Assembly: GCA_021773565.1 (NCBI GenBank) | Contig: JAJFJZ010000009.1 | Span: 124,001 to 188,000, forward strand | DNA: 64,000 bases | Reading direction: 5' to 3' | DNA from: Gammaproteobacteria bacterium | GTDB lineage: Bacteria; Pseudomonadota; Gammaproteobacteria; Pseudomonadales; Azotimanducaceae | Shown: positions 1 through 64,000 of the stretch, piece by piece | Layout: each line of letters begins with the position of its first letter | How positions within the stretch are numbered: position 1 is the stretch's first letter | Notes under the pieces: model-generated | Seen by the model: only the letters and a program-made list of their open reading frames with translations | Told to the model about the DNA's origin: nothing | Database searches by the model: none | Translations under genes and position numbers: made by a program

Positions 1-2753
1 CACGAAAAGTTGAGTCCACCCAGGAGTTCAGTCTGCGCGCTAAGGCGTGCGTTCACGTCAAATCCCTTACTGGTTTCCTTACCCAGGTTAAGAAATGAAG
101 CGTCGATTGAGGACACAAAATTGAGCGTATCCGGGATAGTACCACTCGAATCGCGTTGTACCCGGTCACAGAACGGGCTGGAAAGATTCGGTGCATCATT
201 AAAGCAACGGTCCAGAATGGTGCCTGCTGCCACTGAGCGCACCGTTTTCTTCACTTCAATGTCATAGAAGCTTACGGCCACATCCAAATCGAAAGCATCC
301 GAGATGGGGGGGCTGAACTGAACCGTTGCGGTAAATGAATCCGAGGTTTCCGCTTCCAGATCAGAGGTATTTCCGCCCACGCGCACAGGAATTGTAGTGC
401 CTGCTCCCAGGCCCAGCACAGTTGGATTTGCACCACTTAGTGCACAGTTGTCAAAAACAATTTGCGGGCGGGTATCCAGTTGTGGCATATACACACCTCC
501 AATGTTTGCCTCAGCAGGTATGGCACAGGGGTCAGAGCGAGACGCCGTGCCACTGAACTGGTCTGCCAGGAACTGTTCGCGCAGGTTTGGTGCGCGAAAG
601 GAGGTGCCAAAAGAAGCGCTTGCTGTAACCCAGTCGATTGGTTTATAGGTTAAACGCGCTCTGTAGGTTGTTTCCTTGCCGAAATTTGACTCATCCGTAA
701 ACCGAACAGCCCCTTCCAGCTCCAGATAATCAATACCGGGTACGTCGGAAACGAGGGGTGCACTAAACTCCAGGTAGAAGTCGGTGATGTCACGAGAACC
801 ACCCGTTGCTCCTTCGGTCAGGGCAACTTCTGCGGCCACAAGACCATTGGTTCCCAGAAATTCCGTAGCCGAATCAATCTCGTCTTTTCGGTATTCCGCA
901 CCGATGGCTACTTTAAGCGTATCTCCTGAAGGCAGCTCCATCAGTTCACCCGTAACAAAAGCTGCAAACATGGTTTGTTCTACGACGGTTCTGTTAAGGC
1001 GACTACCGATCAGAAAATTACGTTCTGCGGCTGTAGCAAAGGTTCCTTCACCATTAGCGGAGTATAAAGAGTCAGCAAAGAAATCGATTATCACACAGGG
1101 CTGCTGGGTAATAAATCCCAGATCGTTCGAACGTTGCTGGATACCACAGGTTAGATTCCCCGCAGCATTAAAGCGCAGGGTCTCCAGAGCGATATCCAGG
1201 TTGGTTTCGCTCATTAGCGGTTGTTCCTGAAAGCCTGTGCCCCGATCGTATGATCCAAAGATGTCATAGCTCCAGTTACGATCACCCAACCAGTCGGAGG
1301 TAAAATCGCCCTTAAATCCGGTAACTATTCTGAACTGTTGTAGTTCAACCTTTCGATCCTGAGGTAGGTCATCGAGCGTGACCACAATACCGGGGTTAAA
1401 TGCCCAGTCGGTGGAATTAAAGGGGTTTAGCGGATTGTCGGATAATACCAGTGCACCCGTGGCGTCTACTACCAGGTTACCATTGGCATCTTCACTCGGA
1501 ATATCCATAGGAATAGCCGGGAATATTTGTTCCGCTGTCGCACGGTTATTGACCTGTCGGTTCATGTAGGTCATCTCGTAGTAAATCTCTTCATTTCCGC
1601 CAAACCACTCCGGTGAAAACCCACCCAGTGATATCAGGGATATGGTTTGCAGAGGTTGTACCAGATCTGATGCCAGGCGATCGTCGGTATCCGAATAGAA
1701 GGGCAAAAAGTTGTCCCGGTTACCCTGGTCCAGTGATTCGTCGAACTGGTTATTGGTACCCGGTGCTGGTGGCAGGGCAAAAGAGGACTGGAAGTTTTGC
1801 ACACCAATGTCTGAATTCGCAGCCGACACACCTGGTGTATAGAATACAAATGCACCGGTGGTTGCGTCTCCATCAAACAACCGGTCCAGTGAAAATACTA
1901 TGTTGTCCGGAAAACCGTTGGAACAACGCTGCAGAGTCTCGCCTGATTGTGTAACAGGTCGCGAAATTATGCAGTCTTCCCGATCACCGAGAGACAGACG
2001 TTTGCGGTCATAATATTCGCCGGAAAATACGAAGCGCGAATTTTCGCTACTCGCACCTGTGATAAAGGAAAATTGTTGTACTTCGCCGCCATCATCGAAT
2101 GGTTGTTCCGCATTTACCGAAATCTCAAAACCTTCATAGCTATCCCGGAGTTTCACGTTCACAACGCCTGCTACTGCATCTGCACCGTATACAGATGATG
2201 CACCTTCTGTAATGACTTCTACCGATTCCACAATGTTAAGCGGTATAAGATTCAGGTCTGGCTGTGCTGGAGCACCCCGTACACCGGAGGAACCCAGTCT
2301 GCGGCTGTTAACCAGAACCAGGGTGCGTTCCGGACCTAGCCCGCGGAGTCCGATATTGGCCGAACCCACACCACCAAATACCGGGGCTTCCGTAGCGTTG
2401 GAGTTTCCAGAGCCGGTGTTGATGTCGCTGTCCAGTTGTTGGCCACTGGTCATGGTAGACCGCTGCAACAATTCAGTAATACTTGAAATGCCAATCTGAC
2501 GAGCAGTATCAACTTTTAGTATTTGTATAGGGGTCGCACTAGTGAACTCGTCGCGCTTAATGCGCGAACCGGTAACCAGTACCTCTTCTACAATTTCGTC
2601 ACCATCTTCTGCCGCTAATGCAAAATTGGTAAAGAATAAGTTACCTGCTACATAGATAGCTGCTACTACAGCCATCGTCAAACTGCCTTTTGACGATTTT
2701 TTCCCACGGAAAAACCCGCCATTAAAGGCCATTAACATCTTGCTTATCTGCAT
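1..2753 (-). CDS. TonB-dependent outer-membrane receptor (partial; 3' end beyond window)
   Basis: About 917 residues are visible, read leftwards from an ATG at 2753; no stop is met before base 1, so the C-terminal end of the barrel is missing. Residues 1 to about 47 form a long signal peptide ending FALA. It is followed by an acidic stretch and EEVLVTGSRI, the usual start of the plug domain. The plug carries NIGLRGLG, TLVLVNSRRLG and ASSVYGADAVAGVVN, which are classic TonB-receptor plug motifs. The rest is rich in alternating aromatic/polar strands and long loops, as in a 22-strand barrel. The family imports large substrates such as siderophores, cobalamin, oligosaccharides or peptides using TonB energy; the substrate cannot be told here. 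It appears to be transcribed alone, away from the bacteriocin-like gene. Family call sure, ligand unknown. Confidence 0.95.
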   Translation of the reverse strand, partial: MQISKMLMAFNGGFFRGKKSSKGSLTMAVVAAIYVAGNLFFTNFALAAEDGDEIVEEVLVTGSRIKRDEFTSATPIQILKVDTARQIGISSITELLQRSTMTSGQQLDSDINTGSGNSNATEAPVFGGVGSANIGLRGLGPERTLVLVNSRRLGSSGVRGAPAQPDLNLIPLNIVESVEVITEGASSVYGADAVAGVVNVKLRDSYEGFEISVNAEQPFDDGGEVQQFSFITGASSENSRFVFSGEYYDRKRLSLGDREDCIISRPVTQSGETLQRCSNGFPDNIVFSLDRLFDGDATTGAFVFYTPGVSAANSDIGVQNFQSSFALPPAPGTNNQFDESLDQGNRDNFLPFYSDTDDRLASDLVQPLQTISLISLGGFSPEWFGGNEEIYYEMTYMNRQVNNRATAEQIFPAIPMDIPSEDANGNLVVDATGALVLSDNPLNPFNSTDWAFNPGIVVTLDDLPQDRKVELQQFRIVTGFKGDFTSDWLGDRNWSYDIFGSYDRGTGFQEQPLMSETNLDIALETLRFNAAGNLTCGIQQRSNDLGFITQQPCVIIDFFADSLYSANGEGTFATAAERNFLIGSRLNRTVVEQTMFAAFVTGELMELPSGDTLKVAIGAEYRKDEIDSATEFLGTNGLVAAEVALTEGATGGSRDITDFYLEFSAPLVSDVPGIDYLELEGAVRFTDESNFGKETTYRARLTYKPIDWVTASASFGTSFRAPNLREQFLADQFSGTASRSDPCAIPAEANIGGVYMPQLDTRPQIVFDNCALSGANPTVLGLGAGTTIPVRVGGNTSDLEAETSDSFTATVQFSPPISDAFDLDVAVSFYDIEVKKTVRSVAAGTILDRCFNDAPNLSSPFCDRVQRDSSGTIPDTLNFVSSIDASFLNLGKETSKGFDVNARLSAQTELLGGLNFS

Positions 2754-3230
2754 TTGTTAAATCCTTATTCATTGAGTGTTTTTGTTTGCGCTGGTACCGG
2801 TCTATCTCGTCGGTGGTACGGTTCAACGCATGGCCGAATAATACGCAGTCTTTGTAAAAAAAACGATACAAAATGAAATAAAATGTAATAAAAACAATGA
2901 CTTATTGTCTAAATGCCGGAATGTTAAGTTATCAAAAGGTCGGACAAACAGGCAGTAGCTTTGTAGGAGAATTTTGATGTCATATTGGTATCGGAAGATG
3001 GAAGTTTGTTGCTCGCACTTAGTAATTGATCACCCGGGTGCTACTCTGTGGTAACGCTCTGAAGGCGTTTTTGGGGGAGGTAAGGTCACACGCTCCGCGT
3101 ACGTTGAACCTGGAAGTTTCTTACTGTTCATGTCGACGTTTACGAATGGTCGGCAATTGGAGTTATTGGCAACATAGGTCCGGGCTGATCATCAGCCTGG
3201 TCTATAACTGCAAATAAAAGGAGACGAACA
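2754..3230. other. 477-bp intergenic region between receptor and bacteriocin-like gene
   Basis: This is the largest stretch without a confident gene. Bases around 2850-2920 are AT-rich and likely hold the receptor promoter (minus strand). The right half should hold the promoter for the bacteriocin-like gene at 3231. A 25-codon reading frame with a strong ribosome binding site lies at 2977-3054. A 63-codon frame at 3026-3217 has no visible ribosome binding site and no recognisable product, and I did not call it. No RNA gene or repeat was recognised. Confidence 0.6.
2977..3054 (+). CDS. Possible 25-residue leader peptide or small ORF
   Basis: ATG at 2977 is preceded by AGGAG at 2965-2969 with a 7-base gap, a near-ideal ribosome binding site. 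The frame runs 25 codons to a TAA at 3052-3054. The product begins MSYWYRKMEVCC and contains two adjacent cysteines; it has no hydrophobic helix or double-glycine motif and matches nothing I know. It lies 176 bases upstream of the bacteriocin-like gene on the same strand, so it could be a translated leader. Only the ribosome binding site supports it; it may be chance. Confidence 0.2.
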   Translation: MSYWYRKMEVCCSHLVIDHPGATLW

Positions 3231-3434
3231 ATGCGCGAATTGACTTTAACGGAACTTGGAGAGGTAAGTGGTGGGGGGCCAGATGCGGGGTACGGCGCGG
3301 GCGTTACTGCAGCGGTGGGCTTTTTGGCTATGGGCTTGACACTCGCGGCTGGTCCGCTATCGATAGGAGCGGCGATTTTTTATGGTGCTTCGATATTGAG
3401 TTCAGGTTCGTCCATCTATAGAGCTATGCAGTAA
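3231..3434 (+). CDS. Colicin V/class II bacteriocin-like precursor with double-glycine leader
   Basis: A 67-residue peptide with AGGAG 8-9 bases before the ATG. Its first 15 residues, MRELTLTELGEVSGG, match the double-glycine leader of microcins and class II bacteriocins almost position for position (colicin V has MRTLTLNELDSVSGG, from memory). In the family a C39-peptidase ABC exporter cuts after GG and exports the core. The predicted 52-residue core, starting GPDAGYG, is Gly/Ala/Ser-rich, uncharged over most of its length and strongly hydrophobic, as in pore-forming microcins. It has no cysteine, so no disulfide or lanthionine is expected. No C39 exporter or CvaA-like partner lies in the window, so export would depend on genes elsewhere. 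The next gene may encode immunity. Leader call firm; killing activity is inference, and a signalling peptide is possible. Confidence 0.75.
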   Translation: MRELTLTELGEVSGGGPDAGYGAGVTAAVGFLAMGLTLAAGPLSIGAAIFYGASILSSGSSIYRAMQ

Positions 3435-3440
3435 TAATGC

Positions 3441-3466
3441 AGGGGTCCCGAACCAGGGGACCCTTT
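3441..3466 (+). terminator. Hairpin between precursor peptide and small membrane protein gene
   Basis: GGGTCCC (3443-3449) pairs with GGGACCC (3457-3463) around a 7-base loop. The stem can be lengthened by a G-T and an A-T pair, and three T bases follow. It lies just after the stop of the precursor gene. It could be a weak or partial terminator that lets some transcription continue into the downstream gene, or a 3' stabiliser; the short T-run makes full termination uncertain. Confidence 0.5.
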
Positions 3467-3490
3467 CACTATCGACAATCTGAAGGAAAT

Positions 3491-3697
3491 ATGATGTTTG
3501 ACAAATCAGAAGAAACTGAAAAGAACAGTCAGGATATGAATCCGGAATTTCGAACTATTGCATTGCTCTTTGCACTTTCAGGAATAGCGCCTGTTGTCCT
3601 ATTAATGCTTGGTTTAATAGGTGTTGAAGTGCTGCTCTGGGTTTATCTTGGGGTATTTGGCACAGTTCTGTTCTGTCGCAGAATTATGCGAAACTAG
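3491..3697 (+). CDS. Small two-helix membrane protein, candidate immunity protein
   Basis: About 68 residues starting MMFDKSEETEK; AAGGA at 3483-3487 suits the second ATG (3494) slightly better than the first. The N-terminal ~20 residues are charged and polar. Two hydrophobic segments follow (roughly residues 23-40 and 43-60), then a basic end, CRRIMRN. Immunity proteins of class II bacteriocins and microcins are often just such small inner-membrane proteins encoded directly downstream. The 56-base spacing after the bacteriocin-like gene and the shared strand fit that role. There is no sequence recognition, so the function is inferred from size, topology and position only. An upstream in-frame ATG at 3437 is disfavoured because it lies inside the hairpin region and has no ribosome binding site. 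Confidence 0.55.
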   Translation: MMFDKSEETEKNSQDMNPEFRTIALLFALSGIAPVVLLMLGLIGVEVLLWVYLGVFGTVLFCRRIMRN

Positions 3698-3703
3698 ACA
3701 ATA

Positions 3704-4321
3704 TTATCCGGTTAATCCTCCGCTTCGCTCAATAAAGGTGCGAATTCGTTCTACCCCTGAGCCAGACTTGAGGTTGGTAAACAGATAAGGCCTACTCTCC
3801 CCACGCATCGTTTTTGAATCCTTATCCATCACTCCCAGGTCAGCGCCGACCAGGGGTGCAAGATCTATTTTGTTAATTACCAACAGGTCAGACTTGGTAA
3901 TTCCCGGACCCCCTTTGCGCGGAATTTTATCACCGGCGGAGACATCAATTACATAAATAGTGATGTCAGCCAGTTCTGGTGAAAAAGTGGCTGCAAGATT
4001 ATCTCCACCAGACTCGATAAATATCAGGTCTAGTCCGGGGATGTTCGTGTTCATGTCAGCAATAGCAGCGAGATTCATTGAGGCATCTTCCCGTATAGCC
4101 GTGTGTGGACATCCCCCGGTCTCTACGCCAACAATTCGATTGAACTCCAGTGCTCCGGATTGTTGCAAAAAATTGGCGTCTTCCTGCGTATAAATGTCAT
4201 TGGTGATCACGGCAATCGACCACGTGTCGCGCATGCTCTTGCATAGTGCATCGGTGAGTGCTGTTTTTCCTGAACCCACAGGGCCGCCAATTCCTACCCT
4301 TAATGGACCATTAGTATTCAT
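3704..4321 (-). CDS. ureG: Urease accessory GTPase UreG
   Basis: 205 residues, normal length for UreG. The P-loop GGPVGSGKT is at residues 12-20. The nickel-binding CPH motif lies in [10 protein letters not shown], and the guanine-specificity NKID is present ([10 protein letters not shown]). UreG is a SIMIBI-class GTPase that forms a complex with UreF and UreD and delivers nickel to apo-urease in the cytoplasm, using GTP hydrolysis. It is the last gene of the ureDABCEFG operon, 47 bases after ureF. Its stop lies only 6 bases from the end of the convergent small membrane protein gene. Nothing is missing or truncated. Confidence 0.97.
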
Positions 4322-4368
4322 AGATAGCTTCTTTTTAAGTGAATATGTTTAGTAACTGTGCCCATCTG

Positions 4369-5046
4369 TTATGAGCGGAACAAGCGTGTGTATTGTGTTT
4401 CGTGCTGCATGGAACAGATGTCTGACATAAATGTTGATGTTCCTGGTACATCCGGTGCGCAATTTTCTGCAATCTGAACAGTTTTATTCAGGGTTTGTTG
4501 CAGCCTTGCAATAATGCGCTGTCCGTCAGATTGGCCTAAGGGAACCAGGCGTACCGCGGCGGAAACGAGATTTGAGATCCAGGCATGCCCATAGGCTGTA
4601 AGTGTTGCAATTTTACCCACCCGGTGGCCGCGTGCCGCCACCCCTACAACAATAGGGTAAAGGTAAGTGGTTTTATCGATTTTTGCCAGGGTTTCCAGAG
4701 TGTCGCACGGCCAGATTCGGGATGTGACCTCAAAAAATGCCGCTCCCTGTGCTCTGGTTTCCAGAAGCAGTTCTGAAGTATTTTGAAAAGCATTAGCCAC
4801 TTCCAGCAAGTTTTCCAGATCGTTCTTGTCGTGTGCGTTATCCCATGCAGCCGCCAGAAAAACCAGATCGCTGTAGCCGTTCCCAAAACACAGGAGATCA
4901 GAAAGCCACTGTGTTACCTCTGTAGCGTTGTTCAATTCGCCAGTTTCAATGGCGTTTTCAAGACCCTGGGAGAAGGTAAATGAACCCACTGGATAAGACG
5001 GAGACATCCAGGTTAACAATGGGTATAAATCCTTCTGTTTATCCAT
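4369..5046 (-). CDS. ureF: Urease accessory protein UreF
   Basis: 225 residues, in the family range. The N-terminal WMSPSYPVGSFTFSQGLE is the conserved UreF signature, and the C-terminal region has the helical pattern with a conserved GQ..GQ-like element (VPLGQSDGQ). UreF bridges UreD and UreG and works as the activator that gates GTP hydrolysis during nickel insertion. It starts 5 bases after ureE and is probably translationally coupled to it. It ends with an ARG-rich tail, RLFRS. Identification is based on signature and operon position. Confidence 0.95.
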   Translation of the reverse strand: MDKQKDLYPLLTWMSPSYPVGSFTFSQGLENAIETGELNNATEVTQWLSDLLCFGNGYSDLVFLAAAWDNAHDKNDLENLLEVANAFQNTSELLLETRAQGAAFFEVTSRIWPCDTLETLAKIDKTTYLYPIVVGVAARGHRVGKIATLTAYGHAWISNLVSAAVRLVPLGQSDGQRIIARLQQTLNKTVQIAENCAPDVPGTSTFMSDICSMQHETQYTRLFRS

Positions 5047-5051
5047 AGTGG

Positions 5052-5504
5052 CTAATGCTCATGATTCTGTGCATGTTGATAAGCACCTCCCTCTGGTTGA
5101 AACGGTGCTTCACACAACTCTACCCTTGCTCCAAGACCCCGGGCAAGCTCGACGATTACATGATCATTCAGGATGCGCAATCGGTCTGGAAGTATCTGCG
5201 TGGGCAGGTGGCGGTTACCAAGATGCCATGCAATTTGCGCCAGGTGCAGCGGGCTGGTAGCGGTAATTTCGGCTACCTGCTCAGGTCTTGCGCGAATGGT
5301 AACGGTAGTTCCATCATCCAGCGCGAGTTCGTCCCCGTCCTTCAGGGCGATAGCTTTGGCCAGGTCCAGAAGAAAATGTTTTCCGGAATTGCTGGTCATG
5401 CTCAGTCGTCGACGATGCCGTAAATCATAATCCAGCTCGATTTCGTCTCCTGAGCGGGAAACTCCGGGGGAGGATTCGACAAGATGGGTGGCTCGAATTA
5501 CCAA
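5052..5504 (-). CDS. ureE: Urease nickel metallochaperone UreE
   Basis: 150 residues from a TTG start at 5504; a nearby upstream ATG is followed at once by a stop, so TTG is the only sensible start. The N-terminal half is the UreE peptide-binding domain (LDYDLRHRRRL). The C-terminal half holds the metal-binding domain with WHLGNRH, the conserved motif around the dimer-interface nickel histidine. The C-terminus ends HAQNHEH, a short histidine tail, much less His-rich than in Klebsiella UreE. UreE is a cytoplasmic homodimer that hands nickel to UreG. It sits 21 bases after ureC and 5 bases before ureF. Confidence 0.95.
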   Translation of the reverse strand: MVIRATHLVESSPGVSRSGDEIELDYDLRHRRRLSMTSNSGKHFLLDLAKAIALKDGDELALDDGTTVTIRARPEQVAEITATSPLHLAQIAWHLGNRHLPTQILPDRLRILNDHVIVELARGLGARVELCEAPFQPEGGAYQHAQNHEH

Positions 5505-5525
5505 AACATTATCCGTTTATCGGGG

Positions 5526-7238
5526 CTAATATAAAAAATAACGTTGCGCCATTGGCAATTCAATTGCAGGTTCACAGGTTAACAATTCCCCGTCTGCATG
5601 TACCTCGTACGTTTCCGGGTCCACTTCTATTTCGGGGCAGTAGCCGTTGTATACCATGTCAGATTTTCCAATTCCTGCACGGGTATTGCTTACAGCGAGC
5701 GTGCGCTTGGACAAGCTCAGGGTCTTACCAATTTCTGCGTCCTGTGCCGCTTTTGAAACAAATGTAACCGCGCTCTCGGTAAGGGATTTTCCAAATGAGG
5801 CAAACATGGGCTGGTAGTGTACAGGTTGGGGTGTGGGTATCGAGGCGTTTGCATCGCCCATAGGTGCGGCGGCAATGCTGCCCATTTTTATAACCAGATC
5901 CGGCTTCACTCCAAAGAATGCGGGTGACCACAGCACCAGATCTGCGAGTTTGCCCGCTTCCACTGAGCCTATATGCTCGGCCATGCCATGGGCAATGGCG
6001 GGATTTATCGTGTACTTGGCCAGGTATCGCTTAACCCGGAAATTATCATTGTTAGCACTGTCTTCGGCGAGGCTGCCCCGCTGTTTTTTCATCTTATCGG
6101 CAGTTTGCCAGGTGCGAATTAGCACTTCGCCAACGCGCCCCATTGCCTGACTGTCGGATGCTATGATGGAAAATGCGCCCAGATCATGCAATATGTCTTC
6201 AGCTGCAATTGTTTCCTTGCGTATTCGGCTTTCCGCAAAGGCTATATCTTCTGCTATGGATGCATCCAGGTGGTGACACACCATGAGCATGTCCAGATGT
6301 TCATCAATTGTATTTATGGTGTACGGTCGGGTGGGGTTGGTTGAAGAAGGTATAACATTGGCCTGTCCACATAACTTTATGATATCCGGTGCATGCCCAC
6401 CACCGGCACCCTCGGTGTGGTAAGCATGGATCGTGCGGTTTTTGAATGCGGCGATGGTATTTTCGACAAACCCGCTTTCATTGAGCGTGTCCGTGTGAAT
6501 CATAACCTGCACGTCCATAGCGTCGGCCACACTCAGGCAACAATCTATGCTTGCTGGTGTGGTTCCCCAGTCTTCGTGTAATTTAAGGGCGCAGGCGCCT
6601 CCCAAAACCTGTTCCTCCAGGGCAAGGGGTAACGAGGCATTGCCTTTTCCGGAAAATGCCAGATTCATGGGGAATGCATCCGCAGATTGCAGCATACGCC
6701 CAATATGCCATGCACCGGGAGTGCAGGTGGTTGCGTTGGTGCCTGTCGCCGGTCCGGTGCCACCCCCTAACATAGTAGTTACACCCGACATTAATGCAGT
6801 TTCGATTTGTTGCGGGCAAATAAAATGTATGTGTGCATCAAACGCTCCAGCGGTCAGAATTTTTCCTTCTCCGGCTATTATTTCTGTTGTGGGTCCGATA
6901 ATAATATCCACGGTGTTTTGAATATCCGGGTTACCTGCTTTGCCGATTTTGGAAATTCGGCCATCGCGTATACCTACATCCGCCTTGTAAATGCCGGTAA
7001 CGTCCATTATTAGCGCATTGGTAATAACCGTATCAGCGGCACCTTCACTTCTGCTTAACTGGGATTGCCCCATGCCGTCACGAATTACCTTGCCGCCCCC
7101 AAACTTCACTTCGTCGCCATAACGCGTACAGTCACGCTCTACCTCTATGAGGAGATCCGTATCCGCCAGGCGTACGCGGTCTCCGGTTGTGGGCCCGTAC
7201 ATTGCTGCATATACACTACGTTTTATGAGGGCAGGCAT
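5526..7238 (-). CDS. ureC: Urease alpha (catalytic) subunit
   Basis: 570 residues, full length. Urease hydrolyses urea to ammonia and carbamate at a dinuclear nickel centre. All expected ligands can be placed: H136 and H138 (AHIHF), the carbamylated lysine K219 in LKLHEDWG, H221, H248, H274, the flap C321-H322-H323 in MVCHHLDAS, and D362 (IIASDSQ). These are offset by two from Klebsiella numbering. The ATG overlaps the ureB stop by one base (TAATG), so the two are translationally coupled. The subunit assembles with UreA and UreB into a cytoplasmic (alpha-beta-gamma)3 complex. Nothing suggests loss of function. Confidence 0.98.
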
Positions 7239-7546
7239 TACAGTTTCCCCATGATTTTCTGGTTAAAGCCGTAAACAGCCCGATTGCCCTGAAAAGGTAT
7301 CAGGCATATTTCACGTTCCTGGCCTGGCTCAAAGCGTAGTGCAGTTCCTGCCGCAATATCCAGGCGCTGTCCCCGGGTGAGTGCCCGGTTAAAGTGAAGT
7401 GCTGCGTTCGTTTCGAAGAAATGGAAGTGCGATCCAACCTGTATCGGTCTGTCTCCGGTGTTTGAAACCGTAATGCGGGTTACCTCTAAATCTGCATTCA
7501 ACACAATGTCTTCATCAGAAGTGATAATTTCGCCTGGAATCATCAT
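7238..7546 (-). CDS. ureB: Urease beta subunit
   Basis: 102 residues, the usual length of a separate beta subunit. It opens [17 protein letters not shown] and contains [11 protein letters not shown], the conserved UreB signature; the C-terminus has [16 protein letters not shown]. The beta subunit is structural and helps order the alpha subunit flap. It starts 19 bases after ureA and overlaps ureC by one base. Separate ureA and ureB genes are typical of proteobacterial ureases, in contrast to the fused Helicobacter form. Confidence 0.97.
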
Positions 7547-7565
7547 TTTTTTTCTCCGCCTGGGT

Positions 7566-7868
7566 TTAACGTATCGGATTGTGGACAGTCACAAGTTTGC
7601 TGCCATCGGGAAAAGTTGCTTCTACCTGGACATCGTGAATCATTTCTGAAATGCCATCCATAACCTGACCGCGGCTAATGACATGAGCACCTGCTTCCAT
7701 AAGTGCGGCAACCGTTTGGCCATCGCGAGCACCCTCAACCACAAAGTCGGATATCAAAGCTATGCACTCCGGATGATTCAACTTTACACCGCGTTCCAGG
7801 CGCTTGCGTGCGACCATGGCGGCAAGGGAAATTAGCAATTTGTCTTTTTCTCTGGGGGTGAGTCGCAC
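7566..7868 (-). CDS. ureA: Urease gamma subunit
   Basis: 100 residues, exactly the normal gamma size. It begins [12 protein letters not shown] and includes [19 protein letters not shown] and [18 protein letters not shown]-like segments, all conserved in UreA. It is a small structural subunit of the cytoplasmic urease trimer. It starts 27 bases after ureD and is followed by ureB after 19 bases. Recognition is by motif and operon order. Confidence 0.97.
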
Positions 7869-7895
7869 CAGGTTTCTCCATGAGTGTTTGTCATA

Positions 7896-8738
7896 TTAAC
7901 AATTCCATACGCGTGGAATGTCTATTGTATCGCGATGTACTGCTTTATATAGTCTGATGAGAACATCACGTATTTCCCGGCTGCTGCTAGCGAGTAATCG
8001 CATAAGCACCAGTGGGCCCAGGCAGCTTGCGCCACCCGTGAGCGTGGAAGTATCTATTATGCTTCGAAATTCGCTTAATCGCTCACCACAATCATGTTTT
8101 GCGTATACAAGTGTTGCCATGGCAGAAGCGCCCCTGCCAATCGCAGCTCTGTTAAGATGTGCCTGGATATCGCCATGCAGTTGATCATTTACTTGAAAAC
8201 GGTCTGTGAAAATCAGCTTGCCATCCAGATGAATATTCCAGTGTTCCAGAATACTTCCGTTAATCACTTTTTCGCCCATGGCGGCCCGACCCAGAATCAG
8301 GCTCTCGATTCCGAAGAATTCCGCATCTTTTTGCAATTGAATGTTTGTTTCACGGCGATACCTTGCAGCGTCAAACAGGATGGTTTCCTGGGGTATCCAA
8401 CAAGCCTGTGCACCCGCAGAGACCTTAAGGTCAGTTTTAAGTACCGCCTCGCGCTGTCTGGATTTATAGATACGTTCTGCCGCCTGACTGGTTACGATTG
8501 CATGTGTTCCGGGCAGCCAATCCACCGAAACAGATATCTGGTCTCCATCAGTCAGACCTCCCGCGGTGTTTATTAACACAGCCTCGCATCTGTGCTCTCC
8601 CTGTGTGCGCGGAAAACGCACTTTGCAGCATCCCTGCTGATACAAATTATCCAATGTCGTTAAGCCACCTTCAACGGCTTTAAATTTCAAACGTACGCAA
8701 CCACTTGCGCGCTGTAGTTTAGGCTGCAAATTGTGCAC
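7896..8738 (-). CDS. ureD: Urease accessory protein UreD (UreH)
   Basis: 280 residues. The segment LINTAGGLTDGDQISVSV matches the conserved UreD core, and GAQACWIPQETILFDAARYRR matches the second conserved block. UreD binds apo-urease directly and provides the tunnel through which nickel passes from UreG via UreF. It is the first gene of the operon, so the ureDABCEFG promoter should lie in the 99-base gap to the divergent antiporter gene at 8838. No nickel transporter or ureJ lies next to the cluster. Confidence 0.95.
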   Translation of the reverse strand: MHNLQPKLQRASGCVRLKFKAVEGGLTTLDNLYQQGCCKVRFPRTQGEHRCEAVLINTAGGLTDGDQISVSVDWLPGTHAIVTSQAAERIYKSRQREAVLKTDLKVSAGAQACWIPQETILFDAARYRRETNIQLQKDAEFFGIESLILGRAAMGEKVINGSILEHWNIHLDGKLIFTDRFQVNDQLHGDIQAHLNRAAIGRGASAMATLVYAKHDCGERLSEFRSIIDTSTLTGGASCLGPLVLMRLLASSSREIRDVLIRLYKAVHRDTIDIPRVWNC

Positions 8739-8837
8739 TATGGTGTTCGTTCATCAGGTTTCGGACTGTCCTCGGCAAAGCCGACTTGTTATATTTTATT
8801 TGTGTACTCGAAACATTATCACAGCTGCGGTTAAATA

Positions 8838-10265
8838 ATGGTCCAAAAATCACCTGACAATAGCCTTGCCCACCAACCCTCGTTCCTGCAATCACTGATC
8901 TGTTGTATTGGGATACTGGTACTGATCTCTGCAGGTCTTTTCGTGTTTGCTTTGAGCCTGCACGTGGTCATGTTACTGGCAATTATCTGGGTAGCCGCGC
9001 ATGCACATAGTGTCGGTTATTCATTTCCCGATATTCGTCGCATGATGAATGAAGGAATCTTTTCGGCCTTGCCAGCGGTATACATATTTATTCTGATTGG
9101 CATGGTGATAGCCAGTTTTATGCAGAGCGGAACTGTAGCGAGTCTTATCTATTACGGACTGGAGTTACTTAGCCCCGCACTCTTTCTGGTGGCCGGCTTA
9201 CTGTTGTGCAGCTTCATGTCCCTGGCTACAGGAACCGCCTGGGGCACTGCGGGGACCATTGGTGTGGTCTTGATGGGGATTGGTGCCGCGATGCAAATTC
9301 CGCTGCCGCTGGTTGCGGGTATGGTGGTTGCAGGCGCTACTTTTGGCGATAAGTTATCACCCGTTTCAGATACCACTAATCTTGCTGCAATGAGTGCGGG
9401 TACGGACCTGTACCGACACATTCGCTCCATGCTGTATACCACCGGACCCACCTATTTGCTGGTGCTGGTTATTCTGGGATTTATAGGCCAGGAATATGCT
9501 GACACCAGTGTGCCCGACCAGGATATATTGGCCGTGCAAACCGCATTATCCGGTGCGTTTGACCTGAACCCTCTATTAACCCTAAGCCCCTTACTGGTAT
9601 TGCTGGGTATGGGGGTGCTGCGTTTTTCTCCTGAGGTCACCATGATCGCCAGTATCTTTTGTGCAGTGGTAGTTGCAATAGCCGTGCAGGACGTGCGTTT
9701 TGTAACAGCAATGAACGCATTGTGGAGCAATTCTCCGGGTACCACAGGAGATGACAACCTGGACACTATGCTGGGGCGAGGTGGCATGCTTAGTATGGCT
9801 TGGACCCTGCTGCTGTCTTTAATGGCGCTTGCGATGGGCGGCATCTTGTCTGCGAGTGGCTTTTTAAGGGTATTGTTGCAACGGAGTATCGCCCGCCTCA
9901 AAAATGTTACCGCGCTTGTAGCTGCTACCATAGCATCGGGAATCGCCGGGAATTGTGCCATGGGAGAGGCATATATCTCGATTATCCTGAATTGCCAGTT
10001 GTTCCGTCAGTCCTATGACCGGCACAAAATTGACAAAGCAGTATTATCCAGATCGGTTGAAGAAGGGGCAACGCTAAGCACAGGCCTTATTCCCTGGACC
10101 ACAGCGGGTGCGTTTTATGCGGTAACCCTGGGTGTTCCTACCCTGGAATACGCCCCGTATGCTTTTTTAAACTACTTAAACCCATTTGTGTCTGTCGCAA
10201 TGGCCAGTGTGGGCTGGGGGCTATTCAGGATTGGGTCCCGTAAGGATGGCGAGCTTGTCGATTAG
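8838..10265 (+). CDS. NhaC-family Na+/H+ antiporter (first copy)
   Basis: 475 residues with about 11-12 hydrophobic segments. Diagnostic stretches are TGTAWGTAGTIG and FGDKLSPVSDTTNLAA, the NhaC family half-helix and ion-site motifs. Members exchange Na+ (or act as malate/lactate or arginine/ornithine-type exchangers) for protons in the inner membrane; the exact substrate cannot be given. It is divergent from the urease operon. With ammonia production from urea consuming protons, an antiporter here could help pH or sodium balance (inference). The start has no clear ribosome binding site. A second member of the same family lies at 12553-14064 on the other strand. Confidence 0.88.
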   Translation: MVQKSPDNSLAHQPSFLQSLICCIGILVLISAGLFVFALSLHVVMLLAIIWVAAHAHSVGYSFPDIRRMMNEGIFSALPAVYIFILIGMVIASFMQSGTVASLIYYGLELLSPALFLVAGLLLCSFMSLATGTAWGTAGTIGVVLMGIGAAMQIPLPLVAGMVVAGATFGDKLSPVSDTTNLAAMSAGTDLYRHIRSMLYTTGPTYLLVLVILGFIGQEYADTSVPDQDILAVQTALSGAFDLNPLLTLSPLLVLLGMGVLRFSPEVTMIASIFCAVVVAIAVQDVRFVTAMNALWSNSPGTTGDDNLDTMLGRGGMLSMAWTLLLSLMALAMGGILSASGFLRVLLQRSIARLKNVTALVAATIASGIAGNCAMGEAYISIILNCQLFRQSYDRHKIDKAVLSRSVEEGATLSTGLIPWTTAGAFYAVTLGVPTLEYAPYAFLNYLNPFVSVAMASVGWGLFRIGSRKDGELVD

Positions 10266-10391
10266 TAAAGTGGCCACCCTGGATACGTGCGGCACATCCT
10301 GGACACCAGTCACTTAAATAGCCGGTGGAGCGTCCTTTTGTATTTGGTGTGCTCTCTGTATGATAAGCGCCCCTTCTTCCAGCACGGTTCG

Positions 10392-12542
10392 ATGGCTGAA
10401 AAAGCTAGCAAAAATTTATCAGCAGATACTTCAGCGGTAAAACGTATCGATGAGTATCGTCCGTACTGGGCGGAGTGTTATGGCGTAGCGCCTTTTCTAC
10501 CCACCAGTCGGGAAGAGATGGACCAGTTGGGCTGGGACAGTTGCGATATTATTATCGTTACGGGGGATGCCTATGTTGATCATGCCAGTTTCGGTATGGC
10601 CGTGATTGGCAGAGTGCTGGAAGCACAGGGGTTCAGGGTGGGGATAATTGCTCAACCGGATTGGAGCTCCAAAGCGGCTTTCCAGAAACTTGGGCGACCT
10701 AATCTGTATTTCGGCGTTGCGGCCGGCAATATGGATTCCATGATCAATCGTTACACTGCTGAAAAACGCATTCGCCACGATGACGCCTATACACCCGGCA
10801 ACATCGGTGGAAAACGGCCGGACCGGGCAGTTATCGTATATTCCCAACGATGCCAGGAGGCTTTTAAAGGCATACCTGTTGTTATCGGTAGTATCGAAGC
10901 CAGCTTGCGCCGTATTGCACACTTTGATTACTGGAGCGAAAAAGTGCGGCGTTCCATTCTGATGGATTCCAAGGCTGATATTCTGTTGTATGGTAATGCC
11001 GAGCGCGCCATAGTGGAATTGTCTCATCGGCTGGCAGCTGGTGAAAAGGTAAATGAAATACGGGATATTCGCGGAACAGCGTTTGTGCTAAATGAACTGC
11101 CGTCAAACTTTCGCTGTATTGACGCCTCCACTCTGGTAGATGAAAAACCAGATGTTCAGGAGCCTGACGCACCGCAGGTTGTGCGTATTCTGGATACGGC
11201 GCTGGCGACACAAAGTGCGACAGCAGAAAAAGGGCAAAGCGCTGAATATATACGTCTGCCCAGTTATGAAGCGGTGCGTCGTGATGAAATTTTATACGGG
11301 CACACTTCAAGGATTTTGCATCGCGAAACCAATCCGGGGAACGCCAGGCCCCTCGTGCAAAAACATGGAGAGCGCTACGTATGGTTGAATGAACCACCCA
11401 TACCGCTTACCACACCAGAGATGGATTGGGTTTTTGGTTTGCCTTTTCAGCGGGTCCCCCACCCGGTTTATGGTGATGCAAAAATTCCGGCTTATGAAAT
11501 GATTCGTTTTTCCGTAAACATCATGCGTGGGTGTTTTGGTGGATGTACATTCTGTTCGATAACCGAACATGAAGGTCGAATTATCCAGAGTCGCTCAAAA
11601 GAGTCGATTGTGCGTGAAATCGAAGATATTCGTGATAAAACACCAGGCTTTACCGGGGTAATTTCCGATCTTGGTGGCCCAACAGCAAATATGTGGCGAC
11701 TGGCGTGTAAAAGCAAGGCCATTGAAAGCAAGTGTCGAAGGTTGTCCTGTGTACACCCCACGATATGTAAAAACCTGGACACCGACCAGACACCATTGAT
11801 TGATTTGTATCGTAAGGCCCGGAATGTGAAGGGGGTTAAAAAGGTACTGATTGCTTCCGGATTGCGCTATGACCTTGCCATAGAAACACCGGAATACGTA
11901 AAGGAGCTGGTTACCGAACATGTTGGCGGTTATCTGAAAATAGCACCGGAACATACTGAGAATGGCCCGCTGTCTAAAATGATGAAACCCGGGATGGGAG
12001 CTTACAATGAGTTTAAAGCCATGTTTGAAAAGTTCTCAAAAATGGCAGGCAAGGAACAATACCTGATCCCATATTTTATTGCCGCGCATCCGGGCACCAC
12101 GGATGAGGATATGATGAATCTGGCAATTTGGCTAAAACGCAATGATTTCAGAGCAGATCAGGTACAGAATTTTTATCCCTCGCCAATGGCTACCGCAACC
12201 GCTATGTACCATTCGGGTAAGAATCCTTTAAAGCGCATTGGTCGATCGAGTGATTCGGTGATTATTCCAAAAGGCACAAGGCAACGTCGTTTGCACAAAG
12301 CCTTCTTGCGTTACCACGATTCTGACAACTGGCCCCTGTTGCGTGAGGCGCTCAGGAAAATGGGCCGCAAGGACCTGATTGGCAATGGTAAAAAACACCT
12401 GATTCCATTTAACCAACCACCTGGATCAGTGGTAAGAAGAAATGGTGCTGCCAGTAAAGGACGCTTGATTAAAACCCAACATACCGGGTTACCGCACAAC
12501 CCCGGGAAATCTGCCCGTCGTGTCCGCAAAAAGCGCAGCTAG
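10392..12542 (+). CDS. YgiQ-family radical SAM protein
   Basis: 716 residues from ATG 10392. An upstream in-frame GTG at 10287 would add 35 residues with no family match, so the ATG is preferred although it lacks a clear ribosome binding site. The N-terminal domain has [18 protein letters not shown] and [11 protein letters not shown], nearly as in E. coli YgiQ (recalled). The radical SAM cluster motif CFGGCTFC gives cysteines at residues 381, 385 and 388, and the C-terminal part matches YgiQ. Members bind a [4Fe-4S] cluster and SAM; the reaction is not established. The C-terminal 40 residues are basic. It follows the antiporter by 126 bases and converges with the next gene with a 10-base gap. 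Confidence 0.93.
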
Positions 12543-12552
12543 TTTCAGCCTG

Positions 12553-14064
12553 CTAAAACAAACTATAACTAAACACCAGATATAACAGCGCTGATATCGA
12601 AGCGGCAATCGCTGCCAGTGGTAACTGTGTAGTGACATGATCCATTAAGTCAGACCCGCAGGCCAGTGATGACAGAATGGTGGTGTCAGATATTGGAGAA
12701 CACTGATCCCCAAAAACTGCTCCGCCCAGAATAGCGCCAAAATTTAGCAGGATGAAGGTCGGGTCCTGGGACAATGCAAAGGCGAGTGGCAGGGCAACCG
12801 GAAAAACAACCGCATATGTACCCCACGATGATCCGATTGAAAATGACACAATCATGCAGATCAGCAGCAATAGGCTGGGTAAAATAAAGGGCACGGTTTG
12901 CAGCCACGAAGCGGTTGCAGCTATAACATAATGTGAGGTACCCAGTGTTTCTGATACGGTTGCCAGCGTAACGGCAAGTCCCAGCACAATGGCTCCAATG
13001 GTGACACCCTTAATGCCCGTTACAACAGCGTCGAATGCCTCTGCTAATGGCATGCCCCGTAACACACTCAACACAAGCGCTGCCACAACCGCCAGGCCAA
13101 AACCTTCAAACACAAGGGGCGAGTCTCCCATAGCCCACGGGATGATACAAAAACCCAGGAGTACGGATATGGGAACTAAAAAATCCAGCATCGACGGGGT
13201 GTAACCCTCAGCGAGGTGTGACTCTGTTAGTTCAGCAGACATCATGGGTACCGCGTCTCCGGAGTCCAGCGCTCCCGTTGAAATTACCCGGTCTACCGCC
13301 CTTTGCATCGGAGTATTCATAAGCGGTAATTTATCGAGGGAAAATAGCAGGGTCATGGTAACCGCTATCCATGCGTAAAAATTGTAGGGGATGGCTTGCA
13401 TAAACAGACTAATCGCATCCGCCTCGCTCCCAATGAGTCCTGAAAGTGGTTCAATTACCAATAACCCGGCAATATAGATGGGCCATACGTTAAACGGGAT
13501 TATGGTTGCTATGGGAGATGCAGTTGAATCAACTACGTAGGCCAGTTCTTCGTGCGCTACCTTATGTTTGTCTGCCACCGGTTTAACAGTGGTGCCAGTC
13601 AACACGGTGCTGATAGTACCGCCCTGATGAAAAACAACGCCCATTATCCAGGCGAAAACCTTGGCGCTGATTCGAGAATTGACGAAGCGGGCTGCCATGG
13701 TGGTGGCGAAATGACGTGCGCCACCGTTTTTGTTCCATAAGCCCAATAATCCTCCCAGGGCCCAAAGGTATACCAGTAAAATTTGCGCATATTTTTCGCT
13801 GCCCAGGCTGGGAATCAAGAACGCATCAATGATATTCAGTCGACCGATAATGACGCCACCGCAAAATATACCTAGCAGTAGTGCGAGCAGGACGTTTCGA
13901 GTAATAAAACAGATAGCTATTGTGAGTGCGGCGGGTAGTAGCGACCACAATCCGTAGTGCAGTTCTACTTTCGTAGGCGCTGTAAACCAGACTACCATAA
14001 ACAATACTATCGCCACCGTCAGACCGATTAAGGGGTTTTTATTTCCCAGGCTTATTTTGTTCAT
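12553..14064 (-). CDS. NhaC-family Na+/H+ antiporter (second copy)
   Basis: 503 residues and about 12 membrane segments. Family motifs are FHQGGTISTVLTGTT, IGSSWGTYAVVFPVALPLA and VFGDQCSPISDTTILSS; the last corresponds to the FGDKLSPVSDTTNL motif of the first copy. The two proteins are otherwise clearly different, so this is not a recent duplication. It begins 17 bases downstream of a crotonase gene on the same strand and may be cotranscribed with it. Substrate could be Na+/H+ or an organic-acid-coupled exchange. Convergent with YgiQ. Confidence 0.88.
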   Translation of the reverse strand: MNKISLGNKNPLIGLTVAIVLFMVVWFTAPTKVELHYGLWSLLPAALTIAICFITRNVLLALLLGIFCGGVIIGRLNIIDAFLIPSLGSEKYAQILLVYLWALGGLLGLWNKNGGARHFATTMAARFVNSRISAKVFAWIMGVVFHQGGTISTVLTGTTVKPVADKHKVAHEELAYVVDSTASPIATIIPFNVWPIYIAGLLVIEPLSGLIGSEADAISLFMQAIPYNFYAWIAVTMTLLFSLDKLPLMNTPMQRAVDRVISTGALDSGDAVPMMSAELTESHLAEGYTPSMLDFLVPISVLLGFCIIPWAMGDSPLVFEGFGLAVVAALVLSVLRGMPLAEAFDAVVTGIKGVTIGAIVLGLAVTLATVSETLGTSHYVIAATASWLQTVPFILPSLLLLICMIVSFSIGSSWGTYAVVFPVALPLAFALSQDPTFILLNFGAILGGAVFGDQCSPISDTTILSSLACGSDLMDHVTTQLPLAAIAASISALLYLVFSYSLF

Positions 14065-14081
14065 TGTTATTTTTCGACCTT

Positions 14082-14855
14082 CTATTTGTTTCGGGAAAAA
14101 TTGCCCCTGGCGTTCACAGCATCATCAAGTGCAGCAGTGAGCTGGCTTTGATCAAAATCCGCATAACTTACTGCTTTGTGCAGTGCACCCGCTGTGGCGT
14201 TTACTGCCTCTTTCACTATCTGTACCGCAACCGGTGGCATGCTGGCGGCTATTTTTGCCAGGTCAAGAGCGCGTTCCAGGGTTGTTCCGTCATCAGCAAT
14301 TTCTTCGACCAGACCCCATTCGAGCGCGGTTGCGGATGGCATTTTCTCGCATAAAATACATATGCGCTTGGCTCTGGCAGGCCCAACCAGACTAATAAGG
14401 CGAGGCAAGGCGCCCCATTGCAAATTAAGGCCAATTTTTACTTCCGGAACATATAGGTAAGCGCTTCTGCCTATAACACGCCAGTCAAGCGCAATAGCCA
14501 GCGCTACGCCTGCGCCGACTGCCAGTTTTTCTATTGCCGCAATTGTAACCTGCGGCATGGCCTGCCAGGCATCACACAGCCGTCCCCCGCGAGCGAAGCT
14601 GTCCCTGCGCTCCGCGTCACTAACATTGGCGGCATTACGAGCTGACATATCCTGGATATCAGCGCCTGCTGAAAAATACGCATTGCTACCGGTAAGAACG
14701 ACAGCACGGGTGTCAAAGTCTCCATGAAAGGAATGTGCAACCTCTGTTAACTCCTGTATTAGCTGGGCATTGAACGCGTTCAAATTCCGACCCCGATCGA
14801 AACGCACTACGGCTATATCTGCGTTGCGTTCAATGCTGACATATTTATCACCCAT
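14082..14855 (-). CDS. Enoyl-CoA hydratase/isomerase (crotonase) family protein
   Basis: 257 residues, typical for a single-domain crotonase. The oxyanion-hole segments are visible as SAGADIQDM (about residues 62-70) and the GAGVALAIALDWR region (usual GGGCEL, here altered). The helix PEVKIGLNLQWGALPRL carries the position of the usual catalytic glutamate. Members hydrate enoyl-CoA or catalyse isomerisation, cleavage or dehalogenation of acyl-CoAs in the cytoplasm; the substrate is unknown. It is upstream of the second antiporter and divergent from an aromatic-acid MFS transporter (154-base gap), so a role in degradation of an imported acid is plausible. Confidence 0.88.
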   Translation of the reverse strand: MGDKYVSIERNADIAVVRFDRGRNLNAFNAQLIQELTEVAHSFHGDFDTRAVVLTGSNAYFSAGADIQDMSARNAANVSDAERRDSFARGGRLCDAWQAMPQVTIAAIEKLAVGAGVALAIALDWRVIGRSAYLYVPEVKIGLNLQWGALPRLISLVGPARAKRICILCEKMPSATALEWGLVEEIADDGTTLERALDLAKIAASMPPVAVQIVKEAVNATAGALHKAVSYADFDQSQLTAALDDAVNARGNFSRNK

Positions 14856-15009
14856 GTGGTATTTCCCGCTATTTATCGACCCTTAGTGTATGTCACCAAT
14901 GGTTGTGGACCAAATTCAGATAATTGGCTGGCTATTTCGAGTTATCTATACAGCGGCGTATTGGATATGATTAATCACACGTAAGCCAATATGAAACCCG
15001 GAATAATAG

Positions 15010-16344
15010 ATGGCGGTATCCGCAAGTATGAGTCCTCAGGAAATTATTGACCAGCAGCCCATGAGCCGTATGCAGATACTTGCTGTGATTCTGTGCATAT
15101 TTCTTTTTGCTCTGGATGGGTTTGATGTACTTGCCATCAGCTTCGCTGCACCGGGTATCGCTTCAGAGTGGAACGTCGATCGGGCCGCTTTGGGTGTGAT
15201 ACTTGCAATGGAGCTAATTGGCATGGGGGTGGGCTCGGTTTTATTGGGTAACCTTGCAGACCGCGTAGGGCGCAGACCGGTATCTTTATTATGTTTGTCC
15301 ATTATGTCACTGGGGATGTTCCTGGCTGGAACGGCTAACGACGTAACTACGCTTTCAGCGTATCGTTTGTTCACCGGTTTTGGTATTGGTGGTATGTTAG
15401 CCACCGCAAATGCCATGGTGGCTGAATATTCTAACTTGCGTCGCCGTAATCTGGCGGTTATTTGTCTCGGTACCGGCTTCCCTATCGGTGCAATATTAGG
15501 TGGTTCTGTTGCGTCAATATTGTTGCAGTCCCAGGATTGGCGATCCGTATTCATGTTCGGAGCCATCTGTACCATTGTTTTTATTCCGGTGGTTTGGTTT
15601 TTTTTACCCGAGACCATTCTGTTTCTTGCGCGAAAGCGCCGTATTGGTGCTTTGGAAGAAATAAACCAGACATTAAAGCGCATGGGGCACGTGCTGGTTG
15701 ATAAACTGGATGAGCTTGTCGAAAGCAAATCCAGATTTGACAGGGCGCAGCTGTTCTCACCTCAACTGATACGTACCACCATGTTATTGACGGCGGGCTA
15801 TTTCTGCCACGTCATGACCTTTTATTTTATTATCAAGTGGATTCCCAAGCTGGTGGTCGATATGGGTTTTGATCCCTCAATAGCTGGTGGTGTACTGGTC
15901 TGGGCTAATGTAGGAGGCCTGACAGGTACTATCTTGCTGGCTTTGTTATCAGGACGTTTTTCCTTACGCTATCTAGTAGTACTAGCCATGCTCGGTTCCT
16001 TTTTGATGGTGGCTTTGTTCGGTCAGGGATTTGAAACTATCCGGGATTTATCCCTGATAGCGGCAGCTGCCGGTTTCTTTACCAGTACAGGAATCGTAGG
16101 TTTTTATGCGCTGAATGCCCGTATGTTCCCAACTGAAGTTCGAGCCGGCGGTACCGGATTCGTGATTGGTATCGGTCGCGGTGGTTCGGCACTTGGCCCG
16201 ATATTGGCGGGGTTTCTTTTTGCCTCGGGCCAGGATTTGCAAACCGTGGCAATGACAATTTCCATAGGGTCATTAGTTGCGGCTGGAATGGTTTTATTGC
16301 TATCTGCTTCACAAAGTGAAAAGGAAGCACTGGTTCTCGGCTAG
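15010..16344 (+). CDS. MFS transporter, aromatic acid:H+ symporter family
   Basis: 444 residues with 12 predicted membrane helices and a longer central cytoplasmic loop. LFALDGFDVLAISFAAP in helix 1 is the DGxD motif characteristic of the AAHS family (PcaK, BenK, MhpT types). GNLADRVGRRP is the MFS loop 2-3 signature. In the family these proteins bring aromatic or related carboxylates in with protons. It is divergent from the crotonase gene, with GGAA about 7 bases before the ATG. The imported compound cannot be specified; the aromatic catabolic genes in this window lie some 28 kb away. Confidence 0.88.
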   Translation: MAVSASMSPQEIIDQQPMSRMQILAVILCIFLFALDGFDVLAISFAAPGIASEWNVDRAALGVILAMELIGMGVGSVLLGNLADRVGRRPVSLLCLSIMSLGMFLAGTANDVTTLSAYRLFTGFGIGGMLATANAMVAEYSNLRRRNLAVICLGTGFPIGAILGGSVASILLQSQDWRSVFMFGAICTIVFIPVVWFFLPETILFLARKRRIGALEEINQTLKRMGHVLVDKLDELVESKSRFDRAQLFSPQLIRTTMLLTAGYFCHVMTFYFIIKWIPKLVVDMGFDPSIAGGVLVWANVGGLTGTILLALLSGRFSLRYLVVLAMLGSFLMVALFGQGFETIRDLSLIAAAAGFFTSTGIVGFYALNARMFPTEVRAGGTGFVIGIGRGGSALGPILAGFLFASGQDLQTVAMTISIGSLVAAGMVLLLSASQSEKEALVLG

Positions 16345-16514
16345 AAACTATTGCTTTTTATGCTTGGTGGAACGATTTTCCTGGAACATCCAGGCGTCAG
16401 TAGTTTTACGGCTATGCCAAACTGGTCGTGATTAACGGCAGGTTCTGACATCCCATTGTGGTTCTCAGGTGTTCACAAATCCCTATTTTCATTAAACCTA
16501 AAATTTATTTGGAA

Positions 16515-16547
16515 TTTCTATTTGCATTTTCTATTTGCATTTTCCAT
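16515..16547. repeat. 13-bp tandem direct repeat upstream of the GntR gene
   Basis: The 13-base unit TTTCTATTTGCAT occurs twice back to back (16515-16527 and 16528-16540), followed by a partial third copy, TTTCCAT. It lies just upstream of the palindromic operator and the GntR-family gene. It may be a second regulator site or a slippage product in the promoter; no function is recognised. Confidence 0.7.
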
Positions 16548-16555
16548 AGACCAGT

Positions 16556-16579
16556 TGTACCATTACAATGCATGGTACA
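16556..16579. promoter_or_regulatory. Palindromic operator candidate for the YtrA-type GntR regulator
   Basis: TGTACCAT (16556-16563) and ATGGTACA (16572-16579) form a perfect 8-bp inverted repeat with an 8-base spacer. It ends 27 bases before the preferred start of the GntR gene at 16607. GntR regulators of the YtrA type commonly bind such GTAC-containing palindromes in their own promoters. The site covers an alternative ATG at 16568, which argues that translation starts downstream. Confidence 0.65.
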
Positions 16580-16606
16580 TATGGATCATATAAAACAAAA
16601 ACTGAT

Positions 16607-16987
16607 ATGGAAATAGTCATCGACATTGACGATCCGGTCCCCTTGTTTGCCCAGGTGATTGAGCAGATAAAGAGTGCGGTTCTAGAACAGAAATTATGTC
16701 CAGGAGATACGTTGCCGTCGATTCGACAGCTGGCGAACGATCTGGAACTAAATAACAAGACGGTGGCTAAAGCCTACCGTTTATTGGAACGTGATTCGGT
16801 CATCCAAACTAAAGGATATCGTGGAACGTTTATTCACCCGGACGCAAAGGCTAACAGCGCCATTGATTTGAACGAATGGGTGTTAGAGACATTGAACAAA
16901 ACATTAACGGAATTTAAAAAGTCGGGTGTAACGGACTCAGAGATACGGATTGCATTTGCAAATCTGATGAAACCCGACGGCTATTGA
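16607..16987 (+). CDS. GntR-family transcriptional regulator, YtrA subfamily
   Basis: 126 residues from ATG 16607. An in-frame ATG at 16568 would add 13 residues but lies within the palindromic operator, and neither start has a good ribosome binding site. DPVPLFAQVIEQIKSAVL and PGDTLPSIRQLANDLELNNKTVAKAYRLLERDSVI form the GntR winged helix-turn-helix. Only about 45 residues follow it, the mark of the short YtrA subfamily rather than FadR or MocR types. Members usually repress a small operon encoding membrane or transport proteins. The next gene starts 11 bases after the stop and encodes a membrane protein, so it is the probable target together with the regulator itself. Confidence 0.9.
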   Translation: MEIVIDIDDPVPLFAQVIEQIKSAVLEQKLCPGDTLPSIRQLANDLELNNKTVAKAYRLLERDSVIQTKGYRGTFIHPDAKANSAIDLNEWVLETLNKTLTEFKKSGVTDSEIRIAFANLMKPDGY

Positions 16988-16997
16988 GGATACAGAC

Positions 16998-17852
16998 ATG
17001 CCAGAACACACAATTTTTCACATCGTATTTCTTAGCCAGGTTTTACTGATTTCGTATTACTTCCCGAGGAAAATACATGCGCGCATGAAATACTTGTTCG
17101 ACAACTATCCGCCGTCGATCTACCCGAAATTGTACCCGGACTCGATAGAGTCCTACCATCGAGCGCGGCGAAATTTTCGCCTGTTAAACGCACTGATTCT
17201 TGTTGCGGGATTGCTGATAGTTGTCGCGTTGTACGTCGTACCCCATGACGCTGATCTGGGCAATGTAATCTCGTTTGGTTACTTTATGCTCCAGTTTAGT
17301 CCGCTGATGCTTCTCGAACTGTCATCGTTCAAGGAATTCAAAAAAATGAGGAAAGCGAATTCGAGTACATCCCGGAAAGCCAATCTGCGACCTCGTCGCT
17401 TATTGGATTTTGTATCGCCAGCGGCCTTTGGCACAGCGGTTTTCACTTATTTCGCCTTTGTGTTGGCCGTGCTCTATATCAAGCAGTTCAATTTTGAATG
17501 GTTTGGCGGATACTGGAACATTGTTGGCATAACAGGCATGAACATTTTTTTCGCCGGAATTGTCGTTTTCAATATGTACGGTAAGAAACTGAATCCGCAT
17601 CAGTCCGACGAGGACCGAACACGGCAGATTGGGGGCACCGTCAAGGCTTTGGTTCTTACCAGTATCATGGCGACTGTGTTTGTCACTATTTCTGTCCTGC
17701 TTTCTGCATTTGATCTGCGAGAATTTATGCCGGTCGGCCAAAGTGTGTATTTTCAGGTGATAGCCGTGATTTCAATCCGGGCGACAATGCTGTACTTCCA
17801 GGTAGACGACGTGGATTTTGAGGTCTATAAAGAACAACCGTTAGCCACCTGA
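16998..17852 (+). CDS. Multi-pass membrane protein of unknown function, cotranscribed with GntR regulator
   Basis: 284 residues with GAGGA 6-7 bases before the ATG. I see about seven hydrophobic segments (around residues 5-20, 62-82, 92-110, 138-160, 170-190, 212-235 and 245-265). A basic cytoplasmic loop, KKMRKANSSTSRKANLRPRR, lies near the middle. The sequence near residues 25-60 (FDNYPPSIYPKLYP) is conserved-looking but I cannot assign a family. No ATP-binding partner is adjacent, so it is not an obvious ABC permease. Coupling to a YtrA-type repressor suggests that it is induced by a small molecule or envelope stress (inference). Confidence 0.75.
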   Translation: MPEHTIFHIVFLSQVLLISYYFPRKIHARMKYLFDNYPPSIYPKLYPDSIESYHRARRNFRLLNALILVAGLLIVVALYVVPHDADLGNVISFGYFMLQFSPLMLLELSSFKEFKKMRKANSSTSRKANLRPRRLLDFVSPAAFGTAVFTYFAFVLAVLYIKQFNFEWFGGYWNIVGITGMNIFFAGIVVFNMYGKKLNPHQSDEDRTRQIGGTVKALVLTSIMATVFVTISVLLSAFDLREFMPVGQSVYFQVIAVISIRATMLYFQVDDVDFEVYKEQPLAT

Positions 17853-17917
17853 GATGTCTCCAGGATATACGTCCTGACGAACTCGGCTTTCGGCTGATGC
17901 AGGACTGGTTGTGCCTT

Positions 17918-19291
17918 TCAGCGCATTCTGTGTAACGCGTGCCAGGTGGAGAATTTAAGACCGACCACGGTGACGGTGCCATAAATAATCATTCCCCCAG
18001 CCGTACAGGCATAGATGAAGTTCAAACCAAGGTCGAATACGTAAACTCCAAGTGCCGACACGAACACCGCAACAAGTACTCTGCAAAAAGTGGCAATTAT
18101 TGGCCAAAGCACTTTTCCAGCCCCCTGGGATGCAAAATACAGTGATAAGCCAAGGCCGAGAAATGCGAACGTCGGACCGGCAATGCGCAGGTATAGAGAT
18201 GCAGCCTGCACGGTAACCGGATCACTGGTAAAGAGGTCAACCCAGAGCCAGGGAAATATAGAAAGTACGATACCGACCACTCCAGAGACGAGTGCAGCTA
18301 CCCCACCACCCAGCCAACTAATACTTTCTGCACGCTTGATATTTCCAGCTCCAATATTGATGCCGACCATGGAGGTCATGGAAACTCCTACACCAAATAC
18401 CAGGGGAATAATGAGAAATTCTACGCGGGACCCAATGCCATAACCAGCCAGGATTGCTTCGCCGAATCCGCTAACGAGGAAATTTATAGAGGTAACAGAG
18501 AAAACCACCAAAAACGGTGACAGCGAGGCAAGTAGGCCTACCGAATAAATAGAACGGAATAAGTCATGACTCAGCTTCAGCCGGTTTAGATGTAGACGGA
18601 CGGGTGCGTGGTGCAGTTTGTATAAAAGCACCAGAGTCATAAGAAAAGATGTTGTAATTACCGATACCGCTGCTCCCGTGATCCCCATACTTGGCACACC
18701 GAACCACCCCAGTATTAAAGTGCCCGAGAGCGGGATTTGGATACATGCTGCGGCTACCATCAGTGTTGCGGGCAGCAGCATATTGCCCATGCTTCTAAAA
18801 ATGGAGCTCAACAATGCCATTAACCAGATGGTGATACAGCCGCAGAATAGTATTGTCGCATAGGAATTTGCCTGCTCCAGCACCTGCGTACTTGCCCCAA
18901 AAACCGAGAGTAAACTTCGCCCAAACAGTAGATAAAAACACATGAATACCAGGCCGGCGGCTACTGCAATTGCGATAGCATGCCAGATTAGGCGCTCGGC
19001 AGTTTCGATATGGCCCCTACCAATCGCCTGGGCAACCGCACCCGTCACTGAACCACCAATCGATCCGTTAGCCAGCATTTGCATTAGCATCAAACCCGGG
19101 AAAACCAGGGCCATTGCTGCCAGTGAAGATGTTCCTAACTGCCCTACATACCAGACTTCGGTCATGCTGACACTGGCTTGCACGACAAAAGCCATGGCAT
19201 TGGGAGTTGCCATGCGCAATAGCACGGGCAGGGCGGAGGCACTTAGAATATTCCGCGTTCGTGCATCGGGTTGTGTAGTCGCTTCAGCCAT
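17918..19291 (-). CDS. MATE family efflux transporter
   Basis: 457 residues from ATG 19291. A longer in-frame start at 19390 would overlap the upstream gene by over 90 bases and adds sequence unlike the family; the ATG at 19291 is 7 bases past the upstream stop and is preceded by AGGG. Twelve hydrophobic helices in two similar halves are visible, with MATE-like SVSMTEVWYVGQLG (helix 1-2) and LVFGVGVSMTSMVGINIGAG (helix 7-8). MATE proteins export drugs or metabolites in exchange for Na+ or H+ in the inner membrane. It is the last gene of the MarR-controlled unit with the RND-LolA fusion and the DUF1302-like barrel. Confidence 0.9.
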   Translation of the reverse strand: MAEATTQPDARTRNILSASALPVLLRMATPNAMAFVVQASVSMTEVWYVGQLGTSSLAAMALVFPGLMLMQMLANGSIGGSVTGAVAQAIGRGHIETAERLIWHAIAIAVAAGLVFMCFYLLFGRSLLSVFGASTQVLEQANSYATILFCGCITIWLMALLSSIFRSMGNMLLPATLMVAAACIQIPLSGTLILGWFGVPSMGITGAAVSVITTSFLMTLVLLYKLHHAPVRLHLNRLKLSHDLFRSIYSVGLLASLSPFLVVFSVTSINFLVSGFGEAILAGYGIGSRVEFLIIPLVFGVGVSMTSMVGINIGAGNIKRAESISWLGGGVAALVSGVVGIVLSIFPWLWVDLFTSDPVTVQAASLYLRIAGPTFAFLGLGLSLYFASQGAGKVLWPIIATFCRVLVAVFVSALGVYVFDLGLNFIYACTAGGMIIYGTVTVVGLKFSTWHALHRMR

Positions 19292-19298
19292 AGTTACC

Positions 19299-20582
19299 CT
19301 AGATACCAAGCTGTAGTTTGAAACCGATCTGGTCGCGGCTACCAAACTGGCCAAACAATTCGTCAGCCCCTCCGCTAAAGATGTCTCCATACACGCTAAT
19401 TTGTAACGTCGATGTTAACTCGTAAGTTGCACCTATCCGCAATAAATTATCGTGCTTATTGAGATGGTAAAGCCACAATATTTGAGTGCTCAGGCTTTCA
19501 TTCAGGAAGTTGCGTCGCAAAAGTAGTGTGATGTTTGTATCTGTTTTATCTCGCGTGTAACGTGCCTCATCGAGTAACCGGGACTGGAATACTTGTACAC
19601 TGACAAAGGTATCTGTCAAACCCGACCAGTCCACTCCCAGCGCATAAGCCAGCTCTGAACTTTTGTAGATGCCTTGGGTGTTCGGAGAGTCAAGCACATT
19701 CACATATTTGTCGGTATTGATTACGAACTCGCTTCGCAGTACAAATTCCCCAAACGCATTGGAGGCGCTGGCACCAAATGTGTGTGTGCGTTCGTATTTT
19801 GGCATTAGTGTTATTCCGCTGGGCTGAAGAAGTGCATGAACAACGGGAAAGTCATCATAGTGGTACAAATAGTTCAGGGTGATATCCCATCCTGCTCTGA
19901 AAAGCGTAAAACGCAGCCCTACATCACTATCCTTGATTAATCTGTTGGGGCGGTCTACCGGATTGACCTGTATAGGCGCTCCTGGAGGCAAGGAGGCAAA
20001 TGGTGCAGTTATCTCATAAGTCGACCCTGGCCCTGGCAAGCTGTGCATTGATGTATCCGGTATCCACAATAACTGCAAGTCGCCCTCGTCAAAAAACATT
20101 TCGAAATTTACCATCCAGGTGGGGATTCGGGAGTTATCGAAATCCTCGAGAATAAATTCGCGAAAATCCTGTGGGTTGATTAGATCCAATAGTTTAAGCC
20201 CGTCTGTCTGTCCCCAGACAATCTGTTGCTTTCCAAGCCTAAGGTGCGCCTTGCGCAGATCAATATCCAGGTACAGCTCACGCAGTTCCAGTTCCAGGGA
20301 GTTGCTAATGTTCAAGCGTCTGGAAAGGGGAGCGAGGGAGGGTTGCTGAAACTGTCCCGGCTCGAGCGAATCCGGTCCGATGAACTGGGCACGCACAATC
20401 GATGTAAAGGATACATTTGCACCAAAATTCTGTGCATTTTCTATCAGGGCGGTAAATTTGGATTTTTGATACCCATCTTTCGACCAGCTGTGGTCTGTAG
20501 CGATGATACCGGTTGTCTCAAGCTCGCCTGCATGCAATATGCCGGTGGAAAACAGAAATACCAGGGTGAAAAAGCCTCTCAC
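19299..20582 (-). CDS. DUF1302-like outer-membrane beta-barrel protein
   Basis: 427 residues from GTG 20582, which has GGAG five bases upstream and gives a clean signal peptide, MRGFFTLVFLFSTGILHA. An in-frame ATG at 20597 would add an acidic MDGDT and has no ribosome binding site. The mature protein is built of alternating aromatic strands, including LELELRELYLDIDLRKAHLR and KQQIVWGQTDGLKLLDLINP; the GKQxxxWG...D.INP pattern is a hallmark I associate with DUF1302/DUF1302-like barrels. Such genes are often next to RND/MMPL exporters and LolA-like proteins, as here (13 bases after the fusion gene). It probably forms an outer-membrane exit or lipid acceptor for the RND system (inference). Confidence 0.8.
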   Translation of the reverse strand: MRGFFTLVFLFSTGILHAGELETTGIIATDHSWSKDGYQKSKFTALIENAQNFGANVSFTSIVRAQFIGPDSLEPGQFQQPSLAPLSRRLNISNSLELELRELYLDIDLRKAHLRLGKQQIVWGQTDGLKLLDLINPQDFREFILEDFDNSRIPTWMVNFEMFFDEGDLQLLWIPDTSMHSLPGPGSTYEITAPFASLPPGAPIQVNPVDRPNRLIKDSDVGLRFTLFRAGWDITLNYLYHYDDFPVVHALLQPSGITLMPKYERTHTFGASASNAFGEFVLRSEFVINTDKYVNVLDSPNTQGIYKSSELAYALGVDWSGLTDTFVSVQVFQSRLLDEARYTRDKTDTNITLLLRRNFLNESLSTQILWLYHLNKHDNLLRIGATYELTSTLQISVYGDIFSGGADELFGQFGSRDQIGFKLQLGI

Positions 20583-20610
20583 CGTGTCTCCATCCATACA
20601 TTGTTGCCCA

Positions 20611-23600
20611 TTAAAGACCCCGCTTTAGTTGGCGTGTTTCAAACCAGCTGTCATTAACGGGCGTCAGGTAATCGATTTCCGAGAAGGAGAAGCGTGTTTT
20701 ATGTCCTGTTTTCAGGTTCTCCGCGTAAATTTCATGGCTGGTCCATATACCGTCCACTTGTCGAATATCTTTGTTCAAAACAAACTTGAGGGGGTTGCCC
20801 TTGATGTCCCAAAATTCACTCTTGCGGGCCATCCAGATATTAGGATCGATGCGGGATACCACGCGACCGTAACCAAGTTCGCGCGCTACCTTATCTGAAA
20901 CGGGCGTGGCTTCAAGTACGAAGCACTTTACACCATCAATAACCTCATCCCCGGTAATTGCGTAAGTGTAATCGGCGAGATTGGGCTTGTTTTCGTTTTT
21001 TATGTCTTCGTAACTCAAGTCTGTGCCCAGAAAATAGTCGCCCCGGTCCGAGGAGGATATACGGCGTATTTTTCTGGCAGCAGGCAGGTAAAGCCATTGA
21101 TCGTCATCCAAGTTAGTATCTTTGTAGTCATAGGTAAGGAAACCGGTGTCTTTGACATTGGCTGGGCTGATGTAAAACAACACTGTGCGTTTGTCCTGCC
21201 CAAAATATTTTCGAAAGCCGCGAGTTTCCCTGATTCTGGTTTTTCCGCGTCGATCAATCAGTTCCATTTTTAAATTCCTGGATACATAAGCCCCATCATT
21301 TCGCGTAACTACGCGGGTCATAATTTCCAAAGCACTTAGGTCGTCTGCCTGCATCTGTTTGGACAGACCCGACAAACCAATACTTGCAAGAACCATTAGA
21401 CCTGCAACGGCGTTACCGGGTAGACCGTCAGACTTTTTTTGGCGATATATGAACCCGGGCTTAAGAAGAATTATTAAAGCGGGTAGTAGTGTTAGGCTGA
21501 ATATGAACGCTGTGCCTACTGACAGCGCAACTATGGCACCAAAGCGCATAAGGGGTACAACATCAGAAGAAATCAGCACTCCAAATCCACATGCTATGGC
21601 AAGCAAATTGAAAAACAACGCTCTGCCGGTAGAGGGGAACAGGCTGTGTATGAGCCGGCTTTCTTCTCCCTTGGTGTAACCTTCCTCGAACAGAGTGCGC
21701 GCCCTGTCGATGGTGTGAATTGCGAAGTCGACACCGAGACCTATGGCCACTGATGCAAACATTGAAGTGCCGATTCCGATATCTATACCAAACACAACCA
21801 TTACGGCATATACAAACAATATGGATATGGCGACTGGTGCCAGTGAGAGGAGACCCGCTACAACAGACCTGAATACCACACAGGCCATCAGGAGAACCAG
21901 ACCCAATGATACCAATACGCTGTTGAAGTGGCTTACTCCAACAGAATCTACCCATTCATAGGTGACCATGGCCCGACCGCTGAGTGTGGCCTTTAGACCC
22001 GGTTCGTTGAAAGTTTCTTCAATGTACAGATTCAAAGCAGCTATTACCGGTTTTATCTTGCGATAACTGGAATCTTTTATGCCCACTCGAATGTTGGCTT
22101 TTTGATAGTCGTAATCTACCTCTTCTTCAAAATCGGTAGGATCAGCTGAAGCCGTGTATAACAAAAACAACTGTGCTATCAAAAGTTCGTCATCCACAAG
22201 CCGGTATTCTTCAGGCTTACCTTCATTAAGAGAACGATTCATCTGCTTAAGATAGTCTACGATTGAGGTGGTTCCGCCAACGATTGCGTGGCGTTCTATT
22301 TCTGTTTGAAAGGCTTCCATTTTTTTCAGGTACTCAGGATTAAACAAACCCTCGACCTTGTCAGTTTCGATGACAATGTCGAATACGCTGGTTCCATCAA
22401 AGTGTTCGTTTATTATCTTGTCAGCCTGATAGACAGGTTCCTTTTTGTTAAATACGTCGATACGACGATCATCTACCTTGATGTTCATGGCTCCGAAAAT
22501 ACCTGCAAGTACGAGGCTCGCTGCCAGGTATACAATCAATCCGGGTTTTTTGATCACCATAGTACCCAGACGGGACATGAGGCGGCTGGCAAAGTCGTTG
22601 GCTTTGGTGCGCGCCACATAACTATTCGGTTTGGCTCTGAATAAACTCATGGCGGCGGGCAGAAACAACATTGAATAGGCCCAGGCAATTGCTACACCCA
22701 GCGCTGTGAATAGACCCATAAATTGCATGGGGGGTTGCACCGATGAAATATACATACCCATAAACCCCGCAATAGTAGTAAGGGAAGTGAGGGTAATAGG
22801 GCGCCACATCTCACACATGGCTTCTACGATGGCGTCATTGTTTTCTATATCAGGGTGTTTACCTAAGGATTCGTAGTAGGCAGTGAAGATGTGGATAGAA
22901 TCCGCGACAGCAATCCCAATCAGCACAACCGGCATTCCGTTGGTGATAACAAAGAATGACACGCCAGAAGCTGCCATTATGCCGACGGTTCCAACTACTG
23001 TTGCAACAACAATCAGATTTGGCAGAAGGGCACCAGCCAGGGTACGAAAAGCAAGAAACAGGATAATGGTGATGATTACTCCCGCGAGTGGATTCAGTTT
23101 CTGTGCATCACTATCGATATAGGTACCCATATAACCTGTGATTGAAGCTTCACCTGCTACATGAAGACTCACGCCATTTGGTAAGATTGTCTGGTTTGCC
23201 AGCTGGGTAACCGCTGCGTAGGTAGATTCAGATTCCTGTTCGTTTAATACTTCTGCGACAATAAGAGTTGCGCTGCCATCTCGGGCCACAAGGCTACCGA
23301 GATAGAGTGGAAAATCACCAACCGCCTCCCAAATTGCCTGAGCGGCTTCCTGGGTATCTGGATAATTTTCGTAGAACGGTTCTACGTTCATACCAAATTC
23401 ACGGCCTACGATGTTTTTTTCGGTTGCCAGACTAACAACCCGCTCGGGATCGATGTTTGGTAAGTCCTGCAATTTTAGAGTCAGGGTTTCCACGAGTTGC
23501 AGAGCATCGGGCGTGAACACTCCGTGTTCACCCTCCTGAAAAACTGCAATTACAATGGGATCAGCGAGGCCAAAAGTTTCTTTGACCTGTTCCCTGTATA

Positions 23601-23754
23601 CACGGGCGGGATTATCTTCTGGAATAAATGCGTCTGATGTAGTGTCTCGCGTCAGGGTTGGCAGGAAGCTGCCTGCTACTATGATTCCGCTGGTACCGGC
23701 TATCAAAAATAGTATGCGAAATTTTAAAACCTGCTGAAAAATAGTTTTAATCAT
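20611..23754 (-). CDS. RND/MMPL-family exporter fused to a LolA-like outer-membrane lipoprotein-sorting domain
   Basis: 1047 residues. Residues 1 to about 775 are an RND (MMPL-type) permease: one N-terminal helix, a periplasmic domain, five helices, and the same arrangement again, with the pairs GIAVADSIHIFTAYYESL and GLGVDFAIHTIDRARTLFEEG at the start of each helix-4 region. After the last RND helix comes a further hydrophobic stretch (about 781-797, VAGLMVLASIGLSGL). Then follows a 245-residue LolA-like/outer-membrane lipoprotein-sorting domain (about 803-1047), recognisable from MTRVVTRNDG, DQWLYLPAARKIRRISSS and FLGTDLSYEDI. The two parts are usually separate genes. The extra helix probably places the LolA-like part in the periplasm (inference). 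AAGGA precedes the ATG. A shared 14-bp site lies 23 bases upstream. Confidence 0.88.
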   Translation of the reverse strand: MIKTIFQQVLKFRILFLIAGTSGIIVAGSFLPTLTRDTTSDAFIPEDNPARVYREQVKETFGLADPIVIAVFQEGEHGVFTPDALQLVETLTLKLQDLPNIDPERVVSLATEKNIVGREFGMNVEPFYENYPDTQEAAQAIWEAVGDFPLYLGSLVARDGSATLIVAEVLNEQESESTYAAVTQLANQTILPNGVSLHVAGEASITGYMGTYIDSDAQKLNPLAGVIITIILFLAFRTLAGALLPNLIVVATVVGTVGIMAASGVSFFVITNGMPVVLIGIAVADSIHIFTAYYESLGKHPDIENNDAIVEAMCEMWRPITLTSLTTIAGFMGMYISSVQPPMQFMGLFTALGVAIAWAYSMLFLPAAMSLFRAKPNSYVARTKANDFASRLMSRLGTMVIKKPGLIVYLAASLVLAGIFGAMNIKVDDRRIDVFNKKEPVYQADKIINEHFDGTSVFDIVIETDKVEGLFNPEYLKKMEAFQTEIERHAIVGGTTSIVDYLKQMNRSLNEGKPEEYRLVDDELLIAQLFLLYTASADPTDFEEEVDYDYQKANIRVGIKDSSYRKIKPVIAALNLYIEETFNEPGLKATLSGRAMVTYEWVDSVGVSHFNSVLVSLGLVLLMACVVFRSVVAGLLSLAPVAISILFVYAVMVVFGIDIGIGTSMFASVAIGLGVDFAIHTIDRARTLFEEGYTKGEESRLIHSLFPSTGRALFFNLLAIACGFGVLISSDVVPLMRFGAIVALSVGTAFIFSLTLLPALIILLKPGFIYRQKKSDGLPGNAVAGLMVLASIGLSGLSKQMQADDLSALEIMTRVVTRNDGAYVSRNLKMELIDRRGKTRIRETRGFRKYFGQDKRTVLFYISPANVKDTGFLTYDYKDTNLDDDQWLYLPAARKIRRISSSDRGDYFLGTDLSYEDIKNENKPNLADYTYAITGDEVIDGVKCFVLEATPVSDKVARELGYGRVVSRIDPNIWMARKSEFWDIKGNPLKFVLNKDIRQVDGIWTSHEIYAENLKTGHKTRFSFSEIDYLTPVNDSWFETRQLKRGL

Positions 23755-23777
23755 GGAGGGGTCCTTAGCTATATAAG

Positions 23778-23791
23778 TGTATATACACCTA
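23778..23791. promoter_or_regulatory. MarR operator candidate upstream of the RND fusion gene
   Basis: TGTATATACACCTA occurs here and again, identically and in the same orientation, at 24307-24320 in front of the marR gene. Here it is part of a perfect 12-base palindrome, GTGTATATACAC (23777-23788). It is 23 bases before the RND gene ATG, where it would overlap the promoter or early transcript. MarR proteins typically bind such short AT-rich palindromes. Confidence 0.75.
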
Positions 23792-23824
23792 TAATGACAG
23801 AAAAATTCGCTTTTGCAAATTCAT

Positions 23825-24271
23825 TTAGATCCCGGGGTTCTGACGAATTTTCTCACGCAATTCGAGTAAATCGGCTTCTAGTGCATGCCACTGTTCTGCA
23901 CCAAAGGTTTCAAGAATGCGACTTTGTGCTTTGCGCCATAGTTTTCTGGCATCGGTAAATTTGGCTTTGCCTTCGCGAGTGAGGCTTATTTCCCGGGATC
24001 GCGCATCGCTCTCGGAAGTTCGTATAGAGATAAATCCTGCTTTTTCTAGTGGTTTTAAGTTGCGGGTGAGTGTGGTACGTTCCATATAGAGCACATCAGC
24101 CAGGTCTGATATTTTACTGGTTCCCAATTTGCCAAGATAACCCAAAATCGCGAACTGTGAGCGTTTTATGCCCGACGGGCGCATCTCCTCGCCATAAATA
24201 CGTGTTACAGCTCTTGCTGTTTGATGCAGATTATTGCTTACACAATGAGCTGGGTTTAGCAGGTCTTCCAT
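23825..24271 (-). CDS. MarR-family transcriptional regulator
   Basis: 148 residues, standard MarR length. The winged helix-turn-helix is clear: KRSQFAILGYLGKLG, then SKISDLADVLYMERTTLTRNLKPLEKAGFI and the wing with SESDARSREISLTREG. MarR proteins are dimeric repressors released by small, often aromatic or lipophilic ligands. The gene is the first in the order marR, RND-LolA, DUF1302-like, MATE, all on the minus strand. A 14-bp site in its own promoter is repeated in front of the RND gene, which points to self-regulation and control of the exporter. It therefore most likely senses the exported compound (inference). Confidence 0.93.
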   Translation of the reverse strand: MEDLLNPAHCVSNNLHQTARAVTRIYGEEMRPSGIKRSQFAILGYLGKLGTSKISDLADVLYMERTTLTRNLKPLEKAGFISIRTSESDARSREISLTREGKAKFTDARKLWRKAQSRILETFGAEQWHALEADLLELREKIRQNPGI

Positions 24272-24306
24272 GCGATTTCCAAGTATACTTTTCCCGATAT
24301 AATATA

Positions 24307-24320
24307 TGTATATACACCTA
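24307..24320. promoter_or_regulatory. MarR operator candidate upstream of marR
   Basis: The same 14 bases as at 23778-23791, in the same orientation, 35 bases before the marR ATG and next to a TATA-rich stretch that could be the promoter -10 region. The core TGTATATACA is palindromic. Its presence at both promoters of the unit supports autoregulation. Confidence 0.75.
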
Positions 24321-24521
24321 AATGCCAGTGCTAATTCGAGGGTCTAAGCAGGTCTTTTTTCTGGGTCCATCACCACCCAACCTGGGTATTGCTGAGAATA
24401 TTTGGTCCGTTTTCCTTGTCTTCCTAAATAGGTATGTTTATCTGGCGTTCCTTCATCAAACTAAACATAATACTTTGTATCGCAAATATGGCGAAATCAT
24501 TTTTTTAGGGAAGTAAATATA

Positions 24522-24986
24522 TTGAACACGTCTCACCGAAAATATATTATTGCGCTCTGCTATTTGTTTATGCTGCTCCCCGGATCGGCAATTGCGCAAG
24601 AAATCACTTCTGCTAACGTACAAGCTGCCATTGGTGGATATAGCCCGGTGTCCTACTTTACCGAGAACAAGGCAGAACTTGGGGTTTCCGAGTTTTTGGT
24701 GGAATACAAAGACAGTCTGTATTTTTTAACCTCTAATGAACAGGTGGAATTGTTTAACAAAAATCCGAGCAAATACGTACCACGATACCGCACCTGCCCT
24801 TATAGTCTGGCACTGGGTAAAACCACCCCACTTGACCCCGCCAATTTCAAGATCGTGGGAGGCAGCTTACTGTTGTTCCATCTGAGTGAAAAGGAAGATG
24901 GCTTGGCACAATGGAACTCTTCAGAGATTAGTGAAGCAGAATTGCTAAGAAGAGCTGATGCAAATATTGTCTTAAGTGAGTTTTAG
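24522..24986 (+). CDS. Exported YHS-domain-like protein
   Basis: 154 residues from a TTG start with AGGGAAG upstream. Residues 1-25 form a signal peptide ending GSAIA, so it is periplasmic. The mature part has GGYSPVSYFTENKAELGVSEF followed by FLTSNEQVELFNKNPSKYVPRY, the arrangement of the YHS-type proteins in which a short metal- or haem-associated module precedes a PxxYxP segment. The usual C-terminal part, with a second strand, follows (KIVGGSLLLFHL). A CPYS stretch is present where many homologues have CGYCAW-like residues, a difference worth noting. The biochemical role is not established. It is a single gene between the MarR unit and the metalloprotease. Confidence 0.7.
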   Translation: MNTSHRKYIIALCYLFMLLPGSAIAQEITSANVQAAIGGYSPVSYFTENKAELGVSEFLVEYKDSLYFLTSNEQVELFNKNPSKYVPRYRTCPYSLALGKTTPLDPANFKIVGGSLLLFHLSEKEDGLAQWNSSEISEAELLRRADANIVLSEF

Positions 24987-25148
24987 TTCCGGGCAGACTT
25001 TTTTTGAGGGCATCCTGAACTCTGGAAAAAATAAAATCCCGTCTGTCGGAATGTCCTGAAGACTGTCCCTCGAACGTACCGGATTGTTTTGTAGCTCTGT
25101 GGGTATTAAGGTACGCCTTTCTTCGGCACCGTGGATGGAAAACACCAA

Positions 25149-27710
25149 ATGATCTTCAAGGCAAGCCTGCTAAATAAACCCTTCCTATTGACTCTGATTA
25201 TCCTGATATCCGGTTTTTTGTTTGCCGAAGAGAAGAAGGACGATGCAGAGAAGGAAGAAGAAAAACCCAAGACGATAGCCGAGCTTACCGAAGACAGCAC
25301 GCGTCTTGATGGGCTGTTCACGCTGTTTCAAAATGACAAGACAGGCAAAGTTCACTTGCTCGTAAGGGCAGATCAACTGGACAAGGAGTTTATTTATTTT
25401 GCCCACGCCTCAAACGGTGTAACAAACCAGGGGTATTCTCGTGGTAACTACCTTGATACCGGGGTGATCTCGTTTCGCCGCTATTTCGACCGGATAGAAA
25501 TAGTACGTAAAAATACCGCCTTCTATTTTGATCCTGAAAATGCACTTTCAAGGGCAGCAGATGCCAATATTTCCGAAGCCGTGCTGGCAGTTGAAAAGAT
25601 AGCAGCCGAAGACAAAAACACCGATGAAATGTTGGTTAGTATCGACAAGGTATTATTAAGTGAAGCATTGTTACAGGTAAAACCCTCCGCACATCCGGAT
25701 GCAGATCCCAAAAAGACTTTCACTTTGGGTACCTTGTCGGATGGAAAGAGCAAAATTACCGATATGCGCAGTTACCCGGAAAACACCGATATTGAAGTTG
25801 AATATGTCTATAGTAACGAAGCACCTGCAGTGCAGGCAGACAGCGATGTTACTGATTCGCGCAATGTGGCAATACGGGTTAGGCACTCCTTTTTATCTAT
25901 GCCCAAAAACGATTATCAGCCACGCAGGGATGATCCCCGGATCGGGTATTTTCGGGCAGAGTCCACAGACCTCACGTCCCTGGGGGTCGCGCCCTTCCGG
26001 GATTTTATTAAACGCTGGAACCTGGTGAAAAAAGACCCTGACCAGGCCCTCTCTGAACCCGTAGTGCCGATAACCTGGTGGATTGAAAATACCACTCCGC
26101 TTGAATTGCGAGAGCTGATTAAATCTGCAGCGCTAGCATGGAACCCGGCGTTTGAAAAAGCCGGGTTCAAGAATGCAGTGGTAGTAAAAATACAACCGGA
26201 CGATGCGGATTGGGATGCAGGAGATATTCGCTATAACGTTTTACGCTGGATTGCCTCTCCAAACCCCTTGTTCGGTGGATCCGGGCCAAGTTTTATGAAT
26301 CCACGCACTGGGGAGATTCTGGGCGCAGACATCATGTTGGAGTACAGCTTTTTGGGTGCAAATATACTGACTGAGAAAATGTTTGCACGGGAGCAAACAG
26401 TTCGACACTCTGGTCCAGGCACTTATTGTAATCTGGCTCAGGGTCTGCAAACCAATATGTTGTTTGGTATGGCTGCGGCGCGAAGCGCGGGTTATAGCGA
26501 AAAGCAAAAAGAGCAGTTGTTACACGACACGATGTATTACCTTATTTTGCATGAGATTGGCCACACACTGGGGCTGAACCATAATATGAAGGGCACGTAT
26601 TATTTAAGCACCGATGAGGCCTTTGATGCAGAGGTGGTTGCAGAACGCGGCCTGGCAGCTTCGATTATGGATTATCCCGCACTTAATTTTGCGCCACCCG
26701 GCGAACACCAGACTGACTTTTACCCAACCCGGGCCGGGCCCTACGATGAATGGGCTATTGAATACGGGTATTCAAGCGCAGTAGCTGATCCGCAAGCTGA
26801 AGAAAAACGCCTTACTGCAATTCTTCAACGCTCTACAGAACCCGCCCTGGCCTTTGGAAATGATGCTGACGACATGCGCAGTCCCGGAGTCGCAATCGAC
26901 CCCCGGGTTAATCTGTTTGACATGGCATCGGATACCATTAATTACGCCTCGCGCCGAATAGATCTGGTTAATAGTACCGTCAATAACCTTCCACAACACT
27001 ATCCGGATAATGGGGAGTCCTTTCAGGAAACCTATATCAGTTATCTTGTTTTGATGATCCAGATAAGAAGCGCGGCAACAGTTGTTTCGCGTTATGTAGG
27101 GGGCATATACCTGGATCGTGGCATGTCCGGGCAACAGGGAGCAGAGGCACCGTATACGCCAGTATCTCTCGAAGAGCAGCAGGCCGCCATGGCAGTATTA
27201 AAACGCCAGATTTTTGCGCCATCAGCTTTTGAAGCACCACAGGATTTGTATCGCCACCTTGCCCGCCAACGACGCGGGTTTAACTTTTTTGGGACAACCG
27301 AAGATCCAAAACTGCACGATTTGGTTCTCAGAATTCAAACGGACGTATTCGATCATTTGTTGCATCCTGTAGTGATGAAACGAATGAGCGATAGCCGCCT
27401 GTATGGGAATGAATATGATGTTGCACGCTTCGTTGCAGAGTTGAATGATGCAGTTTTTGCAGAGGATGCAAAAATGAATGTGAATACGCTGCGACAAAAC
27501 CTGCAGATGGAATATACAAATCGCCTGACGGCAATGATAGCGGGCGAAGGGAAAGCCAAGTACGATACGCCATCACAGAATATGGCTGTATATGCGCTTA
27601 ACGAAATACTTCAATTGCAACAGCGTCGACGCGGTGGAAATGTGGAGACCAGGGCGCACGCACAAAACTTGCAACGCGTTATTAATAAAGCGCTGGACAC
27701 CCATAGTTAG
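25149..27710 (+). CDS. Exported zinc-dependent metalloprotease (DUF5117-type, M10/gluzincin-like)
   Basis: 853 residues from ATG 25149 with GGA 8 bases upstream; an in-frame GTG at 25131 adds only six residues. A signal peptide (MIFKASLLNKPFLLTLIILI...FLFA) is followed by a charged, Lys/Glu-rich linker. HEIGHTLGLNHN begins at residue 468, a HExxHxxGxxH zinc site with the further Met-turn-like SIMDYPALN about 45 residues on; this is a metzincin-type arrangement. The domain before it contains PITWWIENTTP and NVLRWIASPNP, typical of the DUF5117/DUF4953 zinc protease family that I recognise. It acts in the periplasm or outside the cell on unknown proteins. The OMPLA gene follows after 12 bases. 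Confidence 0.85.
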   Translation: MIFKASLLNKPFLLTLIILISGFLFAEEKKDDAEKEEEKPKTIAELTEDSTRLDGLFTLFQNDKTGKVHLLVRADQLDKEFIYFAHASNGVTNQGYSRGNYLDTGVISFRRYFDRIEIVRKNTAFYFDPENALSRAADANISEAVLAVEKIAAEDKNTDEMLVSIDKVLLSEALLQVKPSAHPDADPKKTFTLGTLSDGKSKITDMRSYPENTDIEVEYVYSNEAPAVQADSDVTDSRNVAIRVRHSFLSMPKNDYQPRRDDPRIGYFRAESTDLTSLGVAPFRDFIKRWNLVKKDPDQALSEPVVPITWWIENTTPLELRELIKSAALAWNPAFEKAGFKNAVVVKIQPDDADWDAGDIRYNVLRWIASPNPLFGGSGPSFMNPRTGEILGADIMLEYSFLGANILTEKMFAREQTVRHSGPGTYCNLAQGLQTNMLFGMAAARSAGYSEKQKEQLLHDTMYYLILHEIGHTLGLNHNMKGTYYLSTDEAFDAEVVAERGLAASIMDYPALNFAPPGEHQTDFYPTRAGPYDEWAIEYGYSSAVADPQAEEKRLTAILQRSTEPALAFGNDADDMRSPGVAIDPRVNLFDMASDTINYASRRIDLVNSTVNNLPQHYPDNGESFQETYISYLVLMIQIRSAATVVSRYVGGIYLDRGMSGQQGAEAPYTPVSLEEQQAAMAVLKRQIFAPSAFEAPQDLYRHLARQRRGFNFFGTTEDPKLHDLVLRIQTDVFDHLLHPVVMKRMSDSRLYGNEYDVARFVAELNDAVFAEDAKMNVNTLRQNLQMEYTNRLTAMIAGEGKAKYDTPSQNMAVYALNEILQLQQRRRGGNVETRAHAQNLQRVINKALDTHS

Positions 27711-27722
27711 GGTCAGGAAACG

Positions 27723-28754
27723 GTGTATTTCCCAATAAACCAGAGGATCCTGCTCTATGCCATTTTGTTTTTGTCATTTAACGAGGGCGTGCATGCAGAA
27801 ACCGCATCCGAGCTGGAAGAACAATCCATCGAGGTAGATCTGGAACAGGAAAAGTTCAGGGCTTGTATGTTTGAACAGGTAAGTTCTGCAAAAAATCGTC
27901 AAACAATGGGGGAGTTGCGAGCGCTCTGCAAGAATACGGGAACAGGTTTAATCGAATCCCGCCGTACGCTTGAGAGTGCGGTGGGTGGTAATCCCTTTGC
28001 GATTCAACCATATCGTCCGAATTACATCCTGCCTTTCACATACTCCAATGTTAACGAAAACCCTTATCAGAACGTTTTGCAGGGTGACAGCTATGATAAT
28101 GTGGAAGCCAAGTTTCAGATTTCATTCAAGTACAAATTTGCCAGCAACGTTTTGGTGAATGATCTTGATTTGCAGGTAGCGTTTACGACGGTTAGCTGGT
28201 GGCAATCATACAATTACGAAATTTCTGCGCCGTTCAGGGAAACCAACTACGAACCCGAATTAATCCTGAATTATGATCGCTCCTGGTCACTATTTGGATT
28301 ACCCGTCAAGAACACATTTTTGTCCCTGACACATGAGTCAAATGGCAGGGGGGGTGAGCTTTCCCGTAGCTGGAATCGTGTTATTGGCGGATTATCTTTT
28401 GACCAGGGAAATTTCATCTGGGGTGCATCTGCGTGGTGGCGTATTCCGGAAAGTAAAAAGGATGGTCCAGGCGAGGCACGGGGTGATGACAATCCGGACA
28501 TTCTGGCATTTCTGGGCTATGGGGAGCTGAATGCAGTTTGGAAATTGCCACGAAATCACAATCTGGAGATTAAGGTACGTAATAATTTACGCAGGAACAA
28601 CAAGGGTGCGCTTGAGTTGGGATGGTCGTTTCCCCTAAGTAAACGTCTGCGCGGGTTTGTGCAATACTTTAATGGCTACGGCGATGGACTGATTTATTAC
28701 AATGAGTCCGTTGAGCGTATCGGAATTGGGGTGAAACTTACAGACTGGTTGTAG
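27723..28754 (+). CDS. pldA: Outer-membrane phospholipase A (OMPLA)
   Basis: 343 residues from a GTG start with AGGA 5-6 bases upstream. A signal peptide ends GVHA. The mature N-terminus carries an extra ~60-residue segment with CMFEQ and ALCKN cysteines before the barrel. The catalytic residues are visible as THESNGRGGELSRSWN: His204, Ser206 and Asn218, with the same 2- and 12-residue spacing as the E. coli His142/Ser144/Asn156 triad. OMPLA is a calcium-dependent dimeric barrel that removes mislocalised phospholipids from the outer leaflet. It ends in a barrel-type tail, VKLTDWL. It is probably cotranscribed with the upstream metalloprotease. Confidence 0.92.
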   Translation: MYFPINQRILLYAILFLSFNEGVHAETASELEEQSIEVDLEQEKFRACMFEQVSSAKNRQTMGELRALCKNTGTGLIESRRTLESAVGGNPFAIQPYRPNYILPFTYSNVNENPYQNVLQGDSYDNVEAKFQISFKYKFASNVLVNDLDLQVAFTTVSWWQSYNYEISAPFRETNYEPELILNYDRSWSLFGLPVKNTFLSLTHESNGRGGELSRSWNRVIGGLSFDQGNFIWGASAWWRIPESKKDGPGEARGDDNPDILAFLGYGELNAVWKLPRNHNLEIKVRNNLRRNNKGALELGWSFPLSKRLRGFVQYFNGYGDGLIYYNESVERIGIGVKLTDWL

Positions 28755-28782
28755 TTCCAGTTATTGCGAAAGGGGATGAAGC

Positions 28783-29319
28783 ATGGCGGTAAATAGCAAG
28801 TTTGAAATTCGTGGTATCAATCACCTGGCTCTGGTGTGCAAGGATATGCAGGCTACGGTGGATTTCTACTCGGGTATTTTGGGTATGCCTTTAATCAAAA
28901 CCATCGAGTTGCCCATGAATTCCGGGAAACACTTTTTTTTCGACATCGGTAATAACGATGCTTTAGCATTTTTCTGGTTTCCAAATGCACCGGAAAGTCA
29001 GCCCGGTATTACGCATGCAGCGTCTATTGTCGGTCACGGAGATATTACTTCAGCGCATGCCAGTATGAATCATGTAGCATTTGATATTCCCCAGGAAAAA
29101 ATCGAAGATTATCAATGCGTTCTGGAGGCTGCCGGTGTAGAAGTTACTCCTGTTTATAACCACGATGATAGTGAATACCAGGCGAGCAGGACCATTACCG
29201 ACACCACTTTTGTACGATCAATCTATTTCAAGGATCCGGACGGTATTCTGTTGGAGTTTGCGGGTTGGACCCGTGCATTGAATGAGGATGACGTAGATCC
29301 CGCTATCCTGCAGCACTGA
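28783..29319 (+). CDS. VOC-superfamily (glyoxalase/dioxygenase fold) protein
   Basis: 178 residues, ATG preceded by AAAGGGG. Two beta-alpha-beta-beta-beta modules are seen. The first starts INHLALVCKDMQATVDFY with metal-ligand candidate H14, and the second starts MNHVAFDIPQEKIEDY. The end, YFKDPDGILLEFAG, supplies the usual glutamate ligand. VOC proteins include glyoxalase I, extradiol dioxygenases and fosfomycin/bleomycin resistance proteins; the motif alone does not select among them. Its 3' end overlaps the convergent sulfotransferase gene by 17 bases. It may be part of the operon started by the metalloprotease, but the context gives no clear role. Confidence 0.85.
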   Translation: MAVNSKFEIRGINHLALVCKDMQATVDFYSGILGMPLIKTIELPMNSGKHFFFDIGNNDALAFFWFPNAPESQPGITHAASIVGHGDITSAHASMNHVAFDIPQEKIEDYQCVLEAAGVEVTPVYNHDDSEYQASRTITDTTFVRSIYFKDPDGILLEFAGWTRALNEDDVDPAILQH

Positions 29320-30319
29320 ATTCCTGCATAACACTTACAAGTGATTCAAGATCTGGCATCAGTGCGTCTATTTCAGCCTGATGTTTCTTCCATTTGTTGG
29401 CATCCGGAGTACTGGTAGTCGTAGCCGACATTGGAAGTTGAATTTCTGCATCGACATCTTCGCGCCTGTGTACGCCGGTAAATCTGCTTATTGTATTCAG
29501 GGTTTCAGCTGGTGTATCAACCAGGTCTTTATAGTTTATACAAAGCGATCTTGTTTTTGGTAATTGAGCCAACTGCTCTACAATTTCGCGATTGCTTGCA
29601 GCCCATTGAAAAGCGGCTATTTCTGCAAGGGATTTGCCGCGCATGGTTCGCCAATCCCGCGGTAAAAGAAAACACCAGTTATTTCTGTCCCATTCAGGTA
29701 AGTCAGGGTAAGTGGCGAAGCGGCCAGTCTGCAATCCAAGTGTCCAGCCTTCAATTATACTGGCGATATTCTGCCTGGCGTCCCGTTGCAAAAATATATA
29801 CCTGGCTTGTGGAAACACGCTTTTTAAAAAAGGTATGTTCAGGGAGTTACGTGGTGTTTTTTCTACCAGGGTGATTTTCTCGGGACGATCTGCCAGCCTT
29901 CGATTTATGTATGCGCTTCCGCGATGATCTCTTGCCAGATATAGAAGCTCAGCACGAAACAAGCATGCGGTTTCCACATCCGCATGATGTGCACTCAGGC
30001 AGGATGAGTCCTTGTCCGTGTTTTCGAATCTCAGGTGCGGCATGCTCGCATACGCGATGTGACTTTCTCCGCCAATATTCCAGTAGCCCTTCTGCCGACC
30101 CAGTAGTTCAAATAACAGGGTACTACCAGCTCGTGGAGCCGAAAGTATTATTAGTGGCTGCCCGATTGTGGAGAAGACCGCGTCTGGCGTGAGTTCGGCG
30201 CTGAGTTGAAGGGCCGCCTGTTTGAGTTGTTCTGCTGGTTTCAAGTCGAATGCTCGTCTGATGCGTACGCTTCGGGGTAACAGTTGCACGCTATTTTTAG
30301 ACGATCTGTTTCCAGACAT
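29303..30319 (-). CDS. Sulfotransferase family protein
   Basis: 338 residues. PLIILSAPRAGSTLLFELL (residues about 55-73) is the 5'-phosphosulfate-binding loop of PAPS-dependent sulfotransferases (Sulfotransfer_3 type). KTPRNSLNIPFLKSVFPQARYIFLQRDAR contains the 3'-phosphate-binding region (R..S). Members move a sulfate group from PAPS to a carbohydrate, lipid, peptide or tyrosine. The gene starts within the upstream Asp/Asn hydroxylase gene (79-base overlap in another frame), so the two are tightly coupled. The 3' end overlaps the convergent VOC gene by 17 bases. Acceptor unknown. Confidence 0.85.
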   Translation of the reverse strand: MSGNRSSKNSVQLLPRSVRIRRAFDLKPAEQLKQAALQLSAELTPDAVFSTIGQPLIILSAPRAGSTLLFELLGRQKGYWNIGGESHIAYASMPHLRFENTDKDSSCLSAHHADVETACLFRAELLYLARDHRGSAYINRRLADRPEKITLVEKTPRNSLNIPFLKSVFPQARYIFLQRDARQNIASIIEGWTLGLQTGRFATYPDLPEWDRNNWCFLLPRDWRTMRGKSLAEIAAFQWAASNREIVEQLAQLPKTRSLCINYKDLVDTPAETLNTISRFTGVHRREDVDAEIQLPMSATTTSTPDANKWKKHQAEIDALMPDLESLVSVMQEFSAAG

Positions 30320-30945
30320 ACGTCGACCGCGCAGGGAATGCCTGGATGCGTTTTTGAGCTACAACAACATTGTTCGCCGGTGATCACCCAATCGATGATT
30401 AAATGTACGCGTTCAAAATGACTGGGATTCTCTACCATATGCTCCCGGCGGTTATTTATTTCCACAACCTCTCCCTCGCTCAGGTGTTTTTTCTGTGCGC
30501 CGACCTGAAACATCACCTGCGGGTTTGTTATCAGGGGTATGTGAATTCTGTGGGAATGTGCCAGCGAATAATTTTTGTCCTGATGCGCATCAATAGTTCC
30601 ACCTGGGTTCAGTCGCACGAGTGTGGCACGAATACAAAAACCGTGCCCATGTATAGCCGACAGGCTTTTCCCTGATTCTGTATTGTCATAATGTTTAGCG
30701 ATTGGAGCGAGCAGACGTTTCAATTCGTCGCCAAACATTTGCATAGCGGGGTGCAAAGTGGGATTGGTGTGACGAAAATCCGCATCGTACACAAGTGGAA
30801 TAGTCTGAGTGTCCTTGTGGACCTCGTATCGGGATTGGCGGGACCTTTCGGCCACCCAGTGTTGCGGTGTGAGACGTGAAACCAATAGTTTTAAAGGTGC
30901 AACATCAAGCTGTGCGATTTTCTGGAAACTACCGTCAAAATTCAC
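30241..30945 (-). CDS. Aspartyl/asparaginyl beta-hydroxylase-domain protein
   Basis: 234 residues. The 2-oxoglutarate-Fe(II) oxygenase signature is present: H121 and D123 in DAHQDKNYSLAH, a distal H169 in NNRREHMVEN, and R179 in HFERVHLIIDW for 2-oxoglutarate binding. This HxD...H...R set is typical of the Asp/Asn beta-hydroxylase domain, which hydroxylates aspartate, asparagine or related residues in proteins or free amino acids. Beyond the domain is an unusual cysteine-rich tail (EQCCCSSKTHPGIPC...C..C). It lies 42 bases after the porin gene and overlaps the sulfotransferase by 79 bases. Substrate unknown; a hydroxylation followed by sulfation is an inference. Confidence 0.85.
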   Translation of the reverse strand: MNFDGSFQKIAQLDVAPLKLLVSRLTPQHWVAERSRQSRYEVHKDTQTIPLVYDADFRHTNPTLHPAMQMFGDELKRLLAPIAKHYDNTESGKSLSAIHGHGFCIRATLVRLNPGGTIDAHQDKNYSLAHSHRIHIPLITNPQVMFQVGAQKKHLSEGEVVEINNRREHMVENPSHFERVHLIIDWVITGEQCCCSSKTHPGIPCAVDVCLETDRLKIACNCYPEAYASDEHST

Positions 30946-30987
30946 CGGGCGATCCTGCTACTCTGTTCTAAACCTGTAGCTTACACG

Positions 30988-32232
30988 CTAAAGCGTCAAA
31001 GATAACGCCAGCCAGAATTTACGCACATTTGACAGGCCATTTTTTCCATCAAAATCAGCGTAGTAGAGATCACCCCTGAGGTTTTTGCTGAATTTGTAGC
31101 CTGCACTCAGGTCAAATTCGTCACCCAGGTCTGAGCTGCTATCGCGTGCTTCGAAATGGTGGTAGCGGGCATTAAACACCCAGGCATCCCTGTTGTATTG
31201 AAATTTCACATATTTATCATCCAGGCCTGCATTCGGGGTCGTCAAAAACACATCCGCCCAGCCATTAAATGCGTGCAGCGTCGCCAGTGGAGTGCGAAAG
31301 GCTTCGTTTAGAAGTGAATTATCATCACCTTCCAGTACTTCCCATCCCAGACTGATATTTGTTGTATCCCTGGAGAGCGTGCCCTGCAGGTTCCAGTAAT
31401 TGGCCGAATAATTCACAGGATTATTTGCAGCGTCACTCTGAACGGCATATTCCATAACATAGGAAATAGTTGTTTGGGGGTTTGCCTGAGCCTCTCCCGT
31501 TAACCTTACGCCCCAGGTGTCTGTTGAAAAGGCAGGCGAATCTGAATTGTCTATCCCGTAGTAGTAAGCCGCCAACTTTCCCTTCTCCGAAATTTTTCCG
31601 GAAACATTTAGCAGGTGTGTTCCGCTCTGGTCATGTTTACCCGCTGGTACGTCCCGTCCAAAGATACGGTTCACGTGATCCACATATGCATACACGCCGG
31701 TGAATTTTTCACCGGTATATTGCAGGCTGGCAGCGTCATAGGTTTGTTCGTTCTGGCGCCAGCCCACACCGCCGATAAATCTCTGGTTATCCAGGTTTAT
31801 GCGTTGGCGACCGAAACGCGTTCGTACTTTTGTTGAGGGATTAATATCGACGTACAGTTGGTTCAATTCGGTGCCTGCAGGATCGGCCACCACCGGGTAC
31901 CGGGTTCTATTGGGTGTGTTTCCAGCGCCTTCGTTGTAGTGTTTTTTTCCAATGGCATGAATATCATCAAGTTCAAGTAAAAAATTAATCATTTTATAGG
32001 TGCCCGACTTCAGCGTGAGGCGAGAACGCAAGGTTGAAGCCTGCGCGTCTTCGGTAAAATTTTGCTGGTCTACCGATTCATATCGATATCGAAAGGACAA
32101 TGTAGCATCACCATCTTCCAGTAGTGCCGAAAGATCTTCTTCTGCAACTACGCTTACGGAAAAAGCCATTGCAGAAAGCAGGCTGATAACTGCAATATGT
32201 CCTTGTATGTTGATCGTACTGGCTATCCTCAT
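30988..32232 (-). CDS. Outer-membrane porin, alginate-export (AlgE-like) family
   Basis: 414 residues with AGAGGCGAC before the ATG and a signal peptide ending SVSVVA. The mature protein is all alternating beta strands with aromatic girdle residues. It contains FRYRYESVDQQNF and RFGRQRINLDNQRFIGGVGWRQNEQTYD, a pattern I associate with the alginate_exp barrel family (GRQ.I...NQRFIG...WRQ). The strand-rich C-terminal end WLALSLTL is a usual barrel ending. Such porins pass small solutes or sugar acids through the outer membrane. It lies 32 bases after hemN and 42 bases before the hydroxylase gene, all on the minus strand, so one transcript is possible. Confidence 0.83.
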   Translation of the reverse strand: MRIASTINIQGHIAVISLLSAMAFSVSVVAEEDLSALLEDGDATLSFRYRYESVDQQNFTEDAQASTLRSRLTLKSGTYKMINFLLELDDIHAIGKKHYNEGAGNTPNRTRYPVVADPAGTELNQLYVDINPSTKVRTRFGRQRINLDNQRFIGGVGWRQNEQTYDAASLQYTGEKFTGVYAYVDHVNRIFGRDVPAGKHDQSGTHLLNVSGKISEKGKLAAYYYGIDNSDSPAFSTDTWGVRLTGEAQANPQTTISYVMEYAVQSDAANNPVNYSANYWNLQGTLSRDTTNISLGWEVLEGDDNSLLNEAFRTPLATLHAFNGWADVFLTTPNAGLDDKYVKFQYNRDAWVFNARYHHFEARDSSSDLGDEFDLSAGYKFSKNLRGDLYYADFDGKNGLSNVRKFWLALSLTL

Positions 32233-32264
32233 TGTCGCCTCTTTTATGCGGTTACAGGTAATTG

Positions 32265-33647
32265 TCAGATAGTTTGGGAAAATTGCGATTTCGCAGGTTT
32301 ACCCGGAAGGTACACATCAAATACTGCGGCAATGTTGCGCAGTAAAAGCCGGCCAGTCTCGGTAATGCTGATGCCCTCGTCACTGAGTTTTAGAAGTCCG
32401 TTTTCAGCGAATGCCTTTAGCTGGGTCAACTCTTCCTCGTAGTGCTCTGTGAAGTTAATATCATTACTTTCTGAAAACTCCGTGTAGTTCAGTTTCAGAT
32501 TGCACATCAGGCTGGTAAGTACATTTCGGGTGAGCGAATCATCCGGAGAACAGACCAGGCCTTTGGCAACCGGTAAATTGGAGTGATCCAATGCCGTGTA
32601 GTAAGCATCCAGGGTTTTTTCGTTTTGACTGTATGAACCATTTATGTCGCTGATAGCACTCACTCCAAGGCCAATCAGTTCACACTGACGGTGGGTGGTA
32701 TAACCCTGAAAATTCCGATGCATGGTTCCAGATTGTTGGGCAGCAAAAAGTTTGTCGTCGGGTTTTGCAAAATGATCAAGACCCACATAGCTGTAACCGG
32801 CATCCAGCAGATAACGAATTGAGAAGGACAGTAAGTTCAATTTTTCGGAAGGTGAGGGAAGCTGTGCGTCCACAATTTGACGCTGTGTTTTAAACAGGTG
32901 CGGCATGTGCGCATAGTTAAAAAGTGATATCCGATCCGGATCTATTTGACAAACTACCTCCAGAGTTTTTTCAAAATGACGCACAGACTGCAGAGGCAGG
33001 CCGTACATTAAATCTACGCTTATGGATTCAAAGCCGGATGATCGGGCTGCGTTCACGATATCGGTGGTTTCCCCGGTAGATTGCAGACGGTTGATAGCAA
33101 GCTGAACCTGGGGGTCAAAATCCTGAATACCCAGGCTTAACCGATTTAGACCCAGTGAAGCCAGGTGTGCGATTCTTGCAGGATCCACCGTTCTGGGGTC
33201 AATTTCTATTGAAAAGTCCCGCTCAGGACTGGTGGACAAATTAAAGTGGTCGGTCAGGCTCTGCATGATGGTTTCTAATTGCCTGTCGGACATGTAGGTG
33301 GGCGTACCACCACCAAAATGTAGCTGTTCGACTGGTTGATTGCCGTCTATGAGATTGCTTACCAGCGCGATTTCCTTTTGCAGGTAGGTGAGGTAAGTCT
33401 CTGCCTTTTTTTTGTTTGCAGTCACAATCTTGTTGCATGCGCAGTAATAACAAATGGTGTTGCAAAAGGGCAGGTGCAGGTAGAGGGACAAGTCCTGTTG
33501 GGGTGTGATGCTCGCCAACGCATCGACCTGATGTCCGGGTTTATATGCCCCGGAAAAATTATTGGCGGTTGGATAGGACGTATATCTGGGGCCAGAGCCC
33601 GCATAGCGCTGCACCAGATCTGTAATCGTTTCAGGTAACAAGCTCAC
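32265..33647 (-). CDS. hemN: Oxygen-independent coproporphyrinogen III oxidase
   Basis: 460 residues from GTG 33647, which has GGAAG five bases upstream. A longer in-frame start at 33746 would run almost into the divergent gene. With the GTG start the radical SAM cysteines are at 62, 66, 69 and 71 (CNTICYYCAC), matching the positions I recall for E. coli HemN. SGPRYTSYPT, HFGGGTPTYM and FNYAHMPHLFKTQR are HemN-specific. The enzyme converts coproporphyrinogen III to protoporphyrinogen IX without oxygen, using a [4Fe-4S] cluster and SAM. I looked for an FNR-type box upstream and saw none. It may be transcribed together with the porin, hydroxylase and sulfotransferase. Confidence 0.95.
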   Translation of the reverse strand: MSLLPETITDLVQRYAGSGPRYTSYPTANNFSGAYKPGHQVDALASITPQQDLSLYLHLPFCNTICYYCACNKIVTANKKKAETYLTYLQKEIALVSNLIDGNQPVEQLHFGGGTPTYMSDRQLETIMQSLTDHFNLSTSPERDFSIEIDPRTVDPARIAHLASLGLNRLSLGIQDFDPQVQLAINRLQSTGETTDIVNAARSSGFESISVDLMYGLPLQSVRHFEKTLEVVCQIDPDRISLFNYAHMPHLFKTQRQIVDAQLPSPSEKLNLLSFSIRYLLDAGYSYVGLDHFAKPDDKLFAAQQSGTMHRNFQGYTTHRQCELIGLGVSAISDINGSYSQNEKTLDAYYTALDHSNLPVAKGLVCSPDDSLTRNVLTSLMCNLKLNYTEFSESNDINFTEHYEEELTQLKAFAENGLLKLSDEGISITETGRLLLRNIAAVFDVYLPGKPAKSQFSQTI

Positions 33648-33771
33648 TTTTCTTCCCGAATGTACTAATACTTCTATTGTTTTGTCTGTCGGCTGCAATG
33701 GATATAAGGGGTTTCCATAGTATTGGGCACGGGCCGCCCTTATCATCTATGTGTCGGAGCAGGAGAATTTT

Positions 33772-35178
33772 ATGGCGGTGTTATCGAAAGCGGGTGTGGG
33801 TCAAATTCTTGAATTGGTTCAGAATCACTCCAGAGAGTATCTGGAGCAGGCGGATACGAAACCAGTACGCGCAGAGCTTGGGGTTCCTGAGTTGCGTACT
33901 CTGATGCCGTCCATCCTGGAACAGGAGTCCATGCGGGCTTTGGATGTGGTGAATCAGCTGGCTGAGCTGGGAGAAATGGGCACGTTAAGAACCGTTGGGC
34001 CACGCTACTTTGGCTTTGTAAATGGGGGTGCCTTGCCGGCAGCACTGGGGGCAGATTTGTTGGCTGTTGCCTGGGATCAGAACGCAGCACTGGCGGCGAT
34101 GAGTCCCATCGCATCGGTAAGCGAGGACATTGCAGCGCGATGGTTACTGCAACTGTTAAAATTGCCTCAACATGCCTGTGTGGGTTTTGTAACCGGAGCG
34201 CAGGGTGCCAGTACCACCTGTCTTGCGGTAGCGCGACACCACTTACTGGCGCAGCATGGCTGGGATGTTGAGGACAAAGGCCTGTTTGGTGCGCCACGAA
34301 TAACTACCATAGTGGGAGCGGAGCGGCATGCGACTATTGATACGGCGCTTCGATATAACGGGCTTGGTAAACCCGCCCGCGTAGTCGCAGCCGATGACCA
34401 GGGAAGACTCATAGTGGCAGACCTGAAAAGCGCACTCTGTGAATATGAAGGCCCGGTTATAGTCTGTGCCCAGACTGGCAATGTGAACACCGGCGCCTAT
34501 GATCCGATACCCGAGATCGCCAGCCTGTGCAAAGCGCACAATGCCTGGTTACATATAGACGGTGCGTTTGGGCTTTGGGCAGCGGCGAGCAAAGAATATA
34601 CGCACCTGTGCAGGGGTGTGGAACAGGCTGATTCGTGGGCGGTAGATGGCCACAAATGGCTTAACGTACCCTATGACAGTGCGTATGCCATAACCGCGCA
34701 TCCGCAAAGCCATTTGGCCACCTTTGGCAGCACCGCCAGTTATTACATAATGGGCGGAACGGACGCTCCCCGAGACAGTATGAACCTTGTTCCCGAAGCC
34801 TCTCGAAGAGCCAGGGGGCTGGCAACATGGGCTGCAATTCGCAGCCTGGGTAGGCAGGGGGTGGATGACCTTGTCAGCGGGTGCTGTTCCATGGCCAGAT
34901 TATTTGCCACTTTGCTGGCACAGGAACAGGGCGTGGAAATTTTGAACGAAGTGGTTATAAATCAGGTGCTCGTACGTTTTGGGGATTCCGATACCCACAC
35001 CCAGGCCGTAATTCAGGCGGTGCAGGAAGAAGGAACCTGTTGGGCCGGAGGTAGTACCTGGCAGGGTAAGGCCGTGATGCGTATTTCTGTCTCCAATTGG
35101 TCAACCCGTAAAACTGATGTTGAGCGCTCGGTTGACGTTATGCTCAAGCTGCATAGGATGCTTGGTAATGTCAGATAA
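33772..35178 (+). CDS. PLP-dependent group II decarboxylase-family protein
   Basis: 468 residues from ATG 33772, preceded by AGGAG with a 7-base gap; an in-frame GTG at 33751 has no such site. The fold-type I pattern is clear: PRYFGFVNGGALPAALGADLL, VGFVTGAQGASTTCLAVARHH, the PLP-binding HIDGAFGLWAA and the Schiff-base lysine in AVDGHKWLNVPYDS. These are features of aromatic amino acid, tyrosine or aspartate decarboxylases. The substrate cannot be told. Upstream it is divergent from hemN (124 bases between starts). Downstream, 22 bases after the stop, the nucleoside hydrolase gene begins, so the two may share a transcript. A second, unrelated PLP enzyme lies at 58848. Confidence 0.87.
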   Translation: MAVLSKAGVGQILELVQNHSREYLEQADTKPVRAELGVPELRTLMPSILEQESMRALDVVNQLAELGEMGTLRTVGPRYFGFVNGGALPAALGADLLAVAWDQNAALAAMSPIASVSEDIAARWLLQLLKLPQHACVGFVTGAQGASTTCLAVARHHLLAQHGWDVEDKGLFGAPRITTIVGAERHATIDTALRYNGLGKPARVVAADDQGRLIVADLKSALCEYEGPVIVCAQTGNVNTGAYDPIPEIASLCKAHNAWLHIDGAFGLWAAASKEYTHLCRGVEQADSWAVDGHKWLNVPYDSAYAITAHPQSHLATFGSTASYYIMGGTDAPRDSMNLVPEASRRARGLATWAAIRSLGRQGVDDLVSGCCSMARLFATLLAQEQGVEILNEVVINQVLVRFGDSDTHTQAVIQAVQEEGTCWAGGSTWQGKAVMRISVSNWSTRKTDVERSVDVMLKLHRMLGNVR

Positions 35179-35200
35179 CCAACAGGAGTGCGATGTTGCG

Positions 35201-36160
35201 ATGAAAAAGGTTATTTACGATACAGATATTGGCATTGACGATGCCATGGCACTCCTGTTTTTGCATTACTCCCCCGAAGTGGAGTTACGGGCGATAGTTT
35301 CCGGATTCGGGAATGCCAGTGTAGAAAATACGACACGCAATGCCTTGTACATGAAGGACCTGTTTCAAATAGAAGCGCCCGTTTATCAGGGAGCGGGACG
35401 ACCTTATTCTGTTGCCCCTGACTCAGACTATACTGGAGAGTACCCGGATTTTGTGCATGCCGAAAATGGCCTGGGTGGCATCAAAATACTTGACCCTCTC
35501 TCCAAAAAAGAGACCAAAAACGGAGCACAGGCGATTGTCGATCTCGTGCAAGACGAACCGGGTGAGGTGTCTATCGTTGCCGTGGGGCGTATGACTAATC
35601 TGGCGCACGCGCTGGAGTTGTGTCCCCAACTTCCACAGCTGGTAAAAGAGCTGGTAGTAATGGGTGGCGCTTTTGGATTTAACAACCACAATGGTAATGT
35701 GACGCCGGTTGCGGAGGCAAATATTTGGGGCGATGCACCGGCTGCAAAGCGCATTTTTCAGGCCGGCTTTAACATATCGATAGTTGGCCTGGATGTTACG
35801 GAAGAAACCATCGCGCGTCCGACCTTTTTTGAAGCCTTACGCAGGGACGGCGGTAAAGCCGGTGCATTCATCTACGCGATCAGTCGCTATTACCTGAACT
35901 TTCACTATCAGACCCGAAACAGGTCCGAGTGTCCGGTGCACGATTCAAGCGCAGTGGCCTATTTACTACGACCCGGGTATTACACAACCGTGGAAGCACG
36001 CGTTGATGTAGTGGAATTTGGGCCATCAAAAGGTCAGACCGTATTTGATGAACTGCGGGAATCCCGAACCCGAATATGTACTGCGGTAAAAGCTGAGGAA
36101 GTACTGGCTTTGTATATGGAGACGCTGACTAGCGGTAGAGCTGTTTTAATCGCTCCTTGA
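35201..36160 (+). CDS. Inosine/uridine-preferring nucleoside hydrolase family protein
   Basis: 319 residues from ATG 35201; AGGAG lies 12 bases upstream, rather far. Upstream in-frame ATGs at 35117 and 35168 overlap the previous gene. The calcium-binding signature at the N-terminus reads DTDIGIDDAMALL (family DTDPGxDD, with Pro replaced by Ile). VVMGGAFGFNNHNGNVTPVAEANIWGD matches the second conserved region, with the N..EAN.W.D residues that bind ribose. The enzyme splits ribonucleosides into free base and ribose in the cytoplasm. The 3' end overlaps the convergent 2OG oxygenase gene by 32 bases. The neighbouring transporter and ribokinase make a nucleoside-use cluster (inference). Confidence 0.92.
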   Translation: MKKVIYDTDIGIDDAMALLFLHYSPEVELRAIVSGFGNASVENTTRNALYMKDLFQIEAPVYQGAGRPYSVAPDSDYTGEYPDFVHAENGLGGIKILDPLSKKETKNGAQAIVDLVQDEPGEVSIVAVGRMTNLAHALELCPQLPQLVKELVVMGGAFGFNNHNGNVTPVAEANIWGDAPAAKRIFQAGFNISIVGLDVTEETIARPTFFEALRRDGGKAGAFIYAISRYYLNFHYQTRNRSECPVHDSSAVAYLLRPGYYTTVEARVDVVEFGPSKGQTVFDELRESRTRICTAVKAEEVLALYMETLTSGRAVLIAP

Positions 36161-36974
36161 GATAACTGCCAGCGGTATGGGATTCAGACAGAACAAAGTC
36201 CAGATGCGGGGTTAGGAAAAACGGTAGCGAGATACGGGAAATATTACCTTTGTCATCTGCGGGATTTATTACCCGGTGCGTGGTTGATGGAAAATACTCC
36301 TTGCTGGCCTTTTGCAGCATATCTCCAATATTAACAATTAGCTCACCCGTGCTGGTTTCCAGGTTTAGCCATTCACCACTTCGGGATTTCACCTGCAGTC
36401 CCGGTTGGTGTGATACCGGCAGAATAGTAATCAGGTTAATATCTTCGTGCGCGGCAGCACGCACGGCATCGGGCGTTTCACCTCCGGAGAGTGGTGGGTA
36501 GTGCAGTATACGCAACAGACTCGCTTTGGTGCTTAGTACACTGGACAGAGGTTCAGAAAAACCATCACGTATCTTTGGCGGTGCATTTTGCTGAATCCAG
36601 CCCAACAAAATACTACCCAACTGCAGTATTTCCTCGCGGTACTCCAGAATATCCTGCGCAAGTTTTGCAGGGAGAGGGGCACCTGGAACAACGTGGAAAA
36701 ACTCTTTCAAATCCCTGGTGGAGGCGCTTACTGCAGTCTCTGAGACTTCCAGTGGAAAGTATCCTTCCTGGGTGCCGTTTTTGTCTTCAGGATCGTACAG
36801 GTAAGCGTATTTTTCCCTGGTCTGGAAAAAATCGAACCAGTCATGGTAAAGGCGATCCAGTTTTTGCTGACACACCGGATGGTTTCTAAGAATCGCGAAG
36901 CCCGACTCGTGCAGGGACTGTGCAAAGCGTGCACCAGCTGATTCTGATCTATAATCCACCGTCTGAACTATCAT
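36129..36974 (-). CDS. 2-oxoglutarate/Fe(II) oxygenase, isopenicillin N synthase-like family
   Basis: 281 residues from ATG 36974, which is two bases past the upstream MFS stop; a longer start would overlap that gene. The N-terminal DIOX_N part holds SLHESGFAILRNHPV. The double-stranded beta-helix core has HED (AAHEDINLITILPV) as HxD and a distal His in THRVINP. RIS (NISRISLPFF) supplies the 2-oxoglutarate-binding Arg-x-Ser. The set is complete, so it is expected to be active. Family members hydroxylate or desaturate small molecules, including thymine, xanthine-related bases, flavonoids and peptides. Its place between a nucleoside hydrolase, an MFS transporter and a ribokinase suggests a base or nucleoside substrate (inference). 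Confidence 0.88.
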   Translation of the reverse strand: MIVQTVDYRSESAGARFAQSLHESGFAILRNHPVCQQKLDRLYHDWFDFFQTREKYAYLYDPEDKNGTQEGYFPLEVSETAVSASTRDLKEFFHVVPGAPLPAKLAQDILEYREEILQLGSILLGWIQQNAPPKIRDGFSEPLSSVLSTKASLLRILHYPPLSGGETPDAVRAAAHEDINLITILPVSHQPGLQVKSRSGEWLNLETSTGELIVNIGDMLQKASKEYFPSTTHRVINPADDKGNISRISLPFFLTPHLDFVLSESHTAGSYLKERLKQLYR

Positions 36975-36975
36975 A

Positions 36976-38199
36976 TTAACTCGTACCAGCCACGGCTTCT
37001 TTGCTTGTAACGTGGGTCTGGAGCAGTCTGGTTGCCCAGAAAACCAGGCAGAACAGCACGACGTAACACAAGGTACCAAATTGAATAATAAAGCGTGAGT
37101 TACTAGCCTCAACAATCTGGCTGGTTAGCCATGGGCTCACTGCCGTGCCCAGGCTGGCACTCAGCAGCAATCCTGATACGAGCCTTGCCGAGGGTATCTT
37201 CAACATTTGGGTTGCCAGAGAAAGTACCAGTTTCATCAAGCCAAGGTTTGCAAAACCCCACAATAAAGCAAGTATTACCAGTCCGTCTATTTGCGGGTAT
37301 GCCCACATGAATATAGAGCCAGAAGCGGTGGTGATGCCGGCGATAATGACAAGGCGTTGTACCCCAATTTTTAATACCCACCAGGCGACAAATAGTTGTG
37401 CCGCGAACATTCCGCTCCAAAACTGGCCCACCAGGCTTCCAGCCTGCTCGCGAGGCGCGTCCAGGTATTGTTCAGCGTAAGTGGGTAACCACCACAATAT
37501 TGAATTCTGGCCCAGGGTAAACAGGAAAAGTGAAAATATGCACAGCCACACACCTAATGGCCAGGGTTCAGTAGCAGTTTTGTCTCCCGGCGTGATTTTG
37601 GAATTTGGCAGGGCAGAGAACGACAGCAACAACAACATTGTAAGCGCAATGAGCGCTACAAACTGGTAGCTGCCAGACCAGTGGAAATCGCGCGAAACCA
37701 GATAAATCGCTATCCATGAGCAAACAATGCCTGCAAGACTAAACCATCCATCTGTGATCACCAGCATTGATGCCCGCTGGTTGTCATTATAGGTTCTGGA
37801 AATTATGAACGCAGCTCCTGCAAGGCCGGTGCCTGCACATAAACCAACGAGCCCAAGAATGGACCAGATAAGGTCAATTTGTCGTTGAAAATACAGTGCA
37901 ATAAGACTTGCGCCTACTACACAATACAAAATCATCATCAGTTTTTTTAGCTGTACCCAATTGAATACAAACAATGCACTGATAGCGCCCCCAAGAATGC
38001 CGAAAGTAAGCCAGCTAAAACCCGCTGTTACCTCGGTAATAGGCAGGTTAAAGGCTTCCGACATAGGGCCGGAAATAATACCAATGGGAGCCAGCATTCC
38101 AGACATCGCGAAATAGGCAAGAAAACTCACAAGGGTGATGCGGTGCTTGTTATTCAATATACTAATCGATCGTTTTGTTTTACCCCCGGAGTTAGCCAT
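36976..38199 (-). CDS. MFS transporter, TsgA-like
   Basis: 407 residues from ATG 38199. A longer in-frame start at 38481 would run deep into the divergent ribokinase gene and adds non-hydrophobic sequence. Twelve hydrophobic helices are visible. GIISGPMSEAFNLPITEV, the Gly-rich helix 2 and WWLPTYAEQYLDAPREQAG resemble E. coli TsgA (recalled). MFS members of this branch have poorly known substrates. It is the first gene of a two-gene unit with the 2OG oxygenase, and its start is only 12 bases from the divergent ribokinase start. The context fits a nucleoside, base or ribose permease (inference). Confidence 0.85.
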   Translation of the reverse strand: MANSGGKTKRSISILNNKHRITLVSFLAYFAMSGMLAPIGIISGPMSEAFNLPITEVTAGFSWLTFGILGGAISALFVFNWVQLKKLMMILYCVVGASLIALYFQRQIDLIWSILGLVGLCAGTGLAGAAFIISRTYNDNQRASMLVITDGWFSLAGIVCSWIAIYLVSRDFHWSGSYQFVALIALTMLLLLSFSALPNSKITPGDKTATEPWPLGVWLCIFSLFLFTLGQNSILWWLPTYAEQYLDAPREQAGSLVGQFWSGMFAAQLFVAWWVLKIGVQRLVIIAGITTASGSIFMWAYPQIDGLVILALLWGFANLGLMKLVLSLATQMLKIPSARLVSGLLLSASLGTAVSPWLTSQIVEASNSRFIIQFGTLCYVVLFCLVFWATRLLQTHVTSKEAVAGTS

Positions 38200-38211
38200 G
38201 CGTAAACAAAG

Positions 38212-39129
38212 ATGTCCATTGTAGTTGTTGGAAGTATCAATACTGACCTGGTTATTCAGGTGCCGCGTTTTGCTCGCAAGGACGAGACTGTACTGGGAGA
38301 GGGAAGTTATGCGGTATCCCAGGGCGGAAAGGGGGCTAACCAGGCAGTGGCAGCGGTCGCAGGAGGATTGCCGGTTTATATGGTGGGCAAGGTAGGAAAG
38401 GATGCCTTTGGGGATGATGCTATCGCAAGTCTGCAAAAGGCGGGTGTGTCTTGTGAGTTTGTACAACGCAGCGCTGACCACTCAACGGGCCTGGCAAGCA
38501 TCCTGCTGGATCCTGAAGCGCGCAATTCTATTAGCGTTGCACCGGGTGCCAATGCGCACATTACCCCCGGTAATATTGATGACGTTGCGGGCTTGATTAG
38601 GGACGCATCTATTATCATGTTGCAACTGGAGATTCCACCAGAGAGCTGTCGCAGAGCGGCTGAAATTGCCAGGCAAGCTGGCGTATCGGTTATGCTTGAT
38701 CCGGCACCGGCTCCTTTACAGCCACTGGACTTTCTACATCTGGTAGATTACCTGACCCCCAACGAACTGGAGGCTGAAGCCTTTACCGGTATTCCACTAC
38801 ACGACGACGATGCAGCGCAGCAAAATGCGCAGGCTTTGCTGGAATTAGGCCCCGGGAATGTAGCCATAACATTGGGTTCCCGTGGCAGCTACATGGCCAA
38901 TGCTGCTGGTCAGTTTAAACTGGCTGCGCGCGCCGTTAAGGCGATCGATACGACGGGTGCGGGAGACACTTTTTGCGGGTTTCTTGCGGCGGCGCTGGTT
39001 AAGGGTTTTAGCTTTAAACAAGCAGCTGAAATCGCCGCGGCCGCGGCGAGCTTGTCAGTTTCTCAGTCAGGTGCCAGAGGGAACAGCTTGGGCTGGGACG
39101 CTGTGCTTGATTTTATGCAGACGGTTTAA
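38212..39129 (+). CDS. rbsK: Ribokinase
   Basis: 305 residues, standard length. VVGSINTDLVIQVPRF and SQGGKGANQAVAAV form the N-terminal PfkB signature. The C-terminal signature DTTGAGDTFCGFLAAAL carries the anion hole and catalytic Asp, and LDPAPAPLQ-type and TPNELEAEAFTG motifs identify ribokinase rather than fructokinase. It phosphorylates ribose to ribose-5-phosphate in the cytoplasm. In this cluster it would use ribose released by the nucleoside hydrolase. Only 12 bases separate its start from the divergent MFS gene start, and there is no clear ribosome binding site. A deoxyribokinase activity cannot be excluded. Confidence 0.93.
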   Translation: MSIVVVGSINTDLVIQVPRFARKDETVLGEGSYAVSQGGKGANQAVAAVAGGLPVYMVGKVGKDAFGDDAIASLQKAGVSCEFVQRSADHSTGLASILLDPEARNSISVAPGANAHITPGNIDDVAGLIRDASIIMLQLEIPPESCRRAAEIARQAGVSVMLDPAPAPLQPLDFLHLVDYLTPNELEAEAFTGIPLHDDDAAQQNAQALLELGPGNVAITLGSRGSYMANAAGQFKLAARAVKAIDTTGAGDTFCGFLAAALVKGFSFKQAAEIAAAAASLSVSQSGARGNSLGWDAVLDFMQTV

Positions 39130-39185
39130 GGCCCGCCGAACATTGGTCTGTACAGTAAGGCCTTCCAGAATAAGTTGCCGAACAA

Positions 39186-39560
39186 TTACTCGATAATGCA
39201 AAAAGCATTCAGCTTGTTACCGTCCAGATCGCGAAAGTATCCTGCATAAAACCCGCTGTCACCCCTTGGACCGGGAGCGCCTTCATCTTCGGCACCCATT
39301 TCCATCGCCTTTTCGTGTAGCTGGTCGACCTTGTCACTTGAGTCAACCTGCAGGGCTACCATTGTGCCGTTACCCACGGTTGCGGTTTTGCCGTCAAACG
39401 GTTTGCTTGCCGCCAGGCCGGGTGCGCCCGGAGAAGTTGTCCACGCGATAAACCCGTCTTCTTCCATCATGCGGGCACCATTGATGGTAGCTAGCACCGC
39501 ATCATAAAATTGTGCTGCACGCTCCAGGTCGTTAGTACCCAGTGTGACGTAACCTATCAT
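39186..39560 (-). CDS. Small VOC-superfamily protein
   Basis: 124 residues, one VOC unit pair. It begins MIGYVTLGTNDLERAAQFYDAVL, a typical glyoxalase-like start in which a Thr-Leu-Gly replaces the usual His metal ligand. It ends YAGYFRDLDGNKLNAF, with the final ligand position Asn/Lys rather than Glu. The metal site therefore looks weak or absent, which suggests binding or a metal-independent role. It is a single gene between ribokinase and the C15 pseudogene; the context gives no function. It is unrelated at the residue level to the VOC protein at 28783 except for the fold. Confidence 0.82.
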   Translation of the reverse strand: MIGYVTLGTNDLERAAQFYDAVLATINGARMMEEDGFIAWTTSPGAPGLAASKPFDGKTATVGNGTMVALQVDSSDKVDQLHEKAMEMGAEDEGAPGPRGDSGFYAGYFRDLDGNKLNAFCIIE

Positions 39561-39674
39561 TTGCTCTCTCCCGGCTGATTGTGGATAGCCTAACTATAGC
39601 GCGAATTTTGGTCTATGTGGTGCCCAAATTGTTATGCTGTTCGAATATCCTGATATGGGGACAGGAACTGAAAA

Positions 39675-40185
39675 ATATTGAAGAAACGTTTGTTAGCACT
39701 GCTTCCTATGATGACAGGCCACTTTATTGGCAGCGTCCGGCGGAGAAAAGATCTTTCCGATCCTCATGTGCCAGGGATGAAAATTGTGCCGAGGTTCTGG
39801 ATGCCTATGAATGGGCATCCAGGAGAGCTGCGGATTTGTCTTTTGCAGATGGCAGGCAATTGCGCATCGTCCTTTCCGGCTTTGATCTGGAACGCTATCC
39901 TGGACGCAGGCGTTCGGCAGAAGTAACTGGAAACCTGAACGAACGCTCGGGTGCAAGCCTGGAAAAACCGCGGTGCGTGGTAGCGGAGGAGGGTATTTGA
40001 GTAACGAAATTTCCTATCGTACGGTGCGCCTGGTGCAACTGCATAATAGCCCAGCACTTGTTGGTCATATCCATACGCCACGTATTCAGGGATATGATCG
40101 GGCGACGGTAAAACGCATAAGTGATCAAATACAGAAACTGCTGCAGGTTTTGGTAAAGAACCTGAATTCAGAGAATAAAACCTAA
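39675..40185 (+). pseudogene. Decayed C15-type (pyroglutamyl-peptidase-like) peptidase gene
   Basis: Fragments of one protein family appear in two frames. In the first frame (about 39675-40000) are YDDRPLYWQR, LRIVLSGFD and LERYPGRRRSAE. In the next frame (39973-40185) are RGSGGGYLSNEISYRT and VGHIHTPRI, ending in a stop at 40185. I recall these blocks from a family of pyroglutamyl-peptidase-like C15 proteins of roughly 350-400 residues, where they are in the same order. Here only about 170 residues remain. The gap between GFD and LERYPG suggests a large in-frame deletion, and a second deletion plus frameshift occurs near 39970. Family assignment rests on memory, but the frame switch is seen directly. 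Confidence 0.6.
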
Positions 40186-40212
40186 TGGGGTTGAAGTTGT
40201 CTGATACCTGAT

Positions 40213-40926
40213 ATGGATGGACTTGCGACCTATAATCCCCAATTTCTGGAGCTTTATAAGCCGAACCGCAAGTTTGTTACCGCGCTGTGGATCTCTATTT
40301 CTGCGCACCTGTTGTTGCTCTATGCTTTGAATACCAGTTCATGGTCACTAAAAACTGTTCTTGAGGACGAATTCCGGGTAATTGATTTACGCCTTGCCAA
40401 AATCCGAGAAGAAGTTGTTGTTACTGAACAAGCTGATCATTCACCGCGACTTCTGCAACAGGAACCGGTTGTAATACAGAAACTGGCAGTTGCGCAGGAT
40501 ATTGTTAAGTCACAAGCAGAGCCGCAGGTTAAGAAACAGGAGCACGTTCTGAATCTCTCGGTGCCAGACCTTGTGTTACGGGATTCTGGAACGGGGCTAC
40601 AGAATCCGAATAACCCCTGGACCTTCAGTGGCAAATTCCAGCACAAACTACGGGCACGGGAAGCTAACAAAACCAGGAGCGCAATTTTAGCACTCAATAG
40701 CTACCAGAGGACGGGACAAAGCAAAACGGACCTGGCTGGTGCTGCTACATTGGCAGCAAACTCCACCATCGTGAAGTCCGGTGATGTATGCCGTATCAAA
40801 TACGCCCGGCAATCCGGAGAGCGGGGCAACAAGTACGCTTTGGGCAGCATACCGTGTCCAGGTACGCGGCCCTGGTGGCAGCGCGATAAGCTGGATGAGA
40901 TAGCAGCTTCGTGGCGCATTCCCTGA
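40213..40926 (+). CDS. Membrane-anchored protein of unknown function with TonB-like N-terminus
   Basis: 237 residues. One hydrophobic helix near residues 24-42 (ALWISISAHLLLLYALN) follows a short N-terminal tail; the ISxxAHLLL pattern is like the TonB/TolA-type anchor helix. The periplasmic remainder is charged and Gln-rich, with VTEQADHSPRLLQQEPVV, and has no recognisable TonB C-terminal domain. Two cysteines near the end (GDVCRIK and GSIPCPG) could form a disulfide. The final ~40 residues include WWQRDKLDEIA. It sits between the C15 pseudogene and ovoA with a weak ribosome binding site. I do not recognise a family; hypothetical. Confidence 0.65.
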   Translation: MDGLATYNPQFLELYKPNRKFVTALWISISAHLLLLYALNTSSWSLKTVLEDEFRVIDLRLAKIREEVVVTEQADHSPRLLQQEPVVIQKLAVAQDIVKSQAEPQVKKQEHVLNLSVPDLVLRDSGTGLQNPNNPWTFSGKFQHKLRAREANKTRSAILALNSYQRTGQSKTDLAGAATLAANSTIVKSGDVCRIKYARQSGERGNKYALGSIPCPGTRPWWQRDKLDEIAASWRIP

Positions 40927-40998
40927 GACCGGTTCCATTCAGCCAGCCAACTAAGTAAGCTTTCCAGGCGACACGGGAAAAATAACAAGGAACTATTG

Positions 40999-43128
40999 AT
41001 GAGCGCCCCGCAGTATGTAAGAACCCCCAGACTGGATTTCCAGGATACACAAAGCGCTCGGCACGTGCTCGCACGCTATTTTAACGCAACTTTTTCGCGA
41101 TACGAATCACTCTTTGAAACCCTGGTCGGGGATGCAGCCTATTACGATAAATCCATTTCACAGAGACATCCGCTGATTTTTTACTTTGGGCATACAGCTA
41201 CTTTTTTTGTAAATAAACTAATACTGTGCGGCCTGATCGACCAACGGATAAACCCGGAATTCGAATCCATGTTTGCCATCGGCGTTGATGAAATGAGTTG
41301 GGATGACATTGACGAAACCAACTATGACTGGCCGAGTGTAACATCCGTTCAACAATATCGGGATCAGGTACGATCTCTGGTCAACTCCCTTCTTGAATCG
41401 GCCCCTCTGACACTGCCGCTGGATTGGGAGAACCCGTGGTGGGTGATCATTATGGGCATTGAGCACGAGAATATTCATCTGGAAACCTCGTCCGTGCTTA
41501 TCCGGCAGCACAGTCTGGAGTTGGTAAAAGCACATCCCGACTGGAAAGTGTGGGCACGAGAAAACCCGAAAACCCCGGACCCCCGGAATGCGCCTGAAAA
41601 CAGAGTGGTTGAAATACCCGGCGGATCAGTAGCATTGGGCAAGGAGCAACAAAGCCCGGTGTATGGTTGGGATAATGAATATGGTGCACATAAAGCGGAC
41701 ATAAAATCCTTCCATGCTGCCAAGTACCTTGTAAGTAACCAGGAGTTTCTGCCATTCGTTGAAGACGGCGGCTACGCAAACGATGCAGTATGGGGTGAGG
41801 AAGGATTGCAATGGCGTGAATTCGCTGCTGTAAACGCACCGGGGTTCTGGTTGTTGGAGGGCAAAGCCTGGAAATTGCGCCTTATGACCGAAGTGGTAGA
41901 GATGCCGTGGGCATGGCCGGTTGAGGTCAATTACCACGAAGCCAGGGCATTTTGTAACTGGAAAGCACAACAAAGTGGGGAGCCGGTTCGATTGCCAACG
42001 GAAGAGGAATGGTATCGAATATATGACAGTGCAGGCGTAGACGCGCCTGTTGAGGGGCAGATAAGCAAGGCCAATATTCATCTGGACCATGGCGCCTCCT
42101 CCTGCCGAGTTGACCAGTTTCCACATGGGGATTTTTATGATGTAGTAGGTAACGTTTGGCAGTGGACAGAAACCGCAATTTATCCTTTCGAAGGATTTCG
42201 GGTACATCCTTATTATGATGATTTCACCATGCCTACCATGGATGGCAAACACAATCTCATGAAGGGCGGTTCGTGGATATCCAGTGGGAATGAAACACAA
42301 AGGTCGGCCAGGTATGCATTTCGCCGGCATTTCTATCAACACGCGGGCTTTCGCTACGTCATTGCAGATGCCCCGGAAGAACAACAAATATCCCACTATG
42401 AAGATGACAAAATGTTATCGGAATACGCAGAATTTCACTTTGGCGATACCTATTTCAACGTTGAGAATTTCCCCAAAACCCTTGCCGATATTGCGATACA
42501 AGCCATGGGAGACAAACCTTGCGTTAAGGCACTTGATATAGGTTGTGCAGTAGGGCGGGCCAGCTTTGAGCTTGCCAGGCGTTTTGATGAGGTACGTGGC
42601 ATAGATTTTTCCGCGCGACTCATTGGGCTTGGTGTACAGCTGGCTGAGCAAGGTGTTGTACGTTACAGCATTACCGATGAAGGTGAGCTAAAACACTACT
42701 GTGAAAGACGCTTAAGTGATCTGGGTTTGCAGGAACACAGCCACAAGGTAACTTTTTCCCAGGGAGATGCCTGCAATCTCAAGAGCAGTTATACCGGATA
42801 TGATCTGGTGCTTGCGGCCAACCTGATTGACAGATTGTACGATCCTGTCTTGTTTTTGGGGACCATTCATGAACGTATTAATATGGGTGGTGTGCTGATG
42901 GTAACGTCGCCCTATACGTGGCTTGAAGAACACACTAAAAAAGACCATTGGCTTGGGGGATATAAAAGCGATGGTGAAAATGTAACCACGCTGGACGGCT
43001 TGAAATCTGTGCTTTTGGAGCATTTTGAACTGTTACGCGAACCGCAGCAGGTGCCATTTGTGATACGTGAAACCAGCAGAAAATTCCAGCACACACTGTC
43101 TGATGTTACCCTGTGGGTGCGCAAGTGA
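40999..43128 (+). CDS. ovoA: 5-histidylcysteine sulfoxide synthase/5-thiohistidine methyltransferase OvoA
   Basis: 709 residues from ATG 40999, with AAGGA 8 bases upstream. Residues 1 to about 450 are the non-haem iron sulfoxide synthase. They comprise a DinB-like domain with FYFGHTA (H65) and IEHENIHLE (H156, H160), the HxxxHxE pattern, followed by an FGE-sulfatase-like domain with NVWQWTET and GGSWISSGNE. The C-terminal ~240 residues are a SAM methyltransferase with GCAVGR at about 515. This fusion identifies OvoA rather than EgtB. It joins cysteine to histidine at C5 with O2 and later methylates 5-thiohistidine to ovothiol. No OvoB lyase gene was found in the window. A small membrane protein gene follows after 19 bases. 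Confidence 0.92.
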   Translation: MSAPQYVRTPRLDFQDTQSARHVLARYFNATFSRYESLFETLVGDAAYYDKSISQRHPLIFYFGHTATFFVNKLILCGLIDQRINPEFESMFAIGVDEMSWDDIDETNYDWPSVTSVQQYRDQVRSLVNSLLESAPLTLPLDWENPWWVIIMGIEHENIHLETSSVLIRQHSLELVKAHPDWKVWARENPKTPDPRNAPENRVVEIPGGSVALGKEQQSPVYGWDNEYGAHKADIKSFHAAKYLVSNQEFLPFVEDGGYANDAVWGEEGLQWREFAAVNAPGFWLLEGKAWKLRLMTEVVEMPWAWPVEVNYHEARAFCNWKAQQSGEPVRLPTEEEWYRIYDSAGVDAPVEGQISKANIHLDHGASSCRVDQFPHGDFYDVVGNVWQWTETAIYPFEGFRVHPYYDDFTMPTMDGKHNLMKGGSWISSGNETQRSARYAFRRHFYQHAGFRYVIADAPEEQQISHYEDDKMLSEYAEFHFGDTYFNVENFPKTLADIAIQAMGDKPCVKALDIGCAVGRASFELARRFDEVRGIDFSARLIGLGVQLAEQGVVRYSITDEGELKHYCERRLSDLGLQEHSHKVTFSQGDACNLKSSYTGYDLVLAANLIDRLYDPVLFLGTIHERINMGGVLMVTSPYTWLEEHTKKDHWLGGYKSDGENVTTLDGLKSVLLEHFELLREPQQVPFVIRETSRKFQHTLSDVTLWVRK

Positions 43129-43147
43129 AAATAAGGAAGGTGTTACC

Positions 43148-43585
43148 ATGACAGAAGATGTAAATGAAGACCTGCCTGGTTGGTTCAAACTGGTGGCCGG
43201 GTTGGCAGTAGCGTGGAATTTATTGGGTGTGGTGGCGTATATCGCCCAGACGATGATGACGCCCGAAGCCTTTGCCGCCATGTCACCCGCAGAGCAGGAT
43301 TTGTATACCAGCACCCCGGCATGGGCGACAGGTGCTTTTGCTATCGCCGTATTTGGCGGGGCTGCAGGGTCGCTACTGCTGTTTCTTAGAAAAGCGCTTG
43401 CAGAAAGCATACTCGTTCTGTCGTTGGCCGGTGTTGTGGTACAGATGTTTCACTCATTTTTTATGAGTAATGCTTTTGAAGTCTATGGTCCGGGTGGCGC
43501 AATTATGCCTGTGTTGGTATTGCTGATCGCTATCGCACTTGTTTGGCTGGCCCGATCTGCAAAAACGAAAGGCTGGATCACATAG
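43148..43585 (+). CDS. Small four-helix membrane protein of unknown function
   Basis: 145 residues from ATG 43148, with AAGGAAGG about 7-9 bases upstream. An in-frame start at 43067 would overlap ovoA by 60 bases. Four hydrophobic helices are seen (about residues 14-34, 55-75, 83-100 and 112-132), separated by short polar loops. The first loop has MTPEAFAAMSPAEQDLYT. The family is not known to me by name, though such four-helix sugar-transporter-like proteins are common. Close spacing to ovoA suggests cotranscription, but no link to ovothiol synthesis is established. Confidence 0.75.
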   Translation: MTEDVNEDLPGWFKLVAGLAVAWNLLGVVAYIAQTMMTPEAFAAMSPAEQDLYTSTPAWATGAFAIAVFGGAAGSLLLFLRKALAESILVLSLAGVVVQMFHSFFMSNAFEVYGPGGAIMPVLVLLIAIALVWLARSAKTKGWIT

Positions 43586-43602
43586 GAAATGCTCGGGTAC
43601 GG

Positions 43603-44526
43603 TTAGTGATTGCGCAGCAATTGTGCGATTATTTTGATCGCTGCAATGGATGCCTGGTCGTCACATGCAACGACCTTTAAATTCATGATGGAGCAACCGG
43701 CATTAACATAGGGTAGCAATGCTTCTGCCACCTGCTCGGGCGTACCAAATGGAACGTAACGTTCGAATTTTTCAAAGGGCACATGGTAAAAATCTTCCAT
43801 AGCATCCGCGACCAAAACTCTCGCCTCTTCACGGTTGTTAGCCACGCCTACCCAGGGTTGGTAACCATGATGCCAATTGTGTCCTTCACGCCCAAGCGCC
43901 GTAGCCGTCTGTTGTATAAGGGCCAGGGCTTCCTGATACCTGCTAACGGAGCACCAGGCCCCAATCCAGCCGTCACCAAAGTGTGCGGCACGTTTAAGTG
44001 CTGCATCTGAACGCCCACCTACAATTATGGGAATGCCAGTACCGATCTCTGGTTTGATTTGGGCTGCGCCAAGCTTGAAAAACTCACCCGTGAAGTCAAC
44101 CGTTTCTTCGGTCATAAGCCGACGTATGATAGTTAAGGATTCGTTTGTGCGACGACCACGGGTGCGGGGATCCACTTCACAAACTTCCACTTCATGCCGG
44201 TCATCACCGCCGATACCCACTCCAAATATCACCCTGCCGGGTGCTATGGTGTTAATGGTTGCCAATTGTCTGGCTACCGGCAGGGGATGTCTCAGCGGCA
44301 AAAGGTAGATACTGATCATCACTCCAATCTTTGGGTGTAACTGGGAAAGTGCTGCAATTTCAACAAAGCCATCGGTACCGGAACCATCACGAAAAGAGAC
44401 GTGATCTGCCATAAAGATGTGGTCCACTCCCGCATTGTAGGCATCTTCAAGAATCTGTCGTTTGGCATCCTCTTTCATTGACCACAGGTTTACCGGTGTG
44501 GCCATCCCAATACGCAGATTTCTCAT
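43603..44526 (-). CDS. LLM-class flavin-dependent oxidoreductase (F420/FMN type)
   Basis: 307 residues. The luciferase-like monooxygenase barrel is recognised from IGMATPVNLW, AGVDHIFMADHVSF, GRVIFGVGIGGDDRHE and IPIIVGGRSDAALKRAAHFGDGWIG. Members use F420 or FMN to oxidise or reduce small molecules. It diverges from the acyl-CoA dehydrogenase-like gene over a 159-base gap holding a palindrome (44628-44640). With that gene, a nitroreductase, an HpaB hydroxylase and extradiol dioxygenase genes, it probably belongs to an aromatic or heterocyclic degradation set (inference). Substrate unknown; whether this organism makes F420 cannot be judged here. Confidence 0.87.
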   Translation of the reverse strand: MRNLRIGMATPVNLWSMKEDAKRQILEDAYNAGVDHIFMADHVSFRDGSGTDGFVEIAALSQLHPKIGVMISIYLLPLRHPLPVARQLATINTIAPGRVIFGVGIGGDDRHEVEVCEVDPRTRGRRTNESLTIIRRLMTEETVDFTGEFFKLGAAQIKPEIGTGIPIIVGGRSDAALKRAAHFGDGWIGAWCSVSRYQEALALIQQTATALGREGHNWHHGYQPWVGVANNREEARVLVADAMEDFYHVPFEKFERYVPFGTPEQVAEALLPYVNAGCSIMNLKVVACDDQASIAAIKIIAQLLRNH

Positions 44527-44627
44527 GAACAGATCGCAGAAAAGGCAGCCTTGATTGAAATGTTGTACGTACCGGTTTTATGTGTCATTTGGGCCTTTCT
44601 GACTTGTGAAAACAGAAACAATTTGCA

Positions 44628-44640
44628 AATGGTAACCATT
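44628..44640. promoter_or_regulatory. Palindrome in divergent LLM/monooxygenase promoter region
   Basis: AATGGT and ACCATT flank a single A, giving 6-bp arms in the gap between two divergently read catabolic genes. It sits 46 bases before the acyl-CoA dehydrogenase-like start. No regulator gene is adjacent, so the binding protein is unknown. It is offered as an operator candidate on symmetry and position only. Confidence 0.4.
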
Positions 44641-44685
44641 CATTCATAGACTAATCAAGGCTATCCCTGTTGCATGAAGGAATCT

Positions 44686-45849
44686 ATGATCGTGAGTGTA
44701 GAAAAAGAACTGCTCGGCGAAGCGCAGCGCCTCAGCGAGTTGTTTTACGAAAAATCGGAAGCCATTGAGCAGGCCAGGAGAATTCCCTCAGACCTGTCAA
44801 AAATGATGGCTGAGGCTGGTTTTTACAGATTAGGCGTGCCTGAAGAGATTGGCGGGCTGGAAGCACCACCTAAACTGTCCAGTCAGATTTTTGAAACCCT
44901 TGCACAAGGTGATGCTTCCTGTGCCTGGGTGGCGTTTATTGGTACTACTTCCGGCACGGCTTTGGCCGGTCTTTGTGAGATCGATGCCAGAGCTGTTTTT
45001 TCAAGCCCCACTACCATGCTGACAGGTGTCTTTGCACCCAATGGCAGCGCCGAGATTACGGACGGTGGGTTTAAGGTTACCGGGCGATGGCAATGGGGAT
45101 CGGGAAGCCAGAATGCGGATTGGGTTACGGGCGGCTGCGTGATAACTAAAAACGGCGAACCTGTTCTGGATAAGAAAGGCAAACCGGTTACACACATGCT
45201 GGTGATGCCGGCAAAGCACATTGAGTATCTGGATACCTGGCACGTAAGTGGCTTGAAAGGCACCGGCAGCCTTGATTATCGGGTTGATAACCTGTTCGTA
45301 CCTGCGACCCATGCGGTTGGTTATCACCATAAGCCATATTCTAAGGGCTCTCTGTTTGCCTTCCCGCCTATTACCTTTCTCGCTCTGGGCATCGCTGCGG
45401 TCACGCTGGGCATCGCCCGTGCTTCAATTAACGAATTTTTGGCGCTGGCACAGACCAAAAAACGTGCACATACTCGCAGCACTATTGCAGAACAGCCTTA
45501 TACCCATCTGCAAGTAGCCGAAGCGGAGGCGGCGCTACGCAGTGCCCGTGCATTCTATTACCAGGCGATTGATGCTGTATGGGATGGTACCCGGAAAGAT
45601 GGATTGGCCAGTATCGAACTACGGCGGGATCTGCGCCTTGCGACAACCCATGCTGTTGGTGCCAGCATTAAGGTTGTAGATGTTATGTATGCCCTGGGTG
45701 GAGGTGCATCTGTTTATGAAACATCCAGGCTGCAGCGGCATCTGCGAGACGTTCATGTAGCCCGGCAACACATCATGGTGGCACCCACTACACTTGAAAC
45801 CATTGGCCGTCTTTTTCTAGGTGTTGATGCCAATACTTCCATGTTTTAA
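44686..45849 (+). CDS. Acyl-CoA dehydrogenase-fold flavin monooxygenase/dehydrogenase
   Basis: 387 residues from ATG 44686, which has AAGGA just upstream; ATG 44674 (four residues longer) is an alternative without such a site. ERIPSDLSKMMAEAGFYRLGVPEEIGG, FKVTGRWQWGSGSQNADW and LDTWHVSGLKGTGSLDYRVDNLFVP match the acyl-CoA dehydrogenase middle and N-terminal domains. The C-terminal part resembles the HsaA/group D-type flavin monooxygenase domain. It lacks an obvious catalytic glutamate as seen in true acyl-CoA dehydrogenases, so hydroxylation of an aromatic ring or similar is more likely (inference). The nitroreductase 16 bases downstream could supply reduced flavin. Confidence 0.85.
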   Translation: MIVSVEKELLGEAQRLSELFYEKSEAIEQARRIPSDLSKMMAEAGFYRLGVPEEIGGLEAPPKLSSQIFETLAQGDASCAWVAFIGTTSGTALAGLCEIDARAVFSSPTTMLTGVFAPNGSAEITDGGFKVTGRWQWGSGSQNADWVTGGCVITKNGEPVLDKKGKPVTHMLVMPAKHIEYLDTWHVSGLKGTGSLDYRVDNLFVPATHAVGYHHKPYSKGSLFAFPPITFLALGIAAVTLGIARASINEFLALAQTKKRAHTRSTIAEQPYTHLQVAEAEAALRSARAFYYQAIDAVWDGTRKDGLASIELRRDLRLATTHAVGASIKVVDVMYALGGGASVYETSRLQRHLRDVHVARQHIMVAPTTLETIGRLFLGVDANTSMF

Positions 45850-45864
45850 GAAAAAGGAAAATTG

Positions 45865-46533
45865 ATGAGTGGTGTAAGCCAGGATTTATATGAAGCAATG
45901 AGCACTCTGCGAGCAGTGAGACGACTGCGTAGAGACCCCATTGCCGACGATGTACTGCGACGTATTTTGCAGGCGGCCGCCTGGGCGCCCAGTGGGGGAA
46001 ATGTTCAGCCCTGGCGTGTTGTGGTGGTAAAAAATCGTGAAAAAAGGCGAGCCATAGGTGATCTCTATCAACCCTTGTGGCAAAAATATGCTGCAGGACA
46101 CCACGAACACCTGTCAAAGCTGTCGGGTGAGGTGCTGGCAAAGCAAAAACGGATGTTGGCTGCTGCAGACCATCTGGGCGATAAACTGGCAGAGGCCCCC
46201 GTTCTATTGGTTTATTGCTTCAATCCCGCCAATATGGCGATCACCGATAGTAATATGGATCGACCGAGCATTGTGGGTGGTGCTTCGGTTTACCTTGCAG
46301 TACAAAATGCCATGCTGGCTTGTCGGGCTGAAGGTGTTGGCTGTGTGCTTACCACACTGCTTTGCGCTGAAGAAGCCGCGATAAAGTCTTTACTGAAAAT
46401 ACCTGAAGAATGGTACACCTGTGGTGTTATGCCACTGGGTTATCCCGTTGGTAAAGGACATGGTCCAATTAGTCGCAGGCCAGTAAACGAGCTGGCTTTT
46501 GCAGATACCTTTGGGAATGGGGTAGTGCTCTAA
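45865..46533 (+). CDS. Nitroreductase-family FMN oxidoreductase
   Basis: 222 residues from ATG 45865, with AAAGG about 8 bases upstream. The FMN-binding pattern is clear: STLRAVRRLRRDPI, then AAAWAPSGGNVQPWRVVVVK, and the C-terminal EEWYTCGVMPLGYPVGKGHGP. Family members reduce nitro groups, quinones, flavins or enones using NAD(P)H. It is placed 15 bases after the acyl-CoA dehydrogenase-like monooxygenase gene, so a partner role as flavin reductase is a reasonable guess. No CoA-binding or heme motif is seen. Confidence 0.88.
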   Translation: MSGVSQDLYEAMSTLRAVRRLRRDPIADDVLRRILQAAAWAPSGGNVQPWRVVVVKNREKRRAIGDLYQPLWQKYAAGHHEHLSKLSGEVLAKQKRMLAAADHLGDKLAEAPVLLVYCFNPANMAITDSNMDRPSIVGGASVYLAVQNAMLACRAEGVGCVLTTLLCAEEAAIKSLLKIPEEWYTCGVMPLGYPVGKGHGPISRRPVNELAFADTFGNGVVL

Positions 46534-46585
46534 CGACGGAATTTCAACAGTATCTCGTATACACATAGAAACATGGAGAGCTTCC

Positions 46586-47122
46586 TTGCGTCATTTATCA
46601 CTAATATCTGTATCTGTACTGTTATCTGCCTGCGCAGGCCTGTCGACCAAAGCGCCTCAAGCACTGGATCTTTCCGGTACCTGGCAATTGAACCGCGCAT
46701 TGAGTGATATTCCAGCAGCACCAACCAGAAGAAATGCTGTAAAGGGACCTCCAGCCGTTGAACGACAACGAAAGGGTGGGATGCCGGGAGGTGCTTCTTC
46801 CATGCATGAAATGATGTTATCACTAAAGGCACACGGTCTTGAGATTGAGCAAACTTCTGACTCTATGGGTATCCAATTCCGCTCCCGGCAGGATCAGGGC
46901 TATCGTGATATTTCCTGGGGTAAGAAAACACAGGGTGAACTGAAAACAGAATCGGGATGGGAAAACAACTCCCTTGTAGTGAAAATGCAGAATGGGCGAA
47001 TGAAACTTGAGGAACGTTACACCATTAGCGCAGATAGGCAGCTGCTGACTCTGTTTGTTGAGCTAAGTGGTGGTCCTCAGGGCGCTCGCAAATTACGCAA
47101 GGTATTTGACAGACAGGACTAG
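46586..47122 (+). CDS. Lipoprotein of unknown function
   Basis: 178 residues from a TTG start with GGAG six bases upstream. MRHLSLISVSVLLSAC carries a lipobox (LLSA-C16), so the mature protein should be lipid-anchored at Cys16. The rest is small and polar, with LDLSGTWQLNRALSDIP (about 28-44), a motif seen in several exported beta-rich proteins. Then come a Pro/Arg/Gly-rich segment and beta-strand pairs (LKTESGWENNSLVVKMQNG). I do not recognise a family. It is 52 bases after the nitroreductase gene and may share its transcript, but a role in catabolism is not obvious. Confidence 0.7.
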   Translation: MRHLSLISVSVLLSACAGLSTKAPQALDLSGTWQLNRALSDIPAAPTRRNAVKGPPAVERQRKGGMPGGASSMHEMMLSLKAHGLEIEQTSDSMGIQFRSRQDQGYRDISWGKKTQGELKTESGWENNSLVVKMQNGRMKLEERYTISADRQLLTLFVELSGGPQGARKLRKVFDRQD

Positions 47123-47159
47123 TCTTGTGTGCGGGTCTGGTCAGTTTCAAATTCAACAG

Positions 47160-47291
47160 GTCTTCCTTTATCCAATATTGTTGCCCATAAATCATAGTCA
47201 ATATCGGAGCAGTGATGAGCATAATTAATATGGAATCAATCGATGCCGCTCCCACCCGAACCCAAAATCCCGCGTATTCCATATTTTTCAT
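47160..47291 (-). pseudogene. Truncated RDD-family membrane protein remnant
   Basis: Read leftwards from an ATG at 47291, the first ~40 residues are MKNMEYAGFWVRVGAASIDS followed by ILIMLITAPILTMIYGQQYW, a textbook start of an RDD-domain protein with its R..D signature and first helix. After residue 43 the similarity stops and the frame runs into the back of the lipoprotein gene. RDD proteins usually have two or three helices and over 100 residues, so the 3' part has been lost, probably by deletion. Family recognition is by motif; the truncation is seen directly. Confidence 0.65.
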
Positions 47292-47393
47292 AATGTCTCA
47301 TTACACTGATAGTCAGACTTTCCATTACCTCACCCGACAATCACAAAATAATATGTTATATAGATTAAAATCCACAATAACAGAATTTTCCAA

Positions 47394-48602
47394 ATGCTGA
47401 ATCGACTTAAGAACAAGTTCAAATACCTAATATCCGGTTTAAGCAGTTTGGATAATCGCCCAATTGGCAAGACGGTTCTAACGATTGTATTGTTGCTGGA
47501 CCTGTTTATTCTGGCTTCCCTGTTTCAAGGTTTATCTGACCATACCAGCCAGCTGGTTAGCCCGATTGAATATATACCACAGCATTGCCGGGATATCGTG
47601 ATAGCAGAGGAGTGGAATGAGGGAAAGCGATTAACTCGTATCGCACAAATCGCGGCAGAATATAGAAACAGAATCTATTACCCGGATACCAATGCTGAAC
47701 TAATGCAGGTGCATCCGATTTGTCTGCCGATAACAGACCTGATGCTGTCCATTAAGCGTGATGCACTTCTCTCTGAAACCCTGAATGCTTACTTGCGATA
47801 CAGAAATACTACGAACCAGTTCAGTTCCGAGCTGGAGAGAAGCAGGGCAGCATACGATACTTCTTTGCTGGAAGACATTGCTGAGCAAGCGGGTAATCAA
47901 GACGATGTAGCTGCAATAAAGCGCCAGGCTAAGGGTGTAACAGCGCAGCTGAATAGACTTTCAAAAGAAGAATCGCAGACACGCGATCTGCTTTTGCAAA
48001 ATGACGCCATTCAACAATTGTTCAGTATTATTGAAGGGTCGTCCCCGCAGGACAGAGAGCTGCTATTGCAGGAGCTACGTCACCTGAATTTCTGGTATCC
48101 CGTAAAACGCCTTGGCATGGAATTGGTTTTTTTGTTACCACTTATCGTAATTTTCTATCTGTGGAACTCGAAAAGTCTGGCTAAAGCTCGACCCTATCAA
48201 AGCCTGGTGTCGTCGCATTTACTGGTGGTTGTGTTCATTCCGGTGCTATTCAAGGTACTGGAATTGGTGTACGAGATTCTGCCGAAAAAACTTCTAAAGC
48301 ATATTTTTGATTGGCTGCAGTCTTTCAACCTGGTCGCTATTTGGCATTACCTGTCAATGGGCGCTGGTATCGCTGCAGCACTGGCCCTGATTTATGTCAT
48401 GCAACAAAGGCTGTTTTCACAGGAAAAAATAGTACAAAAACGCATAGCAAAAGGGCAGTGCCAAAATTGTGGTGTACGCTTACCCGCAGAGAACAATGCC
48501 TGTTTTCAATGTGGTTTTAAGCTAACACGCCAATGTGCTACCTGTAGCAAAGAAACTTTTGTGTATGGCAAGTATTGTAGAGAGTGCGGGGCAAGCGAAT
48601 AA
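47394..48602 (+). CDS. Multi-helix membrane protein with C-terminal double zinc ribbon
   Basis: 402 residues. A first membrane helix lies near residues 27-46. A long extracytoplasmic or cytoplasmic domain of about 190 residues, rich in Glu, Gln and Arg and likely helical or coiled (for example QAKGVTAQLNRLSKEESQTRD), is followed by three more hydrophobic stretches (about 245-262, 272-295 and 318-340). The C-terminus carries two CxxC pairs, CQNCGVRLP...CFQCG and CATCSKETFVYGKYCRECG, i.e. two zinc ribbons. No family name is recognised. There is no clear ribosome binding site. It is read towards the convergent acyl-CoA ligase gene with a 10-base gap. Confidence 0.8.
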   Translation: MLNRLKNKFKYLISGLSSLDNRPIGKTVLTIVLLLDLFILASLFQGLSDHTSQLVSPIEYIPQHCRDIVIAEEWNEGKRLTRIAQIAAEYRNRIYYPDTNAELMQVHPICLPITDLMLSIKRDALLSETLNAYLRYRNTTNQFSSELERSRAAYDTSLLEDIAEQAGNQDDVAAIKRQAKGVTAQLNRLSKEESQTRDLLLQNDAIQQLFSIIEGSSPQDRELLLQELRHLNFWYPVKRLGMELVFLLPLIVIFYLWNSKSLAKARPYQSLVSSHLLVVVFIPVLFKVLELVYEILPKKLLKHIFDWLQSFNLVAIWHYLSMGAGIAAALALIYVMQQRLFSQEKIVQKRIAKGQCQNCGVRLPAENNACFQCGFKLTRQCATCSKETFVYGKYCRECGASE

Positions 48603-48612
48603 TTATTACCCT

Positions 48613-50256
48613 TTACGTCCCAGGATGTTCTGCCTGGGCCCACTCTTTTTCTTTAAGCTCCACGCGCCGAATTTTACCGCTAACGGTCTTGGGCAATTCT
48701 TCAACGAATTCAATTTTGCGCGGGTATTTGTAGGGTGCAGTAACTGCTTTCACGTGATTCTGAAGCTCTTTGATAAGTGCGTCGCTACCCGTATATTCAG
48801 CAGTAAGAATGATAAATGCCTTCACCACTTCCCCGCGTTTTTCGTCCGGGCTGGCGACCACCGCAGACTCGGCTACCGCCGGGTGTTCAATAAGGGCGCT
48901 TTCAACTTCAAAAGGTCCGATACGATAACCGGCAGACAGAATCACATCGTCAGATCTGCTGATAAACCAGAAATAACCATCTTCGTCTACAGATGCCCGA
49001 TCACCGGTGATATACCAGTCGCCTTTAAAGGACGCCGCGGTTTTGTCGGGTTCATTTTTGTATTCTTTAAATAAGCCCTGGGGGCGCTCTGGCACAACCC
49101 GAACGGCAATATCACCCTCTGTATTGGGGGGTAATATCTCTCCCTGGTTACCAATCACATGAAGATCGATCCCCGGTGCTGGTTTACCCATGGACCCGGC
49201 GCGCGTTTCGTTACAATGGAAATTACCGCAGAGAATAACTGATTCTGTCTGCCCGTAGCCATCTCTTATGGTCAATCCGGTTGCCGCACGCCACACCGAG
49301 ATTATTTCCGGGTTCAGCGGTTCGCCTGCACCAACACAATGCAAAAGGTGCGGAAAAGTATGAGACTTTACGTCTTGCAGTACCAGCATCCTGTAGATTG
49401 TAGGCGCGCCGCACATCGTGGTAATGGGATACCCTGAGAGAATCTCCAGAGTTCGCGTTGGATCAAATGCGGCAGCATTGTGTACAAAAATAGCAGCACC
49501 ACATAACCACGGGCCAAAATAGCTGCTCCAGGCGGCTTTTGCCCAGCCCGTGTCGCTAATGTTCCAGTGCAGGTGCTCCGGTTTCAGGTCCAGCCAGTAC
49601 TTGCCGGTAGTGATATGGCCCATCGCGTAACTGTGCGTATGAATGGTCATTTTTGGAAAACCCGTGGTACCCGACGTGAAGTAACACAAAGCGTTTTCTT
49701 CACTGTCAGTGTCTGCGGTCGCAAAATCCGGGGCTGCAGCCGCCACCGTCGTTGAGTAGGAAACCCACCCATCCATAGCATCATCGCCGATCAGTATTTT
49801 GGAAGATAAGGTGGGACACTCATCGATTACCTGTTCGAGTTTGGCAGCATTTATGGCATCGGTAACTACGCAAGTGGCTTGGGAAGTATTTATCCGGTAG
49901 GCCAGATCTTTTGCCGACAGTTGAACTGTACCTGGTGATACGACGGCCCCCATGCGTATACAGGCGGTTACGGTTTCCCACCACTCTATGTTTCTGCCTA
50001 ATACGAGCACCACCGTATCACCACGGGTTACGCCTGCATCACTCAGTACATTACACAGCTGTTTTGAACGCGTACTGATATCGTGAAAGGTGCGTTTCTC
50101 TTCTACACCATTGTCGTCAATCCAGTGCATCGCCAGCTTGTTTTTGTCTTCAGCCCAATGGTCAATAGCATCCCTGGCAAAATTGTATTTCTCTGGATGT
50201 TGCCAGGCAAAATTAGCGTATTCTTCCTGGTAGTTCTGCATGTTGTGTTGATTCAT
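48613..50256 (-). CDS. AMP-binding acyl-CoA synthetase (medium-chain/ACSM-like)
   Basis: 547 residues, normal for the family. The ATP-binding signature is YFTSGTTGFPKM (residues about 209-220). The second motif is GDWYITGDRASVDEDGYFWFISRSDDVI, and the C-terminal catalytic lysine lies in LPKTVSGKIRRVEL. It activates a carboxylic acid to an adenylate and then a CoA thioester in the cytoplasm. Overall resemblance is to ACSM-type medium-chain or aromatic acyl-CoA ligases (inference). It is divergent from the HpaB-type hydroxylase (137-base gap), so it may activate an aromatic or side-chain acid. Convergent with the zinc-ribbon gene. Confidence 0.9.
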   Translation of the reverse strand: MNQHNMQNYQEEYANFAWQHPEKYNFARDAIDHWAEDKNKLAMHWIDDNGVEEKRTFHDISTRSKQLCNVLSDAGVTRGDTVVLVLGRNIEWWETVTACIRMGAVVSPGTVQLSAKDLAYRINTSQATCVVTDAINAAKLEQVIDECPTLSSKILIGDDAMDGWVSYSTTVAAAAPDFATADTDSEENALCYFTSGTTGFPKMTIHTHSYAMGHITTGKYWLDLKPEHLHWNISDTGWAKAAWSSYFGPWLCGAAIFVHNAAAFDPTRTLEILSGYPITTMCGAPTIYRMLVLQDVKSHTFPHLLHCVGAGEPLNPEIISVWRAATGLTIRDGYGQTESVILCGNFHCNETRAGSMGKPAPGIDLHVIGNQGEILPPNTEGDIAVRVVPERPQGLFKEYKNEPDKTAASFKGDWYITGDRASVDEDGYFWFISRSDDVILSAGYRIGPFEVESALIEHPAVAESAVVASPDEKRGEVVKAFIILTAEYTGSDALIKELQNHVKAVTAPYKYPRKIEFVEELPKTVSGKIRRVELKEKEWAQAEHPGT

Positions 50257-50351
50257 CAGGGGTGTATGTCTCTGTAATAATTATTGTCGAAAGAGTGTAA
50301 CCTAAAAATTAACGCGTCAAAATGCTGCCTTGACAGCTTTGGGAAACTACT

Positions 50352-50369
50352 TAATATGTTAACTAATTA
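50352..50369. promoter_or_regulatory. Imperfect palindrome around GTTAAC upstream of HpaB-type gene
   Basis: TAAT-AT-GTTAAC-TA-ATTA is symmetric except for the central pairs flanking GTTAAC. It lies 24 bases before the hydroxylase ATG, in the divergent gap with the acyl-CoA ligase gene. GTTAAC also occurs in the divergent gap at 52769-52774. MarR-type regulators of aromatic catabolism use similar sites, but no regulator gene is next to this one. Confidence 0.4.
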
Positions 50370-50393
50370 TCACTTTGAGGGTGGAAATGCACT

Positions 50394-51863
50394 ATGAGCG
50401 GAGCTAACGCGGAAGAACAGGACAAGGGGATTCGTACCGGTGCACAGTATCTTGAGGGTTTGCGCGATGAACGGGATGTCTGGATTGGTGGCAAGCAAGT
50501 TGATGATGTAACCGACCATCCGGGTTTAAGCCGGGGAAGCAGGACCCTTGCAGGTTTTTTTGACAAGCAGTTCGATCCAGCCATCCAGGACAAAGTAACA
50601 TACGAGGAGAATGGCAAACGCTACGCTTTGTCCATGCTTACTCCACGCTCCAAAGAAGATGTACTGCGCCGGGGTGCTGCATTTTATGAGTGGGCACGCT
50701 GGTCTAACGGTATGTTCGGGCGCACACCTGATTACAAGAATGCCTCGGTTATGGCGTTTGCAAGTTCTCCGGACTTTCTGGCACAGGGGCGACCCGAATT
50801 TGCAGACAATATGCAGAAGTTTTATGAGTATGTTAGGGATAATGACAAGGTTCTTACCCACACTCTGGTAAACCCTACCTTCAATCATGCACAGGCTGTG
50901 GAGGGTAAATACAGCGACCAGGTGGCGCTGCAGGTAGTTAAGGAAACCGATGCAGGTATTGTAGTGAATGGCGCGCGATTACTTGCAACACTCGGCCCCC
51001 ACGCCGATGAGATTGAAGTATTTCCTTCAACACTGCTAAAAGGCTCTGACGAGAATGTTCCCTTTGCCTTTGCGTTTGCGATTCCAATTGCAACCAAAGG
51101 GCTGCGACTGATATGCCGTGATACCTACGACCATGGGAAGTCCCATTTTGACGCCCCCTTATCCTCCCGTTTTGAAGAAATGGACTCTGTGGTCATCTTC
51201 AATAATGTACTTGTACCCTGGGAGCGCGTTTTTATGCTGGGTGACCCGGGTCTGTGTAACAGGGCTTTTGCCGAAACCAATGCGGTGATCCATATGATGC
51301 ACCAGGTAGCAGCAGGCAAGCTTGCCAAGGCCGAGTTTATCGTGGGTTTACTGTGCGCCATGGCGCGTGCGACTGGCAAAGACAAGGATATGAATGTTAA
51401 AGGCCAGATCGCTGAAGTCATGTGGATGGCGGAAAGTGTCCGCGCTATGTTGTTTAGCGCAGAGCAACAGGCACATGCCGATCAGCGTGGTGTGTTTATC
51501 CCTTTGCGTCGTCCCATTGATACGTCGCGCAATCTCTTTCCCAAAATGTATCCACGCATGGTGGAGGCGGTTCAGTTACTCGGATCCAGCTCGCTGATGG
51601 CAACACCGTGTGAGGCAGATTTCAATAATGCTATTACCGCAGATGTAGAACAGTATTTTCAAACAGTAAACCTTCAAAGCAAGGATCGAGTGGCGCTATT
51701 TCGTCTGGCACACGATGTGTCTGTGTCCGGTTTTGGTAACCGTCAGGCCCTGTACGAACGCTTTTTCTTTGGACCACAGAATATCATGGCGGCAGGTTAC
51801 TTTGACCTGTACAACAAGGACGAGATGATGGATCGCGTAAACAGCCTGCTGGAAGCAGAATAA
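50394..51863 (+). CDS. 4-hydroxyphenylacetate 3-hydroxylase-family flavin monooxygenase (HpaB-like)
   Basis: 489 residues, the usual size for HpaB/HsaA-like large components. It begins IRTGAQYLEGLRDERDVWIGG, the classic N-terminal of the family, and contains HTLVNPTFNHAQAVEG and PWERVFMLGD at the flavin/substrate region. It hydroxylates a phenol ortho to its OH using FADH2 supplied by a separate flavin reductase. The nitroreductase-family protein upstream in this region is one candidate reductase. The substrate need not be 4-hydroxyphenylacetate, since no HpaC or homoprotocatechuate dioxygenase of the HpaD type is present; the LigAB pair suggests a catechol-like product. GAGG lies about 10 bases upstream. 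Confidence 0.92.
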   Translation: MSGANAEEQDKGIRTGAQYLEGLRDERDVWIGGKQVDDVTDHPGLSRGSRTLAGFFDKQFDPAIQDKVTYEENGKRYALSMLTPRSKEDVLRRGAAFYEWARWSNGMFGRTPDYKNASVMAFASSPDFLAQGRPEFADNMQKFYEYVRDNDKVLTHTLVNPTFNHAQAVEGKYSDQVALQVVKETDAGIVVNGARLLATLGPHADEIEVFPSTLLKGSDENVPFAFAFAIPIATKGLRLICRDTYDHGKSHFDAPLSSRFEEMDSVVIFNNVLVPWERVFMLGDPGLCNRAFAETNAVIHMMHQVAAGKLAKAEFIVGLLCAMARATGKDKDMNVKGQIAEVMWMAESVRAMLFSAEQQAHADQRGVFIPLRRPIDTSRNLFPKMYPRMVEAVQLLGSSSLMATPCEADFNNAITADVEQYFQTVNLQSKDRVALFRLAHDVSVSGFGNRQALYERFFFGPQNIMAAGYFDLYNKDEMMDRVNSLLEAE

Positions 51864-51878
51864 GCGCGGTGGATATCG

Positions 51879-52742
51879 CTAGGCGATAATTTCATCCTCG
51901 ATGGTATTTTCAAGCGTACCCACGCCCGCTACTTTTACGGTGACTGTATCTCCGGGCACCAGCCAGCGTGGAGGGTCAAAACGTGCACCGGCACCGTTCG
52001 GCGTACCTGTAGCAATCACATCACCGGGTTTAAGCTGATAGAAAGTGGATAAATAGGAAATAATATACTTAAAGGGAAACATCAGGTTTGCCGTGCTGTC
52101 GTTCTGGCGTAACTCGCCGTTCACATGGGTAGTGACGTGCATGTTTTCGTATTGCCGGGCACTAAATTCATCGGCACTTACCATCCATGGGCCTATCGCA
52201 CCTGAATGCACGAAATTTTTACCCTGGGTTACATTAAACTTGGCGTGTCTAATCCAGTCACGCAGGGTGCCTTCGTTCATGATGGTAAGCCCGGCAATAT
52301 GCTCATACGCCGTTTCTTCAGGAATACGGCGTCCGCCCTTGCCGACTATAATGACAATTTCACCTTCGTAATCCAGTTGTACAGATTCAGGAGGACGCAG
52401 TATGGGGCACTTGTGCCCCGTTAAGGAGTCCGGGGTACGCATAAACAGGGAGGGATATTTCGCTTCGCTGCTGCCGTCCTTGTACTCGGCATTGCGATTT
52501 GCATAATTCACCCCGATACAGGCAATTTTTTCGGGCTGCTCGATCGGTGGAAGATAGCTAATCTCGTTAACACGGTAGTCGATGGTTACGCTCCGGATCT
52601 TATCAGCCAACCCGGCCAGGCGGTTTTCGCTGATACTTTGATGTAACGAGCCACCAAAGCGACTACCCAAATCGATTATTCCCTCGTCGATTATAGCGCC
52701 CCAGGATGGCGTGTTATTGGCGGAAAAACGTAAAAATCGCAT
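51879..52742 (-). CDS. Fumarylacetoacetate hydrolase-family protein
   Basis: 287 residues. The C-terminal FAH domain is clear: IGVNYANRNAEYKD at its start, LDYEGEIVIIVGKGG with the metal-binding Glu and Asp positions, and ATGTPNGAG near the end. The ~65-residue N-terminal part matches the short fold seen before FAH domains. Members hydrolyse or decarboxylate ring-cleavage products (for example 2-hydroxyhepta-dienedioate or acylpyruvates) using Mg2+ or Mn2+. It converges with the HpaB-like gene and is divergent from the LigAB genes, so a lower-pathway step after ring cleavage is likely (inference). Confidence 0.9.
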   Translation of the reverse strand: MRFLRFSANNTPSWGAIIDEGIIDLGSRFGGSLHQSISENRLAGLADKIRSVTIDYRVNEISYLPPIEQPEKIACIGVNYANRNAEYKDGSSEAKYPSLFMRTPDSLTGHKCPILRPPESVQLDYEGEIVIIVGKGGRRIPEETAYEHIAGLTIMNEGTLRDWIRHAKFNVTQGKNFVHSGAIGPWMVSADEFSARQYENMHVTTHVNGELRQNDSTANLMFPFKYIISYLSTFYQLKPGDVIATGTPNGAGARFDPPRWLVPGDTVTVKVAGVGTLENTIEDEIIA

Positions 52743-52768
52743 AGTGAGGTCCGAATAGTATTGGAGCA

Positions 52769-52790
52769 GTTAACAGGTTAAATAATAACC
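52769..52790. promoter_or_regulatory. GTTAAC and inverted repeat in the divergent FAH/ligA promoter region
   Basis: GTTAAC (52769-52774) is a self-complementary hexamer, and right after it GGTTA (52776-52780) and TAACC (52786-52790) form an inverted repeat with a 5-base spacer. The gap between the FAH-family gene start (52742) and ligA (52882) is 139 bases. The first hexamer matches the core of the palindrome before the HpaB-like gene, hinting at a shared regulator. No such regulator is encoded next to it. Confidence 0.35.
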
Positions 52791-52881
52791 GTGAACAGGT
52801 GTCAGAACGAGCGGAAAATTGCTTAAGCTGTTATATTAATTCAGATTTGAATAAACGCTAAACCGTCAGGAATTACACTTT

Positions 52882-53196
52882 ATGAGCCTGTATGCCGTGC
52901 AAAAGTTGATCTATGAGCTAAATCGCTCGCCCGCGCTTCAGGCTGAATACAAAGCCAACCCCGAACCAATCCGGGCTGAGTATAGTCTCGATGAAGAAGA
53001 GTTACAGGCGTTTAGGGAGGGTGATGTAGGTAAGCTCTACATACTGGGTGTAAACGGCCAGTTGTTGATGCATTTTGCAGCAATGTGCGGGCTGGAATGG
53101 TCAGAATACATTCAGGCCATGCGTGACGGACTTGCAGAACATGGCAATGTGCGCGCAGGTATTTACGCCACAACCGATGGAAAAGGAGCTATCTGA
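52882..53196 (+). CDS. Extradiol dioxygenase small subunit (LigA-like)
   Basis: 104 residues, matching the size of a LigA-type alpha subunit or of the LigA domain in PhnC/GallD fusions. It has the helical LigA signature KLIYELNRSPALQAEYKANPEP..., with YSLDEEELQAFREGDVGKLY and GVNGQLLMHFAAMCGLEWSEY. It lacks metal ligands, as expected. The small subunit caps the active site of the LigB partner. Its stop overlaps the next ATG by one base (TGATG), so the two are cotranslated. It is preceded by a divergent regulatory gap. Confidence 0.9.
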   Translation: MSLYAVQKLIYELNRSPALQAEYKANPEPIRAEYSLDEEELQAFREGDVGKLYILGVNGQLLMHFAAMCGLEWSEYIQAMRDGLAEHGNVRAGIYATTDGKGAI

Positions 53197-54014
53197 TGAG
53201 CCTGGTATTTGCAGGGGTGTGCAGCCATGCACCGGGGATTACCGGCCGCGCCCATATGGCCGACCCTGCCGCGAAAGATGTTTTGTATGCCGGCTTCGAT
53301 CGCATGCGGGAAGCTCTGGAAGCCAGCAAACCGGATGCCCTGATAGTTATTGCCGCAGAGCACTTTGCCAATTTTTTTATGAATAACATGCCAGCCTACA
53401 GTATTGGCATGGGGGAAGAATACGAAGGGCCGATTGAAGACCCGGACTGGTTGGGAATACCACGTACGAAGGTACCCGGTAATGTAGATCTATCACGCCG
53501 TATTATTGAAGAGACTCTGAATACTTGCGATGTAGCCTACGCAGAGGAGTGGAAATTTGACCACGGAATATCGGTACCACTGCATTTTTTAACACCTCGC
53601 TACGACCTCGACATTATTCCCGTCAACATAAACTGTCAGGGACCGCCACTCTCACCACTGCACCGGGCCTGGGAGTTTGGCAAATCCTTACGTCGTGCCT
53701 GTGATGCCGTGCCAGAACGCATTGCCCTGGTGGGCACCGGAGGAATCTCCCATTGGCCTGCAACACCCGATTCGGGAAAGATTAACGAGCCCTGGGATCG
53801 CGAATTTCTGGATCGCTGGTGTAACAATGATAAAGCGCAATTGCTGTCCTATTCCGACGCCGAAACGTATCGCGACGGTGGGCAGGGTGGATTTGAGATT
53901 CGTACTTTTATAGCCGTGTCTGGCGCAACCGAGGGCAGTTCTGCTGAAGTCTGGCATTACCAGCCTATTCCAATCTTTGCCGTTGGCTGCACTGTGGGCG
54001 TTGTCACTCTCTAG
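53196..54014 (+). CDS. Extradiol ring-cleavage dioxygenase catalytic subunit (LigB-like)
   Basis: 272 residues. This class III (type II) extradiol enzyme uses Fe(II). The expected ligand histidine is near the N-terminus in VCSHAPGITG. The second region has IAAEHFANFFMNNMPAY with the conserved H and N-rich stretch seen in protocatechuate 4,5-dioxygenase beta subunits, and the C-terminal E and H pattern is in VGTGGISHWPA. With LigA it splits the ring of a catechol-type compound (protocatechuate, gallate or a substituted catechol) using O2. Start overlaps the ligA stop by one base. The match to protocatechuate itself is not proven by sequence. Confidence 0.9.
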   Translation: MSLVFAGVCSHAPGITGRAHMADPAAKDVLYAGFDRMREALEASKPDALIVIAAEHFANFFMNNMPAYSIGMGEEYEGPIEDPDWLGIPRTKVPGNVDLSRRIIEETLNTCDVAYAEEWKFDHGISVPLHFLTPRYDLDIIPVNINCQGPPLSPLHRAWEFGKSLRRACDAVPERIALVGTGGISHWPATPDSGKINEPWDREFLDRWCNNDKAQLLSYSDAETYRDGGQGGFEIRTFIAVSGATEGSSAEVWHYQPIPIFAVGCTVGVVTL

Positions 54015-54162
54015 GAAATATACCGGCATAGCCTGGCTTGCAAAAGCGGAGAACGAACGGGACAATCAGCAGTCCAACTAAATTCGAGAAGCGCAGACAA
54101 CAATTAATAGTAATCGGAACTTCCCCCCAAATCCGAATATTCAAACTGAAAGGATCTAACTC

Positions 54163-56760
54163 TTGAAACGTATACTTTTACTGGCGTTTTTGTACGTCTG
54201 TACAGCGCTCGATGCGGACGACGTCACTATAGTAACTATTCAGACTCCGCTGGGTTCTTTTGATGTGGAGATGCTGGAAGGTGCTGCACCAGCAACGGTT
54301 GCCAATTTTCTAAACTATGTAAACCGCGGGGATTACAATGGTACTTTCCTGCATCGAAGTGTTCCTGGTTTTATCGTGCAGGGGGGGGGCTTTTTCTTTG
54401 ACCCCGTAGCGGGGAACGCACCTCCTATAGCGACCGATCCACCGGTAATTAATGAATTTGGTATTTCCAATACCAGGGGCACGGTGGCCATGGCCAAGTT
54501 GAGTAGTGACCCCAATAGCGCAACAAGCCAATGGTTTGTGAATCTTGCTGATAATTCAGAAAACCTGGACAACCAGAATGAGGGTTTTACGGTATTTGGC
54601 CGGGTATTGGGTAGTGGCATGACCGTCGTAGATGCCATTTCGGCATTGGCCATAACTGATCAGGGTCCGCCATTCAGTGATTTGCCGGTTATTAATTATT
54701 CTGGTGGTGCCTTCGTACTTGAAAACTTTGTGAACATCAGTGTAAGCGCCAGCACACCGCCCGATACCGACGGTGACGGTTTGCACGATGACGTTGATCC
54801 CGATGATGATAATGACGGCGTTAATGACGAGGATGATGCCTTCCCGCTGGATGAGGATGAATCCCTGGATACCGATGGCGATGGGACGGGAAATAATGCC
54901 GATCCGGACGACGATGGAGATGGTGTAAGCGATGGTGAAGATGCTTTTCCCCTGGACGATGATGAGTCCATAGATAGCGATGGGGATGGTACGGGCAACA
55001 ACGCAGATGATGATGACGATGATGATGGAGTAGCGGACAACGAAGATGCCTTTCCGCTGGATGCTGCTGAATCTGTAGACAACGACGGTGATGGTATCGG
55101 AGATAATGCCGACAGCGATGACGACAACGACGGTATGCCAGATGTTTTTGAACTTGCCAATGGCTTCGATACACTGGATGACTCTGATGCCGATACGGAT
55201 GCGGATAACGATGGCGCCAGCAATCTGCAGGAATTTGCCTTCAGTACCGATCCCAACAACGCTGCCAGTGTGGAAGCCTGCCTGGGCACCAACGTAATTC
55301 CACCGGATCCTGCAGATTCACTGCTACTAACCGAGAGCAGTCTCTATTTTGCCAATCCGGCCAGTAATGTTACGCAGCAGACATTTCTGCGTTTCATAAA
55401 CCCCAATGCGCTGAGTACCGACATAGAGGTGTACGGCATTGATGATGCAGGCCAACGCAGCAAACGCCCGCCTGTCAGTTTTACGCTGGATGCCCAGGCA
55501 TCCATACAAATTAATGCACAAGAGCTGGAGGCGGGGAATCCTGATAAGGGCCTGACCAGCAACTTGTGCAATGGCCAGGGCAAGTGGCAACTGCAAATTC
55601 GCTCTAACAATGCTATTCAGGTGATGAGCCTGATCAGGACGCCAGATGGATTTCTCACCAGCGTGAATGATACTGTGCCAAAATCAGGTGAGGATAACCT
55701 GGCATATTTTGCTAACCCCGCAAGTAATGTTAACCAGCAAACTTTCTTGCGTATCGTTAATACGAATGATGTTGCAGGAACGGTGACCATCAACGCTGTG
55801 GATGATGCGGGCAATATCAGTACCACCATCACCTTTGAGCTGGCAGCTTACCAGTCAAAACAGTTGAATGCGCAGGATCTCGAGCAGGGCAATGCTGGTA
55901 AAGATCTAACGGGTAGCCTGGGGGATGGAACTGGTAAGTGGCGATTAACCGTCAGCTCAACCCTGGAACTGGAGGTGATGAGCCTGATCAGAACGCCGGA
56001 TGGTTTTCTTACCAACCTGAGCGGGATGGTTGATGAAGCGGGCGCTGGGTTGCATGTAATCTATTTTGCCAATCCCGCGGCTACAATAGAAAAACAGACA
56101 TTTTTGCGTATCATCAACCCCACTAATCAGGATTCAACGGTTACTATCACGGCGATAGATGATAACGGGCTCGGCGCACCTTCGGGTGATGTCACCTTTG
56201 TGTTGGCAGCCAACACGTCGAAACAAATGAATATCGCAGACCTTGAGTTTGGTAATATAGTCAAGGGTCTTACCGGCATGCTGGGTAGTGGAACAGGGCG
56301 CTGGCGTTTGACGGTAAGTGCGACTACCGATGTTGAAGTAATGAGCCTGATCAGAACACCGGATGGTTTTCTAACTAATCTAAGTCGTACCACGCCGATA
56401 AGTGGGGATGCCAACGAGGTGCTGGTCTTTAATCCCGCCAGCAATGTAAATCAACGTAGTTCTCTGCGCCTGGTGAACAAAACGAATGCACTGGCCAGCG
56501 TCACGATATCGGGTATTGATGACAGTGGCGCAGCTGCACCCGGCGGAACCATAAGTTTTACCATTGCTGCCAACTCGGCTGTAGAAATTACTGCGCAGGA
56601 TATTGAATTGGGTAATGTGCCAGTGGGCATTATGGGTGCGCTGGGTGATGGTATTGGAAAATGGAAACTGCAGGTAGTTTCCACCGCAAACCTGGAAGTG
56701 CAGAGTTTGTTGAACACCCCTACAGGGTTTCTTACGAACTTAAGCCGCGCTTCGGAATAG
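54163..56760 (+). CDS. Exported cyclophilin with Asp-rich calcium-binding repeats and four repeated beta domains
   Basis: 865 residues from a TTG start with AAGGA upstream. Residues 1-18 form a signal peptide. Residues about 22-190 are a cyclophilin-type peptidyl-prolyl isomerase (FLHRSVPGFIVQGGGF with the catalytic Arg and Gln). Residues about 200-330 hold thrombospondin type 3-like Asp repeats (DxDxDG units such as DTDGDGLHDDVDPDDD) that should bind calcium. Then come four tandem ~119-residue domains (about 385-860), each with an FANPAS...QTFLR start and VMSLIRTPDGFLTN end. It is probably secreted or periplasmic and surface-active. I recognise the first two modules; the repeat domain's family is not known to me. 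Confidence 0.82.
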   Translation: MKRILLLAFLYVCTALDADDVTIVTIQTPLGSFDVEMLEGAAPATVANFLNYVNRGDYNGTFLHRSVPGFIVQGGGFFFDPVAGNAPPIATDPPVINEFGISNTRGTVAMAKLSSDPNSATSQWFVNLADNSENLDNQNEGFTVFGRVLGSGMTVVDAISALAITDQGPPFSDLPVINYSGGAFVLENFVNISVSASTPPDTDGDGLHDDVDPDDDNDGVNDEDDAFPLDEDESLDTDGDGTGNNADPDDDGDGVSDGEDAFPLDDDESIDSDGDGTGNNADDDDDDDGVADNEDAFPLDAAESVDNDGDGIGDNADSDDDNDGMPDVFELANGFDTLDDSDADTDADNDGASNLQEFAFSTDPNNAASVEACLGTNVIPPDPADSLLLTESSLYFANPASNVTQQTFLRFINPNALSTDIEVYGIDDAGQRSKRPPVSFTLDAQASIQINAQELEAGNPDKGLTSNLCNGQGKWQLQIRSNNAIQVMSLIRTPDGFLTSVNDTVPKSGEDNLAYFANPASNVNQQTFLRIVNTNDVAGTVTINAVDDAGNISTTITFELAAYQSKQLNAQDLEQGNAGKDLTGSLGDGTGKWRLTVSSTLELEVMSLIRTPDGFLTNLSGMVDEAGAGLHVIYFANPAATIEKQTFLRIINPTNQDSTVTITAIDDNGLGAPSGDVTFVLAANTSKQMNIADLEFGNIVKGLTGMLGSGTGRWRLTVSATTDVEVMSLIRTPDGFLTNLSRTTPISGDANEVLVFNPASNVNQRSSLRLVNKTNALASVTISGIDDSGAAAPGGTISFTIAANSAVEITAQDIELGNVPVGIMGALGDGIGKWKLQVVSTANLEVQSLLNTPTGFLTNLSRASE
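55342..56757 (+). repeat. Four tandem ~119-residue coding repeats within the cyclophilin gene
   Basis: Four units begin near 55342, 55702, 56059 and 56419, i.e. spacing about 357-360 bases. The end block coding VMSLIRTPDGFLTN/S is nearly the same in the first three (around 55621, 55975 and 56338) and drifts in the last (VQSLLNTPTGFLTN). Middle regions vary more. The pattern indicates domain duplication within the gene, with the fourth copy most diverged. Confidence 0.8.
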
Positions 56761-56764
56761 TGGT

Positions 56765-57598
56765 CTATTCGACGAGACGTATCCCGTCCTTGCCAATCGT
56801 AATGCGTTTTTGTTTGTACATGCGTCCGATGGTCTTCTTGAACGCACCCTTGCTAATACCAAAGGTACGTGAAATGAGTTCCGGACTGGATTTGTCGTGT
56901 ACTGCGGCAAATCCGTTATGTGCATGTAAATAGTCTTCAATAGTCTTTTCGTTGCCGTCCCTGGTGTCTTTGCCACCCTGCAATATCAAATCGATCTTTC
57001 GATCTTCACGAACCCTTTTTATAAAGGCTTTTTTTGACTGCCCAAAACTCAGGCGCTCAAAAACTTCGTTGGTATATAAAACGCCCCAATGCGTATTATC
57101 TACAATAGCCTTAAAGCCCAGATCTGTGCTGTTCGCCACGATGATGTCTACAGGCTGGCGTGCTTCAAAATTATGCGGTTTATCGTCGTCCAGAAACTTG
57201 TCAATTTTTGACGAGGCAACTATGCGCTTGTCCCTGATATCGACATAGAGATATACAATGTAGGCGTGCCCTACTTCCATGGGCCGGTGTTGCTCTGCAA
57301 AAGGTACGAGCAGATCCTTGTCGAGACCCCAGTTTAAAAATGCGCCGTATTCGCTGGTATCCAGAACTTCCAGATAGGCAAATTCGCCAACCTGAGCTTT
57401 CGGCATCCGGGTGGTGGCTACCGGCCTGTCTTCAGAATCGAAATACAGAAAAACATCGATGCTGTCATCCGGCTGCAGGTCAGACGGGACAAATTTGTTA
57501 GGCAACAGGATTTCGCCTAATGACCAGGCATCCAGGTAGGCACCAAAATCCACCAGGCTTGCGACCCGAAGCCTGCAGCTTTTACCCATCTCAATCAT
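56765..57598 (-). CDS. CvfB-like S1-domain RNA-binding protein
   Basis: 277 residues from ATG 57598, whose ATGA overlaps the dacB stop by four bases; a longer ATG at 57649 would overlap dacB more. RLRVASLVDFGAYLD is the start of a first S1-like OB domain, with the second unit at KAQVGEFAYLEVLDTSEYGAFLNWG and a winged-helix-like C-terminus around DYLHAHNGFAAVHDKSSPELISRTFGISKGAFKKTIGRMY. This architecture is that of CvfB/YitL, an RNA-binding protein known in Gram-positive bacteria as a virulence regulator (recalled). The role here is unknown. It is the last gene of an operon with dacB and the PLP decarboxylase. Confidence 0.87.
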   Translation of the reverse strand: MIEMGKSCRLRVASLVDFGAYLDAWSLGEILLPNKFVPSDLQPDDSIDVFLYFDSEDRPVATTRMPKAQVGEFAYLEVLDTSEYGAFLNWGLDKDLLVPFAEQHRPMEVGHAYIVYLYVDIRDKRIVASSKIDKFLDDDKPHNFEARQPVDIIVANSTDLGFKAIVDNTHWGVLYTNEVFERLSFGQSKKAFIKRVREDRKIDLILQGGKDTRDGNEKTIEDYLHAHNGFAAVHDKSSPELISRTFGISKGAFKKTIGRMYKQKRITIGKDGIRLVE

Positions 57599-58848
57599 GC
57601 GGGGTTGATGTCTATGTGAGCGTCCGAAAATAACAGGGTAGTGCCACACTGCCTGGTCTGTGCGCCACCACTGCGTGCAATCAGGTCAACTACCCATTGT
57701 TCCTGTTGTGCCCGGGCATTGTTTATGTGTATTCCGGAATTTTGTTTTACTACCGCAAAGGTTCGTCGTCCTTCGGCAGCGTCCATAACACCTGCCAGCA
57801 CCGACACGCCACCGTCGGTGTAGCGCAGGGAACCGGTTTTAGCCTTGAGGTTACCCTTGAGCAAAGTGTGTAGCTGCGGGTAATTTTTTCCCGTACCGGG
57901 GTCACAGCCGGTCACAGGAAGTACGTCACCCAATGTGATGCCAATCGTTTTTGCGCTGGCATCCAGGTCGTTCAACAAGTGTACAATTTGGCGCGCAGTC
58001 AGGCGGTTACTTCCCAAACCCGAAAGACTCGCGAAATTAACCCCTTTACCCGATTCTCCCCAGCGTGTGGACAGCCAGTGCGTTAAGTCTTGCGGGGAAC
58101 CCAGATTGGTACCCAGGCGTTCGATATCATTATTGGAATAGGAGTTAAAACGCTTAAGGATGTCCAGCAGCGGATTGGAGCGATGTAGAAGCAGTGGGTT
58201 AACTGTTTCGTTTCCTGTTTTGTTGCTGGCATAGATGTCTGCGTTGCCACTTATGGTGACAGCCGGACGGTTTTTTGGGGCCATGCCGCGCCGTTTTTCG
58301 AATCGCTGAACCGTTGCCAGGTTGCTTTTCCACCAAAGCCTGGGGTTCAGGGCGCGGCGCATTCGCACGGCCATATATTTTGCACGCTTGTGCGGGTTGT
58401 GTTCGCGTTTTTCCGACCCGCCTTCCCAGCCTATCCAAAACGTAGAGTTGACCCGCAGGTTGCCCTGAACTTTTTGTATACCCAACTGGTTTAGCCTGCG
58501 TGCAATCAGGTAGGCGTTCTCAATATGAAAATCCGGGTCACCAGAACCCTGTAGAATAAGGTCTCCATAGATTATCCCGCGGTTTTTATCCCAGTTACCC
58601 GTGTAACCGATGTAAGTGTCAAACCGGTAATCCGGACCGAGCGTTTCCAGTGCCCACAGTGAGGTAGCAGCTTTTACCAGAGATGCCGGATTGATAGCGA
58701 GATCAGATGAGTCGGATTCCAGTACGCGACCGTCACCTGCTTCAACGTGAATCACAAGTGCAGAATTGTTTTTGGTATCTGCAGATACAGGCAGGCTGGT
58801 GAACATCCACAATAGGCCAAATGCCAGTGCTGGAAATAGTCGTGCCAT
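57595..58848 (-). CDS. dacB: D-alanyl-D-alanine carboxypeptidase/endopeptidase (PBP4-type, S13 family)
   Basis: 417 residues with a signal peptide ending PVSA. The serine penicillin-binding motifs are all found: S56-x-x-K59 in PASLVKAAT, SNN in NSYSNNDIE, and KTG in KAKTGSLRYTDGG. The order and spacing fit S13 (PBP4/DacB) rather than S11; a ~100-residue insert between SxxK and SNN carries the expected extra domain. It trims peptidoglycan peptides in the periplasm. Its ATG overlaps the upstream PLP decarboxylase stop by one base, and its stop overlaps the CvfB gene start by four bases, so all three are cotranslated. Confidence 0.9.
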   Translation of the reverse strand: MARLFPALAFGLLWMFTSLPVSADTKNNSALVIHVEAGDGRVLESDSSDLAINPASLVKAATSLWALETLGPDYRFDTYIGYTGNWDKNRGIIYGDLILQGSGDPDFHIENAYLIARRLNQLGIQKVQGNLRVNSTFWIGWEGGSEKREHNPHKRAKYMAVRMRRALNPRLWWKSNLATVQRFEKRRGMAPKNRPAVTISGNADIYASNKTGNETVNPLLLHRSNPLLDILKRFNSYSNNDIERLGTNLGSPQDLTHWLSTRWGESGKGVNFASLSGLGSNRLTARQIVHLLNDLDASAKTIGITLGDVLPVTGCDPGTGKNYPQLHTLLKGNLKAKTGSLRYTDGGVSVLAGVMDAAEGRRTFAVVKQNSGIHINNARAQQEQWVVDLIARSGGAQTRQCGTTLLFSDAHIDINPA

Positions 58849-60086
58849 TAGCTGTAGCGTGCCTCTGTAATCGTTTCAGTATTACCTGCGCGAACCAACT
58901 CAAGGCTGTCTTCCAGGTCTTTCAGGTAAACGGAAGTTACCTGAGCATGGAAGGGCGACAACATAAGGTGCAGCGCTTTTGGCTGAGTGGTCAGGCTTGT
59001 AAACCAACCCTTGTTGTACATCTGTTTGTAGATGGCGTATACATCCTCGCCGGGGTGGCTAAATGCCACAAGTCCCAATTGCGGTTGGCCCAGTATTTCA
59101 AAGCCCAATGCCTTAACCCCTTGCTCGATTGTGCTGCGTGCATCTGTAACCAGTTTGTGTTTGGCGCGGTAGCCTGCTTGCCCCAAATAGTTCATCACCG
59201 CCCAGGCCGCGGAAATTGCGCCACCCGGCCTGGTACCCGCAAGTGTAGGCGTGACCATTCGACCACCTGGCCAGTCAGCACAGTCAAAACTCATGTACTG
59301 TTGCAGATCGCGATGGCGAAACAACACGGTGGAAGCCCCCTTTGCGCAATAGCCATATTTGTGCAGGTCTGCGGATATGGAGTGCACACCGTCCACCTGA
59401 AAATCGAAGGGTGCAATGTGTTCGCCATTCATCCTCACAAATGGCGCGATATATCCCCCAACACAGGCATCGACATGCAACCAGAGCTTTCTTTCAACAG
59501 CCAGTGCCCCAAGAGCTTCAATGGGGTCTGTTAAGCCGTAAGGGAAACAGGGGGCTGACCCCACCAGCATTATGGTATTGCCATCCACTTGTGTTGCCAT
59601 AGCCTGCACATCGGCCAACAGGTCTTTGCCGACTGGCACTCTGCGCACTTCTATGTCCATTAACATGCTGGCTTTATCAAACGCAGGATGTGCGGAGAAG
59701 GGTACTACTATATTGGCATTGCCCTTTAGCGTATTGTTGGCGCGGGCAAAATCCCTCGCGGTCTTGATAGCCATGGTAATAGAGTCTGTTCCACCAGACG
59801 TCATACAGCCACTGGAATTTTCATCGCCGTGCAAAAGACTCAGGCCCATACCCAACACTTCTTCTTCCATCTGTTTTAAGGATGGAAAGGCCAGGGGCCC
59901 AAGCCCGTTTTCAGACATGTACAGGGTATAGGCCTGCTTTTGTACCTCCAGCACATCCTCACCGGCGTTGAATACATACACCGCGGTTTTGCCTTCGCGC
60001 CATTTGGCATCATTGCTGCCACGGGAGAGCATTTCCTGCTTCAGGATATCCCAGTCAGATCCCAGTTTGGGTAATTCTCTGATCAT
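58848..60086 (-). CDS. PLP-dependent decarboxylase/lyase, sphingosine-1-phosphate lyase-like
   Basis: 412 residues. The S1P lyase-like group II PLP fold is seen in GGTDSITMAIKTARDFARA, HVDACVGGYIAPF and the Schiff-base lysine in SADLHKYGYCAKGAS. The family includes sphingosine-1-phosphate lyase and group II decarboxylases. S1P lyase would cleave phosphorylated long-chain bases, so a phosphosphingoid or ethanolamine-phosphate-related role is possible but unproven here. It is the first of three overlapping genes with dacB and cvfB. There is 148 bases to the divergent serine hydrolase gene. Confidence 0.87.
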   Translation of the reverse strand: MIRELPKLGSDWDILKQEMLSRGSNDAKWREGKTAVYVFNAGEDVLEVQKQAYTLYMSENGLGPLAFPSLKQMEEEVLGMGLSLLHGDENSSGCMTSGGTDSITMAIKTARDFARANNTLKGNANIVVPFSAHPAFDKASMLMDIEVRRVPVGKDLLADVQAMATQVDGNTIMLVGSAPCFPYGLTDPIEALGALAVERKLWLHVDACVGGYIAPFVRMNGEHIAPFDFQVDGVHSISADLHKYGYCAKGASTVLFRHRDLQQYMSFDCADWPGGRMVTPTLAGTRPGGAISAAWAVMNYLGQAGYRAKHKLVTDARSTIEQGVKALGFEILGQPQLGLVAFSHPGEDVYAIYKQMYNKGWFTSLTTQPKALHLMLSPFHAQVTSVYLKDLEDSLELVRAGNTETITEARYS

Positions 60087-60234
60087 GTTATATAGCCATA
60101 TTCGTTTTGGTAAACACCGATGATACGATGCCCTGTAGTTAAGGAACAGTAGCCAAAACTACCGGAAGTCCGCCTACTGTTATAGTGGAAGGGAAAATGG
60201 CTGGGAATAGGGCAGAAAACCCGAGGGGTAAAAC

Positions 60235-61260
60235 ATGTTAAAAGCTGAATCAATAGCATCGGAACTTGTTGCGCTTCCGGTACAACCAAACGGGACTCCA
60301 TGGTGTACCCAGTCCTGGCCACGAGGCAGCGTGGAAAGCGCAGATTTTGGGAAGATCGTTGATGAAGTCTTTGACCTGAGCGAGGCACAGGGCGTGACTT
60401 ATGCCTTGCTGGTGGTGAAGGAGGGGCGACTGGTATATGAGCGCTACGCAGGCGGTGCAGGCCCCATCTATTTGCAATATTCCTGGTCTATGGCCAAGAG
60501 TATTACCCATGCTCTGGTTGGTATTTTGCTTGGACAGGGCAAACTGGACCTATATGCACCGGTTGATGTACCTGAATGGAAGGATGATGCGCGCGCTGAA
60601 ATTACCATGGACCAGTTGTTAAGAATGTCCAGTGGCCTTGCCTTTGCGGAGGATTACGTAGACGGTGCCATGTCGGATGTAATCCCCATGTTGCAATTTG
60701 AAGGCCGGCATAACACCGGCGCGTTTGCTGCATCCATGCCACTAGAGCACAAACCGGGTACCTTCTGGTCCTATTCCAGTGGCACTACCAATATTATTTG
60801 CAGAATACTCAAAAATTGTGTCGGAGGTGGTGCATCCGGCATGTTGCGGTTTATGAACGATGAATTGTTTGAACCGATAGGCATTCGCTCGGCGACACCC
60901 AAGTTTGATACTTCTGGTACTTTTATCGGTTCGTCCTTTTTGTTGGCAACACCAAAAGACTTTGCGCGATTTGGCTTGTTGTATTTGAGAAACGGAATTT
61001 GGGATGGGCAAGAGATATTGCCGTCGGGGTGGGTGGATTATGCCCGTTCGCCCACCTTTCATAATGCAGAATACTGTTATGGAGCACATTGGTGGATGCG
61101 TCCGGATAAACCCTCCTGGTTTAATTGCGGAGGGTATGATGGTCAAAAAATACTGTGTGTGCCTGAAAAAGATGTAGTAGTAGTTCGACTTGGCCGTACT
61201 CCAATTGAACATTGGCCGTATGTCAGCTCACGTCTGGATTCACTCGCAGAAACAGTGTAG
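60235..61260 (+). CDS. Class C beta-lactamase-fold serine hydrolase
   Basis: 341 residues, ATG with GAGGGG about 7 bases upstream. No signal peptide is apparent, so it is probably cytoplasmic, in contrast to AmpC. The catalytic pattern is S85-x-x-K88 (WSMAKSIT), Y-x-S/N in YSSGTTN, and a Gly-rich third motif near GGYDGQ. Family members include esterases, D-aminopeptidases and EstB-like hydrolases rather than true beta-lactamases. The substrate is unknown. Convergent with the spermidine dehydrogenase-like gene (20-base gap). Confidence 0.87.
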   Translation: MLKAESIASELVALPVQPNGTPWCTQSWPRGSVESADFGKIVDEVFDLSEAQGVTYALLVVKEGRLVYERYAGGAGPIYLQYSWSMAKSITHALVGILLGQGKLDLYAPVDVPEWKDDARAEITMDQLLRMSSGLAFAEDYVDGAMSDVIPMLQFEGRHNTGAFAASMPLEHKPGTFWSYSSGTTNIICRILKNCVGGGASGMLRFMNDELFEPIGIRSATPKFDTSGTFIGSSFLLATPKDFARFGLLYLRNGIWDGQEILPSGWVDYARSPTFHNAEYCYGAHWWMRPDKPSWFNCGGYDGQKILCVPEKDVVVVRLGRTPIEHWPYVSSRLDSLAETV

Positions 61261-61280
61261 GACTGTTAGCCCACGGCTGG

Positions 61281-63122
61281 TCAATTGCGATTCAGGACTT
61301 CTGTAACTGCACGGTAGCCATGCGTGATTGCTGCGTTGGTATTTGCCGATGCGCCTGCATCCGAGTTGGCGATACTGATTCGGCCGAAGGCCTGCCTGCC
61401 GATTACCCAGGGCTTGTCAGCCTCGCTTTTATAGTCGGGCTCCCAGGTAAGATGGCTGCCATAGGAATAACCATGCGGCCATCGGTTCACTGTGAGGGCG
61501 TGGATGTCTCTTCCGGCATCAAATCCTGCGCCAGATAGGGCCTGGTCCAGTTGTTCACGCACGTGATTCTCAAAAGTATCAAACGGGGTTTGTAACATGA
61601 TTCGCCTTCCCGCCCGCCACTGCTCAGGACCCTGAATGTCCTTGAGGTAGGGCACATAACACATATGTAGCACCATGGGATCATCTGGAGATTTGTTGAA
61701 ATTGTACTTACCAAGAGACACGGGGTAGTCGAGCTCAACCTGTTTAAAAAAGCCATTGGTGTAGTACACAAAGTCGAGGCCCAGTTCAGCAAAGGCACGC
61801 CAGTTTTTAACGAGCACCTTGGTATAGGTCAATGGAATTTTCACATTGTAGGCAAGGCCCTGTTTTTGCCTGGATGGCAGCTCCGGGCACAGATAGGGAA
61901 TAGCACTGTTATAGCAAGCCATTATGCAACTGTTAGCTCGCACCGTGTAATGCTTGCCGCCATTAACATAAGTGATGTCTACGTTTTTCTGATCTGCGGT
62001 ATGTTCTACATTCACGGCGGTACTGTTCAGTCGAATTTGAACACCTGAATCGCTGTCATCCAGCCGGGAATAGTTGATGCGGCTCGTAACCACATCTTCC
62101 ATGGTGGTGCCGGGCACCGCTACGGGAATCAGGGACCGTACTATCAACCGAGCAAGCGATGCATTACCGTCGGGAAAGTGAAAAATGTAGGGCTCATCTC
62201 CGCGTGATCCTTCACGCTTAAGTGTGTGATTTACACCAGGCATTCCACCATCGTAACCTTGCACCGAAGCGGCTGGTATCTCATCACTCCCCACACACCA
62301 GAAACTCATTCCCCAGCGTGAGAAAATGTCCAGTACCTGTTGATCTACCTTTACCACGTCTTTCAAAAAGGTGTGGTAACTCATTTTGCTTAACTTTTTG
62401 AGCTTTTCCTTTTGGCTTAACTCGGGAAAGTAATCACGTTTATCTGTCCACAGGCGTACAAAATCTTTTTTTGCCTGTTCATTCATAGGTGAGAGGTCTG
62501 CAAACTTCTGCCATGGAATTTTGTTGTAACCCACCACGAGTTTTTCGTGATCAAAGTGCTGCCCATCAAACATAATGCCTTTGCCCAGACCCATAGACCG
62601 GTACAGGTTCTGGTGATAGGCCGCATAGAATTTCTGGACGTCCACGCCAATATCTATCAGCAAATCTTTGGCAACCTGGCTATAGGAGGAGGGGGTATCA
62701 ATAGATTCCGTACCACCGTAACTAATCCGTGTTTTGCCATCTATACTGAATTCATTGCGTTTGGCGTGTCCGCCAAAATCATCATGGTTATCCAGAATCA
62801 GAATACGCGCGTCAGGGTGTGTTTTGCGGTAAAAATGTGCCGAGGCAAGCCCACTAATACCCGCACCTATAACCACCAGATCATAGTGCGCTTCGGGATC
62901 CGACGTTGGCCAGGTGGCACCTGAAACCCGGGCATGCATGGTTTCCCAGGAGCCATCGTGGCTACCCCTGAGTCCTGTTTTTCCGGGCGGGTAGTAGTCA
63001 GGGCCCAGAGCGAACTCGCCGGGATCTGCCCCGTATATGTTATGCCAGGGCGATATTAAAGATGTTCCCAGCGCAATCCTGGTACCATTGAGAAAGTCGC
63101 GTCGGGTAATTTTCTGTTTCAT
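61281..63122 (-). CDS. Tat-exported FAD-dependent amine oxidoreductase, spermidine dehydrogenase-like
   Basis: 613 residues. A Tat signal peptide (KITRRDFLNGT) directs it to the periplasm in folded form. The mature protein opens TGLRGSHDGSWE and carries the FAD-binding GAGISG at about 86-91 and LILDNHDDFGGHAKRNEF, both of which I recall from Pseudomonas spermidine dehydrogenase SpdH, of similar length. Such enzymes oxidise polyamines to aldehydes and pass electrons onward. The substrate is not proven: a related periplasmic amine is also possible. It is divergent from a Tat-exported PLP aminotransferase gene (192-base gap). Confidence 0.82.
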   Translation of the reverse strand: MKQKITRRDFLNGTRIALGTSLISPWHNIYGADPGEFALGPDYYPPGKTGLRGSHDGSWETMHARVSGATWPTSDPEAHYDLVVIGAGISGLASAHFYRKTHPDARILILDNHDDFGGHAKRNEFSIDGKTRISYGGTESIDTPSSYSQVAKDLLIDIGVDVQKFYAAYHQNLYRSMGLGKGIMFDGQHFDHEKLVVGYNKIPWQKFADLSPMNEQAKKDFVRLWTDKRDYFPELSQKEKLKKLSKMSYHTFLKDVVKVDQQVLDIFSRWGMSFWCVGSDEIPAASVQGYDGGMPGVNHTLKREGSRGDEPYIFHFPDGNASLARLIVRSLIPVAVPGTTMEDVVTSRINYSRLDDSDSGVQIRLNSTAVNVEHTADQKNVDITYVNGGKHYTVRANSCIMACYNSAIPYLCPELPSRQKQGLAYNVKIPLTYTKVLVKNWRAFAELGLDFVYYTNGFFKQVELDYPVSLGKYNFNKSPDDPMVLHMCYVPYLKDIQGPEQWRAGRRIMLQTPFDTFENHVREQLDQALSGAGFDAGRDIHALTVNRWPHGYSYGSHLTWEPDYKSEADKPWVIGRQAFGRISIANSDAGASANTNAAITHGYRAVTEVLNRN

Positions 63123-63314
63123 GTATCTGATACTAATTCAGAAAGGAATTTCAGGACAGCCATAATCCCGACCTTTCCCTCACTTAATCAGGGATGCGAT
63201 TCAGAACATCTACTGAAAATGCTTCGCTTTGCAAATACACCATCAAGGGCATATTCTCATGTGTAGCTAGTGTACCTGGCTACACGAGGCGTCACAAAAA
63301 TACCGGGGAGTAAT

Positions 63315-64000
63315 ATGTCGAACATCATGGGCTTTAATCGTAGGAATTTTCTCAGGAGTGCTGGCCTTACGGCATTTGCTTCAGCTGCCGGGTCCAATGC
63401 TGCTTTTGCAGATTCGAGCGCTCAGAAGTCCGGTGGCGGCGCCTCCTTCCTGCATAACGGCAAGTACGATTTTGACACGCCTTACAATCGTTTCGGTACT
63501 CATTGTTACAAATGGGACGACCAGGTCAGACGTTATGGCGCTGAAAAATTTCAGATAGGAATGGGTGTAGCGTCCATGGATTTTCAAGCCCCACCCTGCA
63601 TTGGTCAAGCCCTGGCCGAGCGTTGCGCGCATGAAAACTGGGGATATATGTTTACGCCCGACTCTTTTCTGGAAGCGATAGTTGACTGGAACAGGGACCG
63701 CCATGGATACAAGCTGGATCCGGGCTCCATTCAAATTTCTGCAGGGATTTATCCTGCGATAATTGCAGCACTAAGAACCTTTGTAGAACCTGGCAGTAAA
63801 GTATTGTTACAGACACCCGCCTATAGCGGTTTTTACTACCATATCTCCCATACGCGAACCCTGCCTGTAGAGAGCGAGATGTACTCAAAAAATGGCCGCT
63901 ACGAAATAGATTGGGAGGATCTGGAGTCACGTATGACACCTGATGTCCAGGCAATGATCGTCTGTAATCCGCATAATCCCACTGGCAATGTCTGGTCGGA
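63315..64000 (+). CDS. Tat-exported PLP-dependent aminotransferase, MalY/PatB-like (partial; 3' end beyond window)
   Basis: About 228 residues are visible before the right edge, from ATG 63315 with GGGGAG five bases upstream. The N-terminus, GFNRRNFLRSAGLT, is a Tat signal with twin arginines at 9-10, and an alanine-rich region with AFA follows. The mature part has fold-type I features: IGMGVASMDFQAPPCIGQALAER, GSIQISAGIYPAIIAALRTF and CNPHNPTGNVW, typical of class I/II aminotransferases and close to cystathionine beta-lyase MalY/PatB. The catalytic lysine lies beyond the window. An exported PLP enzyme is unusual. Activity unknown. Confidence 0.85.
   Translation, partial: MSNIMGFNRRNFLRSAGLTAFASAAGSNAAFADSSAQKSGGGASFLHNGKYDFDTPYNRFGTHCYKWDDQVRRYGAEKFQIGMGVASMDFQAPPCIGQALAERCAHENWGYMFTPDSFLEAIVDWNRDRHGYKLDPGSIQISAGIYPAIIAALRTFVEPGSKVLLQTPAYSGFYYHISHTRTLPVESEMYSKNGRYEIDWEDLESRMTPDVQAMIVCNPHNPTGNVWS

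Follow-up and report, generated by a model that had tools for sequence, protein, structure and literature searches.

Does a periplasmic carrier that is encoded in one frame with its membrane pump stay attached to that pump, or is it released from it? The question is raised by a locus in a 64,000-nucleotide stretch of DNA (hereafter the window; positions 124,001 to 188,000 of contig JAJFJZ010000009.1, assembly GCA_021773565.1) from a gammaproteobacterium of the family Azotimanducaceae. The first-pass annotation, made from the sequence alone, had described an RND/MMPL exporter fused to a LolA-like domain and had proposed that what had been the carrier's signal peptide is kept as an additional helix behind the 12 RND helices, thereby tethering the carrier to the pump.

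One reading frame for a transporter and a carrier

That a single ORF covers both parts was borne out. The frame at 20611 to 23754, located on the minus strand (the annotation had given none), comprises 1047 codons with an ATG start and zero internal stops in the ORF map, and both parts were recognized by Pfam. The RND/MMPL part (residues 1–770; 21445 to 23754, minus strand), with transmembrane helices and two periplasmic loops, matched MMPL (PF03176) in two stretches of the protein with 135.1 bits versus a curated cut-off of 20.5, and MmpL5, MmpL4, and HpnN were sequence matches of this first part. Its score against the NCBIfam HAE3 model (TIGR00921) was 236.5 bits, which is below the cut-off of 351.9; by this measure, the RND part is a relative of the HAE3 subfamily but no formal member of TIGR00921. 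D285 and D676, invariant across 10 aligned fusions, are presumably the proton-relay aspartates of the pump.

The LolA-like carrier domain (residues 804–1047; 20614 to 21345, minus strand) matched LolA_like (PF17131) at residues 854–1045 (E 4e-52; 177 bits versus a cut-off of 30), and a weak match to DUF1329 was also obtained within the fused ORF. In a sequence search, the last 240 residues matched three solved LolA-like proteins, 9tp6 (the best, with E 5e-40), 4z48, and 3bk5. LolA proper, of the Lol lipoprotein pathway, takes lipoproteins from LolCDE; here, the domain is linked to an RND pump instead. Between the two parts lies the junction (residues 771–803; 21346 to 21444, minus strand), which reads, from its N-terminal side, as a basic n-region (RQKKSD), a hydrophobic stretch of approximately residues 782–797, and SKQMQA; according to hydropathy, the hydrophobic segment spans approximately residues 777–798, past the RND helices. 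RND relatives and LolA-like genes also occur as separate genes in the source genome, and one such LolA-like gene (C12) has a 553-aa ORF directly behind it.

The fusion was modeled with AlphaFold2 from 40 sequences (mean pLDDT 84, pTM 0.73), in an alignment of which some rows start upstream of the true start codon. Both the RND and the LolA part were well folded in the model, and the count of 12 RND helices derives from it and from knowledge of the family. In Foldseek, the pump model matched MmpL5 and MmpL4 with a TMt of ∼0.8 and NPC1-type transporters with lower values. The carrier model superimposed on LolA3 (9tp6) with a TMt of 0.92 and an rmsd of 1.9 Å at 33% identity. The fold of the C-terminal domain thus resembles that described for LolA3 of Porphyromonas gingivalis (PDB 9TP6; PMC13103446), which, however, is a separate 273-residue chain without a pump. 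A 13th helix was not present in the AlphaFold2 model, where residues 773–805 form a coil with pLDDT <50, a low confidence that may come from the gappy alignment alone. Of the proposed extra hydrophobic helix, the hydrophobic segment is therefore real, but no helix was modeled.

Fused and split forms across genomes

Whether the fusion is conserved in relatives, which the annotation had suggested to check, was addressed in several sets of genomes. Among 58 related genomes, the unbroken fusion was found in at least nine, the own genome included (with up to 13 candidates scored per genome, the count is a lower bound), and ORF maps confirmed it in at least eight of the 57 others. The genomes concerned are the own genome, G002, G005, G006, G010 (with two copies), G013, G016, G042, and G049, and the fusions of the other genomes are 35–65% identical to the window's protein. 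The single other genome of the same genus yielded no fusion (best E 5e-21); the distribution is, thus, patchy. In 369 genomes of the class, of which two candidates each were scored at a threshold of 1e-30, unbroken full-length forms were present in at least three (the own genome, G394, and G144). In 299 genomes of the phylum, nearly all LolA_like matches listed sit in frames shorter than 500 aa; among the matches listed, frames longer than 800 aa were those of the own genome, G570, and G535, with lengths that possibly include read-through of stops.

A wider scan with one genome per species confirmed 219 stretches, and the best 80 of these are the loci considered here, which biases the share of fused forms toward the window's type. 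The frame was open across the joint in 67 of these 80 loci (two of them, L119 and L135, ended by contig edges), whereas pump and carrier were split in the other 13, which agrees with the notion in the annotation that they are neighboring genes elsewhere. In the 12 split loci that were inspected, a stop was followed by an ORF for the carrier that begins with a signal-peptide-like segment of its own. By their titles, the 80 loci belong mostly to Gammaproteobacteria (Marinobacter, Thalassolituus, Oleiphilus, Aestuariicella, and Alcanivoracaceae among them), some to Alphaproteobacteria, and one each to single MAGs labeled SAR324 and Cloacimonadota. Several of these gammaproteobacterial hosts are known users of hydrocarbons.

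A quick tree, in which some long branches are unsure, was calculated from 76 RND domains (51 fused and 25 split, including three identical pairs from two collections; L119 was too short to be included). On this tree the fused state changed at least seven times, with five changes forced by well-supported branches, compared with a mean of 21 in shuffles, and the split gene from Pelobacter nests in a mainly fused part. Such interconversion is what would be expected if the mature products of fused and split genes were alike, and it speaks against a permanent tether.

The annotation had regarded a stop plus a new start at the joint in related strains as the mark of two genes joined by sequencing error. 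Such stops do occur, in the 13 split loci, and they could also be taken as a sign of misassembly or of a decaying locus. However, the joint was open in at least eight other related genomes and in 67 of the 80 loci (three genomes being common to both sets), including G002, the fusion of which is 65% identical overall to that of the window and open throughout the joint. In addition, codon-position ratios revealed strong coding constraint on both the RND and the LolA part. An error or decay is, thus, very hard to reconcile with the data, and at the level of the family a sequencing error was rejected in view of the conservation of the fused form across many genomes. For the same reason the stops are best read, from sequence comparison, as the product of repeated fusion and fission.

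Internal translation starts

Past helix 12 of an RND transporter the chain should be on the cytoplasmic side, and without a signal for translocation the carrier would not get to the periplasm. A periplasmic LolA-like domain, as the annotation had placed it, is required for function and would be in keeping with this topology. The carrier might, however, also be made alone by internal initiation, with the fusion being a minor or accidental product. The internal-start scan covered 41 of 50 non-redundant fusions (nine were left out), and 14 of the 41 have an in-frame ATG no later than the beginning of the hydrophobic core; in the window, there is one at residue 787. Yet a Shine–Dalgarno-like motif combined with an in-frame ATG or GTG was found in 1 of the 41 fusions versus 6 of the 12 split carriers; the six that lack it are all from Bacteroidota. 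Starting at ATG787 would also leave the window's signal peptide without a basic n-region ahead of the hydrophobic core, and the stop codon of the RND part is missing throughout whole clades of the tree. Separate synthesis of the carrier by this route is, thus, improbable.

Signal peptidase I features at the joint

By inspection, a hydrophobic stretch was present at the joint in all 50 non-redundant fusions (50 of 77 at <70% identity; 27 were dropped as redundant), despite the fact that length and sequence of the joint are highly variable. The ratio of third to other codon positions, determined for 24 pairs, was 1.57 for the joint compared with 3.58 for the RND and 3.36 for the LolA part; judged from these ratios, the joint evolves fast and under weak constraint.

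Against this variable background, a strict A-x-A motif was found at the joint in 36 of the 50 fusions, compared with 27 of 296 ends of other helices that run in-to-out (TM4 and TM10 being left out of the controls). Nineteen of these 27 were at TM1; as a true helix end, it passes in 19 of 48 cases under the same rule. At four out-to-in helix ends, the motif occurred in 15 of 198 cases. Because the region is rich in alanine, shuffled joints also passed the strict rule, in a mean of 21.2 of the 50 fusions (sd 3.0, maximum 30; 200 shuffles). The strict rule was failed by 14 fusions, 12 of which passed a loose −3/−1 rule, as did 48 of 50 joints overall versus 84 of the 296 in-to-out control ends. 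Among separate carriers, the signal peptide passed the strict rule in 16 of 23 cases when standalone (7 of 30 loci were dropped, the search motif being absent) and in 5 of 12 when split. Two other yardsticks were discarded. A simpler site rule, by which 47 of 50 joints were strict, was too lenient, since sites within the hydrophobic stretch were counted as well. A weight matrix (obtained by EM from the 23 standalone carriers) was over-fitted; it separated joints from control helices moderately (AUC 0.80), with means of 2.1 for the signal peptides of split carriers and 3.7 for joints, and the plain −3/−1 rule with controls was used in its place.

When a site defined in one protein was looked up in the closest relative (duplicates of three loci, L057, L070, and L128, were dropped), the residue at −1 was identical in 32 of 44 and that at −3 in 29 of 44 cases, together 61 of 88. 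In contrast, identity was 9 of 42 at −2, 17 of 45 at −4, and 15 of 43 at +1, together 41 of 130. The difference has a p of 5e-8, an optimistic value since the pairs are directed and partly reciprocal. Selective conservation of −1 and −3 was absent at the ends of TM1, TM6, and TM12 (30, 11, and 7 pairs, respectively). Conserved −1 and −3 residues with changing residues at −4, −2, and +1 are the pattern predicted by the pockets of signal peptidase I, in which, as described, S1 and S3 bind −1 and −3 while −2, −4, and −5 are exposed (PMC9360617). The idea of the annotation that the joint descends from the carrier's signal peptide is, thus, supported by features kept across the family.

Does the former signal peptide nevertheless remain uncut, as a 13th helix that holds the LolA-like domain on the pump? 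With a hydropathy of 1.97, close to that of true helices (1.44–2.42), the joint is hydrophobic enough for an anchor, and a tether would explain why the fusion is conserved. The window's own −3/−1 site is also poor: it reads QMQA↓DD (cut after A803) or GLS↓GLSK, and with Met at −3, QMQA↓DD passes the loose but fails the strict rule, which makes cleavage of this protein less certain; VEA↓A is found in G002 and VQA↓S in L119, both near relatives. An anchor, however, has no need for the family-wide A-x-A motif with its selectively conserved −1 and −3 positions. Considering these features together with the rarity of internal starts and the lack of a modeled helix, cleavage fits better than anchoring, and a permanent tether, as the annotation had proposed it, is unlikely, though to be taken seriously. 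Across the family, the favored reading, with a probability of roughly 0.6, is a polyprotein that signal peptidase I cuts to free the carrier. For the window's own protein the chances of such processing are lower, about even; its junction looks like an internal signal peptide that has been kept, and signal peptidase I may cut it after A803. No published observation of the cleavage of such fusions was found.

Gene neighborhood and related systems

The gene for a DUF1302 outer-membrane barrel (19299 to 20597, minus strand) starts 13 nucleotides past the stop codon of the fusion. Its product matched DUF1302 (PF06980) with E 1.5e-17 and 64.3 bits versus a cut-off of 23.2, and its model (pLDDT 85) had porin-like matches, general porins being loosely alike (TMq ∼0.45). 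Just upstream of the fusion, Pfam identified a MarR-family regulator (23825 to 24271, minus strand). A barrel related to that of the window was directly next to the fusion or split pair, on the same strand, in 75 of the 76 loci with downstream sequence, and the one exception ends at a contig edge; the barrel, thus, belongs to the same unit, as the annotation had it. DUF1302 was matched in all 23 barrels scanned, that of the window included. A BLAST-linked MarR homologue was found up to three genes upstream in 52 of the 80 loci (in one on the other strand), among them 9 of the 13 split loci. According to gene order, the usual unit is marR, RND-LolA, DUF1302, which would be transcribed as an operon. 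In some loci, hydrolase or GST genes are added to the unit.

The only published protein of RND-LolA make-up found in the literature was TOL_3187 of Thalassolituus oleivorans MIL-1, described in 2018 and reported to be 42-fold up on n-C28 alkane; the product of the porin gene behind it, TOL_3188, was reportedly seen only on that alkane, and the authors proposed that TOL_3187 exports the porin (PMC6304351). Judged by domain make-up, TOL_3187 and TOL_3188 would be akin to the window's pair; a congener, Thalassolituus alkanivorans (L097), has the same Pfam make-up together with a DUF1302 gene. With TOL_3187 in print since 2018, the fusion is less surprising than the annotation had held, and the RND-LolA fusion is a known and widespread type.

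In many Gram-negative bacteria, an RND pump is found in association with a LolA-like carrier and a DUF1302 barrel. AmeABCD of Castellaniella defragrans, as described, likewise combines an HAE3-type RND protein with a DUF1302 barrel and a periplasmic protein of the LolA superfamily, but differs by separate genes, DUF1329 in place of PF17131, an additional AmeC, and a role in monoterpene tolerance (PMC6394551). In Pseudomonas putida, PP_0765, PP_0766, PP_2018, and PP_2019 were reported to be needed on Tween 20; here, DUF1302 and DUF1329 genes have a functional link to a pump with a multidrug-efflux annotation and to a periplasmic protein, yet the genes are separate, at two loci, and the complex is a predicted one (PMC10866462). 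ApeL, ApeM, and ApeN, which belong to aryl polyene clusters, also include an RND protein and a LolA-like chaperone with proposed dedicated lipid transport to the outer membrane; they differ in having separate genes, a LolB-like protein in place of the DUF1302 barrel, and an aryl polyene cargo (PMC8253772). AupAB, which serves alkane uptake, is described as a different, FadL-type system (PMC5989066). A proven cargo or path for sets of RND, LolA-like, and DUF1302 proteins was not found in the literature.

The source genome has two matches to wax-ester synthase (WS/DGAT), besides 4 desaturase-family and 19 P450 matches, some of the latter being pieces of one gene. Among the 10 proteins scanned (the 4 of the desaturase family and 6 P450), NCBIfam named no alkane hydroxylase at E ≤1e-20. 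The induction of TOL_3187, the related unfused sets, and the WS/DGAT matches led us to commit to the movement of long-chain hydrophobic lipids across the envelope as the likely role, with the evidence on the substrate being expression in one relative.

The same machine might instead serve the efflux of toxic hydrophobic compounds, such as solvents or terpenes, which would be compatible with either reading of the joint. Efflux pumps for hydrophobic compounds typically have MarR regulators. Moreover, deletion of ameABCD was reported to lower monoterpene tolerance (PMC6394551). The n-C28 alkane induction in Thalassolituus (PMC6304351) and the requirement on Tween 20 in P. putida (PMC10866462), on the other hand, suggest lipid handling, and a role in efflux is less likely, though to be taken seriously.

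A putative processed polyprotein and its significance

In the favored reading, a polyprotein processed by signal peptidase I, the fusion of the window would make up one half of a lipid-trafficking unit, namely its inner-membrane and periplasmic part. Two former genes would be translated as one chain; past RND helix 12, the carrier's former signal peptide would re-enter the Sec translocon and bring the LolA-like domain into the periplasm, and in most members of the family signal peptidase I would cut after A-x-A. Pump and carrier would, thus, be made one-to-one but end as separate proteins. At the inner membrane, a long-chain hydrophobic lipid resembling an alkane, a fatty acid, or a wax ester would be moved by the RND part at the expense of the proton gradient; its passage across the periplasm would fall to the LolA-like domain, with the DUF1302 barrel as the partner in the outer membrane. 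The whole picture, of a widespread RND-LolA polyprotein family with many marine lipid- or hydrocarbon-using hosts, in which "helix 13" is an internal signal peptide that is removed and the freed carrier passes long-chain lipids to or from the barrel, has even odds of being correct.

A precedent is FbcH, the cytochrome b-c1 precursor of Bradyrhizobium, in which a polytopic membrane protein and a periplasmic one are translated together and then separated by cleavage at an internal signal peptide; unlike the fusion, it belongs to a respiratory enzyme and contains no transporter. If cut, the RND-LolA family would, to our knowledge, be the first transporter family matured in this way. Annotations of such fusions as single membrane proteins would then be wrong about the mature products, and the assumption that fusion means tether would mislead for genes joined through a signal peptide. 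The natural fusion indicates a pump and a carrier that go together at a fixed ratio, and with split and fused homologues available at ∼50% identity, a tethered versus a free carrier is directly testable.

Genomic neighborhood of the fusion

The DUF1302 barrel gene (19299-20597, minus strand) is overlapped at its 3′ end, by 92 nt, by an ORF for a MATE transporter as listed on the same strand (17918-19390), the real start of which may lie inside the listed frame. The MATE transporter gene may be cotranscribed with the RND-LolA/DUF1302 unit. On the other side, approximately 4 kb upstream of the fusion, the plus strand carries a gene for outer-membrane phospholipase A1 (27723-28754; Pfam match to PF02253, E 5e-92), which is adjoined by a Met-zincin protease gene (25131-27710). 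An Alginate_exp-type barrel gene (30988-32232) and an adjoining radical SAM gene (32265-33746) are both encoded on the minus strand, and a gene for a pyridoxal-dependent decarboxylase lies at 33751 on the strand opposite to this pair.

Related loci and genome content

In the fusion of the related genome G042 (L042:6788-10087), the linker holds a TGKE-type motif in repeat, and its sequence reads as if the joint had been enlarged through in-frame repeats. The own genome, G000, encodes a second, unfused LolA-like protein of 283 aa (entry C12), directly behind which lies a 553-aa ORF of barrel size (together L055:4539-7048). No RND match was found on this contig among the matches listed; the LolA-like gene and the 553-aa ORF possibly constitute a separate pair. 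G000 (4.2 Mb, many contigs) yielded 19 P450 matches, some of which are fragments of a single gene, and two matches to wax-ester synthase (WS/DGAT); the genome is perhaps lipid- or hydrocarbon-oriented.
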